A program made the translations under genes and the position numbers. The notes under the pieces were generated by a model. The model saw only the letters and a list, made by a program, of their open reading frames with translations, did no database searches and had not been told where the DNA came from. Below, piece by piece: positions 1-64,000 of a stretch of DNA of 64,000 nt (position 1 is its first letter; every line of letters begins with the position of its first letter). Origin of the DNA: Lachnospiraceae bacterium (GTDB lineage Bacteria > Bacillota > Clostridia > Lachnospirales > Lachnospiraceae); assembly GCA_017469405.1 (NCBI GenBank), contig JAFUGL010000016.1, positions 1 to 64,000 on the forward strand, in the 5' to 3' direction.

Positions 1-1502
1 ACAGAATTATTAAAAGTGTTGATTTAAGTGCGGTGTCTATAGAAAATTACGATATACCGGAGCTTGCGTATCTAAAGGCATTTGATAACTTGGATGTAAA
101 TGTAAGCTGGGCAGTCACACCATCTATATATGCTGATGAAATTCTGGTCTCAACACGTAATTATGATATGGGATTAGATGATGCAGCTTATATATATACA
201 GATGGAAAATGGGGATTTATAGATTACAACGGAGAGTATATAGTAGAGCCTAAATATTCAAGAACCGAATCATATTTGGAATTATATACACTTAGAAATG
301 ATAGTGAATCGATATCTCTTGGCTGTGATGAAAACGGTAATCTTATTGTAAACGATTATGGTATGGAACCCGGATATGGTGGTCTTAGTACGGAATATTT
401 TTACTTTGAAAATATGAAGACTACCATTCAGACTCTTGACGGTATGGGTGGAGAAGTATATAAAGATGAACGCCCTGTTTCGGTACAAAAGGGTAATATT
501 TTAGATGATTCTAATATAACAGCAGAATCAGAATTATATGGTATGGCAGGAAACAGAGGTTTGCTGGTTGATATAGCATATGATGGTGTATATATGTTTT
601 CAGGAAATAATTTTAATTATTTTATGTATGACAGTGTTACTCCGGGATATGCTGCATTTGAAAAGGATGGTAAGTGGGCATTTTTCAATATTGATGGAAG
701 TCAGATGACTGATTTTTCTTATGATGGATTTGCTCAGGATAAGGTAATATCTATGGCTGAAGTTTTTTGGGGTGGATATGACAGCAGTAAGCCTTACCTT
801 CCGACAGAGGGATATATAGCTGTTAAGTCTGACGGAAAATGCGGATATATAGATACGGATGGAGAGGTTGTAATTCCACTTGGAACCTTTGATGATGTGC
901 GTCCTGTACATAACGGAAAGGCGTGGGTTAAGTTTGGAGACTGTTGGGGAGTGATTCAGCTTCCTAAAAGAACAGATGAATTGATACTTCCGGAGAAAGA
1001 AGATTATATAGAATATAATGAGCTGTATGATGTAATTAATGCATATGATGAGTATTTTAAAGATAATTATAGTTCTAATACGTCTTATAAATTCATTTAT
1101 ATAAATGATGATGATATACCGGAGCTTTTCATTGGAAGTGGAATGTTCTGCTCTATACTTGCTTATATAAATGGTGAAATTAAAGTAATAACTCCGGATG
1201 TATCTGCTCCAATTGGGGGATTTTACCTTAAACCAAATGAGGGTACATTTGTATTGAGAGTGATGGCTCAAGTTGATATCGATTATAAATATAGCTTTGA
1301 TGGTAGTAATGTTACGGAAATAGCCAAAGTGTCTCCGTCAACTTCACCTGACGATGAGGGTATGGGTGTTTATTACTTTACAGGAAACGGACAGAATTAT
1401 GCAATATCAGAAAGTGAATATAATGATTTTATTTCCGGTTATGAGAATGTTAATGTTGAGTATAGCAGCTTAATTGAAGCATGGGTCAATGCAGGTAGAT
1501 AA
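1..1502 (+). CDS. WG-repeat (KWG) protein, 5' end truncated by the window edge
   Basis: The reading frame is open from base 3, with no start codon before the edge. The GTG at 33 is only an internal valine, so the gene begins upstream of the window. The visible part of about 500 residues carries WG-type beta repeats: segments with GKWGFID, GKWAFFN, GKCGYID and CWGVIQL, each followed by an acidic turn and a tyrosine-rich strand. Near the C-terminus there is an acidic motif, NDDDIPELFIG, that looks like a calcium-type DxDxxxEL loop; a related NYDIPELAY occurs near the left edge. WG repeats occur in secreted or lipid-anchored Firmicute proteins whose ligands are mostly unknown. Any signal peptide would lie outside the window. 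The zinc-ribbon membrane protein 58 bp downstream is probably co-transcribed. Confidence 0.8.
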   Translation, partial: RIIKSVDLSAVSIENYDIPELAYLKAFDNLDVNVSWAVTPSIYADEILVSTRNYDMGLDDAAYIYTDGKWGFIDYNGEYIVEPKYSRTESYLELYTLRNDSESISLGCDENGNLIVNDYGMEPGYGGLSTEYFYFENMKTTIQTLDGMGGEVYKDERPVSVQKGNILDDSNITAESELYGMAGNRGLLVDIAYDGVYMFSGNNFNYFMYDSVTPGYAAFEKDGKWAFFNIDGSQMTDFSYDGFAQDKVISMAEVFWGGYDSSKPYLPTEGYIAVKSDGKCGYIDTDGEVVIPLGTFDDVRPVHNGKAWVKFGDCWGVIQLPKRTDELILPEKEDYIEYNELYDVINAYDEYFKDNYSSNTSYKFIYINDDDIPELFIGSGMFCSILAYINGEIKVITPDVSAPIGGFYLKPNEGTFVLRVMAQVDIDYKYSFDGSNVTEIAKVSPSTSPDDEGMGVYYFTGNGQNYAISESEYNDFISGYENVNVEYSSLIEAWVNAGR

Positions 1503-1560
1503 AGAATATATCAGCGAAATGCTTATATAAAATAAATTAATTAACAAAGGAGAATAAATT

Positions 1561-2037
1561 ATGTTTTTTACAAGGTTTTCAAAAGTGTTTTTGATTTTAC
1601 TTATGATTGTGGTTATAGGAATATCTATATCCATTGGAGCTTTGGCTGAAGATGCAGATGCCACATATGGGATAATTGCATTTTTGGTTGGATGTCTTAT
1701 CTTAATGCTTTTTGGAATGTATGTTGAGCTTTGTAATAATGTACTTGATATTAAAAGGCATATAAGGGGTGAAAGAGATTATTATAATGTACCAAATGCT
1801 AATTTAGGTGGAAGAAAAATTAATATAGATAATTTCTATGGTAAACAAAATAGTATTTCACCGTATTATGGAAATTATAATTATTCAAATACCAATACGC
1901 TTGGGGGAAACAGTGGATCGGATTCAAAACCGGACACCGGAAGTCTTGAAAAGGTATGGTATTGCAGACATTGTGGTAATGCAAATAAAGACAATGATAA
2001 TTCAAATGTTTGTCAAAGCTGTGGAAAAAGCAGATAA
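1561..2037 (+). CDS. small membrane protein with C-terminal zinc ribbon
   Basis: This is a 158-residue protein with an AAAGGAG ribosome site. Two hydrophobic segments lie near residues 5-30 and 37-60. A polar linker rich in Asn, Tyr and Gly follows, and the C-terminus has two CxxC pairs (CRHCG and CQSCG) forming a zinc ribbon. The topology suggests a membrane anchor with a cytoplasmic ribbon. Such proteins are common in Lachnospiraceae and have no assigned function. It follows the WG-repeat gene closely and is closed by a terminator, so the two may form one unit. I do not recognise a named family beyond the zinc ribbon. Confidence 0.75.
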   Translation: MFFTRFSKVFLILLMIVVIGISISIGALAEDADATYGIIAFLVGCLILMLFGMYVELCNNVLDIKRHIRGERDYYNVPNANLGGRKINIDNFYGKQNSISPYYGNYNYSNTNTLGGNSGSDSKPDTGSLEKVWYCRHCGNANKDNDNSNVCQSCGKSR

Positions 2038-2064
2038 TCATTTTGATGTGTCAATGCAAAGATT

Positions 2065-2099
2065 TGGGAAGTTTTAGTTTTTAAGACTTCCCATTTTTT
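2065..2099 (+). terminator. rho-independent terminator after the zinc-ribbon gene
   Basis: An approximately 11-bp stem (2065-2075 with 2083-2093, core GGGAAGT/ACTTCCC) is followed by TTTTTT. It ends the transcript of the WG-repeat and zinc-ribbon genes. Confidence 0.8.
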
Positions 2100-2215
2100 A
2101 TGTTGAAGAATTAATAAAAATCTACAATTCATTTTTTGGCATGGGTTGTTTTTGCACGGAATCTGTGTATAATAGTTTGCAGAACAGTTTATATATTTTA
2201 AAGGTGGTGATTGAT

Positions 2216-2470
2216 ATGTCAGTACTTCAAGAAAAAGCAATAAATATGATTGGGAATTTGTCTGATGATAATGTGAATTTTTTGATTGAAATTATACAGA
2301 GATTAATGCCTTATGATGATACTGAAAAAGACAGATTTGACAAGGAAAAAGGTGTAGAAGCATTTCAACGATTGTTAGTTGCAAGTGATGAGATAATTAA
2401 ATATTTGCCTGATGATTTTAACCCTGATAAAGAATTAGAGGAGGCAAGAAAAGAAAAATATGGTATGTAG
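2216..2470 (+). CDS. VapB/RelB-like antitoxin, apparently without a toxin
   Basis: An AAGGTGGTG ribosome site sits just before the ATG at 2216, giving 84 residues; longer upstream reading is open but has no ribosome site. The protein is acidic and helical. It starts MSVLQEKAINMIGNLSDDN and ends in the ELEEARKEKYG motif typical of short antitoxins that pair with PIN-domain (VapC) or RelE-type toxins in clostridia. In those pairs the toxin normally starts within a few bases of this motif. Here no toxin-like frame follows; the next 370 bases hold only a strong hairpin and then the HicAB promoter. It may be an orphan antitoxin or the relic of a lost pair. The family call rests on general resemblance. 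Confidence 0.6.
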   Translation: MSVLQEKAINMIGNLSDDNVNFLIEIIQRLMPYDDTEKDRFDKEKGVEAFQRLLVASDEIIKYLPDDFNPDKELEEARKEKYGM

Positions 2471-2548
2471 AACTTTTTTAGATTGTTTGAATACTTTTTT
2501 GAACACTTTAAAAGACGAAGTTCTCAAAACTCCTTTCTTTGCGTGGTT

Positions 2549-2595
2549 TGTCGGCGGTTGGAAATGTTCGATTCCGGTCGCCGGCATATATTTTT
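2549..2595 (+). terminator. strong hairpin with T-run after the orphan antitoxin
   Basis: Bases 2549-2563 pair with 2572-2586 (about 15 bp including G-T pairs, core CGGCG/CGCCG) around an 8-base loop. A T6 run at 2590-2595 follows. It is much more GC-rich than its surroundings. A terminator is the simplest reading. The rest of 2471-2760 shows no convincing gene. Confidence 0.55.
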
Positions 2596-2769
2596 TAATG
2601 AAGAAATCTCTGAAAGGTATATTTTACTTGTTTTAGAGATTTTTTATTATATTTATTTTGGATAAAAGGGACAGAAAAGGGGCAAATTTATAAAATATTT
2701 ATATTTACTGTTTCAATTTTAATTATTAATATTAGTGAGGTGAAAGAATAAAATTTTATAGTGGAAAAA

Positions 2770-2822
2770 TTATATAAATTATATAAAAAAACATTGACAT
2801 TATATAAATTATATAATATATT
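2770..2822 (+). promoter_or_regulatory. hicAB promoter with two palindromic operators
   Basis: TTGACA at 2794-2799 and TATATT at 2817-2822 are 17 bp apart. A 17-bp near-palindrome (TTATATAAATTATATAA) occurs twice, at 2770-2786 and 2800-2816, with starts exactly 30 bp apart. One copy lies upstream of the -35 box and one fills the spacer. This is the arrangement expected for autorepression by the RHH-tailed HicB antitoxin. Confidence 0.7.
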
Positions 2823-2844
2823 GATTATAGGAAGGAGGTACAGT

Positions 2845-3021
2845 ATGACGGGCAAAGAGTTAGTAAAGCAACTTCAGAAAAATGGCTGGGTTATAGACCG
2901 AGTACATGGAAGCCATCATATAATGAAGAAAGGTGATAAAACAGAGACTGTACCTGTACATAGCAATAAGGAACTTCCTAAAGGATTGCTAAATTCAATC
3001 AAAAAGAGGACGGGGATTTAA
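2845..3021 (+). CDS. hicA: HicA-family mRNA interferase toxin
   Basis: The ATG at 2845 follows an AGGAAGGAGG ribosome site and gives 58 residues, a normal HicA length. The sequence shows the double-stranded RNA-binding-like HicA fold: GKELVKQLQKNGW, then RVHGSHHIMKK with the catalytic histidine in the GSHH motif, then VPVHSNKELPKGLLNSIKK. HicA cleaves mRNA in the cytoplasm until it is bound by HicB. HicB starts 34 bp downstream in the usual toxin-first order. An upstream GTG extension into the promoter region is not used. Confidence 0.93.
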   Translation: MTGKELVKQLQKNGWVIDRVHGSHHIMKKGDKTETVPVHSNKELPKGLLNSIKKRTGI

Positions 3022-3055
3022 AATTTCAATTTTGTTAACAGAAAGGAGAATTACA

Positions 3056-3427
3056 ATGAAAAAGGTATATCCGGCAATAATTCATGAAGAGGATGGATAT
3101 TGGATTGAATTCCCAGATCTTGAAGGTTGCCAGACATATGGTGAAACACTAGAACAAGTATTAGAACTTGCAGAGGAAGCACTTGGATTGTATCTTGTGA
3201 GTTTGGCAGAGAATAATCAGAAGATTCCTCAACCATCAGATATTGAAGATATAAAAACATCAGATGGAGAAACAACATATATCTATACAGATATGAATTC
3301 ATATAGAAGAGATACAAGAGCTGTAAAAAAGATGTTATCAATACCTGCTTGGCTTGCAAAAGAAGCTGAAAAAAATAACATTAGTTTATCAAAGATACTT
3401 CAGGAAGCACTTCTTGAAAAGATATAA
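3056..3427 (+). CDS. hicB: HicB-family antitoxin with RHH-type tail
   Basis: The ATG at 3056 follows GAAAGGAG and gives 123 residues. The N-terminal HicB domain begins MKKVYPAIIHEEDGYWIEFPDLEGC, shows GETLEQVLELAEEAL, and covers about the first 70 residues. The C-terminus (MLSIPAWLAKEAEKNNISLS and beyond) looks like a ribbon-helix-helix DNA-binding domain. HicB neutralises HicA by direct binding and represses the pair. The duplicated palindrome in the promoter is the obvious target. Both genes look intact. Confidence 0.93.
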   Translation: MKKVYPAIIHEEDGYWIEFPDLEGCQTYGETLEQVLELAEEALGLYLVSLAENNQKIPQPSDIEDIKTSDGETTYIYTDMNSYRRDTRAVKKMLSIPAWLAKEAEKNNISLSKILQEALLEKI

Positions 3428-3594
3428 TTCAAAGAAAAATGATTTTTGAATTTTAAAAGATGTTAGGAGTGCTTTTCGTCAGATATTAATTATGATATAA
3501 TGATCAAAGCGATGGTCACGCTTGCGTAAACCGGCATTTTGCGAATAAAAGCGAAAAATACAGTTATTCTGTTTTATAGGGAGAAAAGATTCTC

Positions 3595-6030
3595 ATGAAT
3601 AAAAAGAAAATAGCAATTATAATAACTCTTTTAGCAGTTAGCGTTACAATCGCTGTTGTTGCGATAATTACAGCAATTGGAGGTAAAAAACATAAAAAGA
3701 TAACCAATACCGACTATGTCACCGCATCACAGTGGACACATATTCTTGCAGATCATACAGGCTGTGATGATATTGCTTTGCCTGCAGGTTACAGTAATGA
3801 CAGTCTTGCTGACGGAAAGCTTATTGCGATAACCGCTATGAAGACAATAAGTGTTCATAAGTATGAAAGATTTATCGACGATATAGACGGCTACACCGAT
3901 GATGATTATTACAAGCTTGCAATTACTTATGGGCTGCTTCCTTCGGATAAGAAAAATTATAATATAGACGAGTGTAATGATATCCTTGCCAGGTACAATG
4001 AAATCTATACCAATGATTTGTGGTTGGATGATTATTGTGAGGTTGAACTTCAGGATGGTGTAAAGGAGCTTGATGCTGCTAATCCAGCGACAGTTAATGA
4101 GGATGGCTCGGTAGTAAGCTTTGCTGATAACTCCGGAATCAGTCAGGGAGATATCGTTATCTATACGGATAATAATGGATATAAGAGGGCAGGACGAGTT
4201 GATTCCATAGATGAATCAGGAGCTTGTCACATGTCACAGCCTGAGATGGAAGATGTTGTAACCGAACTTGACTTATCTGATAAAGTTGGCATCTCATATG
4301 ATGATATTGTTAAAAACGGAGCTGTTGAGGGTGAACTTGTCGGAAAGACTATCGCACCGGTAAATTACGCGACAGAAAGCAAATTCACATCGTTAAACTA
4401 TGCATCAGAATGTGATTACGCAGCAGAAAATCCTTTAAATTATGCTTCGGAAAACAATATAGAAAATTCTGCTAATAATGCTGCAGAAGATACGTTTCAT
4501 TATGAAACCTCATCGGGTGGATTTAAAATTACTCTTTCCGTAGAAGACAACGATAACTTTGATGGTAAGTATCTTTCTATTGAGATTGCTGATAATGATA
4601 GCGGCGAATCTGCCAAGTACATAAGTCCGATAAATATCGGAGATACTGCAGCCGGTTCTATAGCTATTGATTTTTCTGATATAAATGTTTCGGCTGACAC
4701 AACATATTTTCAGTTCAATGACAGTAAAAAATATGCAGAGTTTAACATTGATACGGATACGACTCTGGAAGGCGAGCTTACGCTTGAAACAGGCGATGAT
4801 GATTTCAAGATTCCGATAGCACATTTAAATGTGCCGTTTGAGGGCGGCTTTGTAAGTCTTGACTTTGAGGTCTATCTGCAAATATCCGCAAAAGGTACCA
4901 TAAGTGTCAAGGCTACATTTCCGACAAGCGTATGTATAAGACAGGAACAGGGAAACGGCATAAGGATGGTTAAATCAATCGACAAACCTAGTGTAGAGAA
5001 AGCTATTGAGGGCGAGGTTATGCTTTCTGCAAATCTTGATACAAAGTTATATGTACTTTGGATTTGGGATATAATTGGCACAGGTGTAAAAGCCGGAGCT
5101 GTTGGAAAGGCTTCCGTTATCGAAAGAGATACCGGTATGATTTGTACCGACATAAAAGTATTGTTTCCTGTGGTAACCGGAGATGTTTATTTTAATGCAA
5201 TTTTTCAAAAGCTGGAATTTGAATTTGACATTGTGTCTGAGGATAATGCGGTGACCATATGGCAAAGACATTATGAAACCGTTCCCGGTGTAAGAGACGG
5301 TGAGGTTTTAGAGTGTTCATACGGAAATGATGAACTCTTTGCACAGTATAATTCCGAGGCGGGAGCGACAGAGGAGAATGTTGAACCTGCGAATACTGAT
5401 ACCATGACGGCAGGCAGCGAAATATCAATTATATTTGGACATAATTTATATAGTAGATTTGATGTAAATATGATTGACAGCCAGATGCTTTATGATAGTG
5501 GTGGGGGAGCAGACGGAGATGTTGAGATCTGGGGTTATACATATGATATAACAGATACCGGCACAGGATATAAAATGGTAGGAAAACTGACAATACCTAA
5601 TTGCATAACGGCAGATAAGTTTTATGATTATATAGATGCAGGTACATTTACACATCTTGGAAGAAACTATACAGTCGTTTCAAGAGAAACTGTTCTTGAA
5701 TCGCGCTCGGATATTACTCTTCTTGGAGATGATGGCGTAACATATCATACGGGAAGTGCCGCATGGCTTGAGAGTGACGGGTATGATTCATGTTATGCAT
5801 TGGTTGCTGATACTAACGGTGATGATATACCTGACGAGCACAGCAGTATTGTGATAGAAAATGCAACAATATACGTACCATACGGTACAGCGTTTGAAGG
5901 AGATATAAAGTTTTGCTGCGAGCATCCTTTAACGTCAGATCCGATGGTTACAAGCTTTGGTATCAGGCTCGATGAACAGGGTAATCTGACTGATATAGTT
6001 GACGGTTATAGTGTTAATATAGGTGAATGA
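3595..6030 (+). CDS. large membrane-anchored extracytoplasmic protein of unknown function
   Basis: An 811-residue protein with a GGGAGAAAAG ribosome site. Residues 6-30 are a single hydrophobic segment preceded by lysines (signal anchor or uncleaved signal). The rest is hydrophilic, acidic and beta-rich. Around residues 255-300 there is a degenerate repeat (VNYATES, LNYASEC, DYAAEN, LNYASEN, NNAAED) that separates an N-terminal part from a C-terminal beta domain. An acidic DTNGDDIPDEH loop near residue 745 resembles a calcium-binding turn. I do not recognise a family. It is preceded by a TATAAT-like box at about 3494 and a 90-base leader, and followed by an independent small RNA, so it is probably monocistronic. 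Confidence 0.75.
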   Translation: MNKKKIAIIITLLAVSVTIAVVAIITAIGGKKHKKITNTDYVTASQWTHILADHTGCDDIALPAGYSNDSLADGKLIAITAMKTISVHKYERFIDDIDGYTDDDYYKLAITYGLLPSDKKNYNIDECNDILARYNEIYTNDLWLDDYCEVELQDGVKELDAANPATVNEDGSVVSFADNSGISQGDIVIYTDNNGYKRAGRVDSIDESGACHMSQPEMEDVVTELDLSDKVGISYDDIVKNGAVEGELVGKTIAPVNYATESKFTSLNYASECDYAAENPLNYASENNIENSANNAAEDTFHYETSSGGFKITLSVEDNDNFDGKYLSIEIADNDSGESAKYISPINIGDTAAGSIAIDFSDINVSADTTYFQFNDSKKYAEFNIDTDTTLEGELTLETGDDDFKIPIAHLNVPFEGGFVSLDFEVYLQISAKGTISVKATFPTSVCIRQEQGNGIRMVKSIDKPSVEKAIEGEVMLSANLDTKLYVLWIWDIIGTGVKAGAVGKASVIERDTGMICTDIKVLFPVVTGDVYFNAIFQKLEFEFDIVSEDNAVTIWQRHYETVPGVRDGEVLECSYGNDELFAQYNSEAGATEENVEPANTDTMTAGSEISIIFGHNLYSRFDVNMIDSQMLYDSGGGADGDVEIWGYTYDITDTGTGYKMVGKLTIPNCITADKFYDYIDAGTFTHLGRNYTVVSRETVLESRSDITLLGDDGVTYHTGSAAWLESDGYDSCYALVADTNGDDIPDEHSSIVIENATIYVPYGTAFEGDIKFCCEHPLTSDPMVTSFGIRLDEQGNLTDIVDGYSVNIGE

Positions 6031-6058
6031 TATTAAAGAAGGTTTTCACTTTAAAGTA

Positions 6059-6087
6059 TTGAAAAAAACAAATCATAATATTATACT
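6059..6087 (+). promoter_or_regulatory. promoter of the candidate small RNA
   Basis: TTGAAA (6059-6064), a 17-bp spacer and TATACT (6082-6087). The predicted start near 6094 coincides with the first base of the closing helix of the RNA described next. Confidence 0.6.
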
Positions 6088-6093
6088 TTTAAT

Positions 6094-6199
6094 AAAGTAT
6101 CCGGTCCCGAGAGGTATACCTGCTTGCAGGTAGTGGAGGTGTCTTTTCCAAAAATATGAGATGATGCGAAGTAACACACTCCAGCCGGATATTTTTTTA
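6094..6199 (+). ncRNA. candidate structured small RNA, about 105 nt, family not recognised
   Basis: The ends pair with each other: 6094-6104 (AAAGTATCCGG) with 6185-6195 (CCGGATATTTT), the 3' strand running into a T7 tract. Inside, 6118-6122 pairs with 6127-6131 around CTTG. A second helix joins 6134-6142 to 6176-6183 (TGGAG/CTCCA, then TGT/ACA after a bulge) and encloses an AU-rich loop containing GATGATGCGAAG. A promoter sits just upstream, so this looks like an autonomous transcript. A leader or attenuator for the radical SAM gene at 6277 is also possible. It does not match the SRP, 6S or common riboswitch core motifs that I know. Confidence 0.5.
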
Positions 6200-6276
6200 G
6201 TTATTAATGATTGATAGCTGATTTGATACCGTGTGTAATACACCTTATGAAATTATAATATGTAATAGAGGTATTT

Positions 6277-7125
6277 ATGGAAAAGCTAAAATGTAATGTC
6301 TGCTTTCGCGGCTGCATGCTTTCCGATGGTGAAACGGGTGCGTGCTTTGCGAGAGAATGTAAGGATAATAATATAATTTCAAAAAGCTATGGATATATTA
6401 CATCGCTTGCTCTTGATCCGATAGAAAAGAAGCCATTGAACAGATTTTATCCGGGAAGTATGATTTTATCTGTTGGAAGTTATGGCTGTAATCTTAAGTG
6501 TCCTTTCTGTCAGAATGTCAGCATATCATTGGCAGACGGAAGATACGTACCTGATACGGAATACCTGCCACCGGAGGCACTTGCTGATATGGCAGCTGCT
6601 TTAAAGGACAGGGGAAATATAGGCGTTGCATTTACATACAATGAACCTCTTGTCGGATATGAATATGTACGAGATACCGCAAAGCTTATCCATGAGGCCG
6701 GTATGAAAAATGTTGTTGTAACAAATGGCTCTGTAAATACATGGGTATTGGATGAACTTGAGCCATATATAGATGCATTCAATATTGACCTGAAGTGCTT
6801 TAACGAGGCTTATTATAAAGATGTACTAAAGGGTGATTTTGAAACAACTAAAAAATTCATCGAGCGTGCGCTTTCATTTGCACACGTGGAACTTACAACA
6901 CTTATCATACCTGATGAAAATGATACGGAAGAAGAGATGAGAGAACTATCCTTGTGGGTGCATGAGCTTGAATTAAAACATAATAAAAATATCCCGCTTC
7001 ACATCTCGAGATTTTTCCCACGCAGTAAATACATAGACAGACAACCTACAAGAGTTCAAAGCATAATTAAACTTGCCGAGGTTGCAAGAGAGAATCTAAC
7101 ATACGTATATGAAGGTAATATATAA
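6277..7125 (+). CDS. amrS: AmmeMemoRadiSam system radical SAM enzyme
   Basis: A 282-residue cytoplasmic protein. The radical SAM cluster motif is CNLKCPFC near residue 71, preceded by a Cys-rich N-terminus (CNVCFRGC, with another Cys pair in GACFAREC) typical of this activating-enzyme-like family. Later motifs are FTYNEPLVGYEY, VVTNGSVN and FNIDLKCF, and the C-terminus contains HISRFFPRSKY. Together with the next gene it forms the three-domain AmmeMemoRadiSam system (radical SAM, Memo, AMMECR1). These domains co-occur across bacteria and archaea, and their substrate I cannot state. The next gene starts 131 bp later and seems to have its own promoter. Confidence 0.9.
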   Translation: MEKLKCNVCFRGCMLSDGETGACFARECKDNNIISKSYGYITSLALDPIEKKPLNRFYPGSMILSVGSYGCNLKCPFCQNVSISLADGRYVPDTEYLPPEALADMAAALKDRGNIGVAFTYNEPLVGYEYVRDTAKLIHEAGMKNVVVTNGSVNTWVLDELEPYIDAFNIDLKCFNEAYYKDVLKGDFETTKKFIERALSFAHVELTTLIIPDENDTEEEMRELSLWVHELELKHNKNIPLHISRFFPRSKYIDRQPTRVQSIIKLAEVARENLTYVYEGNI

Positions 7126-7183
7126 AGTGTGGCAATATCCATGCCACAAAATTGGCAACTATCAAGCCTTTCATATACTAAAT

Positions 7184-7213
7184 TTGCCTGTTGCCACGGC
7201 TTCGTGTTATAAT
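7184..7213 (+). promoter_or_regulatory. promoter of the Memo-AMMECR1 fusion gene
   Basis: TTGCCT (7184-7189), an 18-bp spacer and TATAAT (7208-7213), 44 bp upstream of the ATG. Just after amrS there is a short hairpin (7128-7134 with 7142-7148, TGTGGCA/TGCCACA) without a T-run. Confidence 0.5.
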
Positions 7214-7256
7214 TTTAAAAGGGTTATATCGGATTAATAAAAGAGGAGGATTTAGT

Positions 7257-8729
7257 ATGGGGATAATAGCAGGATTTATGGTGCCGCATCCACCGATGAT
7301 TGTTCCGGCGATTGGTCGCGGCAGCGAAGAAACAATTAAAGAAACTACAAAAAGCTATGAGCAGGTTGCTGATATGATAGCCGAGCTAAAACCTGACACC
7401 ATAGTTATATCGTCTCCGCATAGTGTAATGTATAGGGATTATTTCCATATATCTCCGGGAAGCCATGCAAGTGGTTCCTTTGCAAAGTTTGATGCGCCGG
7501 AGGAACGTTATGATGTAGAGTATGATATGGAATTTGTTGATTTGTTATGTGAGCTTGCTGAACAAAATGATATACCGGCAGGGACATTGGGAGAAAAAAG
7601 TGCTGCGCTTGATCATGGAACCATGGTGCCGTTATATTTTATAATGAAAAAATATACAGACTTTAAGCTTGTGCGTATCGGACTTTCGGGTGAGCCTATG
7701 CAGGAGCACTATGGACTTGGTATGGCTATAAAGGAAACGTCCGAAAAGCTGGGAAGAAGAGTCTGTTATATCGCAAGCGGAGACCTTTCCCATAAGCTTC
7801 AGGAGTATGGACCATATGGCTTTGCAAAGGAAGGACCTGTATATGATGAGCGCATTATGGACGTGATGGGACGTGCAGCCTTTGATGAATTATTAGATTT
7901 TGAGGAAGGCTTTTTGGATAAGGCTGCAGAGTGTGGACATCGCTCTTTCGTGATGATGGCAGGTGCATTTGACTGTACTGACGTAGAGGTAACAAAGCTT
8001 TCTCATCAGGATGTGACAGGTGTTGGTTACGGCATATGCACTTATATAAATAAGAGCGTTGACGAAGAAAGAAACATGCTTGATAAGTGGAATATAAGGC
8101 ATAGGGATAAGATAATAAATATGAGAAAAAATGAGGATGCCTATGTAAAGCTTGCAAGATTAACAATTGAAAATTATATAATAACACATGAAAAAATATC
8201 TTGGAAAAATGTAAAAAGGCGCGTGCTTTCAACAGGAAGCGGAATGACCGAACAGCTTACTGCAGAGCAGCTTCAGGAAAGGGATGCAAAGTCTGATGCG
8301 CATGAAGAACTTAGCAACAAAAGGGCGGGAGCTTTTGTGTCCATTCATAAAAACGGAGCTTTAAGAGGCTGCATCGGAACCATCGGACCGACAAAGCTGT
8401 ATCTTGCAGAGGAAATAATTGAAAATGCAATAAGTGCATCAACCCGTGACCCGCGCTTTTTGCCTATTACAAAGGATGAGCTCTTTGAGCTTGAGATAAA
8501 TGTGGATGTTCTTGGGGAGATAGAACCGATAGAATCGGAAGATGAGCTGGATGTCGTACGATATGGAGTAATTGTAAATAAGGGCAACAAACAGGGGCTT
8601 TTATTGCCTAATCTTGATGGCGTTGACACTATAGAGGAACAGCTTTCTATCGCAAAAAGAAAGGCAGGACTTGCGCCGGATGAAGAAGGATGTAAATTAT
8701 ATAGATTTGAGGTTGTGAGACATACATGA
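7257..8729 (+). CDS. AmmeMemoRadiSam fusion protein: Memo (B) plus AMMECR1 (A) domains
   Basis: The ATG at 7257 is chosen because AGAGGAGGA lies 7 bases upstream, giving 490 residues. Residues 1 to about 270 are a Memo domain, related to class III extradiol dioxygenases, with PHPPMIVPAIG, SPHSVMYRDYFHIS, DHGTMVPLYFI and SGDLSHK, which supply the conserved His and Asp residues. Residues from about 310 to the end are an AMMECR1 domain with GAFVSIHKNGALRGCIGTIG and STRDPRFLPI. In some genomes the two domains are separate genes. No signal or membrane segment is present. The radical SAM partner lies directly upstream. The gene converges on an Rpn nuclease gene with a shared terminator. Confidence 0.92.
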   Translation: MGIIAGFMVPHPPMIVPAIGRGSEETIKETTKSYEQVADMIAELKPDTIVISSPHSVMYRDYFHISPGSHASGSFAKFDAPEERYDVEYDMEFVDLLCELAEQNDIPAGTLGEKSAALDHGTMVPLYFIMKKYTDFKLVRIGLSGEPMQEHYGLGMAIKETSEKLGRRVCYIASGDLSHKLQEYGPYGFAKEGPVYDERIMDVMGRAAFDELLDFEEGFLDKAAECGHRSFVMMAGAFDCTDVEVTKLSHQDVTGVGYGICTYINKSVDEERNMLDKWNIRHRDKIINMRKNEDAYVKLARLTIENYIITHEKISWKNVKRRVLSTGSGMTEQLTAEQLQERDAKSDAHEELSNKRAGAFVSIHKNGALRGCIGTIGPTKLYLAEEIIENAISASTRDPRFLPITKDELFELEINVDVLGEIEPIESEDELDVVRYGVIVNKGNKQGLLLPNLDGVDTIEEQLSIAKRKAGLAPDEEGCKLYRFEVVRHT

Positions 8730-8733
8730 AAAT

Positions 8734-8756
8734 GGGGCGGTTCAAACCGCCCTTTC
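8734..8756. terminator. bidirectional terminator between convergent genes
   Basis: GGGCGGT (8735-8741) pairs with ACCGCCC (8746-8752) around a TCAA loop. CTTTCTGTTT follows on the plus strand and CCATTTTC on the minus strand. The hairpin overlaps the stop codon of the minus-strand nuclease gene. Confidence 0.75.
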
Positions 8757-9797
8757 TGTTTGTTGTTTATTTGAAAGTATTTTTTTAAGTCTTTCTATTT
8801 CGGCGTCCTTTTCGGCAAGAGCCTCATCCTTTTCGGCTATAACCTTATCCTTTTCGTCAATTTCAGCCTTCATTTCATCCATCATATAAACTATAGTATT
8901 CTGATCATACTCTGCCAATACCTTTGAATACATATTCATCAACCTCTCTGTGTTCAGACACATTTCATATATGTCTGCATATAGATTTTTGAAGTATGGT
9001 CTGTGGCGTATGAGAAGCTCGATTAATTCAGGTTCATCCACGCTTAAAAACATAAGCCATTCTTCAAGTCTGTTATGTAATAGTTCATCGCCGGATAAAA
9101 CTAAATCCGTTGAATTGTTACGCATAGTTTCAATTCTATTTTGCAAGATGTTCTTGAAGTTGTCAAGAGATATAAAGATGAATTTTTGCAAAAGATTTAC
9201 TTCAACACCTGTGTCAAATATAGTTTGAGATTTATGAATATAAAACTCCTTTGCTTTTGCCAATGTCCTCGGACTTTGCTCAAATATAACTATAGTATAT
9301 ACGGGTGCTATGTCGCTATACTTGAAGTGCTTGTGGTTTTTATCTCGTATACGTTTATATTCTCGTAGCAATAAATCAGCAGAGTAGCAAGAGGCTCTTT
9401 CACCTGGAAATGTATAGCCTATTTTCTGAATTTCAACATTTACAAGACTGCCATTTTCCAATCGGACAAGTATATCTGTTATAAGTAAGGTGTTTTCTGA
9501 GGCAATGCGTGCACCTTCGTTTGGAAGTACCATAATGATTTTAACTTTTTCACCCATAATGGATGAGAGTAGGTCATCAAGTCGAGACTTATCATATTCT
9601 ACATTGAAAATTTCTTTGAAATATGGATCATAACATATTTTGAGACCTCTTTCGCCGGTGCAGTAATCAAGAAAAGTTTGCTTTTGTATATTAGTCCATT
9701 TGTTAAATCTTTCCAAAAGAATAGGATTATGATTTATATCGTCTATTACTTCATTTCTTTCTCGAATTATTTTAAAATGTCGCTTTAATATGCTCAT
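8742..9797 (-). CDS. Rpn-family PD-(D/E)XK nuclease (transposase-like)
   Basis: A 351-residue protein with an AAGGAGG ribosome site on the minus strand. The N-terminal half has the Rpn/PD-(D/E)XK core seen in so-called nuclease family transposases: DPYFKEIFN, then ITDILVRLENGSLVNVEIQK, where D and the VEIQK signature give the active-site D, E and K/Q set, then GERASCYSADLLLREY. The last 60 residues are a coiled coil with EKDKVIAEKDEALAEKDAE repeats. Family members promote recombination or act as abortive nucleases. They occur in many copies in Lachnospiraceae genomes, often as solitary genes, as here. No mobile-element ends were seen around it. Confidence 0.85.
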   Translation of the reverse strand: MSILKRHFKIIRERNEVIDDINHNPILLERFNKWTNIQKQTFLDYCTGERGLKICYDPYFKEIFNVEYDKSRLDDLLSSIMGEKVKIIMVLPNEGARIASENTLLITDILVRLENGSLVNVEIQKIGYTFPGERASCYSADLLLREYKRIRDKNHKHFKYSDIAPVYTIVIFEQSPRTLAKAKEFYIHKSQTIFDTGVEVNLLQKFIFISLDNFKNILQNRIETMRNNSTDLVLSGDELLHNRLEEWLMFLSVDEPELIELLIRHRPYFKNLYADIYEMCLNTERLMNMYSKVLAEYDQNTIVYMMDEMKAEIDEKDKVIAEKDEALAEKDAEIERLKKILSNKQQTERAV

Positions 9798-10113
9798 AAA
9801 TTTCCTCCTTGAATAAGTGTTGTTAAAATTTAGTCTATCTTTTGTGGGAAAAATTGAGAAAAAGCAGATTAATTTTAATAAAATGGATGGGCTATTGTAT
9901 TAAAAAACTGCATATAAAAAACATATTACAAAAGAAAGAAAAAAACAATAAAAAAATTAAAATGACACAAATAGTATCATTTTTATGTAAACAAATATAA
10001 TTATCGTTAACCAGAAACAATATAAATATATTTTTTGACAAAAAAATTTCTTCAATGCAAAGAAATATTTTTTATGTTATAATACGTCAAATCAAATATA
10101 TGGAGATGAAATT
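9798..10113. other. AT-rich intergenic region between divergent genes
   Basis: This holds the upstream region of the minus-strand nuclease and of the plus-strand AlkZ-related gene. It includes one copy of a 33-bp repeated palindromic element (9959-9991), a TATAAT at 10078-10083, and a 7-bp inverted repeat (ATTTCTT/AAGAAAT, about 10046-10066) near the -35 position. No small gene is evident. Confidence 0.6.
9959..9991 (-). repeat. 33-bp palindromic element, copy 1 (inverse of 20026-20058)
   Basis: The sequence is exactly the reverse complement of 20026-20058. Its core is a near-palindrome, AAAATGACAC and GTATCATTTT around a 5-base spacer, with one mismatch. It could be a regulator-binding site or the end of a small mobile sequence. 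Confidence 0.75.
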
Positions 10114-10875
10114 ATGATAGTTGAAAACGGAGAGTGGATGATAACAGGACTTGAATATGAGGACCCTAATTGTATTCACAGTCCAAGGGAATTAATTGAA
10201 TATGTCAAGGAAGTCGGATTTCTCCCTCTCTTTGGAAATGATATACCGGGCTTTTCTGTGGAGGAGCATACCTGGTACATGGGCTGGTGGTCAGGAAATG
10301 CCAAGGACGATCCATGGATGTGGCGTGAGGAGATAGCGAAAAGTAAAGAAGTGGCTTATGGCAAATTTTTTGATAAAAAAGCAGGCTTCATATCTCTGGA
10401 ATGGCTTCCGTACTTTGCAAATTACAGAAGAAACGGATATGACTTTGATGCTCTTTATGAGGACGGATATGCAAGCAGAAGAAGCAAAAAGATAATGGAT
10501 TTATTTGTCAAGGATGAGAGAGAGATAGAAGACGAGGATGAGATGTGGAAGGATGATTTGATTCTTTCTACGGAGCTTAAAAAACTTGCCGGATTTGGAA
10601 AAGGTGGCGAGAAAAACTTCCCGGGTGTGCTTACTGATTTGCAGATGCAGATATATCTTGTAATGATAGACTTTCGACGTCGAAGAAATAAAAAAGGCGA
10701 GGAATACGGTATGCCCGTATCCATTTTGCTTCCACCTGAGGTAGTATGGGGCTATAAGCATATATCATCAGCCTATAAAGAAAAGCCTGAAGTGTCGGGA
10801 GAAAGAATCAGAGAACATCTGCTAAAGCTTTATCCCGAAGTAGATAAAAAGACTATAGCAAAAATAATAAAATAG
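10114..10875 (+). CDS. AlkZ-related protein (tentative)
   Basis: A 253-residue cytoplasmic protein, rich in Trp and charged residues, with a GGAGATG ribosome site. Recognisable stretches are HSPRELIEYVKEVGFLPLF, WGSW-like runs (WYMGWWSG, DPWMWREEIA), YGKFFDKKAGFIS and WLPYFANYRRNGYDFDALY. This pattern resembles proteins annotated as AlkZ-related, with winged-helix folds of the HTH_42/AlkZ glycosylase group, but I cannot confirm the catalytic residues. It is short for a full AlkZ glycosylase (about 360-400 residues). The C-terminus carries a helical charged segment. It stands alone ahead of the two-component system genes. The family assignment is from memory of similar sequences. Confidence 0.55.
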   Translation: MIVENGEWMITGLEYEDPNCIHSPRELIEYVKEVGFLPLFGNDIPGFSVEEHTWYMGWWSGNAKDDPWMWREEIAKSKEVAYGKFFDKKAGFISLEWLPYFANYRRNGYDFDALYEDGYASRRSKKIMDLFVKDEREIEDEDEMWKDDLILSTELKKLAGFGKGGEKNFPGVLTDLQMQIYLVMIDFRRRRNKKGEEYGMPVSILLPPEVVWGYKHISSAYKEKPEVSGERIREHLLKLYPEVDKKTIAKIIK

Positions 10876-10899
10876 CATTAATAAACCTTGGTATTCCGG

Positions 10900-10929
10900 T
10901 TGCATTTAAGACCTTCTTTGTGTTAAAAT
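10900..10929 (+). promoter_or_regulatory. putative promoter of the histidine kinase gene
   Basis: TTGCAT (10900-10905), an 18-bp spacer and TAAAAT (10924-10929), about 50 bp upstream of the TTG start. Confidence 0.4.
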
Positions 10930-10977
10930 ACAGAGAGGGTTTTATTTATGATTTTAATCAGAATAGGAGAGTAGTAA

Positions 10978-12222
10978 TTGTCTTATTATACTGCTATTAT
11001 TTTGTTATCATGGATAGCCCTTGGTGTTCTATGTATATCAATTCATGAAAATTATCGAATTTCAAAAAAAGACAAAAGAGTGCTTTATCTTACATGTGTG
11101 CTTATAGCAGTATCGGCACTTGCAGAGTGGCTGGGGGAACAATTTAGTGGAGATACATCTGTACCCACATGGTTACTTCGTATGACAAAATGTGCAGATT
11201 ATACTTTAACGCCGATAGCAGGAGGAGCATTTATCGCCCAATTTCACAGCAAAAGTATAAGAGTAAAATTGATAAATTGGGTTTTGATATTTAACAGTGT
11301 ATTTCAGGTTGCAGCATGCTTCAATAACTGGATGATAATCATAGATGATGAAAATGATTATATACACGGCCCGCTTTATCCGATCTATATGACATTTTAT
11401 CTTGTAATAACTGCATTGATTGCGATAGAGTTTTCGGTATACGGACGACATTTCAGGCGTCAAAACAGAGGCTCATTATACGCAACGATGTTTCTTGTGT
11501 TTTTCGGAATATTTATCCAGGAGATTTTCGGTGGTGAGATAAGAACAGCATATATATCTCTTACACTGGGAATGACAGCACTATATATACACAATGCTGA
11601 ATTCTCTCAGACTGTTGCGGACGATACGATAAAGATGCAGGAGTATCAGATACTTGTAAATCAGATACAGCCGCATTTTTTGTTTAATTGTCTGTCGGTT
11701 ATAAGGGAAACCTATCATGAGGATGTCGAAAATGGTGATAAGGCGATTACACAGTTTGCAAAATATCTCCGTCACAATATGGACTCGCTGACTGAAAAGC
11801 AGACTGTATCATTTACAGAGGAATTGGAACATGTAAAAGGCTATGTTTCACTACAAAAGCTTCGCTTTGGTGATGAACTTGATGTAAGATATGAATTTGA
11901 ATGTAAGGATTTTAATCTGCCGTCACTTACACTCCAGCCAATTGTTGAAAATGCCATAACTTACGGTGTGAGAAAACAGCGTGAGCATATAGGAATTGTT
12001 ACGGTTAAGACACATGATTATAAAGACCGTGTCGAGGTTGTCGTAAAGGACAACGGTCCGGGCTTTGATATAAAAAATATAAAAGAAGATGATGAAACCT
12101 CTCATATCGGAATAACCAATGTAAAAGAACGTCTGCGCCATGTGTGTGGTGGTGATCTTATAATAGATTCTAAAATTGGAGAGGCGTTAAATTTTAAGGT
12201 AAATGCACGGGGGCAGGGATGA
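10978..12222 (+). CDS. LytS-like sensor histidine kinase, C-terminus replaced by IS30 insertion
   Basis: The start is TTG at 10978, chosen because AATAGGAGAG lies 8 bases upstream and no ATG is placed better. The N-terminal 200 residues are about six hydrophobic segments. The HisKA-LytS box is QIQPHFLFNCLSVIRE, with the phospho-accepting His near residue 236. The HATPase domain has LQPIVENAITYG (N box) and VVVKDNGPGFD (G1). The native frame is interrupted after SKIGE, and the last residues ALNFKVNARGQG are encoded by the IS. The lost native tail (GTTVTIILPRGGGKN) survives at 13788-13835. That tail is the last beta strand of the ATPase domain, so function may be impaired. The cognate regulator is the receiver-SARP protein beyond the IS. 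Confidence 0.88.
   Translation: MSYYTAIILLSWIALGVLCISIHENYRISKKDKRVLYLTCVLIAVSALAEWLGEQFSGDTSVPTWLLRMTKCADYTLTPIAGGAFIAQFHSKSIRVKLINWVLIFNSVFQVAACFNNWMIIIDDENDYIHGPLYPIYMTFYLVITALIAIEFSVYGRHFRRQNRGSLYATMFLVFFGIFIQEIFGGEIRTAYISLTLGMTALYIHNAEFSQTVADDTIKMQEYQILVNQIQPHFLFNCLSVIRETYHEDVENGDKAITQFAKYLRHNMDSLTEKQTVSFTEELEHVKGYVSLQKLRFGDELDVRYEFECKDFNLPSLTLQPIVENAITYGVRKQREHIGIVTVKTHDYKDRVEVVVKDNGPGFDIKNIKEDDETSHIGITNVKERLRHVCGGDLIIDSKIGEALNFKVNARGQG
12171..12184 (+). repeat. 14-bp target-site duplication, left copy
   Basis: TAAAATTGGAGAGG, identical to 13775-13788 on the other side of the IS30 element. Joining the two restores an uninterrupted kinase reading frame. Confidence 0.9.
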
Positions 12223-13774
12223 TGACTGGTTAAAAACAAAATGCACACATATTACAAGTAAATATGTGAAATTTGGAACAAATAGTACTGTTAGATTTAG
12301 GGTACATATGATAAAATTGACTTTACCAAGATGGTTTTGCGCATAGCAAACAGACGTGCAGTTACTTTGATATTGAAAGAATAGAGGTAAATGCACGCCT
12401 TCTAAAGAAACTATTGTATGATGGTTCTGTGGCTGCAATTGCATTACCTTCTTAGTTTTTCTTTAAGAGCTCCGGGGACAGGTTAACATCGTCTGGTTCA
12501 ATACGGCTGATGTTAAGCTTATCCAGAACATCCCTGCCTAACAGGGATAGGGCAAGGTCGAATGGTGTAGAATTGTTCAGAGACAATCTCGGCACCGAGT
12601 TTATATGGGAAGCCAGAAGGTCACAATCCTCCTGTGTAAGCCCGGCAAACGACGTACCCTTTGGTAGGATATACCTTATATACTCGTGGTTTTTCTCGAT
12701 AGCTCCTTTCTGCCAAGAGCAGTTGGGGTTGCAGTAGAAGAGGTGAGACATCTTCTTTGCTGAAGCATTGAGTGGGTCAGACTCAATCCTGTCGGGATCC
12801 GAGAATTCAGTACCGTTATCGGTCAGGATAACGGCAAAGAGCCTGCGATATTCGTTGTCCCCAAGGATGCTCTTCAATTTGTCAAATTCAGCATTCACAT
12901 ACTGCGCTTTCTTGTAAGGCAGAAGTCTGATAAGCATGAGCTTACAAGAACGGAAGAATAGGGTCAGGAAGCATTTTCCTCCTTTTCCACCTGCAGTTCC
13001 TATCACGGTATCCATTTCAACAACAGAAGCATCAGAATGAAGTTCCATATAGTCCTGAAAGTCCGTGTAGAACCTATCGAGCTTAATCCTCGGATTGGTC
13101 TTGGCTCTGAATGTATCGTACTCTTTCTTTACTTTGAAGCGTACCTTACGTGCCAAATCAATATTTCTTACATTAAACAGACCGAGGTCTATGTACCTGT
13201 AGAAAGTGACCTTTGAGAAAGGGAGAAGATCCTTGTGGTTGGCATACATTTGGTTTACGCTGTGGTGCTTCTCAATCATGAGAGGGGCAATAGTGCTGTT
13301 GATGTCAGCTATCTGCTCTTTGGTGATTTGTAGCGTAGAGCGACTTTCCACAAGGGTATGTTTGTACTCATTTTCAGCAATTGAAGCTTCATATAGGAAT
13401 CGGTTTTTATGGCAGACAGCACGCCTGTCGCAAGCATTACAGACATATGGAGGCTTTTTCAAAAGTTCACAGTCAGGATTCCTTACTGCCGAGGCTTTGC
13501 GGAAGTAACGATGGTTTATCACTTCTCTGGACACAGTGGTACGGTTCTTGTTTATGGCTTTCCCTATCTGTGTGAACGAGCAGCCTTGATTCAGCATCTC
13601 TTGGATGCGGAGACGATCCTCAAATTTCATGTGTTTGTCTTTAGGTGTTTTCATGGCTATCTCTCCTTTCGGAATGGGAGCAGCCACAGAACATATATAA
13701 GATTATACCCCTTACATGTATCAAGGTAAACGCACGAATAGGGGTAAAATGAGAATTTAAAAAAATATTTTACA
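12185..13774 (-). mobile_element. IS30-family insertion sequence, about 1590 bp
   Basis: The element is bounded exactly by the 14-bp duplications. Its ends form an imperfect inverted repeat: GTTAAATTTT at 12186 inward against GTAAAATATT inward from 13773, about 14 of 23 positions matching. A second inverted pair, TTCTGTGGCTGC, lies near both ends of the transposase gene (about 12425 and about 13680). A 12-bp direct motif GGTAAAYGCACG occurs three times (12198, 12386 and 13725) and may be transposase-binding sites. It carries one transposase on the minus strand, opposite to the disrupted operon. Confidence 0.85.
12452..13654 (-). CDS. IS30-family transposase
   Basis: The ATG at 13654 is preceded by AAAGGAG; an in-frame GTG at 13687 lacks a ribosome site. 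This gives 400 residues. The N-terminal helix-turn-helix is of the IS30 type (FEDRLRIQEMLNQGCSFTQI, then KNRTTVSREV). A Cys cluster follows (CNACDRRAVC). The rve-type DDE core has VVEMDTVIG for the first Asp, VILTDNGTEFSDP for the second, and KGAIEKNHEYIR for the Glu. The frame is intact, so the element may still be active. It catalyses excision and integration of the IS at its terminal repeats. Confidence 0.93.
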   Translation of the reverse strand: MKTPKDKHMKFEDRLRIQEMLNQGCSFTQIGKAINKNRTTVSREVINHRYFRKASAVRNPDCELLKKPPYVCNACDRRAVCHKNRFLYEASIAENEYKHTLVESRSTLQITKEQIADINSTIAPLMIEKHHSVNQMYANHKDLLPFSKVTFYRYIDLGLFNVRNIDLARKVRFKVKKEYDTFRAKTNPRIKLDRFYTDFQDYMELHSDASVVEMDTVIGTAGGKGGKCFLTLFFRSCKLMLIRLLPYKKAQYVNAEFDKLKSILGDNEYRRLFAVILTDNGTEFSDPDRIESDPLNASAKKMSHLFYCNPNCSWQKGAIEKNHEYIRYILPKGTSFAGLTQEDCDLLASHINSVPRLSLNNSTPFDLALSLLGRDVLDKLNISRIEPDDVNLSPELLKKN

Positions 13775-13788
13775 TAAAATTGGAGAGG
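13775..13788 (+). repeat. 14-bp target-site duplication, right copy
   Basis: Identical to 12171-12184. The last base continues in frame into the severed end of the kinase gene. Confidence 0.9.
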
Positions 13789-13835
13789 GAACTACAGTAA
13801 CCATAATTTTGCCGAGGGGGGGTGGTAAAAATTAA
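13788..13835 (+). pseudogene. severed 3' end of the histidine kinase gene
   Basis: Read in the kinase frame this encodes GTTVTIILPRGGGKN and a TAA stop at 13833-13835. It is the typical final strand of a HATPase domain and fits directly after SKIGE at 12183. The stop lies one base before the response regulator ATG, so the two genes were once translationally coupled, and the regulator's G-rich ribosome site lies inside this remnant. Confidence 0.88.
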
Positions 13836-13836
13836 T

Positions 13837-14637
13837 ATGCTGATATTTGTAATTGATGATGAATTACCGCTTCTTAATTCTGCAAAACGTATAATAGGAG
13901 AGGCAGCCCCGGGTGCCGAGATAGTGACATACAATGATGCTTTTGATGCGATAAATGATATAACCGAAAAGGGACAGAAGCCGGATGTGGTTTTCAGTGA
14001 TATAGAGATGCCGGGGATAAACGGGCTTGAACTGGCGGTAAGACTTAAGAGCCTTTCACCGGATACAAGAGTGGTATTTGTGACCGGATATCTGAAATAT
14101 GCAGTTGATGCATTTAAGGTGCATGCGCAGGGATATATCATGAAGCCTCTTTCCGTTGAAGATGTAGTCGATGAACTGGCAGCTATTCCCCAAAAAGAGG
14201 TTATTAAACACGATAAACTGTTTGTGCGGTGCTTTGGACATTTTGAAGTGTTCTGGCAGGGTGAACCGCTTATATTTCAGAGAAAGAAGACTAAAGAGAT
14301 GCTTGCATTTCTGGTTGACCGTGAGGGCGCAACCTGTACTGCATCCGAGATAGCCGGTTCGCTCTGGGAGGAGAGAATGGATGCAAAGAAGGCGGGACAA
14401 AATGTGCGAAACCTTATCAGCGATTTAAAGAATACTCTTACGCAGATAGGTATGGAAAATGTGCTGATACGCGACCGGCAGCAGGTGGCAATCCGCCGGG
14501 AAATGATAGACTGCGACTACTACAATATGCTCGCAGGCGATATGGCTTGGGTAAATGCATATAAGGGCGAGTACATGGTGGACTACAGCTGGGCAGAGCT
14601 TACCGCCGGAAAGCTTTATTTTAGGAATGATAATTAA
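13837..14637 (+). CDS. response regulator with receiver and SARP-type DNA-binding domains
   Basis: The ATG at 13837 is preferred over the in-frame GTG at 13822, which would leave no room for the GAGGGGGGG ribosome site. This gives 266 residues. The receiver domain spans residues 1-120 with acidic pair D7-D8, phospho-acceptor D55 (VVFSDIEMPG), T/S in FVTGY and K in YIMKPLS. The output domain starts near residue 133 with RCFGHFEVFWQGEPLIFQRKK, a winged helix of the OmpR/SARP type, followed by a helical region (GQNVRNLISDLKNTL). It was the second gene of an operon with the kinase. Its transcription must now cross the IS or start inside it. Confidence 0.9.
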   Translation: MLIFVIDDELPLLNSAKRIIGEAAPGAEIVTYNDAFDAINDITEKGQKPDVVFSDIEMPGINGLELAVRLKSLSPDTRVVFVTGYLKYAVDAFKVHAQGYIMKPLSVEDVVDELAAIPQKEVIKHDKLFVRCFGHFEVFWQGEPLIFQRKKTKEMLAFLVDREGATCTASEIAGSLWEERMDAKKAGQNVRNLISDLKNTLTQIGMENVLIRDRQQVAIRREMIDCDYYNMLAGDMAWVNAYKGEYMVDYSWAELTAGKLYFRNDN

Positions 14638-14662
14638 CAGTAGAATTATATTTTTTCTTATT

Positions 14663-14692
14663 AAAAACTCACGAAAATTCGTGAGTTTTTTG
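14663..14692 (+). terminator. terminator after the response regulator
   Basis: AAAAACTCACGA (14663-14674) pairs perfectly with TCGTGAGTTTTT (14679-14690) around a 4-base loop and runs into a T6 tract. Confidence 0.9.
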
Positions 14693-14861
14693 TATATAAA
14701 TGATAAAAATCATCGTTTTTGTTACGTTTATGAACGGTATGTATCTTATACTATATGAGTTATGTTAAATGGGTTTAATATGTCTATGATTACTAATATT
14801 TGTAGGAGGTGAACTTTATTAGTAAATTAAAGGGTTTATTAAAAGAAAAAGGAGGTTTTTT

Positions 14862-17800
14862 ATGCAACCAAAAAAGAAAAAATTAGAAAGGAAGTTGCTT
14901 GCTTTTACGCTCGCACTTGCGATGGTGTTTAGTACACTTACCGGAATCGTGCCGGGCACGAGCCTGACGGCAGAGGCGGCTGAAGCCAGTGAAACATTAA
15001 CTCCGACTCAGTTACAAGGTACTAACATAAGCAGTGAATATCTGCACAATGCTTATGATGAGGGGTGGGGAATAACGATTGTTGGTGGTAATATTATTGC
15101 TAATAATAATAAAATTATTACTAAGATTGAAATAACCCGCTTTGATAGTAGTAGTGCAGGTTATGGTAATGGGGCCGGAGTTTCTGAATTAAGAGCAGAC
15201 CCGGGTACCATAAATACTAGTGGTAACAAAGCAACTGTTACAGGTATTAATTCGAAAAAAGTGTGGATTGGGACTAATAATTCTAGTTATTTTTATGCTA
15301 GTTCAATTGTTGTTTATTATGATGATCCAATCCCAGTGACCGGAATCACCTTAAATAAAAGCACAACATCTGTAAAAGTGGGAAAAGATGAAACGCTGAG
15401 TGTACAATCTTTCACACCTGCTAATGCTTCATATAAGGATGTAACATGGTCCAGCGATGATACAAGTATCGCTACAGTTGATAATGAAGGTAAAGTTACA
15501 GGTCAGGCTGTTGGTACTGTAACAATTACAGCTACAGCAACGAACGGAACTGAGGATACCGGAGATGACGTAACAGCTACTTGTGAAGTGACAGTTAGTA
15601 AAGGTGATAATCCGATAACCTATGCAGAAACTCAGGAAGTTTCAGCACCTTATAGTGAAAATCCTCAGACTCAGGAATTTACCTTAGCAGAAAATGGACA
15701 GGGTGATGTAACTTATGGAATAGATAGCCAAAAGAAAAAGAATGCTGAAGGAACATATGATGATGTAAGTTCTTCAAACTATTTCTCTCTTTCAGATGCT
15801 AATGCCTTAAATATAAGTGCAAATACCCCTGTGGGAACCTATACGGTGGTTGTGGAAGCTACTGCAGCAGGAAATGACAATTATGAATCAGGCTCAAAGT
15901 CATCCACTATTACTTTAACCATAACAAAAGGAAATAATACGCTGACTTATGGAGATAATGAAGATCAAAATAAGAAATCTGTAGAATTGACTTATAACCC
16001 TAGCGCTGATCAGACTGTAACTATTGCAGAACCAACTGATAACAAGGGTGATGTAACTTATGAGATTGAAAAAGTGGATAATGGCACTGATTTAAAAAGC
16101 TACTTTGGTATCAGTGATGATGGTAAAACCTTAACAGTTAAGGCGAAGGCTCCGGCTGGAGAGGAGCATACAGTTGTTGTGAAAGCTACTGCAGCAGGAA
16201 ATGATAATTATAATGAAGGATCAGCAACAACCACTGTTACTTTAACTGTAAAGAAAGCAACACCGGAACCGGTTGTTGCACCAACTCCAACAATAACAGT
16301 AGTAGACTATGTTCCTAATAAGACTCTGAAAGATATCACTTTTACTGATGCTACTTCTGATGCTGAGAATAAATGGGAATGGGTAGATGAAAATGAACTA
16401 CTTGTTGTAGATAAAACTACTTATCAAGCTAAGATAGCGGTTGATGATGACAATTACGATTACACTGTTGTTGCGGGATATGATGAAGCTAATCATGTAG
16501 TAAAACGTACAGTTGACCTTAAGGTAAACCCAATTGATTGCACATCAGCTACAGTTACAGGAAAAACCGGTCTTACCTATAATGGCGAAGATCAGGAGCT
16601 TGTGAACATTACATTACCGGAAGGTGGCGTAGCAGGCGGTGATATGGTTTATGCTGTTGTAAAGAAGGATGATGAACAAACAACAGAATCTGCCGGAACG
16701 ACAGAGCCTGAGGTACCTACTGCTCCAACAGAAAAAGAAAAATGGAGCACAGAGAATCCTTCTGCTAAAGATGCCGGAACATATTATGTCTTCTATAAAG
16801 TAGATAAAGGAGAAGACACAAATTACAACGAAATGACTGCAAAACATGTTGTGGTAACAATTGAGCAGAAAGAAATAAAGGTTATCGCTGATGATCTTGA
16901 AAAGAATTATGGTGAGGAAGATCCGGACCTTACATATACAGTTGAGGGAATGATAAAGAGCGATAAAGCTGATCAAGATACAATCTTGGAAGGCCTTGAA
17001 ATTACGCGTAGCAAAGTTGCGATAGGTGAAACTGACGAAACTACTGATGAAGGTGATACAACAACCGGCAGTGGTGATACATCTGCTGACAGTGATGATC
17101 CAACTAAAGGTGAGGATGTTGGAGAATACGCTATTATCGTTAATGGAGAAAATGTAAAAGGCAACTATAAGGTTGTACCGGAAAATGGTATATTAACAAT
17201 CAACCCGGTTGAACTTACAGCTGAGGAACCTACAGCTGCTGAAAACTTGGTTTACAACGGTGAAGAGCAGAAGCTTATTGTAGTAGAAGAAGAATCAGCT
17301 GAAGAACCATCAGATGATTCAGCAGACGATTCAGCAGACGATGAATCAGAACCATCTGTCAAAATGTTATATGCTTTGGTAAAGAGCGATGATATTGATG
17401 GAGAACCAACTGCTCCGGCTATACCTAAGGAATATGCATTAGAAAGCGAAGCAGATGATGATGGTGAAGAAAGCGAAAGTATATGGAGTGAAGAAATTCC
17501 TGCTGCTGAAGATGCCGGAACATATTATGTATGGTACATGGCAGTAAGTGAAGATACTAATTATATTCCTTCTGTACCTGCTTATATTACTGTGGAAATT
17601 TCAAAGAAAGAAATAATAGTTAGTTCTGATGATGTGACAAAGGTATATGGCGATGAGGATCCTGATTTGACATGGACAGCAAAAGCTGCAAAAGACAATT
17701 CAGATGCAGAAGGTTCAGATACAGAAGCTGTAGATGAAGAAGATCTTGATGCAAAAGAAGCTTTGACAGTTTATATCAAACGTGCTCCTGGTGAAGACGT

Positions 17801-19910
17801 AGGAGATTATGCTATAATTATTTCCGGTGATGAGGAGCAGGGTAACTACATTGTGACTTTTGATGACACAGCTAAGTTTACAATAACCCAGAGAGAATTA
17901 ACTATGTCCGGATTTAAGGCTGACAAGACCTATGACGGAACCGTGAAAGCAACCATAGATGTGTCAAAAGCAATATTTAAGTATGAAAACAACGAATATA
18001 AACCAAATGATTTATCAAAGGATGACATGGTTATAGAAGCAGCATTTGCAGATGCAAACGTTGGTGAAGGTAAGGATGTCACAATTACAAAACTTGAGTT
18101 TGGCGGAGATAAAGCAAAGAACTATAATATCACATATGATAAAACAATAAAAGCAGAAATATCTCCTGCAACACTTAGAGTTACAGCACTTGAAAATTCA
18201 AAGCCTTACGGTGAAACAGATCCTGATCTGGAATATTTCTGTTCAGGTTTGGTAGATGCAGACAAAGACACTTCTTTAAAGTCATCTAAGGAAACTCCGA
18301 AGAGTGGTGTCCTGACAGGAAATTTAAGTCGTGAATCAGGTGAGAGCATTGGTGAGTATAAGATTCTTCAAGGTACTCTTAAAGCTCAGAATTACGACAT
18401 TGAATTTACCGGTGCTACATTTACTATCACTAATGGCGTAATCAAACCTGCTGTAGCAGTACAGGGATGGACATATGGTGATAAAGCAAATGAACCTTTG
18501 GTAACAGGTAATACCGACAATGGTAAAGTAACTAATTACTACTGTTCAGAGGATGATTTTGAGGCTGCTGAAGATAAAGAATCTGAAGATCTTTGGATCA
18601 AATGGGATTCTAATGAAGTATCAAAATTGTCTGCGGGCACATATTATGTACGTGCAAAAGTTGATGCTACAGATAACTACGGCGAAGCATATGCAGAACC
18701 AAGTGAGTTTAAAATTGATAAGAAACAGGTTGGAGTAGAATGGGCAAATACATCATTTGATTATAATGGTGAGGCACAGAAACCTTCTGCAGTAGCAACC
18801 GGTGTATTGAACAATGACAAGATTGAAGTTGTAGTAAATGGCGAAAAGACTAATGCAGGTACTTATACAGCTACAGCAGTTGGTCTTACAGGAGAAAATG
18901 CAGATAGTTACGAATTGTTAGAAGCAACTACAAGCTTTACTATCAATAAGGTTACACCGACTGTTAAGACTGCTCCTGCAGCTTCCGCTATAACTTATGG
19001 TGATTCGCTTTCAGACAGCACACTTGAAAAGGGTATAGCTGAATTCGGTGAAAAAGCTGTAGAAGGCACATTTGATTGGAAGGACGATACTACCAAACCG
19101 GCTGTCGCAGATAGCGAAAAAACTGAGTATGATGTAGTATTTACACCAAAGGATGCTGTTAATTATAATACGGTAGAGTGTAAGGTAAAAGTAACTGTAA
19201 ATAAAGCTGATCCAAGTGTTGATAAGACACCTGCAGCAAATACATTGACTTATAACGGTGAGGAGCAGGCACTTGTAAATGAAGGAACAACAACCGATGG
19301 TACGATAAACTATGCTATCGGAACAGATGCTAAGACAGCACCTACTGAAGGATGGAGTGAAGAAATCCCTACCGCTACCGACGCAGGAACCTATTATGTA
19401 TGGTATAAAGTAGTTGGAAATGATAACAATAACGATACAGAACCTGTGTGTATAGAAGTTGTTATAGAAGAAGAAAAAGCTCCGGAGACACCGGTTGTTG
19501 AGACTGTAGATATGCATCGTCTCTACAATCCGAACAGTGGAGAGCATTTCTATACTGCAAGTGTTTCAGAGAAAAATACCCTTGTAGCAGCAGGATGGAG
19601 ATATGAGGGAATCGGTTGGAAAGCACCGGTTACATCAGATACTCCTGTATATCGTCTTTACAATAAGAATGCAGGCGATCATCACTACACAAGAGATGTG
19701 GCAGAACGTGATAAGCTTGTAGCAGCCGGCTGGAAGTACGAAGGTATAGGCTGGTATTCAGATGATAATGAGGGCGTAGCTCTTTACAGACAGTACAATC
19801 CAAATGCTAAAGCAGGAAGCCATAACTATACAGCAAGCAAGTCAGAAAATGATAAGCTTGTAGGTCTTGGCTGGAAGGGTGAAGGCATCGGATGGTACGG
19901 TGTTAAGTAA
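14862..19910 (+). CDS. giant secreted adhesin: Big2, MBG/YDG repeats and DUF5648 C-terminus
   Basis: A 1682-residue protein with a AAAGGAGG ribosome site. Residues 1-40 are a signal peptide (lysine-rich start, then LLAFTLALAMVFSTLTG and an AEAA cleavage region). A Big2-type immunoglobulin-like domain lies near residues 163-245 (VTGITLNKSTTSVKVG through VTGQAVGTVTITATA). Many MBG/YDG-like modules follow, marked by KVYGDEDPDL, NYGEEDPDL and PYGETDPDL and by LVYNGEEQ/LTYNGEDQ. Two or three acidic low-complexity inserts (EEPSDDSADD and similar) interrupt them. The end holds three DUF5648-type repeats (LYNPNSGEHFYTASVSE, EGIGW). There is no LPXTG motif. A surface or extracellular adhesin is likely; its ligand is unknown. 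It lies next to the two-component system, which may control it. Confidence 0.88.
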   Translation: MQPKKKKLERKLLAFTLALAMVFSTLTGIVPGTSLTAEAAEASETLTPTQLQGTNISSEYLHNAYDEGWGITIVGGNIIANNNKIITKIEITRFDSSSAGYGNGAGVSELRADPGTINTSGNKATVTGINSKKVWIGTNNSSYFYASSIVVYYDDPIPVTGITLNKSTTSVKVGKDETLSVQSFTPANASYKDVTWSSDDTSIATVDNEGKVTGQAVGTVTITATATNGTEDTGDDVTATCEVTVSKGDNPITYAETQEVSAPYSENPQTQEFTLAENGQGDVTYGIDSQKKKNAEGTYDDVSSSNYFSLSDANALNISANTPVGTYTVVVEATAAGNDNYESGSKSSTITLTITKGNNTLTYGDNEDQNKKSVELTYNPSADQTVTIAEPTDNKGDVTYEIEKVDNGTDLKSYFGISDDGKTLTVKAKAPAGEEHTVVVKATAAGNDNYNEGSATTTVTLTVKKATPEPVVAPTPTITVVDYVPNKTLKDITFTDATSDAENKWEWVDENELLVVDKTTYQAKIAVDDDNYDYTVVAGYDEANHVVKRTVDLKVNPIDCTSATVTGKTGLTYNGEDQELVNITLPEGGVAGGDMVYAVVKKDDEQTTESAGTTEPEVPTAPTEKEKWSTENPSAKDAGTYYVFYKVDKGEDTNYNEMTAKHVVVTIEQKEIKVIADDLEKNYGEEDPDLTYTVEGMIKSDKADQDTILEGLEITRSKVAIGETDETTDEGDTTTGSGDTSADSDDPTKGEDVGEYAIIVNGENVKGNYKVVPENGILTINPVELTAEEPTAAENLVYNGEEQKLIVVEEESAEEPSDDSADDSADDESEPSVKMLYALVKSDDIDGEPTAPAIPKEYALESEADDDGEESESIWSEEIPAAEDAGTYYVWYMAVSEDTNYIPSVPAYITVEISKKEIIVSSDDVTKVYGDEDPDLTWTAKAAKDNSDAEGSDTEAVDEEDLDAKEALTVYIKRAPGEDVGDYAIIISGDEEQGNYIVTFDDTAKFTITQRELTMSGFKADKTYDGTVKATIDVSKAIFKYENNEYKPNDLSKDDMVIEAAFADANVGEGKDVTITKLEFGGDKAKNYNITYDKTIKAEISPATLRVTALENSKPYGETDPDLEYFCSGLVDADKDTSLKSSKETPKSGVLTGNLSRESGESIGEYKILQGTLKAQNYDIEFTGATFTITNGVIKPAVAVQGWTYGDKANEPLVTGNTDNGKVTNYYCSEDDFEAAEDKESEDLWIKWDSNEVSKLSAGTYYVRAKVDATDNYGEAYAEPSEFKIDKKQVGVEWANTSFDYNGEAQKPSAVATGVLNNDKIEVVVNGEKTNAGTYTATAVGLTGENADSYELLEATTSFTINKVTPTVKTAPAASAITYGDSLSDSTLEKGIAEFGEKAVEGTFDWKDDTTKPAVADSEKTEYDVVFTPKDAVNYNTVECKVKVTVNKADPSVDKTPAANTLTYNGEEQALVNEGTTTDGTINYAIGTDAKTAPTEGWSEEIPTATDAGTYYVWYKVVGNDNNNDTEPVCIEVVIEEEKAPETPVVETVDMHRLYNPNSGEHFYTASVSEKNTLVAAGWRYEGIGWKAPVTSDTPVYRLYNKNAGDHHYTRDVAERDKLVAAGWKYEGIGWYSDDNEGVALYRQYNPNAKAGSHNYTASKSENDKLVGLGWKGEGIGWYGVK

Positions 19911-19952
19911 ATGATTTTTTGATAGTTTTAATTGAATAATCATTAAATAATT

Positions 19953-19996
19953 AAAGCCATAATCTCTTATGAATTTAAGGGATTATGGCTTTTATT
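19953..19996 (+). terminator. terminator after the adhesin gene
   Basis: A 16-bp stem (19953-19968 with 19977-19992, AAAGCCATAATC against GATTATGGCTTT) followed by TTTATTT. Confidence 0.85.
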
Positions 19997-20025
19997 TAGT
20001 ATTTGGTTTACAATAATTTTACTTA

Positions 20026-20058
20026 TTTACATAAAAATGATACTATTTGTGTCATTTT
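20026..20058 (+). repeat. 33-bp palindromic element, copy 2
   Basis: Exact inverted copy of 9959-9991, lying 30 bp after the adhesin terminator. The remaining bases of the 19911-20302 gap show no supported gene. A 46-codon frame from 20119 (MRAYAFTW...) has no ribosome site. Confidence 0.75.
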
Positions 20059-20302
20059 CATTCTTTTGTTGATTTATATTTTTCATTGTATTATGTTTTA
20101 TATAAATACTCTTATACGATGAGAGCTTATGCATTTACTTGGATATGTAAAGAAAAAGAAACTGGCACAATAAGGATAAAGATTGAGAACGATAATTGTG
20201 CAAGTTCCCTTGCACGATTAAGTGATTTTCTTTGTTTTAAACATAATGCTTTATTTTAATAATAATGTATATTAATCATATGGGATTAGGGAGGGAAATG
20301 TA

Positions 20303-20776
20303 TTGGCGATTGTTAAGATAGAAAAAATACTATTTCCAGGGAAAAAACCTAATATGGAAGATGTCAAGAATTACTTAAATGACACTTTGAATTCAGAATA
20401 CATAGTGAAAGAAACCGATGATATTATAAAAATTGGATCGAAATTTGCAAGTGAATTTTGTGGTTCAGATTATACAAAAAAACTGCAGGGTGCCTTACTT
20501 AAGGCTAAAGCGAATGCATCACAGATTGTTCCCGAAATGATAGAGAATGCCACTAATCGTCGATGGGTAGAAAACAAGGAATCCAAACATAACAAAAATG
20601 CGAAGTTTGGCTGGTATAGGTATGATAGTCATTTTTCCCTACCAGTTATATTTGATGGAAAGAAATCGTTTAATTTTTACAGGGCTACACTTGTAGTAAG
20701 AATTAACGATAATGGTTTGTATTTGCATGATGTTGTAAACATAAAAAAAGAGGATAGCAAGCCGTTTGAATCCTAA
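20303..20776 (+). CDS. solitary PBECR-like (barnase/EndoU/colicin-type) nuclease domain protein
   Basis: The start is TTG at 20303, chosen because AGGGAGGG lies 8 bases upstream; the nearby ATG at 20298 is out of frame. The 157 residues have a Lys-rich helical N-half and a C-half of the form GWYRYDSHFSLPVIFDG, FNFYRATLVVRIND, GLYLHDVVNIKKEDS. This resembles the PBECR group of nuclease domains usually found at the C-terminus of phage head (MuF) and integrative-element proteins. Here it stands alone. After the TAA the same frame continues with DRTVRNHLS before a second stop, so the present end may be a premature stop. No immunity gene is adjacent. It may be a small toxin or a remnant of a larger protein. 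Confidence 0.5.
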   Translation: MAIVKIEKILFPGKKPNMEDVKNYLNDTLNSEYIVKETDDIIKIGSKFASEFCGSDYTKKLQGALLKAKANASQIVPEMIENATNRRWVENKESKHNKNAKFGWYRYDSHFSLPVIFDGKKSFNFYRATLVVRINDNGLYLHDVVNIKKEDSKPFES

Positions 20777-20903
20777 GACCGCACGGTAAGAAACCACCTC
20801 TCTTTAATGGATATGTTACAATAATAAAATTGATTTGTCAAGAAAGATTTGTGAGGCTGATCGTTCAATTGAGATTTTTTATAAGGGATTATGGTTTTTA
20901 AAT

Positions 20904-21578
20904 TTACTTTACCTTTATATATAATATATTGCTAAAAAGATAGTTATCATGCTTTCTTACAAAATCGCGATATTCATTGTAATCTATATAATATTTTTTT
21001 CCCCAAGAGGAAATTTCCAACATGGTAGAACTTTCTGTTTCGATTATCCCGGTAACATTGACGTAGTGGTCCTTGACGGAGTTGACCTGGGTAAAATGTG
21101 GTTTGCCATCAGTTTCATTTAAGCTGTATAAAGTAAGCTCTTTCTTCCTTCCGCGTATAAGTCCCGGTCCGATGGAAAGCACAACAGGGATATCATTTTC
21201 AAGCATTTCCTTAATGCACGCAAATTGTTTTTTGGGGAGTACTCCCCATCTTACTTTGTATCGTCTGTCAAAATGTTTTCTATGCATTAAAAAATATATA
21301 CGCATATAGAAACTAAGCATAATCCCTGAAACTCCGAGAAACGGAAGCACATGAAAATAGCGGCGATTCATCTCACGAATTGCCGCTATGTACTTTTCTT
21401 TTGACGTGGAATTGGCTTTGTCTGAGATGTGCAAAAGTACATCGTTTGCAGAGATGAGGCCGCAACCGTAATCGGAAAGGGTATTTGCCTTATCGGCATC
21501 CTTTCTTAACCATCTCTGGTTTCCGCCATATGAACCGTCAACAGATATATATTCTTTTTTTAATGACACTTTTTGCAT
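20904..21578 (-). CDS. papain-like (C39-like) cysteine protease fold protein
   Basis: A 224-residue protein starting 19 bp inside the end of the DUF4236 gene, so the two are translationally coupled. The layout fits a C39-like papain fold: DYGCGLISANDVLLH with a candidate catalytic Cys in the first helix, a hydrophobic stretch near residues 77-93, VLSIGPG, then DHYVNVTGII with the candidate His, and ISSWGKKYYIDYNEY with the trailing aromatic strand typical of these enzymes. There is no signal peptide. Catalytic activity and substrate are inferred only from the fold-like pattern. It is closed by an AT-rich intergenic stretch without a strong hairpin. Confidence 0.55.
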   Translation of the reverse strand: MQKVSLKKEYISVDGSYGGNQRWLRKDADKANTLSDYGCGLISANDVLLHISDKANSTSKEKYIAAIREMNRRYFHVLPFLGVSGIMLSFYMRIYFLMHRKHFDRRYKVRWGVLPKKQFACIKEMLENDIPVVLSIGPGLIRGRKKELTLYSLNETDGKPHFTQVNSVKDHYVNVTGIIETESSTMLEISSWGKKYYIDYNEYRDFVRKHDNYLFSNILYIKVK

Positions 21579-22186
21579 GGCGTAAGCCCTCTTTGCTCTG
21601 CTTCTTCAAGTGTTATCTGATATGCGTTGCTTATACCTCCGCAGTCGCTCTTGGAGTGGTATTTGGAGCCGCTTGCGGTTACCCAAACCGTCTCACCGCT
21701 TCCTGATGAAGAACTGCTTGAGGAGGATTGGTTTGATGAACTGTCGTTATCAACTACGGATTCGACAGCACTTTTATCACTTGTGGAAGCCTTATCCTTA
21801 TGATTTACGATAAGCTTTACTATACCCCATATACCAAACACGAGTATGGCAACTATAGCAACTGCTGCGATTGCAAGTATTATGCAGCCGGAATTGCTAC
21901 CTGCAGCCTTTGCTTCATTTAATAAATCATCTCCTGCACTTTTTGTGCTTGCGGAGCTTGAAGATTTCTTTGATGAAGAAGATTTGCTGCTTTTCTTCTT
22001 ACCGCCAAATGATTTTGAATAAGAAAGACCTGTTCCCGGAAGACCGACAGAAGCTGTCTGTTTACCGGTTGTGTTTATGGTGTAGTGAGCACCTCTTTTT
22101 CCAACCGTAACACCGGCGCTCTTTTTGTTAATATTTACCTTGACGCCCTTGGCTACGGATATGCTTTTTCTAAATCTTAATCCCAT
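21560..22186 (-). CDS. DUF4236 membrane protein with C-terminal metal-binding Cys motif
   Basis: A 208-residue protein with a GGAGGAT ribosome site on the minus strand. The N-terminal 60 residues are DUF4236 (MGLRFRKSISVAKGVKVNIN, GTGLSYSKSFGGKKK). A Ser-rich linker and one membrane segment near residues 100-130 follow, then a Ser-rich stretch. The final 40 residues (SKYHSKSDCGG, TLEEAEQRGLTPCKKCH) form the His/Cys motif often seen at the end of competence-like nucleases and surface proteins and probably bind zinc. The role is unknown. It overlaps the papain-like gene, suggesting a joint function at the membrane. Confidence 0.8.
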   Translation of the reverse strand: MGLRFRKSISVAKGVKVNINKKSAGVTVGKRGAHYTINTTGKQTASVGLPGTGLSYSKSFGGKKKSSKSSSSKKSSSSASTKSAGDDLLNEAKAAGSNSGCIILAIAAVAIVAILVFGIWGIVKLIVNHKDKASTSDKSAVESVVDNDSSSNQSSSSSSSSGSGETVWVTASGSKYHSKSDCGGISNAYQITLEEAEQRGLTPCKKCH

Positions 22187-22423
22187 TTTTATCCTCCGGT
22201 TTTATAGTGTATTTTTACAGTGATTTTTAAACCTGCATATTTTACTGTAGTATTTTCTTATCTGATATTCACATTATAACCTCTAACGTTATTTTATTGC
22301 AAGGGTTTTATCCTTGCTTAATTTTATATTTTATAATATAATATATTTTGTCTGAATATGATATTTTGTGAGTGCTGTTTTATCATATAAACGACTTATT
22401 AAAATGTATGGGAGATATGGTCT

Positions 22424-23206
22424 ATGGGTTCCGGTTTTGCATCAGCAGGTTTAATTATAGCAGCAGCTATCGTGCTCGCAGGCTTTGGCGGAGTGCTTTA
22501 TGTGAGACATAAGATTCGGGTTTTCAACCAGAAGATGTTTGGTGTAAAAAAGATTCCGCTTGATGAGGCTTTTGCAGGCTTCAGAGAGGGGCTTGACGAC
22601 ACGGATATGAGCCCTAAATCGGTTTCAGGTGTGACCAATATGATGCTTCCTGCCATAATGAGAGACTTTCCTGAATTTAATTATGAAGAGATGAAGGAAA
22701 AAGCAAAAAATGTTTTGGTAACATTTCTCCGTGCCATAGACGAGAGACATTCTTCGGTTTTATCTGAGGGCACAAGTGAGCTTAGAAGGACTCTTGCAGA
22801 CAGGATAGAGAAGAATTCGATAAACCGTCAGCATGAGCATTATAAGGATGTAAAGATACATCGTATGGAGATTGCAAGATACGACAAGCGTGCCGGCAGA
22901 TGCACAGTAAGATTTCAGGCAGCGGTTCAAAGCTATCATTACATAACCGATGAGGAAGATGCATCTAAGATTAAGAAAGGTTCAAAGGACAGATTTGAGC
23001 AGTCAAAGTATGAGGTCGATATGATTTACATACAGGATCGTGATGTGGTGGAAAATGCCGATGAAAAAGGCGCATCCTTAACCTGTCCGCAGTGTGGTGC
23101 TCCGATTAAGATGCTTGGAGCTAAAAAATGTGCATATTGTGATACTCCAATCATAGCATTTAATATAAAGACCTGGGAATTTTCTAGATGTGAGCAGGTG
23201 GAGTAA
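22424..23206 (+). CDS. membrane protein with Tim44-like domain and zinc ribbon
   Basis: A 260-residue protein starting ATG at 22424. Residues 7-27 form one membrane segment. Residues of about 55-200 look like a Tim44/NTF2-like domain (EAFAGFREGL, FPEFNYEEMKEKAKNVL, ending in a beta strand that reads YEVDMIYIQDRDV). Two CxxC pairs (CPQCGAP and CAYCDTP) form a C-terminal zinc ribbon, followed by FNIKTWEFSRCE. It precedes the SPFH, zinc-ribbon and TPM genes, all with ribbons or membrane anchors, and so is likely part of the same envelope module. Confidence 0.75.
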   Translation: MGSGFASAGLIIAAAIVLAGFGGVLYVRHKIRVFNQKMFGVKKIPLDEAFAGFREGLDDTDMSPKSVSGVTNMMLPAIMRDFPEFNYEEMKEKAKNVLVTFLRAIDERHSSVLSEGTSELRRTLADRIEKNSINRQHEHYKDVKIHRMEIARYDKRAGRCTVRFQAAVQSYHYITDEEDASKIKKGSKDRFEQSKYEVDMIYIQDRDVVENADEKGASLTCPQCGAPIKMLGAKKCAYCDTPIIAFNIKTWEFSRCEQVE

Positions 23207-23378
23207 AGAAAGCGAATTGCTTATATATTTTTCTTTGAAGGTGCATACTTAACAGGTGATTGGTAAGTAAAGTTTTATTGGATTTTTTGAGTGTAATAAG
23301 TATCCATGCATAAGCTGCATGAGATATATTTCACATATACATTTAAACATAATTTAATTAAAAGAAGGGAGATACAAA

Positions 23379-24764
23379 ATGGGATTAATTAAAGCATTAG
23401 TCAGTGCAGCAAGCAGTACTATGGCAGACCAGTGGAAAGAGTACTTCTACTGCGATTCATTGCCGGATGATGTGCTTATGAGAAAGGGGCAGAAGAGAAC
23501 TGACAAGGGGTCATCCAATGTTCATGGAAGAGATAACATTATCACAAACGGTTCTGTTATCGCTGTAAACGAAGGTCAGTGTATGATTATTGTAGATCAG
23601 GGTAAGGTTGCGGAAATCTGTGCCGAGCCTGGTGAGTTTACATACAATTCTTCTACTGAACCTAGCTTATTTACAGGTAGTCTCGGTCAGAGTATCAAGC
23701 AGACCTTTGCTACTATGGGTAAGCGTTTTACATTTGGCGGTGATACCGGCAAGGATCAGAGAGTTTATTACTTCAACATCAAGGAAATCAAGGAAAAGCT
23801 TTTCGGAGCTCCACAGCCAATTCCTTTCAGAGTAGTAGACAGCAAGATTAATCTTGATATAGATACATCTGTAAGAGTAAGCGGTAAGTATTCTTATCAT
23901 ATTACTAACCCTATTCTTTTCTATACAAATGTATGTGCAAACGTTGCTGATGAGTATAAGGCGTCAGACGTTGAAGGCATGATGAAGAGTGAGCTTGTAG
24001 ATGCTCTTACTCCTTCATTTGCAGAGATTTCAAATCTTGAAATCAGACCTAACCAGATTTCAGCTCATAAGGATGAGATGGTTCAGATTCTTAACAATCA
24101 GCTCAGTGAGAAATGGGCTCAGTTAAGAGGTATTGAGATAGTATCCGTAGCATTTAACCCTATGACTTTACCGGAAGAGGATCAGCAGCTTATCAAAGAG
24201 GCTCAGAAGACAGGTATGCTTCAGAGTCAGACTATGGCAGCAGCTACTCTTGTTGGAGCACAGGCAGATGCTATGAAGGCAGCAGCTTCAAACGAAGGTG
24301 GCGCTATGATGGGCTTTATGGGACTTAATATGGCTCAGAATGCAGGCGGATTTAATCCACAGGCACTTTATGCAGGCGGACAACAGCAGCAGATGATGCA
24401 GCAACAGCAGATGCAGCAGCAACAGATGATGCAACAGCAGCAGGCACAGGCAGCACCTCAGCCACAGGCTCAGGCACCTGCAGGTGACAGCTGGACTTGC
24501 GAATGCGGCGCTGTAAATACTGCAAAGTTCTGCAGTGAGTGTGGTAAGGCTAAACCTATACCTGCACCTTCAGCAGACGGATGGAGTTGTGAGTGCGGTA
24601 CTGTTAATAAGGGTAAATTCTGTCAGAATTGTGGCAAGCCAAAGCCGGCAGGAGCTCCACTTTACAAGTGTGATAAGTGTGGTTGGGAGCCTGAAGATCC
24701 TAAGAACCCACCTAAGTTCTGTCCACAGTGCGGCGATCCATTTGATGATAATGATATACAGTAA
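23379..24764 (+). CDS. SPFH-domain protein with Gln-rich linker and zinc ribbons (YdjI-like)
   Basis: A 461-residue protein with a GAAGGGAG ribosome site. Residues from about 30 to 280 are an SPFH/band-7-type domain related to the virion-core YdjI group: NGSVIAVNEGQCMIIVDQGK, EPGEFTYNS, SVRVSGKYSYHIT, and a long helical tail. An Ala/Gly segment and a Gln/Met run (near residues 330-360) follow. The C-terminus has three zinc-ribbon units (CECG...CSECG, CECG...CQNCG, CDKCG...CPQCGD). In Bacillus, YdjI scaffolds membrane-stress proteins with YdjG and YdjH. Counterparts of both lie directly downstream. Confidence 0.88.
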   Translation: MGLIKALVSAASSTMADQWKEYFYCDSLPDDVLMRKGQKRTDKGSSNVHGRDNIITNGSVIAVNEGQCMIIVDQGKVAEICAEPGEFTYNSSTEPSLFTGSLGQSIKQTFATMGKRFTFGGDTGKDQRVYYFNIKEIKEKLFGAPQPIPFRVVDSKINLDIDTSVRVSGKYSYHITNPILFYTNVCANVADEYKASDVEGMMKSELVDALTPSFAEISNLEIRPNQISAHKDEMVQILNNQLSEKWAQLRGIEIVSVAFNPMTLPEEDQQLIKEAQKTGMLQSQTMAAATLVGAQADAMKAAASNEGGAMMGFMGLNMAQNAGGFNPQALYAGGQQQQMMQQQQMQQQQMMQQQQAQAAPQPQAQAPAGDSWTCECGAVNTAKFCSECGKAKPIPAPSADGWSCECGTVNKGKFCQNCGKPKPAGAPLYKCDKCGWEPEDPKNPPKFCPQCGDPFDDNDIQ

Positions 24765-24918
24765 GAGCTTTTATTATTAAAGTTTTATTGATATCGTTTT
24801 AAAGAATTATATTAAAATTATGGTTTGGTAATTGTGGGGATTCCTGCAATTACCAAATCTATATAGGGATAAGATGTTTTTGATGGTTAATATACATTTT
24901 GTCTTATGGAGGTAAAAT

Positions 24919-25998
24919 ATGGCGGGATTGATAGAATACGATTGTCCGAATTGCGGTGGCAAGGTTCAGTATGACGCCACCACGCAGCAGTTTAAATGTC
25001 CATACTGCGATACTGTATTTGATGCCAATGTCTTAAAGGAAAGAGACGAGGTTTTAAATCAGCAGCAGGATGAAATGGAATGGGGTAACAAAGCCGGACA
25101 GGATTGGACACCGGGCGAGACTGATAATATGCGTGTGTATCTGTGCAATACCTGTGGCGGTGAAATAATAGTCGACGAAAATGTCGGTGCAACTGCATGC
25201 CCTTATTGTGACAGTCCGGTAGTAATGGTCGGACAGTTTAAGGGTGATTTAAAGCCGGATTATGTTATTCCGTTTAAAAAGGACAAAAATGCGGCAAAGG
25301 CTGCTTATTATAATCATTTAAAGGGCAAGAAATTATTGCCTAAGATATTTAAAGACCAAAATCATATAGATGAGATAAAAGGTGTATATGTTCCGTTTTG
25401 GCTTTTTGATGCAGATGTTGATGCTGATATGAACTTCAATGCTACAAAGACTAAAAGCTGGAGTGACAGCAGCTACAATTACACCAAGACAGAACATTAT
25501 CTGTTAAAAAGACGTGCGGATTTATCATTTAGAAGAGTTCCTGTAGACGGTTCAACTCAGATGGAGGACAGTCTCATGGAGTCCATAGAGCCATATGATT
25601 TTAGGGAAGCAGTTGATTTTCAGACTGCATATCTGTCCGGATTTTTAGCTGATAAGTATGATGTAACAGCAGAACAAAGTATAGCAAGAGCTAACCAGCG
25701 TATAAAGCAAAGTGCCGAGGATGTTATGAGAGAGTCAGTTCAGGGATATTCATCTGTAACAACCGCAAGCAACAATGTTCGTATAAAGCAGGGTGTTACA
25801 AAATATGCGCTTTATCCGGTGTGGTTACTCAATACCACATGGAACGGCGAGCATTATTACTTCGCGATGAATGGTCAGACCGGCAAATTGGTAGGTGATC
25901 TTCCATGTGATAAGGGCGCATATAAGAGAGGTCTTTTTTCATGGACGGCTATACTGGGTGCAATATTTACATGTATATCACTTTTGGTGATTTTTTAA
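24919..25998 (+). CDS. zinc-ribbon membrane protein, YdjG-like
   Basis: A 359-residue protein with a GGAGGT ribosome site. The N-terminus has a TFIIB-type ribbon (CPNCGG and CPYCDT) and a second one (CNTCGG and CPYCDS). The central region reads VIPFKKDKNAAKAAYYNHL, then VYVPFWLFDADV, a mark of this family. The C-terminus has one membrane segment near residues 337-358. The TPM gene starts 12 bp after its stop. The ydjGHI-like set is thought to act in envelope or PspA-type stress. The exact biochemistry is unknown. Confidence 0.82.
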   Translation: MAGLIEYDCPNCGGKVQYDATTQQFKCPYCDTVFDANVLKERDEVLNQQQDEMEWGNKAGQDWTPGETDNMRVYLCNTCGGEIIVDENVGATACPYCDSPVVMVGQFKGDLKPDYVIPFKKDKNAAKAAYYNHLKGKKLLPKIFKDQNHIDEIKGVYVPFWLFDADVDADMNFNATKTKSWSDSSYNYTKTEHYLLKRRADLSFRRVPVDGSTQMEDSLMESIEPYDFREAVDFQTAYLSGFLADKYDVTAEQSIARANQRIKQSAEDVMRESVQGYSSVTTASNNVRIKQGVTKYALYPVWLLNTTWNGEHYYFAMNGQTGKLVGDLPCDKGAYKRGLFSWTAILGAIFTCISLLVIF

Positions 25999-26010
25999 GG
26001 AGGTATAAGG

Positions 26011-26880
26011 ATGAAGAAAAGAATTTTAGCTCTTCTTACGCTTTTAATCTTAGTATTGGTTCCTTACTTACCTTCCTTTGCGGCAAGCAGTAACGGAACA
26101 CCAAGAGTAACGGACGATGCGGATTTGCTTTCTGACAGCGAGGAAAAGCAGCTTGAGGATAAGCTTGAGAGCATTAGTAAGAAGTATAAATGTGATGTAA
26201 TTATAATAACTACCGAATCAATCGGCAGCACAGATCCTAACAAGGCAGCCAATAATTTCTTTACGAAAAACGGTTTTGGAATTGGCAAGCAGGGTAATGG
26301 TGTCAGCCTTCTTATCAGTATGGAGGGAAGAGACTGGGCTGTAACTGCCCATAGTAAGAGTGCTAAAAAAGGTGCTCAGAAGATTTTCCCATATACCAAG
26401 ACTGATGCTATAGGTGAGGCTATTATCGATGATCTTGGTTCGGGCAGATACTACGATGCATTTGATGAATATGCTGATCAGGTGCAGAAGTACCTTAGAA
26501 ATTATCAGATGAAGAGGATAGCTTCGATACCTATATCATTTGTTATTGCGTTTGTTATCGCTCTGATAATAATGGGCGGACAGAAGTCGACTTTAAAGAG
26601 TGTACATACACAGCCGGCAGCCAGAAGCTATCTGGTTACTTCCAATGTCAGTGGCAATGATATGCAGACAGGTATAGCTAACAATGCCGGAAATGTTGCT
26701 GGTAAAGTCGCAGGCGGAATCGCGGCGGGTGTTGCGGCAGGTATCATAATGAGTATATGTACGGACCAGTTTATGTATAGTAATGTAAACAAGACACCTA
26801 AACAAACGAGCAGCTCAGGCGGAGGTTCCATATCTCATTCATCCGGTGGCGGATATCATGGTTCACATGGAAAATTTTAG
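26011..26880 (+). CDS. TPM-domain membrane protein, YdjH-like
   Basis: A 289-residue protein with an AAGGAGGT ribosome site 12 bp after the YdjG-like gene. A signal peptide (residues 1-25, ending SFAAS) precedes a TPM domain (residues of about 30-155: VTDDADLLSDSEEKQLEDKL, CDVIIITTES, NKAANNFFTKNGFGIG, GVSLLISMEGRDWAV). A membrane segment lies near 171-190, followed by an Ala/Gly-rich stretch and a Ser/Gly/His-rich tail (GGGYHGSHGKF) that may bind metal. TPM domains face the outside and are associated with membrane-stress or repair modules. A long hairpin follows and ends the operon. Confidence 0.85.
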   Translation: MKKRILALLTLLILVLVPYLPSFAASSNGTPRVTDDADLLSDSEEKQLEDKLESISKKYKCDVIIITTESIGSTDPNKAANNFFTKNGFGIGKQGNGVSLLISMEGRDWAVTAHSKSAKKGAQKIFPYTKTDAIGEAIIDDLGSGRYYDAFDEYADQVQKYLRNYQMKRIASIPISFVIAFVIALIIMGGQKSTLKSVHTQPAARSYLVTSNVSGNDMQTGIANNAGNVAGKVAGGIAAGVAAGIIMSICTDQFMYSNVNKTPKQTSSSGGGSISHSSGGGYHGSHGKF

Positions 26881-26893
26881 TTTGTGATATACC

Positions 26894-26990
26894 GACAGGC
26901 ACCTTGACACACTTTATAGGTGCACGCAAATCCATCTTCCGCTCACGATTTGCTTTGCACCTAAAAGTGTGTCAAGGTGTCTGTCTTTTT
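26894..26990 (+). repeat. long inverted repeat / terminator-like element, copy 1
   Basis: Arms of about 38 bp (26894-26931 with 26948-26985) pair almost perfectly, starting GACAGGCACCTTGACACAC and ending GTGTGTCAAGGTGTCTGTC. A T5 run follows. A second element with the same outer 13 bases lies at 50171-50256. Both follow a stop codon directly. They may serve as terminators and belong to a repeated palindromic family. Confidence 0.8.
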
Positions 26991-27120
26991 ATTACGGTCT
27001 CTGTATTACAAAGAATAAATAATAGTGGTTTTGAAAAACAAGTTGAAATTATTTTTAACTTTGTTTTCTCAAGTAAAAGAGGTTGAATTGCTGTGAAACA
27101 ATCGAAAGCCTTGGGGAATA

Positions 27121-27257
27121 TTGACGAATAAATTTAATTTGATAAAATAATCATAACGTGTTGATTAGTTCGTCTCCCTAGTGCATTTATACGAATTATC
27201 TACACACAATTCAGCATATGTCAAAAAGCGGAATCCGAGAGGGTTCCGTTTTTTTGT
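27121..27257 (+). ncRNA. possible small RNA with own promoter and terminator
   Basis: TTGACG (27121-27126), a 16-bp spacer and TAAAAT (27143-27148) precede a region without a coding frame. It ends in a terminator: CGGAATCC (27229-27236) pairs with GGGTTCCG (27241-27248) around GAGA, then T7. The predicted transcript of about 100 nt starts near 27155. The 63-codon frame at 27181 has no ribosome site and runs into the repeat array. Confidence 0.35.
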
Positions 27258-27315
27258 GTTTTATGGTATCATATTATGTGCATTTATGGACGGTATCCGT
27301 TTCAACTTGATAATT

Positions 27316-27807
27316 TTACCTATAAGAGAGGTTGCAGATCGTGTTTTTATAGGTAAAATTAGAATTGAGTAGACAGGAAGTTCTTGGAATTTACCTATAA
27401 GAGAAGTTGCAGATCATGTTTTTATAGGTAAAATAAGAATTGAGTAGGCAGGAAGTTCTTGGAATTTACCTATAAGAGAAGTTGCAGATCATGTTTTTAT
27501 AGGTAAAATTAGAATTGAGTAGACAGGAAGTTCTTGGAATTTACCTATAAGAGAAGTTGCAGATTGTGTTTTTATAGGTAAAATAAGAATTGAGTAGGCA
27601 GGAAGTTCTTGGAATTTACCTATAAGAGAAGCTGCAGATTGCGCTCTTATAGGTAAAATAAGAATTGAGTAGGCAGGAAGTTCTTGGAATTTACCTATAA
27701 GAGAAGTTGCAGATTGCGTTCTTATAGGTAAAATAAGAATTATGATAGCATGAAAGCTTAATATTTTACCTATAAGATAGATTGAGAATGATAGTCTTAT
27801 AGGTGGT
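27316..27807 (+). repeat. 75-bp tandem repeat array, seven hairpin units
   Basis: ACCTATAAGA recurs at 27318, 27393, 27468, 27543, 27618, 27693 and 27768, a constant 75-bp period. In every unit TTTACCTATAA pairs with TTATAGGTAAA 20-odd bases later, forming a hairpin. The outer arms are kept in the diverged last copies while the inner bases change. Units 1 and 3 share AATTAGAATTGAGTAGACA and units 2, 4 and 5 share AATAAGAATTGAGTAGGCA, so part of the array grew by 150-bp steps. It ends 36 bp before the Lrp-family gene. No spacers, hence not CRISPR. Confidence 0.92.
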
Positions 27808-27843
27808 TTGAATTATTTTGGATTAGATCTAAGGAGAAGGATA

Positions 27844-28356
27844 ATGGAAAAGAGAGAATTAATTTATTACAAGTTAGATGAGGTGGATGAGAAGATACTT
27901 GAAATCCTGCAGGATAATGCAAGGACATCTCTTAAGGATATTGCGGAGCAGGTATTCCTTTCACCGACTGCGGTAGGAACACGTATAGATAGGATGCTTG
28001 AGGAAGGAGTCCTTGAAGGGTTTACCACAAGGCTTAATCCGGAGGCTATGGGACATTATGTAAAAGCATTTATTAATCTTCAGGTTGAACCCGTTCAGAG
28101 AGAAGAATTTTACGAGTATATAGACGGATTTTTAAATGTAATCGAGTGTAACTGTGTTACCGGCGATTATTCTATGCTCATTGAAGTAAGATTTCCGACT
28201 ACCACGGAGCTTGATCATTTTATAGTTGAGCTTCAAAGATTTGGAAAGACTAAAACGCAGATAGTTTTTTCAACCTGTGTAAAGCACAGATGCAGATACT
28301 GGCGTGAGGATTCAAGAACCTTAAGCAGAGGTCTTGAGAAAGAGAAAATACAATAA
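27844..28356 (+). CDS. Lrp/AsnC-family transcriptional regulator
   Basis: The ATG at 27844 follows AAGGAGAAGG and gives 170 residues; an upstream GTG/ATG frame within the array is ignored. The N-terminal AsnC-type helix-turn-helix reads DEVDEKILEILQDNAR, TSLKDIAEQVFLSPTAVGTR and IDRMLEEGVLEGF. A RAM (ligand-binding) domain follows (residues of about 75-150; CNCVTGDYSMLIEVRF). Such regulators sense amino acids and oligomerise around DNA. The downstream neighbour is glutamate dehydrogenase, a plausible target. The seven hairpins of the tandem array would lie in its leader if transcription starts upstream. Confidence 0.92.
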   Translation: MEKRELIYYKLDEVDEKILEILQDNARTSLKDIAEQVFLSPTAVGTRIDRMLEEGVLEGFTTRLNPEAMGHYVKAFINLQVEPVQREEFYEYIDGFLNVIECNCVTGDYSMLIEVRFPTTTELDHFIVELQRFGKTKTQIVFSTCVKHRCRYWREDSRTLSRGLEKEKIQ

Positions 28357-28462
28357 ATGTTATATTTACTATGAAAAAGTTCTAAAATATACATAGGTGC
28401 AGATTTTAAGTAGGTTAAAATATGCATCTGTGCATATTTTTATGAGTTTTAATTATTTTTTC

Positions 28463-28505
28463 TTTACAATCAAAAACCACTGTAATATAATGGCAATAGT
28501 GGTTT
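28463..28505 (+). promoter_or_regulatory. gdhA promoter with flanking inverted repeat
   Basis: TTTACA (28463-28468), a 17-bp spacer and TATAAT (28486-28491). An 8-bp perfect inverted repeat, AAACCACT (28474-28481) and AGTGGTTT (28498-28505), brackets the -10 box and is a good operator candidate. Confidence 0.75.
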
Positions 28506-28512
28506 GTGCTGA

Positions 28513-29895
<1,383 letters not shown>

Positions 29896-29938
29896 ATTGT
29901 ATAAATAGGCTAACAGCCGTGCAATAGAATAAAAAATG

Positions 29939-29975
29939 CGTCCACCATGCTTGCATGAGTGGACGTGTTTTTTAT
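29939..29975 (+). terminator. gdhA terminator
   Basis: CGTCCAC-CATG pairs with CATG-GTGGACG (29939-29949 with 29954-29965, one bulged base) around CTTG, followed by TGTTTTTT. Confidence 0.88.
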
Positions 29976-30006
29976 ATAAATAATTATTACTATTGAGGAA
30001 AAATGC

Positions 30007-30489
30007 ATGAGTACAATTGAGTATGCAACACAAAAAGACAGAGAACAAATATTATCATTATACAAAATGCAGATAGGAAAAGAGTTTTGCCCGTGGAATG
30101 ATAATTACCCTGACAATGATACAATTGATTTTGATTTATCACGAAATGCCTTGATAATAATGAGAGAAGGGGACCGAATCATCGCTGCGATATCCATTGA
30201 TGAGGATGAAGATATTGACAATCTTGTTTGCTGGAATAAATCACTATATCCTTCCGGTGAACTGGCAAGACTTGCGGTTTTACCCGATGAGCAAAATAAA
30301 GGAATCGCAAAGATAATGCTAAAATACGGGTTGGATGTATTAAAAGAAAGAGGCTATAAAGGTGTACATTTCCTTGTGAATAGACATAACATCAAAGCGA
30401 TTAAATCATATAAGGATTTTGGCTTTGATGTTGTCGGGGAATGTAATATGTTTAATCAGGAATTTTTGTGTTATGAGAAGGAGTTGTGA
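30007..30489 (+). CDS. GNAT-family N-acetyltransferase
   Basis: A 160-residue protein starting ATG at 30007. It shows the GNAT fold: ATQKDREQILSLY at the N-terminus, a central strand with GELARLAVLPDEQNKGIAK holding the Q/RxxGxG/A acetyl-CoA loop (here QNKGIA), then GYKGVHFLVNRHNIKAIKSY and FGFDVVGEC. It transfers an acetyl group to an unknown small molecule or protein amine. It is convergent with an XRE regulator gene, with stop codons 3 bp apart. Confidence 0.9.
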   Translation: MSTIEYATQKDREQILSLYKMQIGKEFCPWNDNYPDNDTIDFDLSRNALIIMREGDRIIAAISIDEDEDIDNLVCWNKSLYPSGELARLAVLPDEQNKGIAKIMLKYGLDVLKERGYKGVHFLVNRHNIKAIKSYKDFGFDVVGECNMFNQEFLCYEKEL

Positions 30490-30492
30490 AAA

Positions 30493-30840
30493 CTACTTAC
30501 CTTTAACCAACTTATTGTAATATTCCAATAATCTTGTCTGCTGTGTTTTACTCAAATTGTCAAAGCTTTCTGATATCTCAAATAATATAGGATTTTTTTC
30601 TTTTTCAACAACTATTCTGTCTGCTTCAGGATTATCACTTTCTCCGATTAAATAATCAACAGAGGTGTTAAGGCAGGCTGCCATAGCCTCAATAACTTGT
30701 ATCGTAGGTTTACGTTCTCCGTTTTCATATCTTACATATCCTGATTGTGTAAGCCCTATTATTTTTGCTGCTTCTGATTTGTTGATTCCACATGCCTCAC
30801 GGCATATTTTAAGTCTTTCCGGAATTAGTGGTGCTGACAT
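30493..30840 (-). CDS. XRE-family transcriptional regulator
   Basis: A 115-residue protein with a GGAGGAA ribosome site. The N-terminal Cro/CI-type HTH covers residues 8-67 (RLKICREACGINKSEAAKII, LTQSGYVRYENGERKP, VIEAMAACLNTSVDYLIGES). The C-terminal 45 residues are helical. It resembles cytoplasmic Cro-like regulators found alone in Lachnospiraceae. Its target is unknown. An AT-dinucleotide run sits in its promoter region. Confidence 0.9.
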   Translation of the reverse strand: MSAPLIPERLKICREACGINKSEAAKIIGLTQSGYVRYENGERKPTIQVIEAMAACLNTSVDYLIGESDNPEADRIVVEKEKNPILFEISESFDNLSKTQQTRLLEYYNKLVKGK

Positions 30841-30903
30841 ATATTATTTCCTCCTGTAATCTTGTGTATGAATATATATATATATATATTATAATACTTT
30901 TAC

Positions 30904-31112
30904 TTGAAATTGACAATGGCATATGATATAATGACTACATAAAAAATAATGCTATCTTATATCTGTATTATAGATTTGACGAGCAGGAAAGGCACCCTGC
31001 GCTCCCTTGTAGGAACCTGATATGATGGATACGCCGCCCATCCAAATTTTATAATACATAAAATAGTATGATTAAGAATAAGGTTGTGAGTTTTCACAAC
31101 CTTATTTTTTAT
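30904..31112 (+). ncRNA. candidate structured ncRNA with promoter and terminator
   Basis: TTGAAA (30904-30909), a 17-bp spacer and TATAAT (30927-30932) give a predicted start near 30939. The transcript of about 170 nt has a GAGCAGG hairpin (about 30980-31003), a GATGG/CCATC hairpin (about 31024-31042) and a terminator (AATAAGGTTGTGA with TTCACAACCTTATT, about 31077-31106) followed by T6. No reading frame of note lies inside. I do not recognise a family. Confidence 0.45.
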
Positions 31113-31120
31113 GATGCACA

Positions 31121-31201
31121 CGCCCGCGTAATGGAATTTGTCACTGCGTGACACGCGGGCGGCGCGTCGAGTAGGGTGCGATTTTATCTTCCCTACTCGA
31201 T
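31121..31201 (+). other. pair of GC-rich hairpins of unknown role
   Basis: CGCCCGCGT (31121-31129) pairs with ACGCGGGCG (31153-31161) and encloses a smaller hairpin GTCAC/GTGAC (31140-31144 with 31148-31152). Right after it TCGAGTAGGG (31167-31176) pairs with CCCTACTCGA (31191-31200). The GC content contrasts with the surrounding AT-rich DNA. They may be part of a repeat or a leader. No gene lies in 31113-31360. Confidence 0.65.
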
Positions 31202-31360
31202 TAATATTGTTGTCAGGAATAATTATGTGGTATCGGCAGTGAATAACGGTCAATAAATTTTTATGGTACAATCCCCTAAACTATGTTATAATATTAAAGT
31301 TAAGTCAACCGGGTAAGACATAATATATATAATATATGTTTCTTGCAAGGAGAACCAAAG

Positions 31361-33439
31361 ATGAACAGAAAAAAATCAGTAATTCTAAAACAACTTCTTA
31401 CACCGATTGTTGTGACTATAATTATTCTTGGACTTTTGATTGTCAGCATAATGGGAGTTATATTTTATAAGACCTATGAGTCCCGTGTTATAGCGGACAG
31501 TGAGAGTGAAACCCAGCTTATATCCGATAATGTAAGGGAGTTTGTCTCCAAGGCATATGGCATCTCGGAGGAGCTTGCCAAGAGTCCGGACATCCTTACT
31601 ATGGATACTGAAATTCAGAGTCCTATATTGGCAGATTGTGTTGAGAGAAATCCATATCTTGAACTTCTTTACATACAGGATACAACCGGTATGCAGACCG
31701 GTCGTTCAAGCGGAGAACTTGCGGACAGAAGTGAGAGATGGTGGTTCAAGCAGACTGTTGCGGATAAGGTTTCATTTGTATCAAAGTCATACTATTCCGT
31801 TAATACCGGCAGCCCTTGTGCTTCAATCTTTTTCCCTATGTATGATGAGGACGAGTTTATCGGAGTTTTTGCGACTGATATAAAGCTTCAGTCACTTGTG
31901 GATTTGGTTGTTGAATATTCGGATACTGATAAGGATAAAACGGTATTTATCATAGACGGAGAGGGAACTGTGGTTGCCCATCCGGATGCAAGCTATATAG
32001 AAGAACTTTACAATTATGTTACATATACCCGTACCGTTTCCAAGAAGGATGATAAAGGAAATGTTATGACTGATGCGGACGGAAACATTATTGAGGAGGA
32101 AAAGACCTTTAAAGAATCTGATTCCTTCAAGAAGATGATTGAAGATGTTATGTCGGGAAAGAGCGGTAACTGTATAGTTACTGTTGACGGTAACAAGTAT
32201 TATGCTTCATATACTCCTATTGTTATGGATGGTGAGTCGGATTCATGGTCGGTTATAACCATACAAAGAAGAGGAACTCTTATGAAGCCTCTTTACATAA
32301 TGCTTTTGGTAGCACTTTTGATAGCAGCGTGTATGCTTGCTCTTGCAATTGTTTTGGTTCGTTCTAATGTTAAGAAGATTACCAATCCGCTTATCGAGCT
32401 TACTGATATTATCGGTGTTGCATCAGAGGGTGATTTTTCAGTCAAGGCTAAGGTTACCGATAATCAGTCGGAGCTTGGTGCTCTTGCTGAAAGCTTCAAC
32501 TTTATGACAGACAAGATAGCATATGTACTCGGAGAGACCAAGCGTCTTCTCGATGATGTACACGGAAGTGCAGACAAGCTTTCGGAGTTATCTGCTGAGA
32601 ATGATTCCGTTGCTCAAGAGATGGATAAGATTTCTTTTGGTGCATCCGTTCAGTCAACCGATACCGAGAAAGTGGTAAAGCTTACCGAAGAAATGAAGGA
32701 ATGTACCTCCGAGCTTTATAAGATGAGCGAGCAGTTAAAGAAGCAGGCTTCGGCTTCAAGAAGTATCAGTGATGAAGGTATATACAGCGTCGGCGAGTTA
32801 AAGAAAAAGAGTCAGGCAAGCCTTGATGCGATTATGGACTCCTATGATAAGGTGCTTAGCCTCAATGAGTCCTCTAAAAAGATTGGTACTATAATTGAAG
32901 AGATAAATAATATATCATCACAGACAAGTCTTCTTTCATTAAATGCTTCTATAGAGGCAGCCCGTGCCGGCGAAGCGGGAAGAGGTTTTGCCGTAGTAGC
33001 TTCAGAAGTTTCAGAACTTGCCAACAGCTCTAATGATGCTACACAGGGTATAAGCGAGATAGTTATAGAACTTCAGGAAGGTATAAAAGGCATAGTTGAG
33101 CTTATCGATGGTATCAAATCTACCTTTGAGGAGCAGCTTGTATCTGTTGATGTGGTTGAGGAATCCTTCTCCAGATTTAAGGAGTCCTCTGAGAGTTCTA
33201 TATCAACAGCCAATGAGGTTGGAGAACTTATAGGCTCTGCCGGAAATGTAAATGATGAGGTGCTTTCGGCAATTACCAACATCCACGAGATATCACGTGA
33301 GACCGAGGTAAATGCTAAGGGTGCATCCGACCGTGTATCTCATCAGGTTGACTCTATTAAGAACATAGCCGAGAAGGTTGATAATATGAATAAGGCATCA
33401 GATCTTCTTGAGGAAGAGATGTCAAGATTTAAGATATAG
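31361..33439 (+). CDS. methyl-accepting chemotaxis protein with extracellular Cache-type sensor
   Basis: The ATG at 31361 follows AAGGAGAA and gives 692 residues. A membrane segment lies near residues 15-40, then a sensor of dCache type (residues of about 45-300; IQDTTGMQTGRSSGELADRS, ERWWF, VFATDIKLQSLVDLVVEYSD), then a second membrane segment near 313-333, a HAMP domain (SNVKKITNPLIELTDI) and a long coiled signalling domain. The hairpin tip reads EEINNISSQTSLLSLNASIE and GRGFAVVASEVSELA. It binds a small ligand outside the cell and controls CheA. No other che gene is nearby. Confidence 0.95.
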   Translation: MNRKKSVILKQLLTPIVVTIIILGLLIVSIMGVIFYKTYESRVIADSESETQLISDNVREFVSKAYGISEELAKSPDILTMDTEIQSPILADCVERNPYLELLYIQDTTGMQTGRSSGELADRSERWWFKQTVADKVSFVSKSYYSVNTGSPCASIFFPMYDEDEFIGVFATDIKLQSLVDLVVEYSDTDKDKTVFIIDGEGTVVAHPDASYIEELYNYVTYTRTVSKKDDKGNVMTDADGNIIEEEKTFKESDSFKKMIEDVMSGKSGNCIVTVDGNKYYASYTPIVMDGESDSWSVITIQRRGTLMKPLYIMLLVALLIAACMLALAIVLVRSNVKKITNPLIELTDIIGVASEGDFSVKAKVTDNQSELGALAESFNFMTDKIAYVLGETKRLLDDVHGSADKLSELSAENDSVAQEMDKISFGASVQSTDTEKVVKLTEEMKECTSELYKMSEQLKKQASASRSISDEGIYSVGELKKKSQASLDAIMDSYDKVLSLNESSKKIGTIIEEINNISSQTSLLSLNASIEAARAGEAGRGFAVVASEVSELANSSNDATQGISEIVIELQEGIKGIVELIDGIKSTFEEQLVSVDVVEESFSRFKESSESSISTANEVGELIGSAGNVNDEVLSAITNIHEISRETEVNAKGASDRVSHQVDSIKNIAEKVDNMNKASDLLEEEMSRFKI

Positions 33440-33494
33440 TAATAAAGAAATATTAATACTGATGATTAATAAATTTCAAAACTAAATTTCAAAG

Positions 33495-33569
33495 CGTCTG
33501 TATACAGACGGATTATAACCTCCTGATGTTATATATTACATTTACAGTAATTTATAACGTTAGGAGGTT
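33495..33569 (+). promoter_or_regulatory. leader hairpins that sequester the Shine-Dalgarno of the AAA gene
   Basis: A short hairpin (CGTCTG/CAGACG, 33495-33510) is followed by a long one. Bases 33517-33533 pair with 33553-33569 over 17 bp including two G-T pairs, continued by 5 bp (ATTAC/GTAAT). The 3' arm contains AGGAGG (33562-33567), the ribosome site of the ATG at 33576. T5 follows, so it could also end the upstream transcript. Confidence 0.6.
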
Positions 33570-33575
33570 TTTATT

Positions 33576-35594
33576 ATGAAAATTAACAAACCACAATTTA
33601 TCAACGGGTATATTTCAGAAGAAGGACATTACAAGCTGTTACACGTAGATCCGTTTATTGATGAGAAGGATTTCAGACATGATATCTGCAACGGAGCATC
33701 GCATTTTATGGAATGTGAAAAGGTATTAAAGCCTGATGCCAGTAAGTATATCATCGTAGAAGCTGACAATGAAGAGGAGGGCTTTGTCGCAGTAAGCTAT
33801 ATACATGCGCTTATAAGGGACAAGATGAAAAAGAAGGAAAATGATAAGTTTAATTCTTTTATGAATGAACCTTCTTTTGATGAAGGCTATGTGGATAATG
33901 ATGAGACATGGGATGGTTGGTATGATGAATGTATAAATGATAATGAATTAGAGGATGTTAATGAGAATTATGATGAACCCTGTGAAGAGGAAGATAGATA
34001 TTTAGATGCGGATGATCCTTTTTATTATATTGAAACGGGTGATGATATTCCTATAATTGATATGACTGATGTCTTGATAGCGCTTAATTGCAAAAATAAT
34101 CAGATGCTTCCTTTTGAGGGGATGATGACCATGGGCGGATTAAGGCAAAATCACGAGCCTTACTGGATGGGCATTGCAGATAGAACTGTATGTATAGTTA
34201 AAATCGGTTTCGGAGGTTCAGAGATATTAAGTGATGAAGAAATATCAGCACTTCGTTATTTTGAGGATTGTAATCATGTGATCTGTCTTTATATTAGGGA
34301 AGGTAATTTGAAAGAAGGAAGACTTCATTTTTTGGCTGAAGACGATTTGATTTCTAATTATTCAAGTTACAACAGTAAGAAGGATGAACTTTTTGAGGAT
34401 GAAGCTCCTGTGTTAAGCAAAGCGGTTTTATCTCTTACGGCTGATCATATTGAAGTCGGATGTTCAAAGGAGGAGCGAAAGGCGTATCAGGAAAAGCTTT
34501 TTGCTGACTGGGTTGATTATTATAATTTTATAATAGAAAATCCTGGAGATATCCACGATATGACTGAAAAGATTGTGAAGATTGATGTTGACATGCCTTC
34601 AGAATATATGGATAAAACACTTAAGCTGATTAAGCATAATATGCCTGATGTAAAAATCATTTCAATGAAAACTTTACGCACGCTAGGTATCGCCGGTATG
34701 AAGCATGATAGTAAATATAGTAGGAATCAGGAGGAAAAGTTGGATAATCTTCTTGGAATGGAGGAGACAAAAAGGGAACTGAAAAGCATAGTAAAGCTTT
34801 TGAAGTTTCAGAGGGAGAGAAAGCAAAAAGGTGTAAATGTCGAAGGACAGCATAATGTATTTATGTTTCTTGGAGCGCCCGGTACAGCTAAGACAACTGC
34901 AGCCAAAGCACTTGGAAGTATGTTGCGCGAAGAAAGACTACTTAAGAGAGACCGCTTTATATCGGTGAATGGATCACAGCTTAAGGCGGGGTACGTCGGA
35001 CAGACTGCAGCCAGAGTAGAAAATCTGTTTAAAAATTATGACATCATTCTTATAGATGAGGCTTATTCTCTTACAGCTTCACAAAATGGAGAGATGGATA
35101 TATTTGGGCAGGAGGCTTTGGCACAGCTTGCTATCGAGTTGGAACGACACGCTGAGGATAAGGTTGTTATATTTGCGGGATACGGCGGAAAGAGTGTGAC
35201 TAAAAAGGACAACAAGATGGAGGGCTTTCTTACTGCTAACCCGGGTATTAAAAGTCGAATCAATCATGTGATTTATTTTGATAGTTATTCGCCGGAGGTT
35301 ATGGTTAGGATGGTTCATGCCATGGCTAAAAGGAAGGGGTATAAGATGCTTAAATCTGCGGATACAGAATTGACAGCGTATTTCACTGAAAGATGTGCCG
35401 ATAAGGCTTTCGGTAACGGAAGAGAAGCAAGAAGATTTCTGGAAAATATGGAGCGTGTTGTGGCGGAAAGATTTTATGATCTGGGGTTAATACCGGGTGA
35501 GATTATAACCGTTAAAAAGTCTGATGTAATAAATACTATCGCTTCAGTCAGAGGCTGTGATATGCGGGAGCATACCAGATACGGGCTGATATAA
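33576..35594 (+). CDS. CbxX/CfxQ-type AAA+ ATPase with a unique N-terminal half
   Basis: A 672-residue protein. The N-terminal 370 residues carry an acidic region (near residues 100-150) and an unassigned beta-rich part. The AAA+ module of CbxX/SpoVK type starts near residue 385 (LDNLLGMEETKRELKSIVKL) with Walker A GAPGTAKTT, an FISVNGSQLKAGYVGQTA loop, Walker B IILIDEAYSL and an arginine-finger region near TANPGIKSRIN. Such ATPases remodel protein complexes. The gene is flanked by a chemoreceptor and a WYL regulator and seems to stand alone. Its leader suggests translational control. Confidence 0.87.
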   Translation: MKINKPQFINGYISEEGHYKLLHVDPFIDEKDFRHDICNGASHFMECEKVLKPDASKYIIVEADNEEEGFVAVSYIHALIRDKMKKKENDKFNSFMNEPSFDEGYVDNDETWDGWYDECINDNELEDVNENYDEPCEEEDRYLDADDPFYYIETGDDIPIIDMTDVLIALNCKNNQMLPFEGMMTMGGLRQNHEPYWMGIADRTVCIVKIGFGGSEILSDEEISALRYFEDCNHVICLYIREGNLKEGRLHFLAEDDLISNYSSYNSKKDELFEDEAPVLSKAVLSLTADHIEVGCSKEERKAYQEKLFADWVDYYNFIIENPGDIHDMTEKIVKIDVDMPSEYMDKTLKLIKHNMPDVKIISMKTLRTLGIAGMKHDSKYSRNQEEKLDNLLGMEETKRELKSIVKLLKFQRERKQKGVNVEGQHNVFMFLGAPGTAKTTAAKALGSMLREERLLKRDRFISVNGSQLKAGYVGQTAARVENLFKNYDIILIDEAYSLTASQNGEMDIFGQEALAQLAIELERHAEDKVVIFAGYGGKSVTKKDNKMEGFLTANPGIKSRINHVIYFDSYSPEVMVRMVHAMAKRKGYKMLKSADTELTAYFTERCADKAFGNGREARRFLENMERVVAERFYDLGLIPGEIITVKKSDVINTIASVRGCDMREHTRYGLI

Positions 35595-35678
35595 ATGTAC
35601 ATAAAAGCATATAGTACCATGATAAATATATGTACTTTATGGACTTATGCTATAAGTAAAAGTTTATAATTAAAATAC

Positions 35679-35731
35679 GGGATATGATATATGAAGATAA
35701 CATCTAATAATATCGTCACATATCATATCCC
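35679..35731. terminator. bidirectional terminator between AAA and WYL genes
   Basis: GGGATATGATAT (35679-35690) pairs with ATATCATATCCC (35720-35731). Short T-rich stretches flank it on both strands. Confidence 0.6.
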
Positions 35732-35739
35732 TAATATTT

Positions 35740-36954
35740 TTATATCTGTGAAATTGATTTTTGAAGTGCTTCCTTTACTTCTGTAACCAGCTTTTTAGGT
35801 GCAGTTACATGAACTATTTGGTTTTGCTGTAAGGCAAATAAAAGTGCACTGCTATACTCTACATTTTCAATTTCGGCTTTATATACCGGAAGGAGATTGC
35901 CGTTTAAATCGGTTTCGGACTTCTTTGTTTTTGATATACGTATATCCTTTCCGAAGTAGTCGACTATAATCGAAAGCACGGAGGTTTCAAAAGAGCATTT
36001 GATACGATTGCTTTTTGCATGGACCGACATCAGAGGATGTTCGGTATTATATTTTAATCCGTTAAAGAATCTTTTGTGATTAACTATATGTATATATGGT
36101 TTTAATTCTTCCGGAATAGGACTTCTTTCATCCTTGATTATCTCCATAGACAGAATTCTGTCTACTCTGAAATGCGTAACATTGTCATACTTGGAATTGG
36201 TGCATATAAGATAATAAAATCCGTTATTCCAACATAGTGCATAAGGATTAAGAATGTATTCCTTATCTATTGGCATAAGCTTTAAATGGTCAAGTCTGGA
36301 ACTGTCAAAGCTGTATCGGCCATAGGTGACTTTGATTTTATGTTTTAATGCAATGGCGGTATGAAGTTCTTCGGCTATTTTAAGTACATGCTTGTTGGAG
36401 ATGAATTTTTTGCTTTTGTAATACTTTGGAGCATTTAATGCAGCTTCGATTTCTGAACTGTATTTTGTGGGCTTCAATATATTTATTGTAAACATATCAT
36501 TTTCATTTGTAAGGGCTTTTGTGCGTGTTTCAAGATATGCCTTTTCTTCCTCTGTAAGGTAAGGGTTGGTGGTTACTGCACCGGTCAGATATTCCACATC
36601 GCTCATCTCAAGTAAGGGTTCAAAATAATATAATTCCCTTTTGTTTGAATATGGGGAGTTGATTGGAAACGTACCTTTTGGATATCTTCGTATGGTCCCG
36701 TGGAAGGTAGATAAAAATGTAGTTCTTAAGTTCGCTTCAAGACCGGTAAGTGTTTTTGATTCTAACACTGAAACAAGCTCTTTGAAATTTTGTTCAAAGG
36801 TTGTGCTTCTTCCGTTAAAGTTTTTTGATATTACGGAAAAGCCGTTTTGAATTTCACCAAGAGTAATAGGGCTTGAAGCAGAAGAGCAGTTCTTCAGTAC
36901 ATTTACTGTCATCGCCATATGAAAGAATGAAAGATTTGATTCGTATTTATACAT
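35740..36954 (-). CDS. WYL-domain transcriptional regulator
   Basis: The ATG at 36954 is preceded by TAAGGAG; the frame extends further upstream without a ribosome site. This gives 404 residues. The N-terminal third holds a winged-helix-like segment (AMTVNVLKNCSSASSPITLGEI). The WYL core is near residues 200-290: KIKVTYGRYSFD, LMPIDKEYILNPYALCWNN, GFYYLICTN and THFRVDRILSMEI. The C-terminus has the WCX-type extension (VHVTAPKKLVTEVKEAL). WYL proteins bind nucleotides or nucleic acid and often regulate stress or phage-defence operons. It is divergent from a ClpP paralogue, its likely target. Confidence 0.88.
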   Translation of the reverse strand: MYKYESNLSFFHMAMTVNVLKNCSSASSPITLGEIQNGFSVISKNFNGRSTTFEQNFKELVSVLESKTLTGLEANLRTTFLSTFHGTIRRYPKGTFPINSPYSNKRELYYFEPLLEMSDVEYLTGAVTTNPYLTEEEKAYLETRTKALTNENDMFTINILKPTKYSSEIEAALNAPKYYKSKKFISNKHVLKIAEELHTAIALKHKIKVTYGRYSFDSSRLDHLKLMPIDKEYILNPYALCWNNGFYYLICTNSKYDNVTHFRVDRILSMEIIKDERSPIPEELKPYIHIVNHKRFFNGLKYNTEHPLMSVHAKSNRIKCSFETSVLSIIVDYFGKDIRISKTKKSETDLNGNLLPVYKAEIENVEYSSALLFALQQNQIVHVTAPKKLVTEVKEALQKSISQI

Positions 36955-37077
36955 ACATTTTCTCCTTATAAAAATAAAATAACAAATTTTAAAAGTGTCG
37001 ATATACATACGGTATCACAGAGGAAAAAATATTACAATATAAATCGTAATAAATAATTTTTAAAGGAGGATATGATT

Positions 37078-37695
37078 ATGGTAATTAATCCAATTTCAGA
37101 AAACACAGATGTATTCTCAAGGAATCTTGAGCATGATATCATTTATTTGGTAGGGGAAATCAATGACGAGATGGCAGCATCGGTTATGGCGCAGCTTTTC
37201 GAAAGGGATTGTGCGGATTTAAGCAATATTCCGTATAATTCACAGGGTAGCTGCTGGTCGATAAATCCTAGTGATAAAATGCATGAGGAAAGGCCTATAA
37301 GCCTTTATATCAACAGTCCGGGCGGTTCTGTAAGTGCGGGACTTGCGATATACGATGCCATGAGGAGTCTTGACAGAAGCGTAATAACTATATGCGCCGG
37401 TATGGCTGCAAGCATGGCGGCGGTTATACTTGCAGGCGGCGACAGAAGATACATACTGCCTCATGCAGAGGTTATGATTCATCAGCCTTCGGGAGGTGCT
37501 TTGGGTAAGGCTTCGGATATCCTTGTTGCAGCGGATCATATAAGAGACAGAAAGAAGGTTTTGTATGAAATCTTAAGTGAGAGAACAGGACATAGCTATG
37601 ATACCATTTTAAATGATGCGGAGCATGATTTCTGGATGAATGCAAAGGAAGCTGTTGACTACGGGATAGTTGACGAGATTTTAATATTGAAGTAA
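37078..37695 (+). CDS. ClpP-family serine protease paralogue
   Basis: The ATG at 37078 lies 8 bases after AAAGGAGG; the ATG at 37072 is too close. This gives 205 residues. The catalytic set is intact: Ser in GMAASMAAV, His in MIHQPSGGAL, Asp in EHDFWMNAKEAVDYG. The substrate strand motif YINSPGGSV is present. Between residues 43 and 67 there is an insertion (SNIPYNSQGSCWSINPSDKM) not present in housekeeping ClpP. There is no clpX or clpC nearby. The divergent WYL gene may regulate it. It degrades unfolded or tagged proteins together with an AAA+ unfoldase, or may act on a specific partner. Confidence 0.9.
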   Translation: MVINPISENTDVFSRNLEHDIIYLVGEINDEMAASVMAQLFERDCADLSNIPYNSQGSCWSINPSDKMHEERPISLYINSPGGSVSAGLAIYDAMRSLDRSVITICAGMAASMAAVILAGGDRRYILPHAEVMIHQPSGGALGKASDILVAADHIRDRKKVLYEILSERTGHSYDTILNDAEHDFWMNAKEAVDYGIVDEILILK

Positions 37696-37767
37696 AATTG
37701 TGATGTTGATTTTAACGATGAAGCAATTAGTGTTATAACACACTTAAATAAAGGAATGATTCCGATG

Positions 37768-37787
37768 CTAAATATTATAATATTTAG
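37768..37787. promoter_or_regulatory. 20-bp perfect palindrome ahead of the nuclease gene
   Basis: CTAAATATTA followed by its exact inverse complement TAATATTTAG, ending 9 bp before the ribosome site of the nuclease gene at 37812. A possible promoter (TTTAAC 37711-37716, TATAAC 37734-37739, 17-bp spacer) lies upstream, with a 12-bp palindrome (GTGTTATAACAC) at its -10 box. Operator function is likely. Confidence 0.5.
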
Positions 37788-37811
37788 ATGGACTTTTTTG
37801 GAGGAATTACA

Positions 37812-38975
37812 ATGGAAAATAAAAATGATGAAATATTGATTTATGAAACGCTTATGATGTTGCGTGATGATAGATTTATTAGTCTGAGGGCAGAACATGA
37901 TAAAAAGAATTTGTTTGAGATTATGGGTATAACACACAGGGAAAATGTTCATAGTGCATTTTTGGCATCTCTTTTGGCTGGTGATATGGGATTAGATGAG
38001 TTTCCGGCGGAATGCTTATATATGTTATATCATAAGGTGAAAGGTGATATTCCACTTTATTCAAAAACGGGGATGTTCAAGATTAAAACTGAAAAATATA
38101 TGAATGGAAGAGTTGATATTTTTGGGATTAATGAAGAACATAAAATTGTTTTTGTGATTGAAAACAAATTGAAAAGCAAAGAGCACGATGAGCAAACAAA
38201 GAAATACTATTTGTCATTGGAGAACAACTATCCCGAATACGAAAAAATTTGTTTGTTTTTAACAATTAGTGGTGAAGAGGCGGAAGAAGAAGGCTTTATG
38301 GCAATAAGTTACCAGGATTTGTTTGACTCAGTGTTAAAACCTTGTTATGAACATCCGGATATGACAAGTGAGTATAAGGTTATTCTGTCACATTACATCA
38401 ATAATCTTACAGCACCAATTTCAACGGATGATTGTCTTTCGCCTATTGCCTTAGTGCATAAGAAAGAGTGTGAAAGTATTTATTCTGATTACAAAGAAGC
38501 ACTGCAGAAAGTATATTATGTAAATGATAAGCCGGAGCAGGAAGATGAAGATAATGAAGAAGTTTTTTTGCGTAAAGTATATAAATCTTATAGAAGCACG
38601 TTTGATGAAATCTTTTTAAGTCTTGATGAATTTGGAACTACACCTTGCGATACTATTTCCTATAAAAAAGGTGAACAGTTCCAATTATTGGTAAAACAAG
38701 GAGTATTAAGAGAGGGAGATATTGTCGAAGCAACATATAATGGACTTAATGTTAAAGGTGAGATATGTTTGCACAATGGAAAATATAGAATTAAGGTTTT
38801 TGATGATAATGGTAAGGACTATTTAAAAATTAATAATGATATAGTGGGAGGCTCACCGAGTCAGGCAATTAAAGAATATGTGTTTGTAAAGACCGGAAAG
38901 GAAATTAGTGATAATGGAATGACCCGCTGGAAGAAAAACGGAAAAACATTAAAAGATTTGTGCGAAAGACTTTGA
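37812..38975 (+). CDS. PD-(D/E)XK nuclease (PDDEXK_4-like) with RAMA/DUF4357-like tail
   Basis: The ATG at 37812 follows TTGGAGGA and gives 387 residues. The nuclease core (residues of about 25-150) has HRENVHSAFLASLL, then GRVDIFGIN (active Asp) and KIVFVIENKLKSKEHDEQT (Glu-x-Lys), the PD-(D/E)XK signature. From residue 295 on there is a second domain: VLREGDIVEATYNGL, a short beta meander, and SPSQAIKEYVF with GMTRWKKNGKTLKDL, resembling the RAMA/DUF4357 module found on restriction-modification proteins. A DNA endonuclease that senses modification is a reasonable inference. No methylase lies nearby. Confidence 0.78.
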   Translation: MENKNDEILIYETLMMLRDDRFISLRAEHDKKNLFEIMGITHRENVHSAFLASLLAGDMGLDEFPAECLYMLYHKVKGDIPLYSKTGMFKIKTEKYMNGRVDIFGINEEHKIVFVIENKLKSKEHDEQTKKYYLSLENNYPEYEKICLFLTISGEEAEEEGFMAISYQDLFDSVLKPCYEHPDMTSEYKVILSHYINNLTAPISTDDCLSPIALVHKKECESIYSDYKEALQKVYYVNDKPEQEDEDNEEVFLRKVYKSYRSTFDEIFLSLDEFGTTPCDTISYKKGEQFQLLVKQGVLREGDIVEATYNGLNVKGEICLHNGKYRIKVFDDNGKDYLKINNDIVGGSPSQAIKEYVFVKTGKEISDNGMTRWKKNGKTLKDLCERL

Positions 38976-39033
38976 TTTAAATGATTTTATAATTGATTAT
39001 ATTGATTTACTTCCTACGGGGAAAGGAGTTTTT

Positions 39034-41109
39034 ATGTCATATGTAGAATATGAAAAAGCACAGAAGGCCGGACTCAAGGCATTTAAAAGTGCAATTTCAA
39101 AAGGGGAAAATGCATATCTCCCTGTGCTTGATGAGATACTTAAGGATGTGGATATTCAAAGCGAGGTTAGCCTTGGACTTGTGCAGATACCACTTGAAAA
39201 TGTGGTGGGAACAAGTAATGCCGGAAGAACCTATGCCTTTGCCAATAACTTCATGCCTATTCTTGATTATAAAACTGAATTTGGCTCTAAATGGTCAACG
39301 CTTTGTGACAGTCAGATAGAAGAGGGAATAAGAGAGCCTATTAAGGTTTATGAATACCTCAATAAGTTTTATGTTATTGAGGGTAATAAGCGTGTATCGG
39401 TTTTGAAATACTTTGATGCGGTAAATGTACCGGCACAGGTTACACGTAAGATACCAAAGCTTACAGAGGATAAAGAGATAAAAATTTACTATGAGTTTAT
39501 GGATTTTTATAAGCTCACGGATATCAATTATATATGGTTTTCTCAGGAAGGCTTTTTCAAGAGGCTGCTCGAGCTTACTACAGATAATCCGGAGGAGCCT
39601 TGGACAGATGAACAAAAAAGAGATTTCGGTTCATTTAATCATAACTTCTGTGTTGCACTTAAGGCAAAGGGTGGAGAAAAGCTTCCTATAACCCTTGGTG
39701 ATGCGCTGCTTTTGTTTATAGATGTTTACGGTTATGAGAATGCTAAAGAGTTTACGGGAAATGAAATAAAGGAAAAGATTGATAAGCTCTGGGAGGAGTA
39801 TCTTATCGAATCGACAGGACGAGAGATTAGTCTTAAGCTTGATCCGCCTGATACCGGCAAAAAGAGTATTATGAGTTATTTTAAGGGACTCGCTCCAAAG
39901 CAGGTCAAGGTTGCATTTATATTTGATAAGGATACGGATGAGTCGGATTGGCTCTACGGACATGAGCTTGGAAGACTTTATCTTGAGGAACACTGTGCTG
40001 GTAGGATTAAGACCCTGAAGGTGCATAATCTAAATACTGAAGAGGATATCATTACGGCGATGGAGGATCTTATCCTTATGGGGGTAAAGATTTTATTTAC
40101 AACCTCTTCAAGACAGGTAAATGCAAGTCTTAAGGTTGCCGTAAATCATCCGGATGTGGTAATACTTAACTGCTCGCTCAATACCTCACATAAGCTTATA
40201 AGTACATACTATGCCAGACTTTATGAGGTAAAATTTTTATCCGGAATTCTGGCGGGTGCCATGACAACCAATGATAAAATCGGTTACCTTGCAGACTATC
40301 CGATACTTGGAATAACGGCTGATATCAATGCATTTGCACTGGGAGTTGCTATGGTTAATCCTAACGCAAAGGTCTATCTTGAATGGACTTCGCTAAAGGG
40401 AGTTGCTCATGAGGCGGCTATAGAAAATTTCAGGCGCAGGGATATTAATTATATTTCCGACCAGATTATGATTAAGCCAAGGGAAGAGGGCAGACGTTTC
40501 GGATTGTATAATATAGATGAAAATGGAACCTTTAATATCGCCATGCCGGTTTACCAGTGGGGTGTATTTTACGAGAAGCTTATAGATACCGTGCTTCAGG
40601 GCAAGCTTAAGGAGGAAGAAAAGAAGGATAACAAGGCTGTCAATTACTGGTGGGGACTATCTGCCGGAGTTGTAGATCTTATATATTCCGATAAGATTCC
40701 GGCTTCTACCTTAAGGCTGGTTAAGCTTTTCAAAAATATGATGAAGAATAATGAATTCTTCCCGTTTGATGCAGTTATCAAAGACCAGAACGGCATAATA
40801 AGAAATGAAGATAAGGAACATATGCTTCCGGAAGATATTATGAAAATGAATTGGCTTGCAGAAAATGTCGTAGGAGAGATACCTGAGATAGACGCGCTTA
40901 AGGATAGCGCAAAGTCTATCGTCGAATTAAAAGGTGTTAATTTAGATACGGATAAAGAGGCAGCAGGCAATTCGGAGACGGAAAAAGTAACTGTAAGCGA
41001 TTCAAAAGCTGAAGAGAAAAGCGTAGATAATTCGGAAGAGGAAAAAGAAAGTTTCAAAAATGCTGATGAGATGACTGAGATTAACGCATCGGATAACGAG
41101 GATGAATAA
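39034..41109 (+). CDS. fusion of ParB-like domain and BMP-family ligand-binding domain
   Basis: A 691-residue protein with a GAAAGGAG ribosome site and no signal peptide. Residues 1-120 include a ParB/sulfiredoxin-like unit (EGIREPIKVYEYLNKFYVIE followed by GNKRVSVLKYF). From residue 285 to 600 the protein has the periplasmic-binding fold of BMP/Med lipoproteins: VKVAFIFDKD, HELGRLYLEEH, GVKILFTTSSR, VKFLSGILAGAM, IGYLADYPILGITADINAFALG. A basic and acidic low-complexity tail ends the protein. BMP proteins bind nucleosides for ABC import. Here the receptor seems to be cytoplasmic and joined to a nucleotide-binding domain, so it is probably a sensor. The stop codon overlaps the next start by one base. 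Confidence 0.8.
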   Translation: MSYVEYEKAQKAGLKAFKSAISKGENAYLPVLDEILKDVDIQSEVSLGLVQIPLENVVGTSNAGRTYAFANNFMPILDYKTEFGSKWSTLCDSQIEEGIREPIKVYEYLNKFYVIEGNKRVSVLKYFDAVNVPAQVTRKIPKLTEDKEIKIYYEFMDFYKLTDINYIWFSQEGFFKRLLELTTDNPEEPWTDEQKRDFGSFNHNFCVALKAKGGEKLPITLGDALLLFIDVYGYENAKEFTGNEIKEKIDKLWEEYLIESTGREISLKLDPPDTGKKSIMSYFKGLAPKQVKVAFIFDKDTDESDWLYGHELGRLYLEEHCAGRIKTLKVHNLNTEEDIITAMEDLILMGVKILFTTSSRQVNASLKVAVNHPDVVILNCSLNTSHKLISTYYARLYEVKFLSGILAGAMTTNDKIGYLADYPILGITADINAFALGVAMVNPNAKVYLEWTSLKGVAHEAAIENFRRRDINYISDQIMIKPREEGRRFGLYNIDENGTFNIAMPVYQWGVFYEKLIDTVLQGKLKEEEKKDNKAVNYWWGLSAGVVDLIYSDKIPASTLRLVKLFKNMMKNNEFFPFDAVIKDQNGIIRNEDKEHMLPEDIMKMNWLAENVVGEIPEIDALKDSAKSIVELKGVNLDTDKEAAGNSETEKVTVSDSKAEEKSVDNSEEEKESFKNADEMTEINASDNEDE

Positions 41110-41699
41110 TGAAGATTTTATTACTGGCTGATGAAGAATCAAAATACTATTGGGATTTTTTTGAGAAAAGTAAATTAGAAGGTATAGACCTTATTATATC
41201 CTGTGGGGATTTGGCTCCGCAGTTCTTATCATTTCTTGCAACCTTTGCCAAGGTGCCTATCCTTTATGTGCATGGCAACCATGATCATTGCTATGATGAG
41301 ACACCGCCGGATGGATGCATATGTATAGATGATGATATCTATGTTCATGATGGCATAAGAATTATGGGACTTGGCGGAAGTATGTGTTATAACAACGGCA
41401 CATATCAGTATACCGAGCAGGAGATGGTTAAAAGATATAAAAAGCTTAGAAGGAAGATTAGGAAAAACGGCGGAGTTGATATACTTATAACTCATTCTCC
41501 GGCGTATCATCTGCATGACAGCAATGACCTTCCTCATACAGGTTTTAAAGTATTCCTTGATATTTTAGATGAACAAAAGCCGATGCTTTTTGCATATGGA
41601 CATGTACATATAAATTATGGACGTGACTTTAAGCGCGAATCAATGTATAATGAAACACGTGTTATCAATGCGTATGAAAAATATTTAATTGAAATATAA
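41109..41699 (+). CDS. calcineurin-like metallophosphoesterase
   Basis: A 196-residue protein. The ATG overlaps the upstream TAA (TAATG), so translation is coupled with the ParB-BMP gene. Metal-binding motifs are SCGDLAP, HGNHDH, THSPAYHLHD and YGHVHINYG. The first motif, usually DxH, reads LADEES here, so one metal ligand His is missing; this seems normal for a Lachnospiraceae subfamily that I recall. The substrate is unknown; a cyclic-nucleotide or phosphoester target linked to the ParB-BMP sensor is a guess. Confidence 0.88.
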   Translation: MKILLLADEESKYYWDFFEKSKLEGIDLIISCGDLAPQFLSFLATFAKVPILYVHGNHDHCYDETPPDGCICIDDDIYVHDGIRIMGLGGSMCYNNGTYQYTEQEMVKRYKKLRRKIRKNGGVDILITHSPAYHLHDSNDLPHTGFKVFLDILDEQKPMLFAYGHVHINYGRDFKRESMYNETRVINAYEKYLIEI

Positions 41700-41759
41700 A
41701 ATATGATATATTAGACAAATGCTGTTGTAGTATATAGTAATAAAAAGGAGATGAACAAG

Positions 41760-43109
41760 ATGGCAGATAATACATTTGACAAAATACTGGATACATATGT
41801 TGAGATATGTAATGAAACTGACCAGATAGATGTAGGACTATATCAAAAGTACAATGTTAAAAGAGGTTTAAGAGATGCGGACGGACGAGGTGTTCTGACC
41901 GGTCTTACCGAGATATCGGATGTAGTCGGATTTAGGGGCGAGGAAAGAATTCCGATTCCGGGCGAGCTTTATTATCAGGGATACGAGGTTAAAAAGCTTG
42001 TGTCCGGATTGAGAAACAGTCTCTATGGTTTCGAAGAAACAACCTATCTTCTGCTGTTTGGACAGCTTCCGAGCAATGAGGAGCTTGAGACCTTTGTGGG
42101 AGTTTTGGAGGAGCTTAGACAGCTTCCGGAGGCATTTAACAGAGACGTAATTATGAAGGCTCCGAGTAAGGATATGATGAACATACTCCAAAAATGTGTT
42201 CAGTCACTTTACGCCTATGATGAGATGGCAAATGATACCAGTGTTAAACATGTTCTTTTACAATCTTTGCAGCTTATCGCTCAATTTCCTGTTATAGCTG
42301 CTTATGGATATCAGGCGTACAGACATTATCATTTGGAAAAAAGTTTGATTATTCACAGACCTAAGAAGGGACTTTCTACAGCGGAAAATCTCCTTAGACT
42401 TATAAGAACTGATGGAAAGTACACAGAATTGGAAGCAAAAGTTTTGGACGTATGTCTTGTCATACATGCTGAGCATGGTGGTGGTAATAACTCTACATTT
42501 ACAACTCACGTACTTACTTCATCGGGAACAGATACATACTCAACTATCTCTGCGGCACTCGGTTCGCTCAAGGGTCCGAGACACGGTGGCGCAAACCTTA
42601 AGGTTCAGCAGATGTTTGATGATTTAAAGAACAATGTCAAGGATTGGGAAAATGAAGATGAGCTTAGTGAATATCTTCAGGCTATACTTGACAAGAAGGC
42701 CTTTGACAATGCCGGACTTATCTATGGTATGGGTCATGCAGTATATAGTGAGTCTGATCCGAGAGCGGTAATTCTTAAGGAATATGCCAAGAAGCTTTCA
42801 AAAGAAAAAGGTATGGAAAGAGAGTTTGAACTTCATGAGAGAGTTGAGCGCATAGCCAAGAAACTTATAACAGCAAATCGTAATACTCAAAAAGCAGTTT
42901 GTGCAAATGTGGACTTCTACAGCGGATTTGTTTATACAATGCTTAGAATTCCAACAGAGATATTTACACCGATGTTTGCTATAGCGCGTATCTCCGGATG
43001 GTCTGCCCACAGACTTGAAGAGCTTGTAAATAAGGGTAAGATTATTCGTCCTGCATACAAGTATGTCGGTGAGCACAGAGAATACATACCTGTTGAAGAC
43101 AGACATTAA
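41760..43109 (+). CDS. gltA: citrate synthase
   Basis: The ATG at 41760 is 9 bases after AAAAAGGAG; the ATG at 41751 would touch the ribosome site. This gives 449 residues. The family motifs are RDADGRGVLTGLTEISDV, HAEHGGGNNSTFTTHV (catalytic His), GPRHGGANLKVQQ (second His), GMGHAVYSESDPRA and ANVDFYSGFVYTML (catalytic Asp). It condenses oxaloacetate and acetyl-CoA to citrate, feeding glutamate synthesis in an anaerobe. It belongs to the longer citrate synthase group seen in clostridia. No other cycle gene is adjacent. Confidence 0.95.
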   Translation: MADNTFDKILDTYVEICNETDQIDVGLYQKYNVKRGLRDADGRGVLTGLTEISDVVGFRGEERIPIPGELYYQGYEVKKLVSGLRNSLYGFEETTYLLLFGQLPSNEELETFVGVLEELRQLPEAFNRDVIMKAPSKDMMNILQKCVQSLYAYDEMANDTSVKHVLLQSLQLIAQFPVIAAYGYQAYRHYHLEKSLIIHRPKKGLSTAENLLRLIRTDGKYTELEAKVLDVCLVIHAEHGGGNNSTFTTHVLTSSGTDTYSTISAALGSLKGPRHGGANLKVQQMFDDLKNNVKDWENEDELSEYLQAILDKKAFDNAGLIYGMGHAVYSESDPRAVILKEYAKKLSKEKGMEREFELHERVERIAKKLITANRNTQKAVCANVDFYSGFVYTMLRIPTEIFTPMFAIARISGWSAHRLEELVNKGKIIRPAYKYVGEHREYIPVEDRH

Positions 43110-43213
43110 ATACTATTTTCGAACTTAGTGCCGTTGCTTCTGAGGGTAGTGAGAGCGTGCCTGCGATATACTTAAAAATCTATCAGAAGTCGGATGTTAA
43201 AGAAGGAAAAAAT

Positions 43214-44092
43214 ATGTGGATTGCAAGTGATTGGAAGGATTACGAGGTTATAGACTGTTCCGAGGGTGAAAAGCTTGAACGCTGGGGTGATTATATATTA
43301 CTCAGACCTGATCCTCAGGTGCTTTGGAACACACCCAAGGATAATCCTTTATGGAAAAAATTAAACGGACATTATCATAGAAGTAAGAGCGGTGGCGGAG
43401 AATGGGAGTTTATGAATCTCCCAAAACAGTGGAGCATTAATTATAAGGATTTGACCTTTAATCTTAAACCATTTTCATTTAAGCATACCGGACTTTTCCC
43501 GGAACAGGCAGTAAACTGGGATTGGTTTTCTGAAATAATAAAAAATGAAAAGGAAAAAGATCCGGGTAGAGAGATAAAGGTTTTAAATCTTTTTGCTTAT
43601 ACCGGTGGAGCAACTATAGCTGCAACAGCAGCGGGAGCTAAGGTTACTCATGTAGATGCATCCAAGGGTATGGTTACCTGGGCAAAAGAAAATGCAGTAT
43701 CTTCGGGACTTGCAGATGCACCTATAAGATGGCTTGTGGATGATTGCGTGAAGTTTGTTGAGCGTGAGATAAGACGCGGTAATAAATATGATGGAATAAT
43801 TATGGATCCGCCTTCTTACGGAAGAGGCCCAAAAGGAGAAATATGGAAGCTTGAGGATAAAATCTATTCTTTTATTGAGCTTACTACAAGACTTCTTGCC
43901 AAGGATGCATTATTCTTTTTGATTAATTCATACACAACGGGACTTGCACCTTCAGTTCTTACCTATATGGTTTCAAATACTGTTGTCAAAGAATTTGGAG
44001 GAAAGGCTTTGGCTGATGAGATAGGACTTCCTGTTTCTTCTAATGGTCTTATTTTATCTTGCGGTTCTTCCTGCAGATGGACAAGGGGATAA
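43214..44092 (+). CDS. class I SAM-dependent methyltransferase (RlmI-like)
   Basis: The ATG at 43214 follows AAAGAAGGAA and gives 292 residues; the open frame extends upstream to 43157. After an N-terminal beta domain (YILLRPDPQVLW, HYHRSKSGGGEWEF), the Rossmann methyltransferase core shows VLNLFAYTGGATIAATAAGA (SAM loop), VTHVDASKGMVTWAKENA and IIMDPPSYGRGPKG (catalytic DPPSY). This is the layout of the RlmI/PF10672 group, which methylates cytosine in 23S rRNA. The exact target is not provable here. No PUA domain is seen. Confidence 0.88.
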   Translation: MWIASDWKDYEVIDCSEGEKLERWGDYILLRPDPQVLWNTPKDNPLWKKLNGHYHRSKSGGGEWEFMNLPKQWSINYKDLTFNLKPFSFKHTGLFPEQAVNWDWFSEIIKNEKEKDPGREIKVLNLFAYTGGATIAATAAGAKVTHVDASKGMVTWAKENAVSSGLADAPIRWLVDDCVKFVEREIRRGNKYDGIIMDPPSYGRGPKGEIWKLEDKIYSFIELTTRLLAKDALFFLINSYTTGLAPSVLTYMVSNTVVKEFGGKALADEIGLPVSSNGLILSCGSSCRWTRG

Positions 44093-44177
44093 TAGTAATT
44101 AAAGAAATGATTAATTACTCATATTTGTAAGATTTTGATAAGAGAATGAAATTGTGTCGATTGAGGTTTCAAGAATT

Positions 44178-44753
44178 ATGAGATCACAGGAAAAAGAAAA
44201 AAAGGATACTGAAAAGATTATAGCGGATACATTTAAAGAGCTTCTGCTTAAAAACTCGATGGAAAAGATTACCGTTAAGGAAATATGTGAGAAGGCAGGT
44301 ATTATCCGTCCTACCTTTTATAATCATTTTGCTGATAAGTATGAGGTGCTTGAGTATATTATAAGAACGGATATACTAGAACCGATTAAGCCGCTTTTGT
44401 TTAACAATATGATGACAGCGGCATATACCCTGCTCCTTACCAATATAGGTAATGATATTGAGTTTTATAAAAGAGCTGTAATGATAGAGGGTCAGAATTC
44501 TTTTTCCAATATATCGATTTCACTTGTTACCGAACTTCTTGTGGAAACCATAGAGAAGCTTCATCCTGTGCATCATTTCAGATACAGCTGGATGTCAAGA
44601 GAGATGCTTGCAGAGTATTATGCCAATACGATGTGCTATATAGCCATCAATTGGATAAAGAGAGATTTTATGGTTAGTCCGGATGAGCTTTCAGAAATCT
44701 TTGATTATATAAGCAGTCATTCGATAATTGATATTTTTAATGACATCGTATAG
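44178..44753 (+). CDS. TetR/AcrR-family regulator
   Basis: The ATG at 44178 has GAGG 11 bases upstream; a GTG at 44154 with a weak AGAGA site is an alternative start that adds 8 residues. The TetR HTH lies near residues 10-55 (TEKIIADTFKELLLKNSMEK, ITVKEICEKAGIIRPTFYNH, FADKYEVLEYI). The C-terminal 130 residues are helical with aromatic-rich stretches typical of the TetR_C_33-like group. It lies directly upstream of an MMPL/RND exporter and a strong palindromic operator, which suggests it represses this transporter. Confidence 0.9.
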   Translation: MRSQEKEKKDTEKIIADTFKELLLKNSMEKITVKEICEKAGIIRPTFYNHFADKYEVLEYIIRTDILEPIKPLLFNNMMTAAYTLLLTNIGNDIEFYKRAVMIEGQNSFSNISISLVTELLVETIEKLHPVHHFRYSWMSREMLAEYYANTMCYIAINWIKRDFMVSPDELSEIFDYISSHSIIDIFNDIV

Positions 44754-44852
44754 TTTATCGAGCCGACAGGCGAGATGATTTAGCACGTAAAAGTGTTAAA
44801 AATAAAGGAAATCGTAGGGTTAATAAAAATTTACTTTTCTATATAACAAACT

Positions 44853-44894
44853 AAAAATGTATAAAACCAATATACATTTTTACGAAAATGTATA
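44853..44894. promoter_or_regulatory. TetR-type operator ahead of the exporter
   Basis: An 11-bp perfect inverted repeat, AAAAATGTATA (44853-44863) and TATACATTTTT (44871-44881), 7-bp spacer. A third half-site AAAATGTATA lies at 44885-44894. It is located between the TetR gene and the exporter it probably controls. Confidence 0.65.
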
Positions 44895-44911
44895 TTTAAA
44901 TTAGACACCAA

Positions 44912-44948
44912 AAAAGGATTGGATATTTATTTTATCCAGTCCTTTTCA
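44912..44948 (+). terminator. hairpin between operator and exporter gene
   Basis: A 14-bp fully paired stem (44912-44925 with 44933-44946, AAAAGGATTGGATA/TATCCAGTCCTTTT). The 3' arm ends in TTTT. It lies downstream of the operator and upstream of the exporter, so it may terminate the TetR transcript or attenuate the exporter. Confidence 0.75.
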
Positions 44949-45017
44949 TATTATAAAGTACGAAAAGAGGTTAGCAGAAATTACCTCTAAAAAGAAAAAG
45001 GGAAAGAAGTGAGAAAC

Positions 45018-47135
45018 ATGATTAATTTTGGAAAATGGATAGTAAAGCATAAGATAGCAATTCTCGTTATCGGAATACTTTTACTTATCCCTTCAGCACT
45101 CGGTTATTTTAAGACCAGAGTAAACTACGATATTCTTACGTACCTTCCAAAGGACATTGAAACGATGAAAGGTCAGGATATCTTAGTTGATGAATTTGGT
45201 ACCGGAGCATTTTCCATGTGCGTCGTCGAGGGCATGTCTGATAAGGACATTTCCAAGATGCGTAAGGAGATGGAAGCAGTACCAAACGTAAAAGCAGTTT
45301 TATGGTATGACTCATTAGTCGATTTATCTATACCAAAGGAGCTTTTACCGGACGAAATTAAAGAAGTATTTATGAATGAGGAGGCAGATTCAACGATGTT
45401 GTTTGTACTGTTTCCTACATCGATTTCCTCAGATGAAACTATGGATGCCATAGATGATTTAAGAGAAATAATAAGTAAGCAAAGCTACTTATCAGGTATG
45501 TCAGCGGTTATCACAGATACGAAGGAGTTATCAGACAGAGAAACTCCGGTATATGTACTTATAGCAGTTGTACTTGCGGTTGTAGTTCTTGCGATTTCAA
45601 TGGATTCATTTTTGGTACCGCTGTTCTTCTTACTAAGTATAGGAATGGCAATCGTATATAATTTAGGTACCAATGTATTTAAGGGTGAGATATCTTACGT
45701 AACACAGGCTCTTGCAGCGGTTCTTCAGTTAGGTGTTACGATGGACTATTCGATATTCCTGTGGCACAGCTACGAGGAAAAACAGGAGGTTTATCCGGGA
45801 GACAAGGACAGAGCGATGGCTCATGCGATTTCCAATACGATATCTTCTGTAGTAGGAAGCTCTATTACAACAATCGCCGGTTTCATAGCACTTTGCTTTA
45901 TGAGCTTCACACTCGGACTTGATATGGGTATAGTTATGGCAAAGGGTGTTGTGTTTGGAGTTATCTGTTGTGTAACAGTCCTTCCTGCTATGATTCTTAT
46001 CTTTGATAAGGCAATCGAGAAGACCAAGCACAAGGTATTGCTTCCTGATATAAGCAGAATTTCATCCTGGGTAGTAAATCATTTTTATATATTTATTGTA
46101 TTGTTTGTAATAATTCTTGTACCTGCACTTTACGGTTATACACATACAGATGTTTATTATGACCTTGCGGGAACACTTCCGAGAGATCTGCAGAGCAGTA
46201 TAGCAAATGACAAGCTTGATGAAGAATTTGCTATGGGTGCTACACACATGATACTTCTTGACAGCAGCTTATCAAGTAAGGAAGTAATCTCTATGACAGA
46301 TGAGATAAAGGCTGTTGACGGAGTTAAAAATGTTATAGGTATTGACAGCATGCTTGGTGGAACGATTCCGAAGGAGCTTCTTCCGGATAAGCTTGTATCA
46401 AATCTTGAAAATGATAAATATAAATTACTTTTGGTTACCTCTGAATACGCGGTTGCTTCGGATGAGGTAAATGCACAGTGTGATGCAATCAAAACTATAG
46501 TTAAAAATTATGACTCAAAGGGAATGCTCATAGGTGAGGCACCTTGTACCAAAGATCTTATAGAGATAACAGATAAGGACTTTAAGGTCGTAAGTGCTGT
46601 ATCTATAGGCGTTATATTTGTAATAATATTGTTTGTACTCCAGTCGATTTCACTTCCGGTTATCCTGGTTGCGGTTATCGAGTTTGCAATATTTATTAAC
46701 ATGGGCATACCTGCATATACGGGAACGGTTCTTCCTTTCATAGCTTCCATAGTAATCGGAACCATACAGCTTGGTGCAACGGTTGATTATGCGATACTTA
46801 TGACAAATAAGTATAAGAGAGGAAGAAATCACGGACTTGATAAAAAGACAGCTATCATAGAAGGTATGCAGTCTTCAGTACAATCAATACTCGTAAGCGG
46901 CTTCAGTTTCTTTGCAGCGACCTTTGGTGTTGGTTTGTATTCTAATATAGATATGATAAGTTCACTTTGTACACTTATGGCAAGAGGTGCTCTTATCAGT
47001 ATGGTAGTTGTAATACTTGTACTTCCTTCGATGTTCATGATATTTGATAAAATCATCATAAACACAAGCGTTGGCTTTAAGCCACCGAAGGAAAGAAAAC
47101 ATGCAGTAAACCATGAGGAACAGTTACAGGGTTAG
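45018..47135 (+). CDS. MMPL/RND-family transporter
   Basis: The ATG at 45018 follows an AAGAAGTGAG ribosome site, giving 705 residues. It has two homologous halves, each with an external loop of about 120-150 residues after the first helix and then five helices. Motifs include FKTRVNYDILTYLPKD at the start of loop 1 and YYDLAGTLPRDL in the second half, plus GVTMDYSIFLWHSYEE and GATVDYAILMTNKYK in the transmembrane regions that carry the proton-relay Asp. RND/MMPL pumps export lipids or drugs with a proton gradient. The TetR gene upstream and the heptad-repeat protein downstream complete the unit. Confidence 0.92.
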   Translation: MINFGKWIVKHKIAILVIGILLLIPSALGYFKTRVNYDILTYLPKDIETMKGQDILVDEFGTGAFSMCVVEGMSDKDISKMRKEMEAVPNVKAVLWYDSLVDLSIPKELLPDEIKEVFMNEEADSTMLFVLFPTSISSDETMDAIDDLREIISKQSYLSGMSAVITDTKELSDRETPVYVLIAVVLAVVVLAISMDSFLVPLFFLLSIGMAIVYNLGTNVFKGEISYVTQALAAVLQLGVTMDYSIFLWHSYEEKQEVYPGDKDRAMAHAISNTISSVVGSSITTIAGFIALCFMSFTLGLDMGIVMAKGVVFGVICCVTVLPAMILIFDKAIEKTKHKVLLPDISRISSWVVNHFYIFIVLFVIILVPALYGYTHTDVYYDLAGTLPRDLQSSIANDKLDEEFAMGATHMILLDSSLSSKEVISMTDEIKAVDGVKNVIGIDSMLGGTIPKELLPDKLVSNLENDKYKLLLVTSEYAVASDEVNAQCDAIKTIVKNYDSKGMLIGEAPCTKDLIEITDKDFKVVSAVSIGVIFVIILFVLQSISLPVILVAVIEFAIFINMGIPAYTGTVLPFIASIVIGTIQLGATVDYAILMTNKYKRGRNHGLDKKTAIIEGMQSSVQSILVSGFSFFAATFGVGLYSNIDMISSLCTLMARGALISMVVVILVLPSMFMIFDKIIINTSVGFKPPKERKHAVNHEEQLQG

Positions 47136-47158
47136 TTTTTAGGGAAGGAATGATAGAA

Positions 47159-49468
47159 ATGGATATTAAGGATTATTTCAAAAAGAATAGAAAATGTGTA
47201 ATAAGCGGTGTTACCGCAGCAGCACTTATCGCAGGTTCATGCTTTATGGGAACTGAGCTTAGACCTATAGATACTTATAGCTATGAGCAGGAAGCAATTC
47301 TTGCTGAAAATGATACGGTTGACGGTGAGACAATTACAGCCGATACTGTAGCAAATGACATCACTTCTAAGTTTGGACTTGAGCAAAAGGATGTAAATAA
47401 GGATGAGACAGTATATGCATTTGCAGATGCCGATGGTTCTGTAAACAATATTATAGTAAGCGAGTGGCTCAGAAATACTGATAAGAAGAGCGAGATTAAG
47501 GATAAGACTAATTTAAGTGATATAGAAAATGTAAAGGGCGACGAAGCATTTACACAAAACGGCGATGAGATAACCTGGCAGGCAAACGGAAATGATATCT
47601 ACTATCAGGGAACAACTAATAAAGAGCTTCCGGTAAGCGTAAAAGTTACTTACTATCTTGACGGTAAGGAAACAAAGGCAGAGGATATGGCAGGTGTAAG
47701 CGGAAATGTTAAGATCAGATTTGATTATACCAACAACACCGGTGTAGAAAAAGAGATTAATGGTAAGAAGGAAGAAATTAAGGTTCCTTTTGTTGCAATA
47801 TCAGGTCTTATACTTGATGAGAATTGTACAAATGTAGTTGTTGAAAACGGTAAGACAATGCCACAGGGTGCAAGCACAATAGTTATCGGATATTCAGTTC
47901 CGGGCATTAAGGATAGTCTTGGGCTTGAGGATTCTGATCTGTCAGAGGATTTAAGTCTTCCTGATTACTTCGAGGTAAGTGCAGATGTTACGGATTTCTC
48001 ACTTGATATGACTATGACAGCAGTTGTATCTGCATCGGAGTTTTCATTTAACGGTGACCTCGACATGTCAGACCTTGACGGTATGATAGATGAGATGAGT
48101 GAGGCAGGAGATGCCTTGACAGATGGTTCAAAACAGCTCGCAGACGGTACAGCAACCTTACTTGAAAAGATGGGTGAGTTTTCTACAGGTGCCAAGCAGC
48201 TTGCAACAGGTGTAAGTCAGGTTAAGACAGGAGCAGATCAGGTTTCTACCGGAGCTAATCAGTTAGCAGCAGGTGCAGGACAGCTTAAGGATGGAGTTGA
48301 TACTCTTGTATCAAGTTCAGATTCACTTGCTACAGGTGTTACAGCTATTAACAATGGTGCGGCAACTGTTAATCAGAGTGCAGCATCTATAAGCCAGGGC
48401 GTTGCAGCATTGGATGCAGGGCTTAATGCTCCGATGAGTGACGAGCAAAAGAAGGCTGTTGCAGATCAGGCATCAACGGCTGCTATAAGTGCTGTAAACA
48501 GTCAGTTTGCTGAAGGAACAGATACTTATAATTATATATATAGTCAGGCAGTTAATTCATTTAAATCAAGCTTAACTGATGAGACAACAGTTCAGGGAAT
48601 GTCCGCTCAGGTAGCGGCAGGATTAAGTGAAAATGCTCAACTAAGCGGTGCATTGTTCTATGGAATAGCATATAGTTCATATGCTAATAGTGGGGTCGCA
48701 GCAAACGGAATAACATTTGAACAATATATCTCAAGCCCTGATGTTCAGGCTGCTGTAAATGCTCAAGTAGCTGCAACAATTAATACAGTTGCAGGTGGAG
48801 TTACAACACAAATAACATCAGGAATAGCAGAACAGGGAGCTTCAAAAATCGGAGCAAATGTAGTTGCAGCATGTCAGACATCAGCTTCACAGGCAGCAGG
48901 TAAGGCAGCAGGCGAGGCAGCAGTTGCAGGTGCTGAAGGTGCTAAAAAGACTATCGCAGGACAGATAGAAGCAGTCGGAGATACAGGATATAGCTTGGTA
49001 ACAGGTTCACAGGCACTCGCAGCAGGAACACAGTCACTTGCAGAAGGTACACAGACATTGACAGATAAGATACCATCTCTTACGGCAGGTATCGGTCAGC
49101 GTTCAGCAGGTGCAGATCAGTTAGCTACGGGCTCAAGCCAGTTAGCTACAGGTTCAAGCCAGCTTGCAACCGGAACAACTCAGCTTGTAGACGGAAGTAA
49201 CAAGCTTGCAACAGGAAGTGAACAGCTTCAGGATGGTGTAAAGCAGTTGGCTGATGGAGCAAATGAATTAAGTGACGGTATGAATCAGTTTAATAACGAA
49301 GCTATTAAGAAGATAGTAGAAGCCTACAATGGTGATATCAAAGATATAGCAGGCAGACTTGAGGCAGTATTTGAAGCATCATCAGAATACCAGACATTTA
49401 CAGAAATTAATGATGGTGATACAGGCGTTACTAAATTTATCATCAGAACAAACGGCATATCAGAATAA
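47159..49468 (+). CDS. membrane-anchored heptad-repeat protein (YhgE/Pip-like N-terminus)
   Basis: The ATG at 47159 is 10 bases after GGGAAGG; the ATG at 47150 is too close. This gives 769 residues. Residues 14-32 are one membrane segment. The middle is beta-rich (residues 50-290). The C-terminal half carries long xxxLxxG heptads (QLATGVSQVKTG, QLADGANELSDG and several others) interrupted by an Ala-rich helical part (near residues 430-590). YhgE/Pip exporter partners carry the same heptads but end in several membrane helices, which are missing here. It is 23 bp from the MMPL gene and probably extends the pump across the wall. Confidence 0.82.
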   Translation: MDIKDYFKKNRKCVISGVTAAALIAGSCFMGTELRPIDTYSYEQEAILAENDTVDGETITADTVANDITSKFGLEQKDVNKDETVYAFADADGSVNNIIVSEWLRNTDKKSEIKDKTNLSDIENVKGDEAFTQNGDEITWQANGNDIYYQGTTNKELPVSVKVTYYLDGKETKAEDMAGVSGNVKIRFDYTNNTGVEKEINGKKEEIKVPFVAISGLILDENCTNVVVENGKTMPQGASTIVIGYSVPGIKDSLGLEDSDLSEDLSLPDYFEVSADVTDFSLDMTMTAVVSASEFSFNGDLDMSDLDGMIDEMSEAGDALTDGSKQLADGTATLLEKMGEFSTGAKQLATGVSQVKTGADQVSTGANQLAAGAGQLKDGVDTLVSSSDSLATGVTAINNGAATVNQSAASISQGVAALDAGLNAPMSDEQKKAVADQASTAAISAVNSQFAEGTDTYNYIYSQAVNSFKSSLTDETTVQGMSAQVAAGLSENAQLSGALFYGIAYSSYANSGVAANGITFEQYISSPDVQAAVNAQVAATINTVAGGVTTQITSGIAEQGASKIGANVVAACQTSASQAAGKAAGEAAVAGAEGAKKTIAGQIEAVGDTGYSLVTGSQALAAGTQSLAEGTQTLTDKIPSLTAGIGQRSAGADQLATGSSQLATGSSQLATGTTQLVDGSNKLATGSEQLQDGVKQLADGANELSDGMNQFNNEAIKKIVEAYNGDIKDIAGRLEAVFEASSEYQTFTEINDGDTGVTKFIIRTNGISE

Positions 49469-49484
49469 TAAAATTCTTTCCCTT

Positions 49485-49527
49485 GAAGAGCACTTGTATG
49501 CATTCGGCATGCAGTGCTCTTCTTTTT
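49485..49527 (+). terminator. terminator of the MMPL operon
   Basis: GAAGAGCACT (49485-49494) pairs perfectly with AGTGCTCTTC (49513-49522), with more inner pairing, followed by TTTTT. Confidence 0.9.
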
Positions 49528-49602
49528 ATGTTGAAATAAACCTGAAAATGTTATAGAATTAATATCGAAGATGTGATAATAATTACATAGGAGGGGATTT
49601 AC

Positions 49603-50142
49603 ATGGGAATAGTTATATGTATTGTTGCTATTGTTGCAGTTATATTCTTATGGTGGATAGGAACTTATAACGGCATAAAAAAACTTGATATCAAAGTCAA
49701 GGAAGGCCTATCAGGCATAGATGTAGCACTTACAAAGAGATACGATGTGCTTACAAAGATGCTTGATGTTGTAAAGGGATATCAGAAGCATGAAAAGGAG
49801 ATTCTTTCTGAAGTAATAAGACTTAGAAGTGGTATGACCATGCAGGAAAGAAATACTGCCAATCAGCAGATGGATACAGCTTTCGGAAGAATTAACATGC
49901 TTGCAGAGAGTTATCCGGAGCTTAAGTCTTCCAATAACTTTATTCAGCTTCAAAATGCGATACTTGATACAGAAGAACATCTTCAGGCAGCGAGACGTTT
50001 GTATAATGCCAATGTAACAGCGTTTAACGAAAAGATTGTTACATTTCCAAACAGCATAGTTGCAGGTTCTATGGGAGCAGTTGCTAAAGAATTCTTCGAA
50101 GCAGAAGCTGTAAAAAGACAGGATGTAAAGATGCAATTTTAA
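49603..50142 (+). CDS. LemA-family membrane protein
   Basis: A 179-residue protein with an AGGAGGGG ribosome site. One N-terminal membrane segment (residues 2-19) is followed by a coiled helical bundle. The LemA signature reads YNGIKKLDIKVKEGLSGIDV, then ALTKRYDVLTKML and YNANVTAFNEKIVTFPNSIV. LemA proteins are outward or inward helical anchors with an unclear role in envelope function. It stands alone between the exporter operon and a long palindrome. Confidence 0.93.
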   Translation: MGIVICIVAIVAVIFLWWIGTYNGIKKLDIKVKEGLSGIDVALTKRYDVLTKMLDVVKGYQKHEKEILSEVIRLRSGMTMQERNTANQQMDTAFGRINMLAESYPELKSSNNFIQLQNAILDTEEHLQAARRLYNANVTAFNEKIVTFPNSIVAGSMGAVAKEFFEAEAVKRQDVKMQF

Positions 50143-50170
50143 ATTAATAAAGTATAAGATGTGATATTGG

Positions 50171-50256
50171 GACAGGCACCTTGTCATATGTTGTATGAGT
50201 ATATAAGACTTTTATAAAGTCGAGGGATACATACAACATATGACAAGGTGCCTTTC
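50171..50256 (+). repeat. long inverted repeat, copy 2 of the GGCACCTTG family
   Basis: Arms of 27 bp (50171-50197 with 50230-50256) pair with one mismatch, starting GACAGGCACCTTGTCATATG. An inner hairpin (GACTT/AAGTC) lies between them. The outer bases match the element at 26894. It follows the LemA gene and could end its transcript. Confidence 0.8.
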
Positions 50257-50356
50257 TTAGTGCCTTATAAATTGTGCTTTTTTTCTTGCCTTATACGTTA
50301 TCTTGGGGTAAAATATTATTTGTGTTACTATGTTTTTTGAGGGATAAGGTGAAATC

Positions 50357-51892
50357 ATGGCGCTAAAGCACGTAATGATAAATGATATAATTGCAGAAAA
50401 CAATGCGCGAATGTTAAATTTGAAAAAATACTATCCTTTTTTTGTGTTAAATGAAACCACATTTTCACAGTATAAGGATGGCAGATTTGCATTTCTTGAT
50501 ATGGGTTATATCACCCTTGCCACGCTTAGGTTTTTTATAAATGAAAATAACTTTCACGAAAGAGATATAAGCTTTGAAGAATTCGAGGCTTTTATGATAG
50601 AGCTTTTGGAAAGGGACTTTGAACTGGAAACAGGAATAGAGGAAGAAAAGGAACTTGTCGGATACATATTTGATAAGCTTAAAAATGACGGTCGTGCTTT
50701 TGAGTTTAAGTTCTATGATCCTGAGGAAAGAAAGACAAGGATTGCGAGAGTTAAACTTATAGACAGCAGGATAGAAAACGGACAGGTGCTTTATACCATA
50801 ACCCCTGAAGGTATTGAGTTTTATCTTGATACCAAGGAGGTAAAGGAGGAAAGCAAGATAAATATCTCCCAGCTTCTTTTGGAGAAGATGATAACATCCA
50901 ATAATTTCAAGGGTGGTATCGATGTCGTTAAAAGAATCAATGCTGAAGTTACGAGGATTAAAGAGAAAAAGGAGCAGGTTTTAAAGCTGCTCAGTATAGA
51001 TATATTTGAAGGCGAAAAAGCATATGAGGAATATATGGATACAATCGCCAAGTGGTTTAATGATGAACAGAAGCTTTTTGTTAAAAATAAAGCGCTGGTA
51101 GATAAGGCTGTGGAAAAGGCTTCCTACGGAATGAACTCTGATGGTGAAAAAAGTTCAAACACCAGGGCGTTTGAGGAGATCAGCCGCCTTGAGACAGAGT
51201 TAAAGCAGACCATATATAATCACAGTCAGCTTATCGCCGAAACTGTTGAGCTTTCACAGCTTGCGGATAATATTATAAGCCGCGCAAAGCTTAGAAAATT
51301 AAGACCGGTTTTTGATTTTGGAAAGAGCTTTTCAAACATAATGGAAAAGGATGAACCGTCACTTATGTCCTTTATACTTATGCCACTTTTTGCCCCAAGA
51401 CTTGATAAGACGTTTTCGGCAAAATCCATAGATAATATCCTTACACTTAAGGCCGAGGATGGAGGAAAAGGCGAGAAGGTTGAGAAAAAAGAACTTGATC
51501 TTGACTTTATGTATGAGGATGAAATCCTGGATAAGAAAATAGGAATGAATTTTGCAAAGCTTTTTTATGAACTTTTAGATCAGCTTGATAAGTGGAGCAA
51601 AATTACTCTTAAGGAATTTAACGGTATACTTGAAATTAAGTTCAATAAAGAGATATATGCAAACAGAGATTTATATGCATTTTTGGTGCATCTTGCAGGT
51701 AAGAACTCTTACAGTATGAGCAGGATGTGTGAGAAGCAGGAGACTCTGCTTGAGGAAATGGTTGTTACATATATGTCGGATGAGGATAAAGAGAAGTTTA
51801 AACATATAGATTTCAATATTACCTTTGGTGAAGAGTTTGAGATAGAGGGATACGGAAGTACACTCACGGATATGACTTTTGAGAAGGTATAA
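50357..51892 (+). CDS. jetA: Wadjet JetA-family protein (DUF5716), MukF-like kleisin
   Basis: A 511-residue protein with an AAGGTGA ribosome site. The start (LKHVMINDIIAENNARMLNL) leads into a winged-helix-like N-terminal domain (FAFLDMGYITLATLRFF, FMIELLERDFELE). A central helical region with IEFYLDTKEVKEESKINISQ and several coiled coils follows, and a C-terminal winged-helix-like end reads ITFGEEFEIEGYGSTLTD. I recognise the family as DUF5716/JetA, the kleisin (MukF-like) subunit of the Wadjet SMC defence complex. It binds the JetC heads and is followed by JetB and JetC in the classical order. Confidence 0.82.
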   Translation: MALKHVMINDIIAENNARMLNLKKYYPFFVLNETTFSQYKDGRFAFLDMGYITLATLRFFINENNFHERDISFEEFEAFMIELLERDFELETGIEEEKELVGYIFDKLKNDGRAFEFKFYDPEERKTRIARVKLIDSRIENGQVLYTITPEGIEFYLDTKEVKEESKINISQLLLEKMITSNNFKGGIDVVKRINAEVTRIKEKKEQVLKLLSIDIFEGEKAYEEYMDTIAKWFNDEQKLFVKNKALVDKAVEKASYGMNSDGEKSSNTRAFEEISRLETELKQTIYNHSQLIAETVELSQLADNIISRAKLRKLRPVFDFGKSFSNIMEKDEPSLMSFILMPLFAPRLDKTFSAKSIDNILTLKAEDGGKGEKVEKKELDLDFMYEDEILDKKIGMNFAKLFYELLDQLDKWSKITLKEFNGILEIKFNKEIYANRDLYAFLVHLAGKNSYSMSRMCEKQETLLEEMVVTYMSDEDKEKFKHIDFNITFGEEFEIEGYGSTLTDMTFEKV

Positions 51893-51923
51893 GATTAGAA
51901 ACTGATGAAAGGTCGGAGAAACT

Positions 51924-52637
51924 ATGGAAGACAGAAGTCTTGATAAGGCACTTGATATATATGCGACACTGATTATAGGTAAAGAGGTGTCGAGAAAAGA
52001 CCCGGATACAAGGGAGCTTTACGAGGAGTTTTATTCTAATTCCGCAGTTTATGATATAACTGTAAGACTTATGAAAAAACTTAATCTAAGCATATATGAA
52101 TATAATGATGCGATTTATCTTACTGCCGGTGAGGGTAACAAGATATTTGGTTATACCAATGATGATATGAAGCGATTACTTGGCCTTAGGGTAAATAAGG
52201 AACTATATGTAGTTTATTTTATTATGTACAATGCGCTTCTTGCATTTTATCAGGATTCGGCATCATATCAGGTTAAAGAGTTTATCAAAGCTGAAGACAT
52301 ACTGGAAAGTGTAAATGATTATATGCTTAAATTTACTTCTGATTTATCCATTTATTCCATGGATGAGATGGAGGAGGAAAGCTTCAAATCCATAGCACTG
52401 TTATGGGACGAGCTTCCTACCGTTACTTCAGAAGATAAGGAAAGAAACAGAGCGTCACGTGCATCACGCATGGGCTACATCAAGCTTACCTTTAACTTTT
52501 TGATTGAGCAGAAGCTTTTTGTTGCGGTTTCGGACAGATACTATCCGACAGACAGATTTAAGGCGATTGTAGAAAATTATTTTGAGGAATATAAGGGCAG
52601 GATATACGAGATACTCGGAGGTAGAGAGGATGCCTAG
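51924..52637 (+). CDS. jetB: Wadjet JetB-family protein (DUF6063), MukE-like
   Basis: A 237-residue protein with a GGAGAAA site, 31 bp after jetA. It is helical with winged-helix traits: LDIYATLIIGKEVSRKDPDT, YDITVRLMKKLNLSIYEYND, AIYLTAGEGNKIFGYTNDDM, LRVNKELYVVYFIMYNALLA and YIKLTFNFLIEQKLFVAVSD. This pattern corresponds to DUF6063, the MukE-like KITE subunit of JetABC complexes. The stop codon lies 8 bases inside jetC, so translation of the two is coupled. Confidence 0.82.
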   Translation: MEDRSLDKALDIYATLIIGKEVSRKDPDTRELYEEFYSNSAVYDITVRLMKKLNLSIYEYNDAIYLTAGEGNKIFGYTNDDMKRLLGLRVNKELYVVYFIMYNALLAFYQDSASYQVKEFIKAEDILESVNDYMLKFTSDLSIYSMDEMEEESFKSIALLWDELPTVTSEDKERNRASRASRMGYIKLTFNFLIEQKLFVAVSDRYYPTDRFKAIVENYFEEYKGRIYEILGGREDA

Positions 52638-55600
52638 TATAAACAGGATAAGAGTAAATAATGTAAAATATAATTTCGGCTCACAGGTCTATGATGATTT
52701 TACTATGAGAATGTATGGAAAAAATACTATCTATGACCTTGCCAACGGTGGTGGTAAGAGTGTACTTATGCTTTTGCTTATGCAAAATATGCTGCCTAAT
52801 TCTACCCTTGATGAAAAGCAGCCGATAGAGAAGCTTTTCAGGGCAGGAAACAATAACTCTGTCATTCATTCTCTCATAGAGTGGAAGCTTGACAATCCTG
52901 AGGATAATGAAGGCTACCGTTATATGACGACCGGCTTTTGCGCCAGAAAGGCCAAGGAGTCCGAGCAGGAAAATGAAGGTGCAAAGGATGTGGCATCCGT
53001 AGAGTATTTTAATTATTGCATACTTTACAGGGAGTTCAACAAAAATGATATAATCAATCTTCCGCTTATCAAGGATGGCGAGAGAATTTCCTATAGTGGA
53101 CTGCGTTCATATCTTAAAGATTTAGAGCATAATGATATGAGCCTTAAGGTTATGGTGTTTGACAGAAAGGGCGAGTATCAAAGGTACATAAGTACTCTTG
53201 GACTTCACGACAGTCAGTGGGAGATTATAAGAGGTATCAATAAGACCGAGGGACATGTAAGAACATATTTTGAGACTAATTACAGGACAACCAGAAAGGT
53301 TGTTGAGGATCTTCTTATAGAGGAGATTATAGAAAAAGCATTTATGGTAAAAACCAATCTTGAGGATTCCGGAAATGAATCCATGGCGCGTATGCTCATG
53401 GATATCAAGGATCAGCTTACCGTACTTGCCAAGAAGAAAAAGGATATATCAAATTATGATTATCAGATAGAGCTTATAAAGGTGCTAACAGATAAAGTGG
53501 ATTCCTTTATGGAACTTTACGAGGAACAGGATAATTATAAGAGAATGCTTGCCGGTATATATAAGGCGGGTGAAGAGTTTGCGGGAAATGATGAAGAGTA
53601 CATGCAGGCTCTTGAAAAAAAGAAAAATGAAAAGCTTGATGAAAAGCACAAGCAGCGTGAACATATAGAGTGCCTTAAGGTTTCAAGGGATAAGAGAAAG
53701 CTTGAGGAGATAAAAGAAGAGGCGAGGGATTTAAAGAATAAGGCCAAAGCTTACAAGGATAAATCCCAGGCGCTTTTTGAGGACTATCATTTTAAGGAAA
53801 GCACTAACGATTACCTTTTATATCTTGAGGATAAAAAGAAATATGATGAGTGTGACCTTGTAATAAAGACCATAAGAAGCGGAGCCGCTTACGATGATGA
53901 GCTTCTTTATACCTACATTTATAATATCAAAAAATGTATCGATGCAAAAAAGGAAGAGCTTGATAAAAAATGTAAGGAGCTTTTATCTACTATCAGTGAA
54001 GCAAAGCTTGAGAAGGAATATCATGAAAAGCTTTTGAGTGAAGCGAGGATAAGTCTTGCCGTTGCCGAAAGCGAGGGTAAAAAAGCTAAAGAAGAGATAG
54101 AATCCTTAAGTGAACAGCTTTCACAGGTTAAGCTCAGTATGAACAATATAAGCTTTGCGGCATATGATGAACAGCTTCTTGATGTTGAGGAAGAGATTAA
54201 TAAGGTTAAGCAGAGACTGTCGGATATCATTGGTGAGGATGAAAAGCTTACAACAGGTTTAAGAGAAGAAAAGGGAAGACTTTTCGAATATGAACAAAGA
54301 AAACTTTCCCTTGAAAAGATAATTGACGAAATTAAAAACCGCGAGCAGGAGTATGAGGATACTTTAAAGAAGTTTAATAATATTAAATCAGTCTATGGCA
54401 TAGAGGATGAAAAACGAATAGTTGATGTGATCTCTGAAAGGATAACCAATGAAATTTTAGAGCTTGCGGATCTAAGACATGATTTAAAGAGAAGCGATAA
54501 AAAGATAAGAAGATTAAATGAGGGCAGACTTATCGCTCCGTCAAAGGCCGTCAAAAAGGTTCTTGATTATATCGAGACAAGACATGGCATGACAGCTATG
54601 TTTGGTATGGATTATCTGTCAGCGGTAAATGTAGAAAAAAAGGAAAAACTGCTTTTGGAAAATCCGCTTTTGCCATATGGAATTCTTGTGGATGATTTTG
54701 ATACTTTAAAGGAAGATCCTAATCTATCAGGCATAGATACTGACGGTGAGGCAGTACTTATATATGACATGAAAAATGATGAGGAAAAGGCATTTTATAT
54801 CGGAGAAAATATGCTTGCAGTAAGTGCCGATAATGACTTTTTCTTAAGCCCTGAAACAAAGGACAAGCTTATAGCAAAGGAAGAGGAAAATGCCAGGGAG
54901 ATAAGACTCGCTTGTGAGATGAAGGAAAAGCTTCTGGATGCCTATCGTGAGGACAGAGCCTTTGTTATAAGGGTATTAAACAGCAGCATTTTGGAGGATG
55001 AAGAAAAACTTAAGGAAAGTGAAAAAGAACTTAAGGATGTAACCTCATTTGTAAAAAATTGCGAGGACAATATTAAAAGCTATGAAAATGAGATAAAGAA
55101 GCTTAAAAAAGAAGAGGAATCAAAGAGAGACTACTATGAGGAGCTTTTATCTGACAGCAACAGATTATATACTGTTAAAAAACTTAGTGAGATAATAGAT
55201 AACGAAGAAAAAGCTCTTGAAAAAAGTAATGCGACTTCTTTAAGACTTCGTGATGAGATTAACAAACTTTCTGCTGAAGAAGGAAGTAAAAATGTTGATG
55301 TAGCTTTGCTTGAATCAAAGCTTGCGGCATTGGAAAAGAGTATCGAGGATTTAAATTTGGAATGGAATAACAATTACAGAAGCTATTACAATCCGGATAA
55401 TACATATGAAGATTTATCACTTCCTTATGATGAGATAGTTGCCAAGTTCACTTCCATGAAGCTTTCCTTTGATGATGAGAAAAAGGCTATAGAGGATAAG
55501 CAGCTGCTTATGGATACATTAAAGGTATCTATGGACAGAGTTTTAAACAGCATAAAGAAGCGTGGCACAAAGCTTTCCGATATAGAAAAGCTAAAGGATG

Positions 55601-57033
55601 AGGATGCATTATATGTTATAGATGAGGAAACGCTTGGTACGATAAGAAAGAGTATAGATGAACTTGAGTATCAGATGAAGGGCTATGAAGAAGCCTATAA
55701 AAATAAGATTTCTGAGGCGGACAGACTTTCAGGTAGTATAGATTACGCGATTGATAATATAAAAACTGCCTTTGGACATTTTGAAGAAAGCGATGCTTCG
55801 CTTGCCCAGATAAGTCAGAGCCTTGCCGAAGGAGAAAAGCTTCTTGCAAGACTTGATAAAGAGGCAAAGGAAAGTGAGGCAGAGTATAAGCGCTATGCAA
55901 AGGAACAGGGCTATATGCTCGAACTTTACAAGGATGTAAAACGTATCATAACCACCAACGACATAAGTCTTGAGGATGCGCTTTCCGTAACTGAAGAAAA
56001 GGAAAAATTAAGAGAATTATTTGAGGACACTCTTATAAAATACGATAGGAGCAATAAGAAGCTTGATAAGGCAAAAAATGAGCTTCTTAGATTTAAAGGA
56101 AATACATCTTCTGCGTTAGAGCAGATGAGTATGTTCGAGCTTGCCAACACTATAAGAGAGGATGTAACCATACCATCTTCATATGCGCTTGCCAAGGAGC
56201 TTAGTACCAGCCTTAACCAGACAGTGGAATATATAAGACTTGAAAGAGACAGGGTTGAAAAAAGTTTATCTGATATGGAAACCATAAAGGAAAACTTTGA
56301 AGAACAATGTCTGCAAAGATGTCTTGATGTAAGAACCGAACTTGATAAGCTTCCAAAGCTGTCAAGGATTATATCCGAGGGCGAGGCTATACAGGTGGTT
56401 GACCTTAGCATACCGTATGTAAAGGATGAGTTCCTAAAACATAAAATGTCGGATTATATAGATAAAGTAGTGGCAGCTGCAGACGGATATGAAAATGATA
56501 AGGACAGAATGAAATATATCCGCGGAAGTCTTACTCTTAAGAAATTATTTGGTGTAATAGTAACGGATATGAATGCCATAAAGCTTACACTTTATAAGCG
56601 TGAGAGAATCAAGGAGCAAAGCCGTTATCTTAAGTATGAAGAGGCTGTTGGAAGTACGGGACAGTCACAGGGTATATATATACAGTTTTTGGTTTCTATA
56701 ATTAACTATATATCGGGCATGTATCAGACCAAGAGTGATGAGATTATGACCAAGACAATATTTATAGATAATCCTTTTGGTGCTGCAAAGGATGTATATA
56801 TATGGGAACCTATATTTGAACTTTTAAAGGCTAACAATGTTCAGCTTATCGTACCGGCAAGAGGGGTTACTCCTGCCATCACAGGTAAGTTTGATGTGAA
56901 TTATATACTTGGTCAGCAGATGTCTAAGGGTAAACAGCTTACTGTAGTTACAAACTACACAAGTAAGGTTGACCAGGAGGAAATGGAATATCAGGATTTG
57001 GAGTACGAACAGGTTAGTTTTGATTTTATCTAA
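52630..57033 (+). CDS. jetC: Wadjet JetC-like SMC/MukB-type ATPase
   Basis: The ATG at 52630 follows GGAGGT by 7 bases and overlaps jetB by 8, giving 1467 residues. The N-terminal head has Walker A LANGGGKS (Lys43) and a Q-loop-like segment. Long coiled coils fill residues of about 270-620 and 780-1230. A hinge-like globular part lies near 620-770 (GMTAMFGMDYLSAVNVEKKE, GILVDDFDTLKEDP). The C-terminal head has the ABC signature GSTGQSQGIYIQF and the Walker B FIDNPFGAAKD, where the catalytic Glu is an Asn. It should form the motor that extrudes or compacts DNA, as in Wadjet complexes that destroy plasmids with JetD. No JetD is seen. Confidence 0.85.
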   Translation: MPSINRIRVNNVKYNFGSQVYDDFTMRMYGKNTIYDLANGGGKSVLMLLLMQNMLPNSTLDEKQPIEKLFRAGNNNSVIHSLIEWKLDNPEDNEGYRYMTTGFCARKAKESEQENEGAKDVASVEYFNYCILYREFNKNDIINLPLIKDGERISYSGLRSYLKDLEHNDMSLKVMVFDRKGEYQRYISTLGLHDSQWEIIRGINKTEGHVRTYFETNYRTTRKVVEDLLIEEIIEKAFMVKTNLEDSGNESMARMLMDIKDQLTVLAKKKKDISNYDYQIELIKVLTDKVDSFMELYEEQDNYKRMLAGIYKAGEEFAGNDEEYMQALEKKKNEKLDEKHKQREHIECLKVSRDKRKLEEIKEEARDLKNKAKAYKDKSQALFEDYHFKESTNDYLLYLEDKKKYDECDLVIKTIRSGAAYDDELLYTYIYNIKKCIDAKKEELDKKCKELLSTISEAKLEKEYHEKLLSEARISLAVAESEGKKAKEEIESLSEQLSQVKLSMNNISFAAYDEQLLDVEEEINKVKQRLSDIIGEDEKLTTGLREEKGRLFEYEQRKLSLEKIIDEIKNREQEYEDTLKKFNNIKSVYGIEDEKRIVDVISERITNEILELADLRHDLKRSDKKIRRLNEGRLIAPSKAVKKVLDYIETRHGMTAMFGMDYLSAVNVEKKEKLLLENPLLPYGILVDDFDTLKEDPNLSGIDTDGEAVLIYDMKNDEEKAFYIGENMLAVSADNDFFLSPETKDKLIAKEEENAREIRLACEMKEKLLDAYREDRAFVIRVLNSSILEDEEKLKESEKELKDVTSFVKNCEDNIKSYENEIKKLKKEEESKRDYYEELLSDSNRLYTVKKLSEIIDNEEKALEKSNATSLRLRDEINKLSAEEGSKNVDVALLESKLAALEKSIEDLNLEWNNNYRSYYNPDNTYEDLSLPYDEIVAKFTSMKLSFDDEKKAIEDKQLLMDTLKVSMDRVLNSIKKRGTKLSDIEKLKDEDALYVIDEETLGTIRKSIDELEYQMKGYEEAYKNKISEADRLSGSIDYAIDNIKTAFGHFEESDASLAQISQSLAEGEKLLARLDKEAKESEAEYKRYAKEQGYMLELYKDVKRIITTNDISLEDALSVTEEKEKLRELFEDTLIKYDRSNKKLDKAKNELLRFKGNTSSALEQMSMFELANTIREDVTIPSSYALAKELSTSLNQTVEYIRLERDRVEKSLSDMETIKENFEEQCLQRCLDVRTELDKLPKLSRIISEGEAIQVVDLSIPYVKDEFLKHKMSDYIDKVVAAADGYENDKDRMKYIRGSLTLKKLFGVIVTDMNAIKLTLYKRERIKEQSRYLKYEEAVGSTGQSQGIYIQFLVSIINYISGMYQTKSDEIMTKTIFIDNPFGAAKDVYIWEPIFELLKANNVQLIVPARGVTPAITGKFDVNYILGQQMSKGKQLTVVTNYTSKVDQEEMEYQDLEYEQVSFDFI

Positions 57034-57055
57034 AAAATATACATAGGAGAAAAAT

Positions 57056-57934
57056 ATGCACTATAAAGAGGTAAAGGCGGTTTTATCACCGCAAAGCGGT
57101 ATGAACATATATCGCGGCTGTCTGCATGGCTGTATATACTGTGACTCAAGAAGTAAATGCTATCGCATGACTCATGATTTTGAGGATGTGGAAATAAAAG
57201 CAAGAGCAGATGACATACTTGAGCATACGCTGAAAAGAAAACGAAATAAAACAATGATTGTTACCGGTTCCATGAGCGACCCGTACATTCCTATTGAAGA
57301 AGAACTTCAGCTTACAAGAAGATGTCTTAATCAGATAGAACGTTTTGATTTTGGAGTTGTTATACAGACCAAGTCAAACCTGATTATGAGAGATATAGAT
57401 ATACTTGAAAGGATAAATAAGAAGACCAAATGTGTGGTTGCCATGACACTTACAACCTATGATGATGAGCTGTGTAAAAAGCTTGAACCGGGAGTGTGTG
57501 TAACCAGTGAGCGAGTAAAGGTTCTGATGGAAATGAAAAAAAGAGGCATACCTACCTTGGTTTGGATTACACCTCTTCTTCCGTTTATCAATGATACAGA
57601 GGAGAATCTAAAAGGTTTGCTTGATTATTGTGTAGAAGCAGGTGTATATGGAATAATCTATGCAAATGGTATGGGCATGACATTAAGAGAGGGCAATCGT
57701 GAGTATTTTTATGAACAGCTGGACAAGCATTTTCCGGGTATAAAAGATAAATACATAGGAACCTTCGGAAACTCTTATGAGGTTCCAAGTCAAAACAGTA
57801 TGGCTTTAACAAAGCTGTTAAAGAGTACCTGTGAGGAGCATGGCATAGTCTATGATCAGGAGGAGCTTTTCAGATATATGAGAGAGTATAAAAATAAGAC
57901 TCTCGGTGTTCAGATGTCGATTTTCGATTATTAA
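57056..57934 (+). CDS. radical SAM protein of the spore photoproduct lyase-like family
   Basis: A 292-residue protein starting 22 bp after jetC with an AGGAGA site, so it is probably in the same operon. The cluster motif is RGCLHGCIYCDSRS (C-x3-C-x2-C). Further landmarks are MIVTGSMSDPYIPIEEEL, FGVVIQTKSN, VVAMTLTTYDDELCKKLEPG and PTLVWITPLLPFINDTEEN. Related proteins are commonly annotated as SPL family but have no proven photolyase function and occur often in clostridia. The position after jetABC, where a JetD nuclease is often found, is the odd point. The pairing may be accidental. Confidence 0.85.
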   Translation: MHYKEVKAVLSPQSGMNIYRGCLHGCIYCDSRSKCYRMTHDFEDVEIKARADDILEHTLKRKRNKTMIVTGSMSDPYIPIEEELQLTRRCLNQIERFDFGVVIQTKSNLIMRDIDILERINKKTKCVVAMTLTTYDDELCKKLEPGVCVTSERVKVLMEMKKRGIPTLVWITPLLPFINDTEENLKGLLDYCVEAGVYGIIYANGMGMTLREGNREYFYEQLDKHFPGIKDKYIGTFGNSYEVPSQNSMALTKLLKSTCEEHGIVYDQEELFRYMREYKNKTLGVQMSIFDY

Positions 57935-58035
57935 GTATATAATAAATCCAAATAAAGAAAAAGGATTAATATATGAGCTTATTGATTTAAATAATAAAGC
58001 TTGATTAAAAAAAGATAATTATAAGGAGATTAAAA

Positions 58036-59205
58036 ATGGATTACAACGAGTTAAGTTTAAAAATGCACGAAGAAAATCATGGAAAGATAGAGGTTATCTC
58101 TAAAGTTGAGGTAAAGACTAAGGATGACTTAAGTACTGCATATACTCCGGGAGTTGCAGAGCCTTGTCGTAAAATAAGAGATAATAAGATGGATGTATAT
58201 AAATATACCAATAAGTCAAATCTTGTAGCAGTAGTTTCAGACGGAACTGCAGTACTCGGACTTGGTGATATAGGACCTGAAGCTGCCATACCTGTTATGG
58301 AGGGAAAGTCAATATTGTTTAAAACCTTTGGAAATGTAGATGCATTTCCTATCTGCCTGGATACTAAGGATGTAGATGAGATAGTTGAAACAGTAAAAAG
58401 ACTTGCACCTGTATTTGGTGGTATAAATCTTGAGGATATAGCAGCTCCAAGATGTTTTGAGATAGAAAGAAGACTTAAGGAAGAACTTGATATACCTGTC
58501 TTCCATGATGACCAGCACGGAACTGCAGTTGTAGTATGCGCAGGTCTTATCAATGCTTTGAAAATAGTAGGGAAAAAGATGGAAGATATAAGTGCTGTTA
58601 TAAGCGGTGCAGGTGCAGCAGGCATCTCAATCTGTAAGCTTTTGATGAGATTCGGTATCGGAAATGTAGTGCTTGTAAACAGTAAGGGTGCCCTCTGTCC
58701 GGGCGAACCGCATATGAATCCTGCACAGGCCGAGATGGCTGAGATAACCAATAAAAACAGAGAAAGAGGAAGTCTTGCTGATGTTATGAAGGGCAAGGAT
58801 GTATTTATAGGAGTATCGGCACCTGGTATCGTAACACAGGAGATGGTAGCATCAATGGCTGATAATGCAATGGTATTTGCTATGGCAAATCCTACACCTG
58901 AGATAATGCCTGATGAGGCAAAGAAGGGCGGCGCAAGAATAATTGCAACCGGTCGTTCGGATTTCCCTAACCAGATAAATAATGTACTTGTATTTCCGGG
59001 TATTTTTAGAGGCGCACTTGATGCCCGCGCAACAGATATAACAGAGGATATGAAGGTAGCAGCCGCAAAGGCAATCGCCTCCATAGTAAAAGATGATGAA
59101 TTAAATGAAGAATACATCATACCTGACGCTTTCAACAAAGAAGTAGCTAAAGCTGTTGCACAGGCTGTAGCTGACTGCGCAAGAGAATCAGGAGTTGTAA
59201 AGTAA
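58036..59205 (+). CDS. malic enzyme (malate dehydrogenase, decarboxylating)
   Basis: A 389-residue protein of the short bacterial malic enzyme type, with an AAGGAG site. Motifs are STAYTPGVAEPCRKI, NLVAVVSDGTAVLGLGDIGP, FPICLDTKDVDEI, DDQHGTAVVVCAGLINAL, the Rossmann segment SGAGAAGISICKLLMRFG and FAMANPTPEIMPDEA. It converts malate to pyruvate and CO2 with NAD(P)+. The length is standard and no fused phosphotransacetylase domain is present. A large antisense frame over it is a codon-bias shadow. Confidence 0.95.
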   Translation: MDYNELSLKMHEENHGKIEVISKVEVKTKDDLSTAYTPGVAEPCRKIRDNKMDVYKYTNKSNLVAVVSDGTAVLGLGDIGPEAAIPVMEGKSILFKTFGNVDAFPICLDTKDVDEIVETVKRLAPVFGGINLEDIAAPRCFEIERRLKEELDIPVFHDDQHGTAVVVCAGLINALKIVGKKMEDISAVISGAGAAGISICKLLMRFGIGNVVLVNSKGALCPGEPHMNPAQAEMAEITNKNRERGSLADVMKGKDVFIGVSAPGIVTQEMVASMADNAMVFAMANPTPEIMPDEAKKGGARIIATGRSDFPNQINNVLVFPGIFRGALDARATDITEDMKVAAAKAIASIVKDDELNEEYIIPDAFNKEVAKAVAQAVADCARESGVVK

Positions 59206-59280
59206 AAAGCGAGAGCGTGCCTGACGATTACTCTGTCAGGATACGGTCAAGCGTTAAACACAGTAGAAAGGAAAATGTGT

Positions 59281-60207
59281 ATGAACGAAAAACTTCAAGC
59301 CGTATGTGATGAGGTTAATACAGTTATAAAGGGTAAGGAAGATGTAGTAAATAAAGTGCTTGCTGCTGTTATAGCAGGTGGTCATATACTTATGGAAGAT
59401 ATTCCCGGAGTAGGAAAAACAACTCTTGCAACAACTTTCGCAAAAAGTATGTCACTTGATTATAAGAGGGTACAGTTTACACCGGATGTACTTCCGAGTG
59501 ATATACTTGGCTTTTCTATGTATAATTCACAGACAAAAGATTTTGAGTATAGAGAGGGATCGGTTTTTTGTAATTTGTTTTTAGCTGATGAGATAAACAG
59601 AACATCCCCAAAAACACAGTCTGCTCTTCTTGAGGTTATGGAAGAACAAACTGCAACGGTTGATGGTGTAACCAGAAAGCTACCGGATCCGTTTATTGTT
59701 ATAGCTACAGAAAATCCGTATGGTTCATCGGGAACTCAGATGCTTCCGGAGTCGCAGCTTGATAGATTTATGGTATGTCTTTCCATGGGCTATCCGGCTC
59801 ATGAGGATGCTGTGAAGATATTAAAAGGAAATGCATTACATCCTATAGATAATGTTAAAGCGATAGTTACGGTTGATGAGCTTATAGAACTTAGAAAAAA
59901 CGCAAATGATATGTTTGTGCGTGATGAGATATATGAGTATATAGTTAATATAGTTGAGGCTACCAGAATTAATGAAATGTTTTCTATGGGAGCTAGTCCG
60001 AGAGGAACAATTGCACTTCTTAGAATGGCAAAGGCTATGGCTATTCTTGACGGAAGAGATTTTGTTACTGCAAAGGACGTTCAAAGTGTAACAAAAGATA
60101 CTTTGGGACACAGAGTTAAACTTAGTGCAAGAGGAAAAGCTCAGGGTCTTAATATGGAAACTGCTATAAGACAGTTACTTACTGCTATACCGGCACCTAG
60201 AAATTAA
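59281..60207 (+). CDS. MoxR-family AAA+ ATPase
   Basis: The ATG at 59281 lies 8 bases after GAAAGGA; the ATG at 59275 is too close. This gives 308 residues. Walker A is GVGKTTLATTF, Walker B is NLFLADEINR, sensor 1 is FIVIATENPYGSSG and the MoxR tail has GASPRGTIALLRMAK and FVTAKDVQS. MoxR ATPases act as chaperones that load or activate partner proteins, usually with a DUF58 protein encoded next to them. Here the DUF58 and transglutaminase genes follow. Confidence 0.95.
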   Translation: MNEKLQAVCDEVNTVIKGKEDVVNKVLAAVIAGGHILMEDIPGVGKTTLATTFAKSMSLDYKRVQFTPDVLPSDILGFSMYNSQTKDFEYREGSVFCNLFLADEINRTSPKTQSALLEVMEEQTATVDGVTRKLPDPFIVIATENPYGSSGTQMLPESQLDRFMVCLSMGYPAHEDAVKILKGNALHPIDNVKAIVTVDELIELRKNANDMFVRDEIYEYIVNIVEATRINEMFSMGASPRGTIALLRMAKAMAILDGRDFVTAKDVQSVTKDTLGHRVKLSARGKAQGLNMETAIRQLLTAIPAPRN

Positions 60208-60327
60208 ATATAATTATCTATGAATAAGAAAATATTTATAAATTGAGTTGGTAGCATTTTTATACTATCAAAGATTGGTCGTCGGTAAATTGATAATTAT
60301 GAAATTTTGTTAATAAGGATATAACTT

Positions 60328-61377
60328 ATGGAGAGTATTATAAGAATAATCATATATGCGATTTTATTTTTTATAAATGGATTATTGTATTATTTCTTAC
60401 ACAGTCATTTTTATTTCATGCTTATGGTAATAATGATTGTGTCTCCTTTTTTATCCATTATTATGGCTTTGGTTTTAAAAAGATTTACGGATGTAAGTAT
60501 AACCTCTGCCATAAACAGTACCGGCGGAGAGTATGCGAGACAAAATGAAAGGGCATATTTTTACATTAAAATAAGTAATCCTACACCTTTTGTCTCTTTA
60601 GATACCATTGTAAAATTAAAGATTAAAAATACATTTTTTGAAACAGAGGGATTTCATAAGATTTCAATGCCGATAAGGATGATGAAGGGAAGTAAGGTTG
60701 AAATCCCTGTTCTTGCTACACTTCCGGGAATTATAGAATTAAACGTAGAAAAAATATATATAAAGGATCTTATGGGATTTGTCAGACTTAAAAAGAAAAT
60801 AACCTCTGATGCAAGGGTGGCGGTTATGCCGGAGATAATCGGAGAGTATAATTATGATAGAACCGCTCTCGAACAGGGTTCGCTTGAAAGTGAAGAGAGT
60901 TCTAAAAAAGGAAATGATTTTTCGGATGTTCAGGAAATCAGAGAGTATATACCGGGTGACAAGCTTATGAGTATCCATTGGAAGCTTTCTGCAAAGAGAG
61001 ATATTCTTATGGTAAAGGACAGAGCAAGTATGTCTGACAGGCAGCTTGTGGCGTTGGTTGAACTTGTAAAGAATAATTCCAATCAATTAAATATGATACT
61101 TTCTTCAGCATATACACTAATTAATCAGATCGTAAGTGACGGTATAACAGTAAGACTTATGTATTGGAGCGAATCAAGATTTGAATATGAAACGACCAGA
61201 ATAGATTACAGGTCGGATTTGGATGATGCTTTTTCAAAAATGTATTATGAAAAAACTTATATAGATATGAACCAGGGTGCATCACATATGACAGCGGTTC
61301 ATCCGGAGATAAAATCATATCTTCATATCACTTCGGATAGTGAAAGGTGTCTTTTAAATATCAGGGAGAACATCTGA
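60328..61377 (+). CDS. DUF58-domain membrane protein
   Basis: A 349-residue protein with a TAAGGATA site. Two N-terminal membrane segments lie near residues 3-21 and 26-47. The DUF58 motif near residues 207-235 reads VQEIREYIPGDKLMSIHWKL, SAKRDILMVKDRA. A vWA-like fold precedes the C-terminus. DUF58 proteins are MoxR partners in envelope complexes. The stop overlaps the transglutaminase start (TGATG), so they are translated together. Confidence 0.93.
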   Translation: MESIIRIIIYAILFFINGLLYYFLHSHFYFMLMVIMIVSPFLSIIMALVLKRFTDVSITSAINSTGGEYARQNERAYFYIKISNPTPFVSLDTIVKLKIKNTFFETEGFHKISMPIRMMKGSKVEIPVLATLPGIIELNVEKIYIKDLMGFVRLKKKITSDARVAVMPEIIGEYNYDRTALEQGSLESEESSKKGNDFSDVQEIREYIPGDKLMSIHWKLSAKRDILMVKDRASMSDRQLVALVELVKNNSNQLNMILSSAYTLINQIVSDGITVRLMYWSESRFEYETTRIDYRSDLDDAFSKMYYEKTYIDMNQGASHMTAVHPEIKSYLHITSDSERCLLNIRENI

Positions 61378-63731
61378 TGGCAAAGAAAACAAAAAAAGAT
61401 AAAAACTTAATAGAGCTTTGTGAAGGTGTTGTTCTTTGTGAAGATTTTTATGAGCAGAAGGAAAAAAGAATTCTGACACTTTTATTAAAGGGCTTTATTG
61501 TATATCTGTTATCGATGGGTACAATAGGGTTTTATCTGTCTGCCATTCATGCCGAGTATAATGTTTTACTCTGCCATATGGTGGTTTTTGTATTTGCGAT
61601 TTTGTGCTCTATGCTTTATTACAGACTGTTTACGGAAAATCTGGGATATTTCTTTATATTTGTTACATTTGCAAGTCTGGTTTATCTCTTAAGAATATAT
61701 ATAAACAGTGGATTTTATGCGATAGTAAATATGTCTGTTGAAGAGGCGGCACAGTATTTTGATGTGGATATTCAAAGACTTTATAACGAGCAGATTGATA
61801 ATAGATATTTGACAATAACCATGGTAGCGCTTTTTATCGGAATTGTTCTTGATATATTACTTAATGTCTACATTTCAAGACGAATGCAGTATGCTACAGC
61901 TATGTTCATTGTTATGTTTTTTAATGTTATTCCGCTTTATATGACACTGGAACCTGATATATTGTATGCGATGATGATTCTTGTGGGAATCTCTCTTGCA
62001 TATGTCATAAAAGTAAGCAGACATTACAGTCCGCAGGTCGCTATAAAAAGAAGTGATTCAAAATATGAGACCAGAGGAAAAAAGAAAAAAGAATTTTTCT
62101 ATACGTATGATATAAAGGCTCTATCCCAGGCATCACTTATTGTATTTATTTTTGTTGCTGCTGTCGTTACTATTGTAAGTACAGTAAAGCCAAAAGAGAG
62201 TTTTAATGTAGGTTATAAGCAAAATAAATATAAAGAAGTAACTATGGCTGCGGTCGGTATTTTTCTTACAGACGGCTGGGCGGGATTTTTTAACTTTGGA
62301 CAGGATAAAGGTGGTATGAATAGTGGTAAGCTTGGTACAGTATCAAGTATAAGACTTGATTATCAGACTGATTTGATGATCAAGATTACACCTTATTCGT
62401 TTGATACTATTTATCTAAAGCATTTTGTTGGCGAAAGTTATAATCCTTATGAAAATTACTGGACTAGCATAAGATATTTTCAGGACGATGAGGATGTTGT
62501 TGATGTATCAAGTCCGGAATCAGAGGCATTAAGAGAATACTATGAAGAAGGTGGAGATAATTCTGCAAAAGGTATTATAGGAATCAGAAATGTAGATGGT
62601 GACAGAAATGGAATTTACGAGCCTTATTATCTTGGAGATATAATTGATTATAACGATGTTGGATATATAAATGAAACATATTATCCAAGACTTAGAGGAA
62701 ATGATGCAATAGTTGATTCAAGTCTTTATGATGGTGATCCATATACGGAAATGGATCTTTATGTTCCGGAGGAAAATATTGATGCGATAGAGGAGTTTAT
62801 ACAAAACTTTAATCATACAGGAACAGATGAAGAGATAATTGCTAATCTGGTAAATTATTATCAGGATAATATTCCTTATACTATTAAGCCGGGTAAAACT
62901 CCAAGAAAGAAAGATTTTGTTAATTATTTTCTGACGGAAAATAAAAAAGGTTATTGTGCTCATTATGCTTCAGCTGCAACTCTTATACTTCGATATCTTG
63001 GGATACCTGCAAGATATGTCGAGGGATATGCAATTAGCTACTATCAGCTTTCTGATGCAGAGCTTGTCGAAGGAAAGGATTTTTCTGATTATTATGATGG
63101 ATATTCGGAACTTGGTGAGACGGCTGTTTTAAAGATAAATGCTACAGATGCCGATGCACATGCGTGGATAGAGGTATATAGTGAGGATAAGGGCTGGTAT
63201 CTGGTTGATGTTACACCTGCAGGCGATGTAGAAGAAAATGAAGATTTCTGGGATATGTATGATGATATTATGAGCAATAATGACGATGAGGATACGGATG
63301 ACCAAGGTGGACAGCTCAATATAAAAATATCAGATAATTTTGTAAAAGGTGTTGTTTTTGTAATAATCGGAATTATTGCAGGAATAATAGTGATTCTCCT
63401 TGGTATAAGAGCAATAGTAGGTATTGCTTTATTGGTTAGATTTATAAAGTCCGGATTAAACGACCGTCTTATCATAAGATATTCGCGTTATTATAAGCGA
63501 AGAAGCAGGTTTAACAAGGAATTCAAAAATAAAATAAATTATCTTGAACAGATACAATATATTTATAATGTCAAAAGAGAAAAGCTTGCCAAGAAAAATG
63601 AAGATAAGGCTATGGAGTTTGAAAAACAGTTTGATATAGAAAGAATTATAGATATTTTGAACAGGGCAGGTTTTTCTGACAAAGAGATATTGCAGGAAGA
63701 ATATGATTATGTATCTAAAATACTGTTTTAG
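61377..63731 (+). CDS. membrane transglutaminase-like protein
   Basis: The ATG at 61377 overlaps the DUF58 stop and gives 784 residues. About five or six N-terminal membrane segments (residues 30-220, then 250-270) precede a large outside domain. The transglutaminase core is at residues of about 515-620: Cys in KKGYCAHYASAATLILRYLG, IPARYVEGYAISYY, His in ATDADAHAWIEVYSEDKG and Asp in WYLVDVTPAGD. One more membrane segment lies near 655-675, and a basic helical tail faces the cytoplasm. It forms the standard MoxR-DUF58-transglutaminase unit, thought to act in envelope or peptide processing. Confidence 0.93.
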   Translation: MAKKTKKDKNLIELCEGVVLCEDFYEQKEKRILTLLLKGFIVYLLSMGTIGFYLSAIHAEYNVLLCHMVVFVFAILCSMLYYRLFTENLGYFFIFVTFASLVYLLRIYINSGFYAIVNMSVEEAAQYFDVDIQRLYNEQIDNRYLTITMVALFIGIVLDILLNVYISRRMQYATAMFIVMFFNVIPLYMTLEPDILYAMMILVGISLAYVIKVSRHYSPQVAIKRSDSKYETRGKKKKEFFYTYDIKALSQASLIVFIFVAAVVTIVSTVKPKESFNVGYKQNKYKEVTMAAVGIFLTDGWAGFFNFGQDKGGMNSGKLGTVSSIRLDYQTDLMIKITPYSFDTIYLKHFVGESYNPYENYWTSIRYFQDDEDVVDVSSPESEALREYYEEGGDNSAKGIIGIRNVDGDRNGIYEPYYLGDIIDYNDVGYINETYYPRLRGNDAIVDSSLYDGDPYTEMDLYVPEENIDAIEEFIQNFNHTGTDEEIIANLVNYYQDNIPYTIKPGKTPRKKDFVNYFLTENKKGYCAHYASAATLILRYLGIPARYVEGYAISYYQLSDAELVEGKDFSDYYDGYSELGETAVLKINATDADAHAWIEVYSEDKGWYLVDVTPAGDVEENEDFWDMYDDIMSNNDDEDTDDQGGQLNIKISDNFVKGVVFVIIGIIAGIIVILLGIRAIVGIALLVRFIKSGLNDRLIIRYSRYYKRRSRFNKEFKNKINYLEQIQYIYNVKREKLAKKNEDKAMEFEKQFDIERIIDILNRAGFSDKEILQEEYDYVSKILF

Positions 63732-63831
63732 TAGATTTGAATATAATTGAATTAAAAAATATATATAACTGCAAAACTTGAATAATAAATATATTAATGT
63801 TATTATATTAATTTGGTAAAAGGGATTGACC

Positions 63832-64000
63832 ATGGGAAAGAAGAAGTTTGAACAGCTCTTGTTTAAAAACACACTTGCCTTGGCAGTGCCGGCTATTTTG
63901 GTTTTGGCTGTTTTGATGTTCATGTTTATAAAATATCCTGTGCTGGAGCAGACCAGACTGGTTAATATCAGCGAGGAAGATTTGTATAAAAGAGTATCGG
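63832..64000 (+). CDS. membrane protein start, cut by the window edge
   Basis: The ATG at 63832 has AAAAGGGA upstream. The 56 residues seen start MGKKKFEQLLFKNTLAL, with one membrane segment (LALAVPAILVLAVLMFMFI) and then IKYPVLEQTRLVNISEED. The frame is open at the edge. It is probably a further member of the MoxR-DUF58-transglutaminase neighbourhood. The family cannot be stated. Confidence 0.7.
   Translation, partial: MGKKKFEQLLFKNTLALAVPAILVLAVLMFMFIKYPVLEQTRLVNISEEDLYKRVS

Follow-up and report, generated by a model that had tools for sequence, protein, structure and literature searches.

Type III Wadjet systems reportedly consist of JetABCD. In the canonical loci of this type that we read at length, the gene order is jetD-A-B-C, jetD being the immediate upstream neighbor of jetA in 15 of 15 cases (8 + 7), and the JetD proteins of the two loci checked scored 333 and 267 bits with PADLOC. 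MksBEF of Pseudomonas aeruginosa is a three-gene SMC-kleisin-KITE set without a nuclease, and a review has inferred that it represents a defense SMC turned resident condensin (PMC10586767). The JetABC operon analyzed here shares features with both. Its subunits match the type III models, and the DNPF Walker B is common to all 104 JetD-less and all 15 canonical JetC sequences; unlike a type III Wadjet, however, it has no jetD, and it is near-universal in the host genus rather than patchy. It is likened to MksBEF by gene content, but it would form a separate, type III-derived Lachnospiraceae lineage that coexists with SMC-ScpAB (ScpA is present in 30 of the 31 genomes with the JetD-less operon) and one branch of which has, we propose, recruited a radical SAM partner. 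The literature searched, outside which most subscription papers and bioRxiv fall, yielded no report of a JetD-less type III clade or of such a partner. Judging from sequence, we put at about 0.5 the probability that the JetD-less JetABC works as a chromosomal, Mks-like condensin for which the radical SAM protein is probably a partner in docking or regulation.

The operon lies in a 64,000-nucleotide stretch (the window) of a Lachnospiraceae assembly of 138 contigs that is 91.5% complete and in which a genome search found a single JetC. Its four genes are all open frames on the forward strand, after LemA (49603-50142) and before malic enzyme (58036-59205). The first, jetA (50357..51892), encodes an MksF-like kleisin of 511 residues that matches the PADLOC model JetA3 (PDLC00560, 690 bits, residues 1-510) and has no match in Pfam. 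It is followed by jetB (51924..52637), encoding an MksE-like KITE protein of 237 residues (JetB3, PDLC00571, 336 bits; Pfam DUF6063), and by jetC (52630..57033), encoding an MksB-like SMC protein of 1467 residues as counted from its ATG (JetC3, PDLC00581, 1747 bits); all three models cover the window subunits nearly full length. The open frame of jetC extends back to a TTG at 52582. The original prediction was borne out in its layout: the genes are contiguous, jetB and jetC overlap by 8 bp (52630-52637), and the ATG of a gene for a radical SAM protein resembling spore photoproduct lyase (SPL; 57056..57934, 292 residues; Pfam and fold prediction) lies 22 bp 3' of the jetC stop, behind a TAGGAG (57044..57049) that is, by its sequence, a likely ribosome-binding site. 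As also predicted, Pfam and PADLOC detected no JetD among the listed forward-strand open reading frames of at least 80 amino acids between LemA and malic enzyme.

The three subunits have intact ATPase motifs and belong to a monophyletic JetD-less clade that almost every species of the genus retains. In the window JetC, the Walker A motif NGGGKS (residues 39-44, 52744..52761, forward strand) and the ABC signature STGQ (residues 1342-1345, 56653..56664, forward strand) are invariant in our JetC alignment (A2), which also covers the Walker B region FIDNPFG (residues 1378-1384, 56761..56781, forward strand). A sequence search of the PDB with JetC matched mostly coiled coils, and a comparison by eye of JetB N-termini for change in the JetD-contacting part gave no clear result. 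Of the 37 species of the host genus, 36 carry JetC (18 of 18 among high-quality genomes), as do all 5 of the species sampled from a second genus. Among 200 genomes of the Lachnospiraceae, a family of the gut and rumen, 31 have a member of the JetD-less JetABC clade, with no JetD on the same contig, once three weak JetC matches (G112, G113, and G002; E >1e-4) are dropped from the family sample. All 104 JetD-less JetC sequences form one group (support, 0.996), and the split from the canonical sequences was recovered on a 61-sequence subset (UFBoot 100). By the labels available, neighbors of the JetD-less operon are metabolic or replication genes and not other defense genes; dnaX-ebfC-recR lies upstream in 11 of 32 genomes (10 + 1). 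Armed canonical relatives are found in this family too, and G151 and G174 each carry both kinds. In 19 of the 31 family-sample loci, jetC is followed by a TPR-AAA-like gene, which was considered as a lineage-specific fourth subunit. It occurs in 192 of the 200 family genomes and is thus a family-wide gene that jetABC adjoins; it has no PADLOC match and was set aside as a nuclease replacement.

Within one lineage, the radical SAM gene is fixed beside jetC, and in a sub-branch its iron-sulfur cysteines were lost without loss of the gene. One Cys-lost carrier, Eubacterium ruminantium ATCC 17233 (locus L230), is culturable. The window protein exceeds the Pfam Radical_SAM cut-off (51 bits, cut-off 29.5), while its NCBIfam matches, PA0069 (150 bits, cut-off 360) and Rv2578c (135 bits, cut-off 430), fall far below theirs, and the SPL equivalog TIGR04070 is missed by a wide margin (20.7 versus 400 bits). 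By sequence, the radical SAM protein matched nothing in the PDB; among the structures listed as best matches to its predicted fold, spore photoproduct lyase leads (TM 0.6). The iron-sulfur cluster motif CxxxCxxC is intact in the window as CLHGCIYC (residues 22-29, 57119..57142, forward strand; alignment A3), and the window protein may therefore still do chemistry too. Unlike these named enzymes, the proteins of the sub-branch, a single clade (UFBoot 100), lack the cluster cysteines, and two of them tested against Pfam fell on either side of the cut-off (19.3 and 31.3 bits). Nevertheless, 8 of 10 pairs of Cys-lost sequences gave dN/dS values of 0.042 to 0.115, indicating purifying selection (the other 2 were saturated), and the predicted fold is kept (mean pLDDT of 92.4 and 88.6 for the two models, one of a Cys-lost protein and one of the window protein), with spore photoproduct lyase topping the PDB matches of both. 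In this sister lineage, the predicted fold and the C-terminal tail are what is kept. As the gene there outlasts the loss of its iron-sulfur cysteines, its product is likely a structural partner of the motor.

For the missing nuclease, the original prediction had offered three explanations: a condensin-only (Mks-like) complex, a JetD encoded elsewhere, or a radical SAM protein serving as a new effector or DNA-modifying partner. The condensin-only reading is the best supported of the three, given a fixed JetD-less clade. It would be most surprising if the operon were instead a decaying Wadjet remnant: JetD is missing and the JetC sequence drifts fast, but the frames are open, Walker A and the STGQS signature are each present in 104 of 104 JetD-less JetC sequences, JetC dN/dS is 0.047 to 0.215 in unsaturated pairs, and hardly any species of the genus is without JetC. 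JetC evolves faster than malic enzyme, which is a trait also of defense genes and to that extent counts against the condensin reading. That a JetD lies elsewhere turned out to be literally true, since the genome search suggested in the original prediction found one full-length JetD_C protein, on a contig (C17) other than that of jetABC. If this orphan served JetABC in trans, the complex would be a plasmid-cutting Wadjet, which we consider very unlikely. The orphan is of the JetD1 type (318 bits, compared with 22.5 bits for the best JetD3 model), DUF3322 was not found in the host genome, JetD_C occurs in only 4 of the 37 species of the genus, in one of which (G223) it adjoins a second, canonical JetC, and family genomes carry JetD no more often with the JetD-less JetC (10 of 31) than without it (55 of 169; both hand counts). 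Nor did any of the 80 JetD-less loci read contain JetD, 57 of these showing more than 1.3 kb upstream of jetA. JetD in trans was accordingly set aside after tests at the genome, genus, and family levels.

The partner proposed in the third explanation holds up within one lineage, where the radical SAM gene lies beside jetC in 51 of 52 readable operons at a median gap of 23 bp, and the linked proteins form a clade apart from the 28 unlinked ones (L044 of genome G180 belongs to the linked set). Such tight coupling, an SPL-like predicted fold with a named relative that works on DNA, and the intact cysteines in the window could all point to a new defense system, with the radical SAM protein taking the place of JetD as its effector or DNA modifier. 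Support for this catalytic role is weakened by the absence of CxxxCxxC from 24 of the 51 linked copies; genome G160, which has one of these, contains no further radical SAM match except a fragment of 44 residues interrupted by a stop. With the operon nearly universal in the genus and its labeled neighbors other than defense genes, we regard a catalytic effector as improbable. It is also possible, if rather doubtful, that the gene is an inherited neighbor of the JetD-less condensin with no shared function. The pairing goes back to a single origin, so the number of operons that show it is not a number of separate events, and malic enzyme is likewise conserved near the linked operons. The original prediction had named as contrary evidence a random neighbor in place of the radical SAM gene in most related genomes, and family-wide this is partly the case: the gene adjoins jetC in only 5 of 31 JetD-less operons, 8 of the other genomes carry it elsewhere, and the rest have no strong match, so the complex presumably works without the protein. 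The protein is, moreover, common away from jetC (any match in 109 of 200 genomes), and family-wide its co-occurrence with the JetD-less JetC is not raised (13 of 31 versus 67 of 169 genomes; E <=1e-50, hand counts). Against a mere neighbor, however, the unlinked copies have no fixed neighbor (the commonest is shared by 5 of 28 loci), several linked loci (e.g., L232, L239, and L243) keep jetABC and the radical SAM gene together after malic enzyme or other downstream order was lost, and the cysteines were lost only in linked copies, in none of the 28 unlinked ones. Linked copies also evolve fast and in step with JetABC: radical SAM and JetC distances correlate at 0.92 (partial correlation of 0.86 given malic enzyme; 46 loci), although pairwise distances do not count as independent observations and malic enzyme, the control, evolves slowly.

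Returning to the condensin reading, the operon seems to encode a disarmed Mks-like condensin that has been retained by vertical descent in addition to SMC-ScpAB. We propose that JetABC, a type III Wadjet-related SMC-kleisin-KITE complex with no JetD nuclease alongside, would use ATP to extrude loops of the host chromosome in place of cutting plasmids. The radical SAM protein may physically contact JetABC, and its tail may bind the sliding clamp DnaN, bringing the protein, and perhaps JetC too, to the replisome. Beside JetABC, the protein probably serves in docking or regulation and not in catalysis, as suggested by cysteines that were lost under continued purifying selection, by the SPL-like predicted fold, and by an invariant glutamine in a clamp-like tail. 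More tentatively, and with odds well short of even, a plasmid-destroying SMC machine may have lost its nuclease and become a resident chromosome motor, one branch of which captured a DNA-repair-type radical SAM enzyme and turned it into a pseudoenzyme adaptor that ties the replication clamp and the loop extruder together. If the condensin reading is true, the operon would add a second, independent case to the one inferred in a review for MksBEF (PMC10586767) of a defense SMC becoming a resident condensin. A radical SAM protein that persists next to an SMC operon after losing its cluster would likewise be a novel type of SMC partner. The effect of nuclease loss is directly testable, given the armed relatives in the same family and genomes, and the clamp-like tail offers a concrete and cheap test of a tie between a loop extruder and replication. 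The JetABC (type III) models used in defense annotation, moreover, match a probable housekeeping complex in Lachnospiraceae.

The published clamp-binding motif (PMC11139829) is Q-aliphatic-x-[L/M]-[F/L] or a hexamer form. The window radical SAM protein ends in QMSIF (residues 286-290, 57911..57925, forward strand) within a low-pLDDT tail; Q286 is invariant in both radical SAM alignments (A3 and A4), and the sequence is a near match only, having I where that definition has L or M. The window JetC tail, QVSFDF (residues 1461-1466, 57010..57027, forward strand; Q1461 is invariant in A2), resembles the motif but fails the definition. A clamp motif in the JetD-less JetC was rejected: a looser, post hoc pattern fits 73 of 98 sequences, the published definition only 2 of 104 (0 of 53 and 2 of 51). 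What carries the clamp idea is therefore the radical SAM family together with canonical JetC, of which 9 of 15 fit the definition, and not the window JetC. Among control proteins scored in this way, none fit in JetA, JetB, malic enzyme, MoxR, DUF58, TGase, dnaX, recR, or jetD3, and 1 of 53 did for the TPR protein; these labeled-protein controls were preferred, the unlabeled-ORF control containing spurious six-frame ORFs. By the same definition, 11 of 26 linked radical SAM proteins with intact cysteines fit (0.20 expected from shuffled tails) and 5 of 24 Cys-lost ones (0.16 expected), while the unlinked tails, of the Q-L/M-S/T-L-F type, fit in 20 of 28 cases (0.58 expected).

The four genes of the operon, jetA, jetB, jetC and the SPL-like (spore photoproduct lyase-like) radical SAM gene, all lie on the + strand of the window (50357-57934), and PADLOC type III models cover the products of jetA, jetB and jetC almost end to end. 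The tight packing of the original prediction was confirmed, with the ATG of jetC 8 bp inside jetB and the radical SAM gene starting 22 bp past jetC, preceded by a plausible ribosome-binding site. The usual SMC Walker B motif carries an acidic D-E, which includes the catalytic glutamate, where type III JetC has DNPF. Walker A, the signature and the DNPF Walker B are all present in 104/104 JetC sequences of the clade that includes the window's operon and has no jetD beside it (here, JetD-less). DNPF, after the Walker B strand (window 56761-56781), also occurs in 15/15 canonical type III JetC, those of Wadjet loci with jetD.

Our data argue that the JetD-less complex is resident and not a plasmid cutter, a reading to which we assign a probability of roughly 0.8. 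JetC near that of the window (E of 3e-161 or better) occurs in 31/200 family genomes, with the next matches only at E 3.5e-21; the 16 weaker JetC loci of this sample are canonical type III. By a hand count of positions, 14 of these 16 have a JetD_C match within 4 kb of JetC, the exceptions being genomes G176 (JetD_C 12 kb off) and G136 (no JetD_C). In the 15 canonical loci read at length (8 + 7, one of the latter cut by a contig end), jetD always stands directly upstream of jetA, and PADLOC confirms JetD3 for the JetD of two canonical loci. No JetD_C was found on the JetC contig in any of the 31 family genomes with window-type JetC, nor JetD near JetC in the 80 nearest named-genome loci (the best 80 of 248 relatives), 57 of which show more than 1.3 kb upstream of jetA. 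Loci were picked non-randomly as best matches, from genomes that are mostly metagenome assemblies, and gene labels in the family-sample, TPR-AAA/canonical and named-genome locus surveys come from profiles built in this analysis. In the JetC tree, unrooted like that of the radical SAM protein, all 104 JetD-less sequences stand apart from the 15 canonical ones (support 0.996; UFBoot 100 on a 61-sequence subset). The absence of JetD is a property of the whole clade.

The suggestion that JetD lies elsewhere stood in part: the window's genome (138 contigs, 91.5% complete) holds one JetD together with one JetC and one ScpA, but this JetD, on contig C17 (L002:9633-10961, - strand), is a JetD1-like orphan adjoining a Schlafen/AlbA-type gene. 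Moreover, JetD occurs anywhere in the genome in 10/31 genomes with window-type JetC versus 55/169 without it, so the two are not associated across the family. In two genomes, G151 and G174, a JetC of the JetD-less clade coexists with a second, canonical one that is accompanied by JetD. Among the ORFs listed around the JetD1-like gene there is no jetA, jetB or jetC; an ATPase gene in two ORFs (L002:7701-8309 and 6984-7640, with PDC-S01 matches) also adjoins it.

Inside genera, JetD-less jetABC behaves like a core gene. JetC is present in 36/37 species of the window's genus (the sole missing species is 64% complete), in 18/18 of its high-quality genomes and in 5/5 species of a second genus; JetD_C is found in 4/37 species of the window's genus. 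Since JetC is nevertheless patchy family-wide (31/200 genomes) and reaches window-type level in only 3/391 genomes of a class sample, all of the same family, its loss or gain took place at the rank of genus or higher. ScpA is found in 30/31 genomes with JetD-less JetC, and JetD-less JetABC is therefore an addition to SMC-ScpAB. Upstream of jetABC, dnaX-ebfC-recR occurs in 11/32 genomes (10/31 of the family sample plus G370), and a TPR-AAA-like gene lies downstream of jetC at 19/31 family-sample loci; none of dnaX, ebfC and recR was found near the TPR-AAA gene in 7 loci from genomes without window-type JetC. In the TPR-AAA protein (L084:158-2416, - strand, and relatives) an acidic low-complexity linker joins a TPR domain to an AAA-like domain at the C terminus; the protein occurs in 192/200 family genomes, downstream of jetC in one lineage, and matched no specifically named family. 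The window genome's closest kin in the named-genome collection are uncultured Lachnospiraceae from rumen and gut. L198 and other named loci are titled Bacteroides or Clostridium, show the gene order of the window's genus, and are probably mislabelled assemblies.

In canonical type III loci JetD is encoded upstream, and JetC frequently ends in a clamp-like tail; on our reading, the Lachnospiraceae clade dropped JetD a single time, or originated without it, and probably became resident. A review describes Pseudomonas aeruginosa MksBEF as a likely JetABCD derivative by JetD loss that acts on the chromosome (PMC10586767), and Corynebacterium glutamicum MksBEFG, nuclease included, is described as targeting plasmids and not chromosome organization (PMC7083940). 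By this analogy, the window's JetABC would extrude chromosomal loops without cutting DNA.

The radical SAM protein is somewhat more probably than not tied functionally to the JetD-less complex. Its gene follows jetC at 20/20 loci examined within the genus (19 plus L004) and at 47/80 named loci (5 others end at jetC), but in only 5/31 genomes of the family sample. Any match to the gene occurs in 109/200 family genomes, mostly away from jetC, and 28 such unlinked loci have no constant neighbor (the commonest in 5/28). In the JetC tree, linkage is confined to one lineage, in 51/52 readable operons; the exception, L074, is placed inside at support 0.04 and may belong outside, and the sequence of L255 stops at jetC and is not readable. 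Linked copies are separate from the 28 unlinked ones in the radical SAM tree. JetC and radical SAM distances correlate at 0.92, or 0.86 as a partial correlation given malic enzyme (46 loci; pairwise distances are non-independent), which agrees with a tie between this protein and JetABC.

The CxxxCxxC motif is kept in 28/28 unlinked copies and absent from 24 distinct linked loci (25 rows, L011 and L078 being the same locus), which form a single clade (UFBoot 100); the first cysteine is gone in 24/24, the other two to varying extents. These Cys-lost genes are open and constrained, with dN/dS of 0.042-0.115 in 8/10 pairs (the remaining 2 saturated), values that are approximate because synonymous divergence is high (0.9-2.6). 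They have diverged faster, at a mean distance to unlinked copies of 3.19 versus 1.24 for intact ones. For both the window's protein and Cys-lost L236, AlphaFold2 gives a confident model (mean pLDDT 88.6 and 92.4) except in the last dozen residues, and SPL heads the PDB match tables of both. Because linked proteins are kept without the cluster, we infer a non-catalytic role for the Cys-lost branch. The simplest such role would be that of a regulatory subunit or one for docking, perhaps to the replisome; catalysis may persist in the window's own branch.

The sliding clamp (DnaN) motif given in PMC11139829, Q-aliphatic-x-[L/M]-[F/L] or a hexamer form, was scored in the final 20 residues. It fits 20/28 unlinked radical SAM proteins (expected 0.58), 11/26 intact and 5/24 Cys-lost linked ones, 9/15 canonical type III JetC and 2/104 JetD-less JetC; labelled control proteins gave no fits save the TPR protein (1/53). 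Q-[LMI]-[STDNEG] occurs in the final 16 residues of 25/28 unlinked, 26/26 intact linked and 24/24 Cys-lost copies. The window's tails, QMSIF (radical SAM protein) and QVSFDF (JetC), both narrowly miss the published definition. On these counts and misses, a clamp-binding tail is likely across the wider radical SAM family and possible in the window's own radical SAM protein, while for the window's JetC the case is weak. Clamp docking itself is less likely than not. The clamp-like ends of canonical type III JetC (e.g., L103, L173 and L176) would suggest a replisome link for armed Wadjet. The unlinked SPL-like family (L043-L071 without L044), uncharacterized and with clamp-like ends, may act at replication forks.
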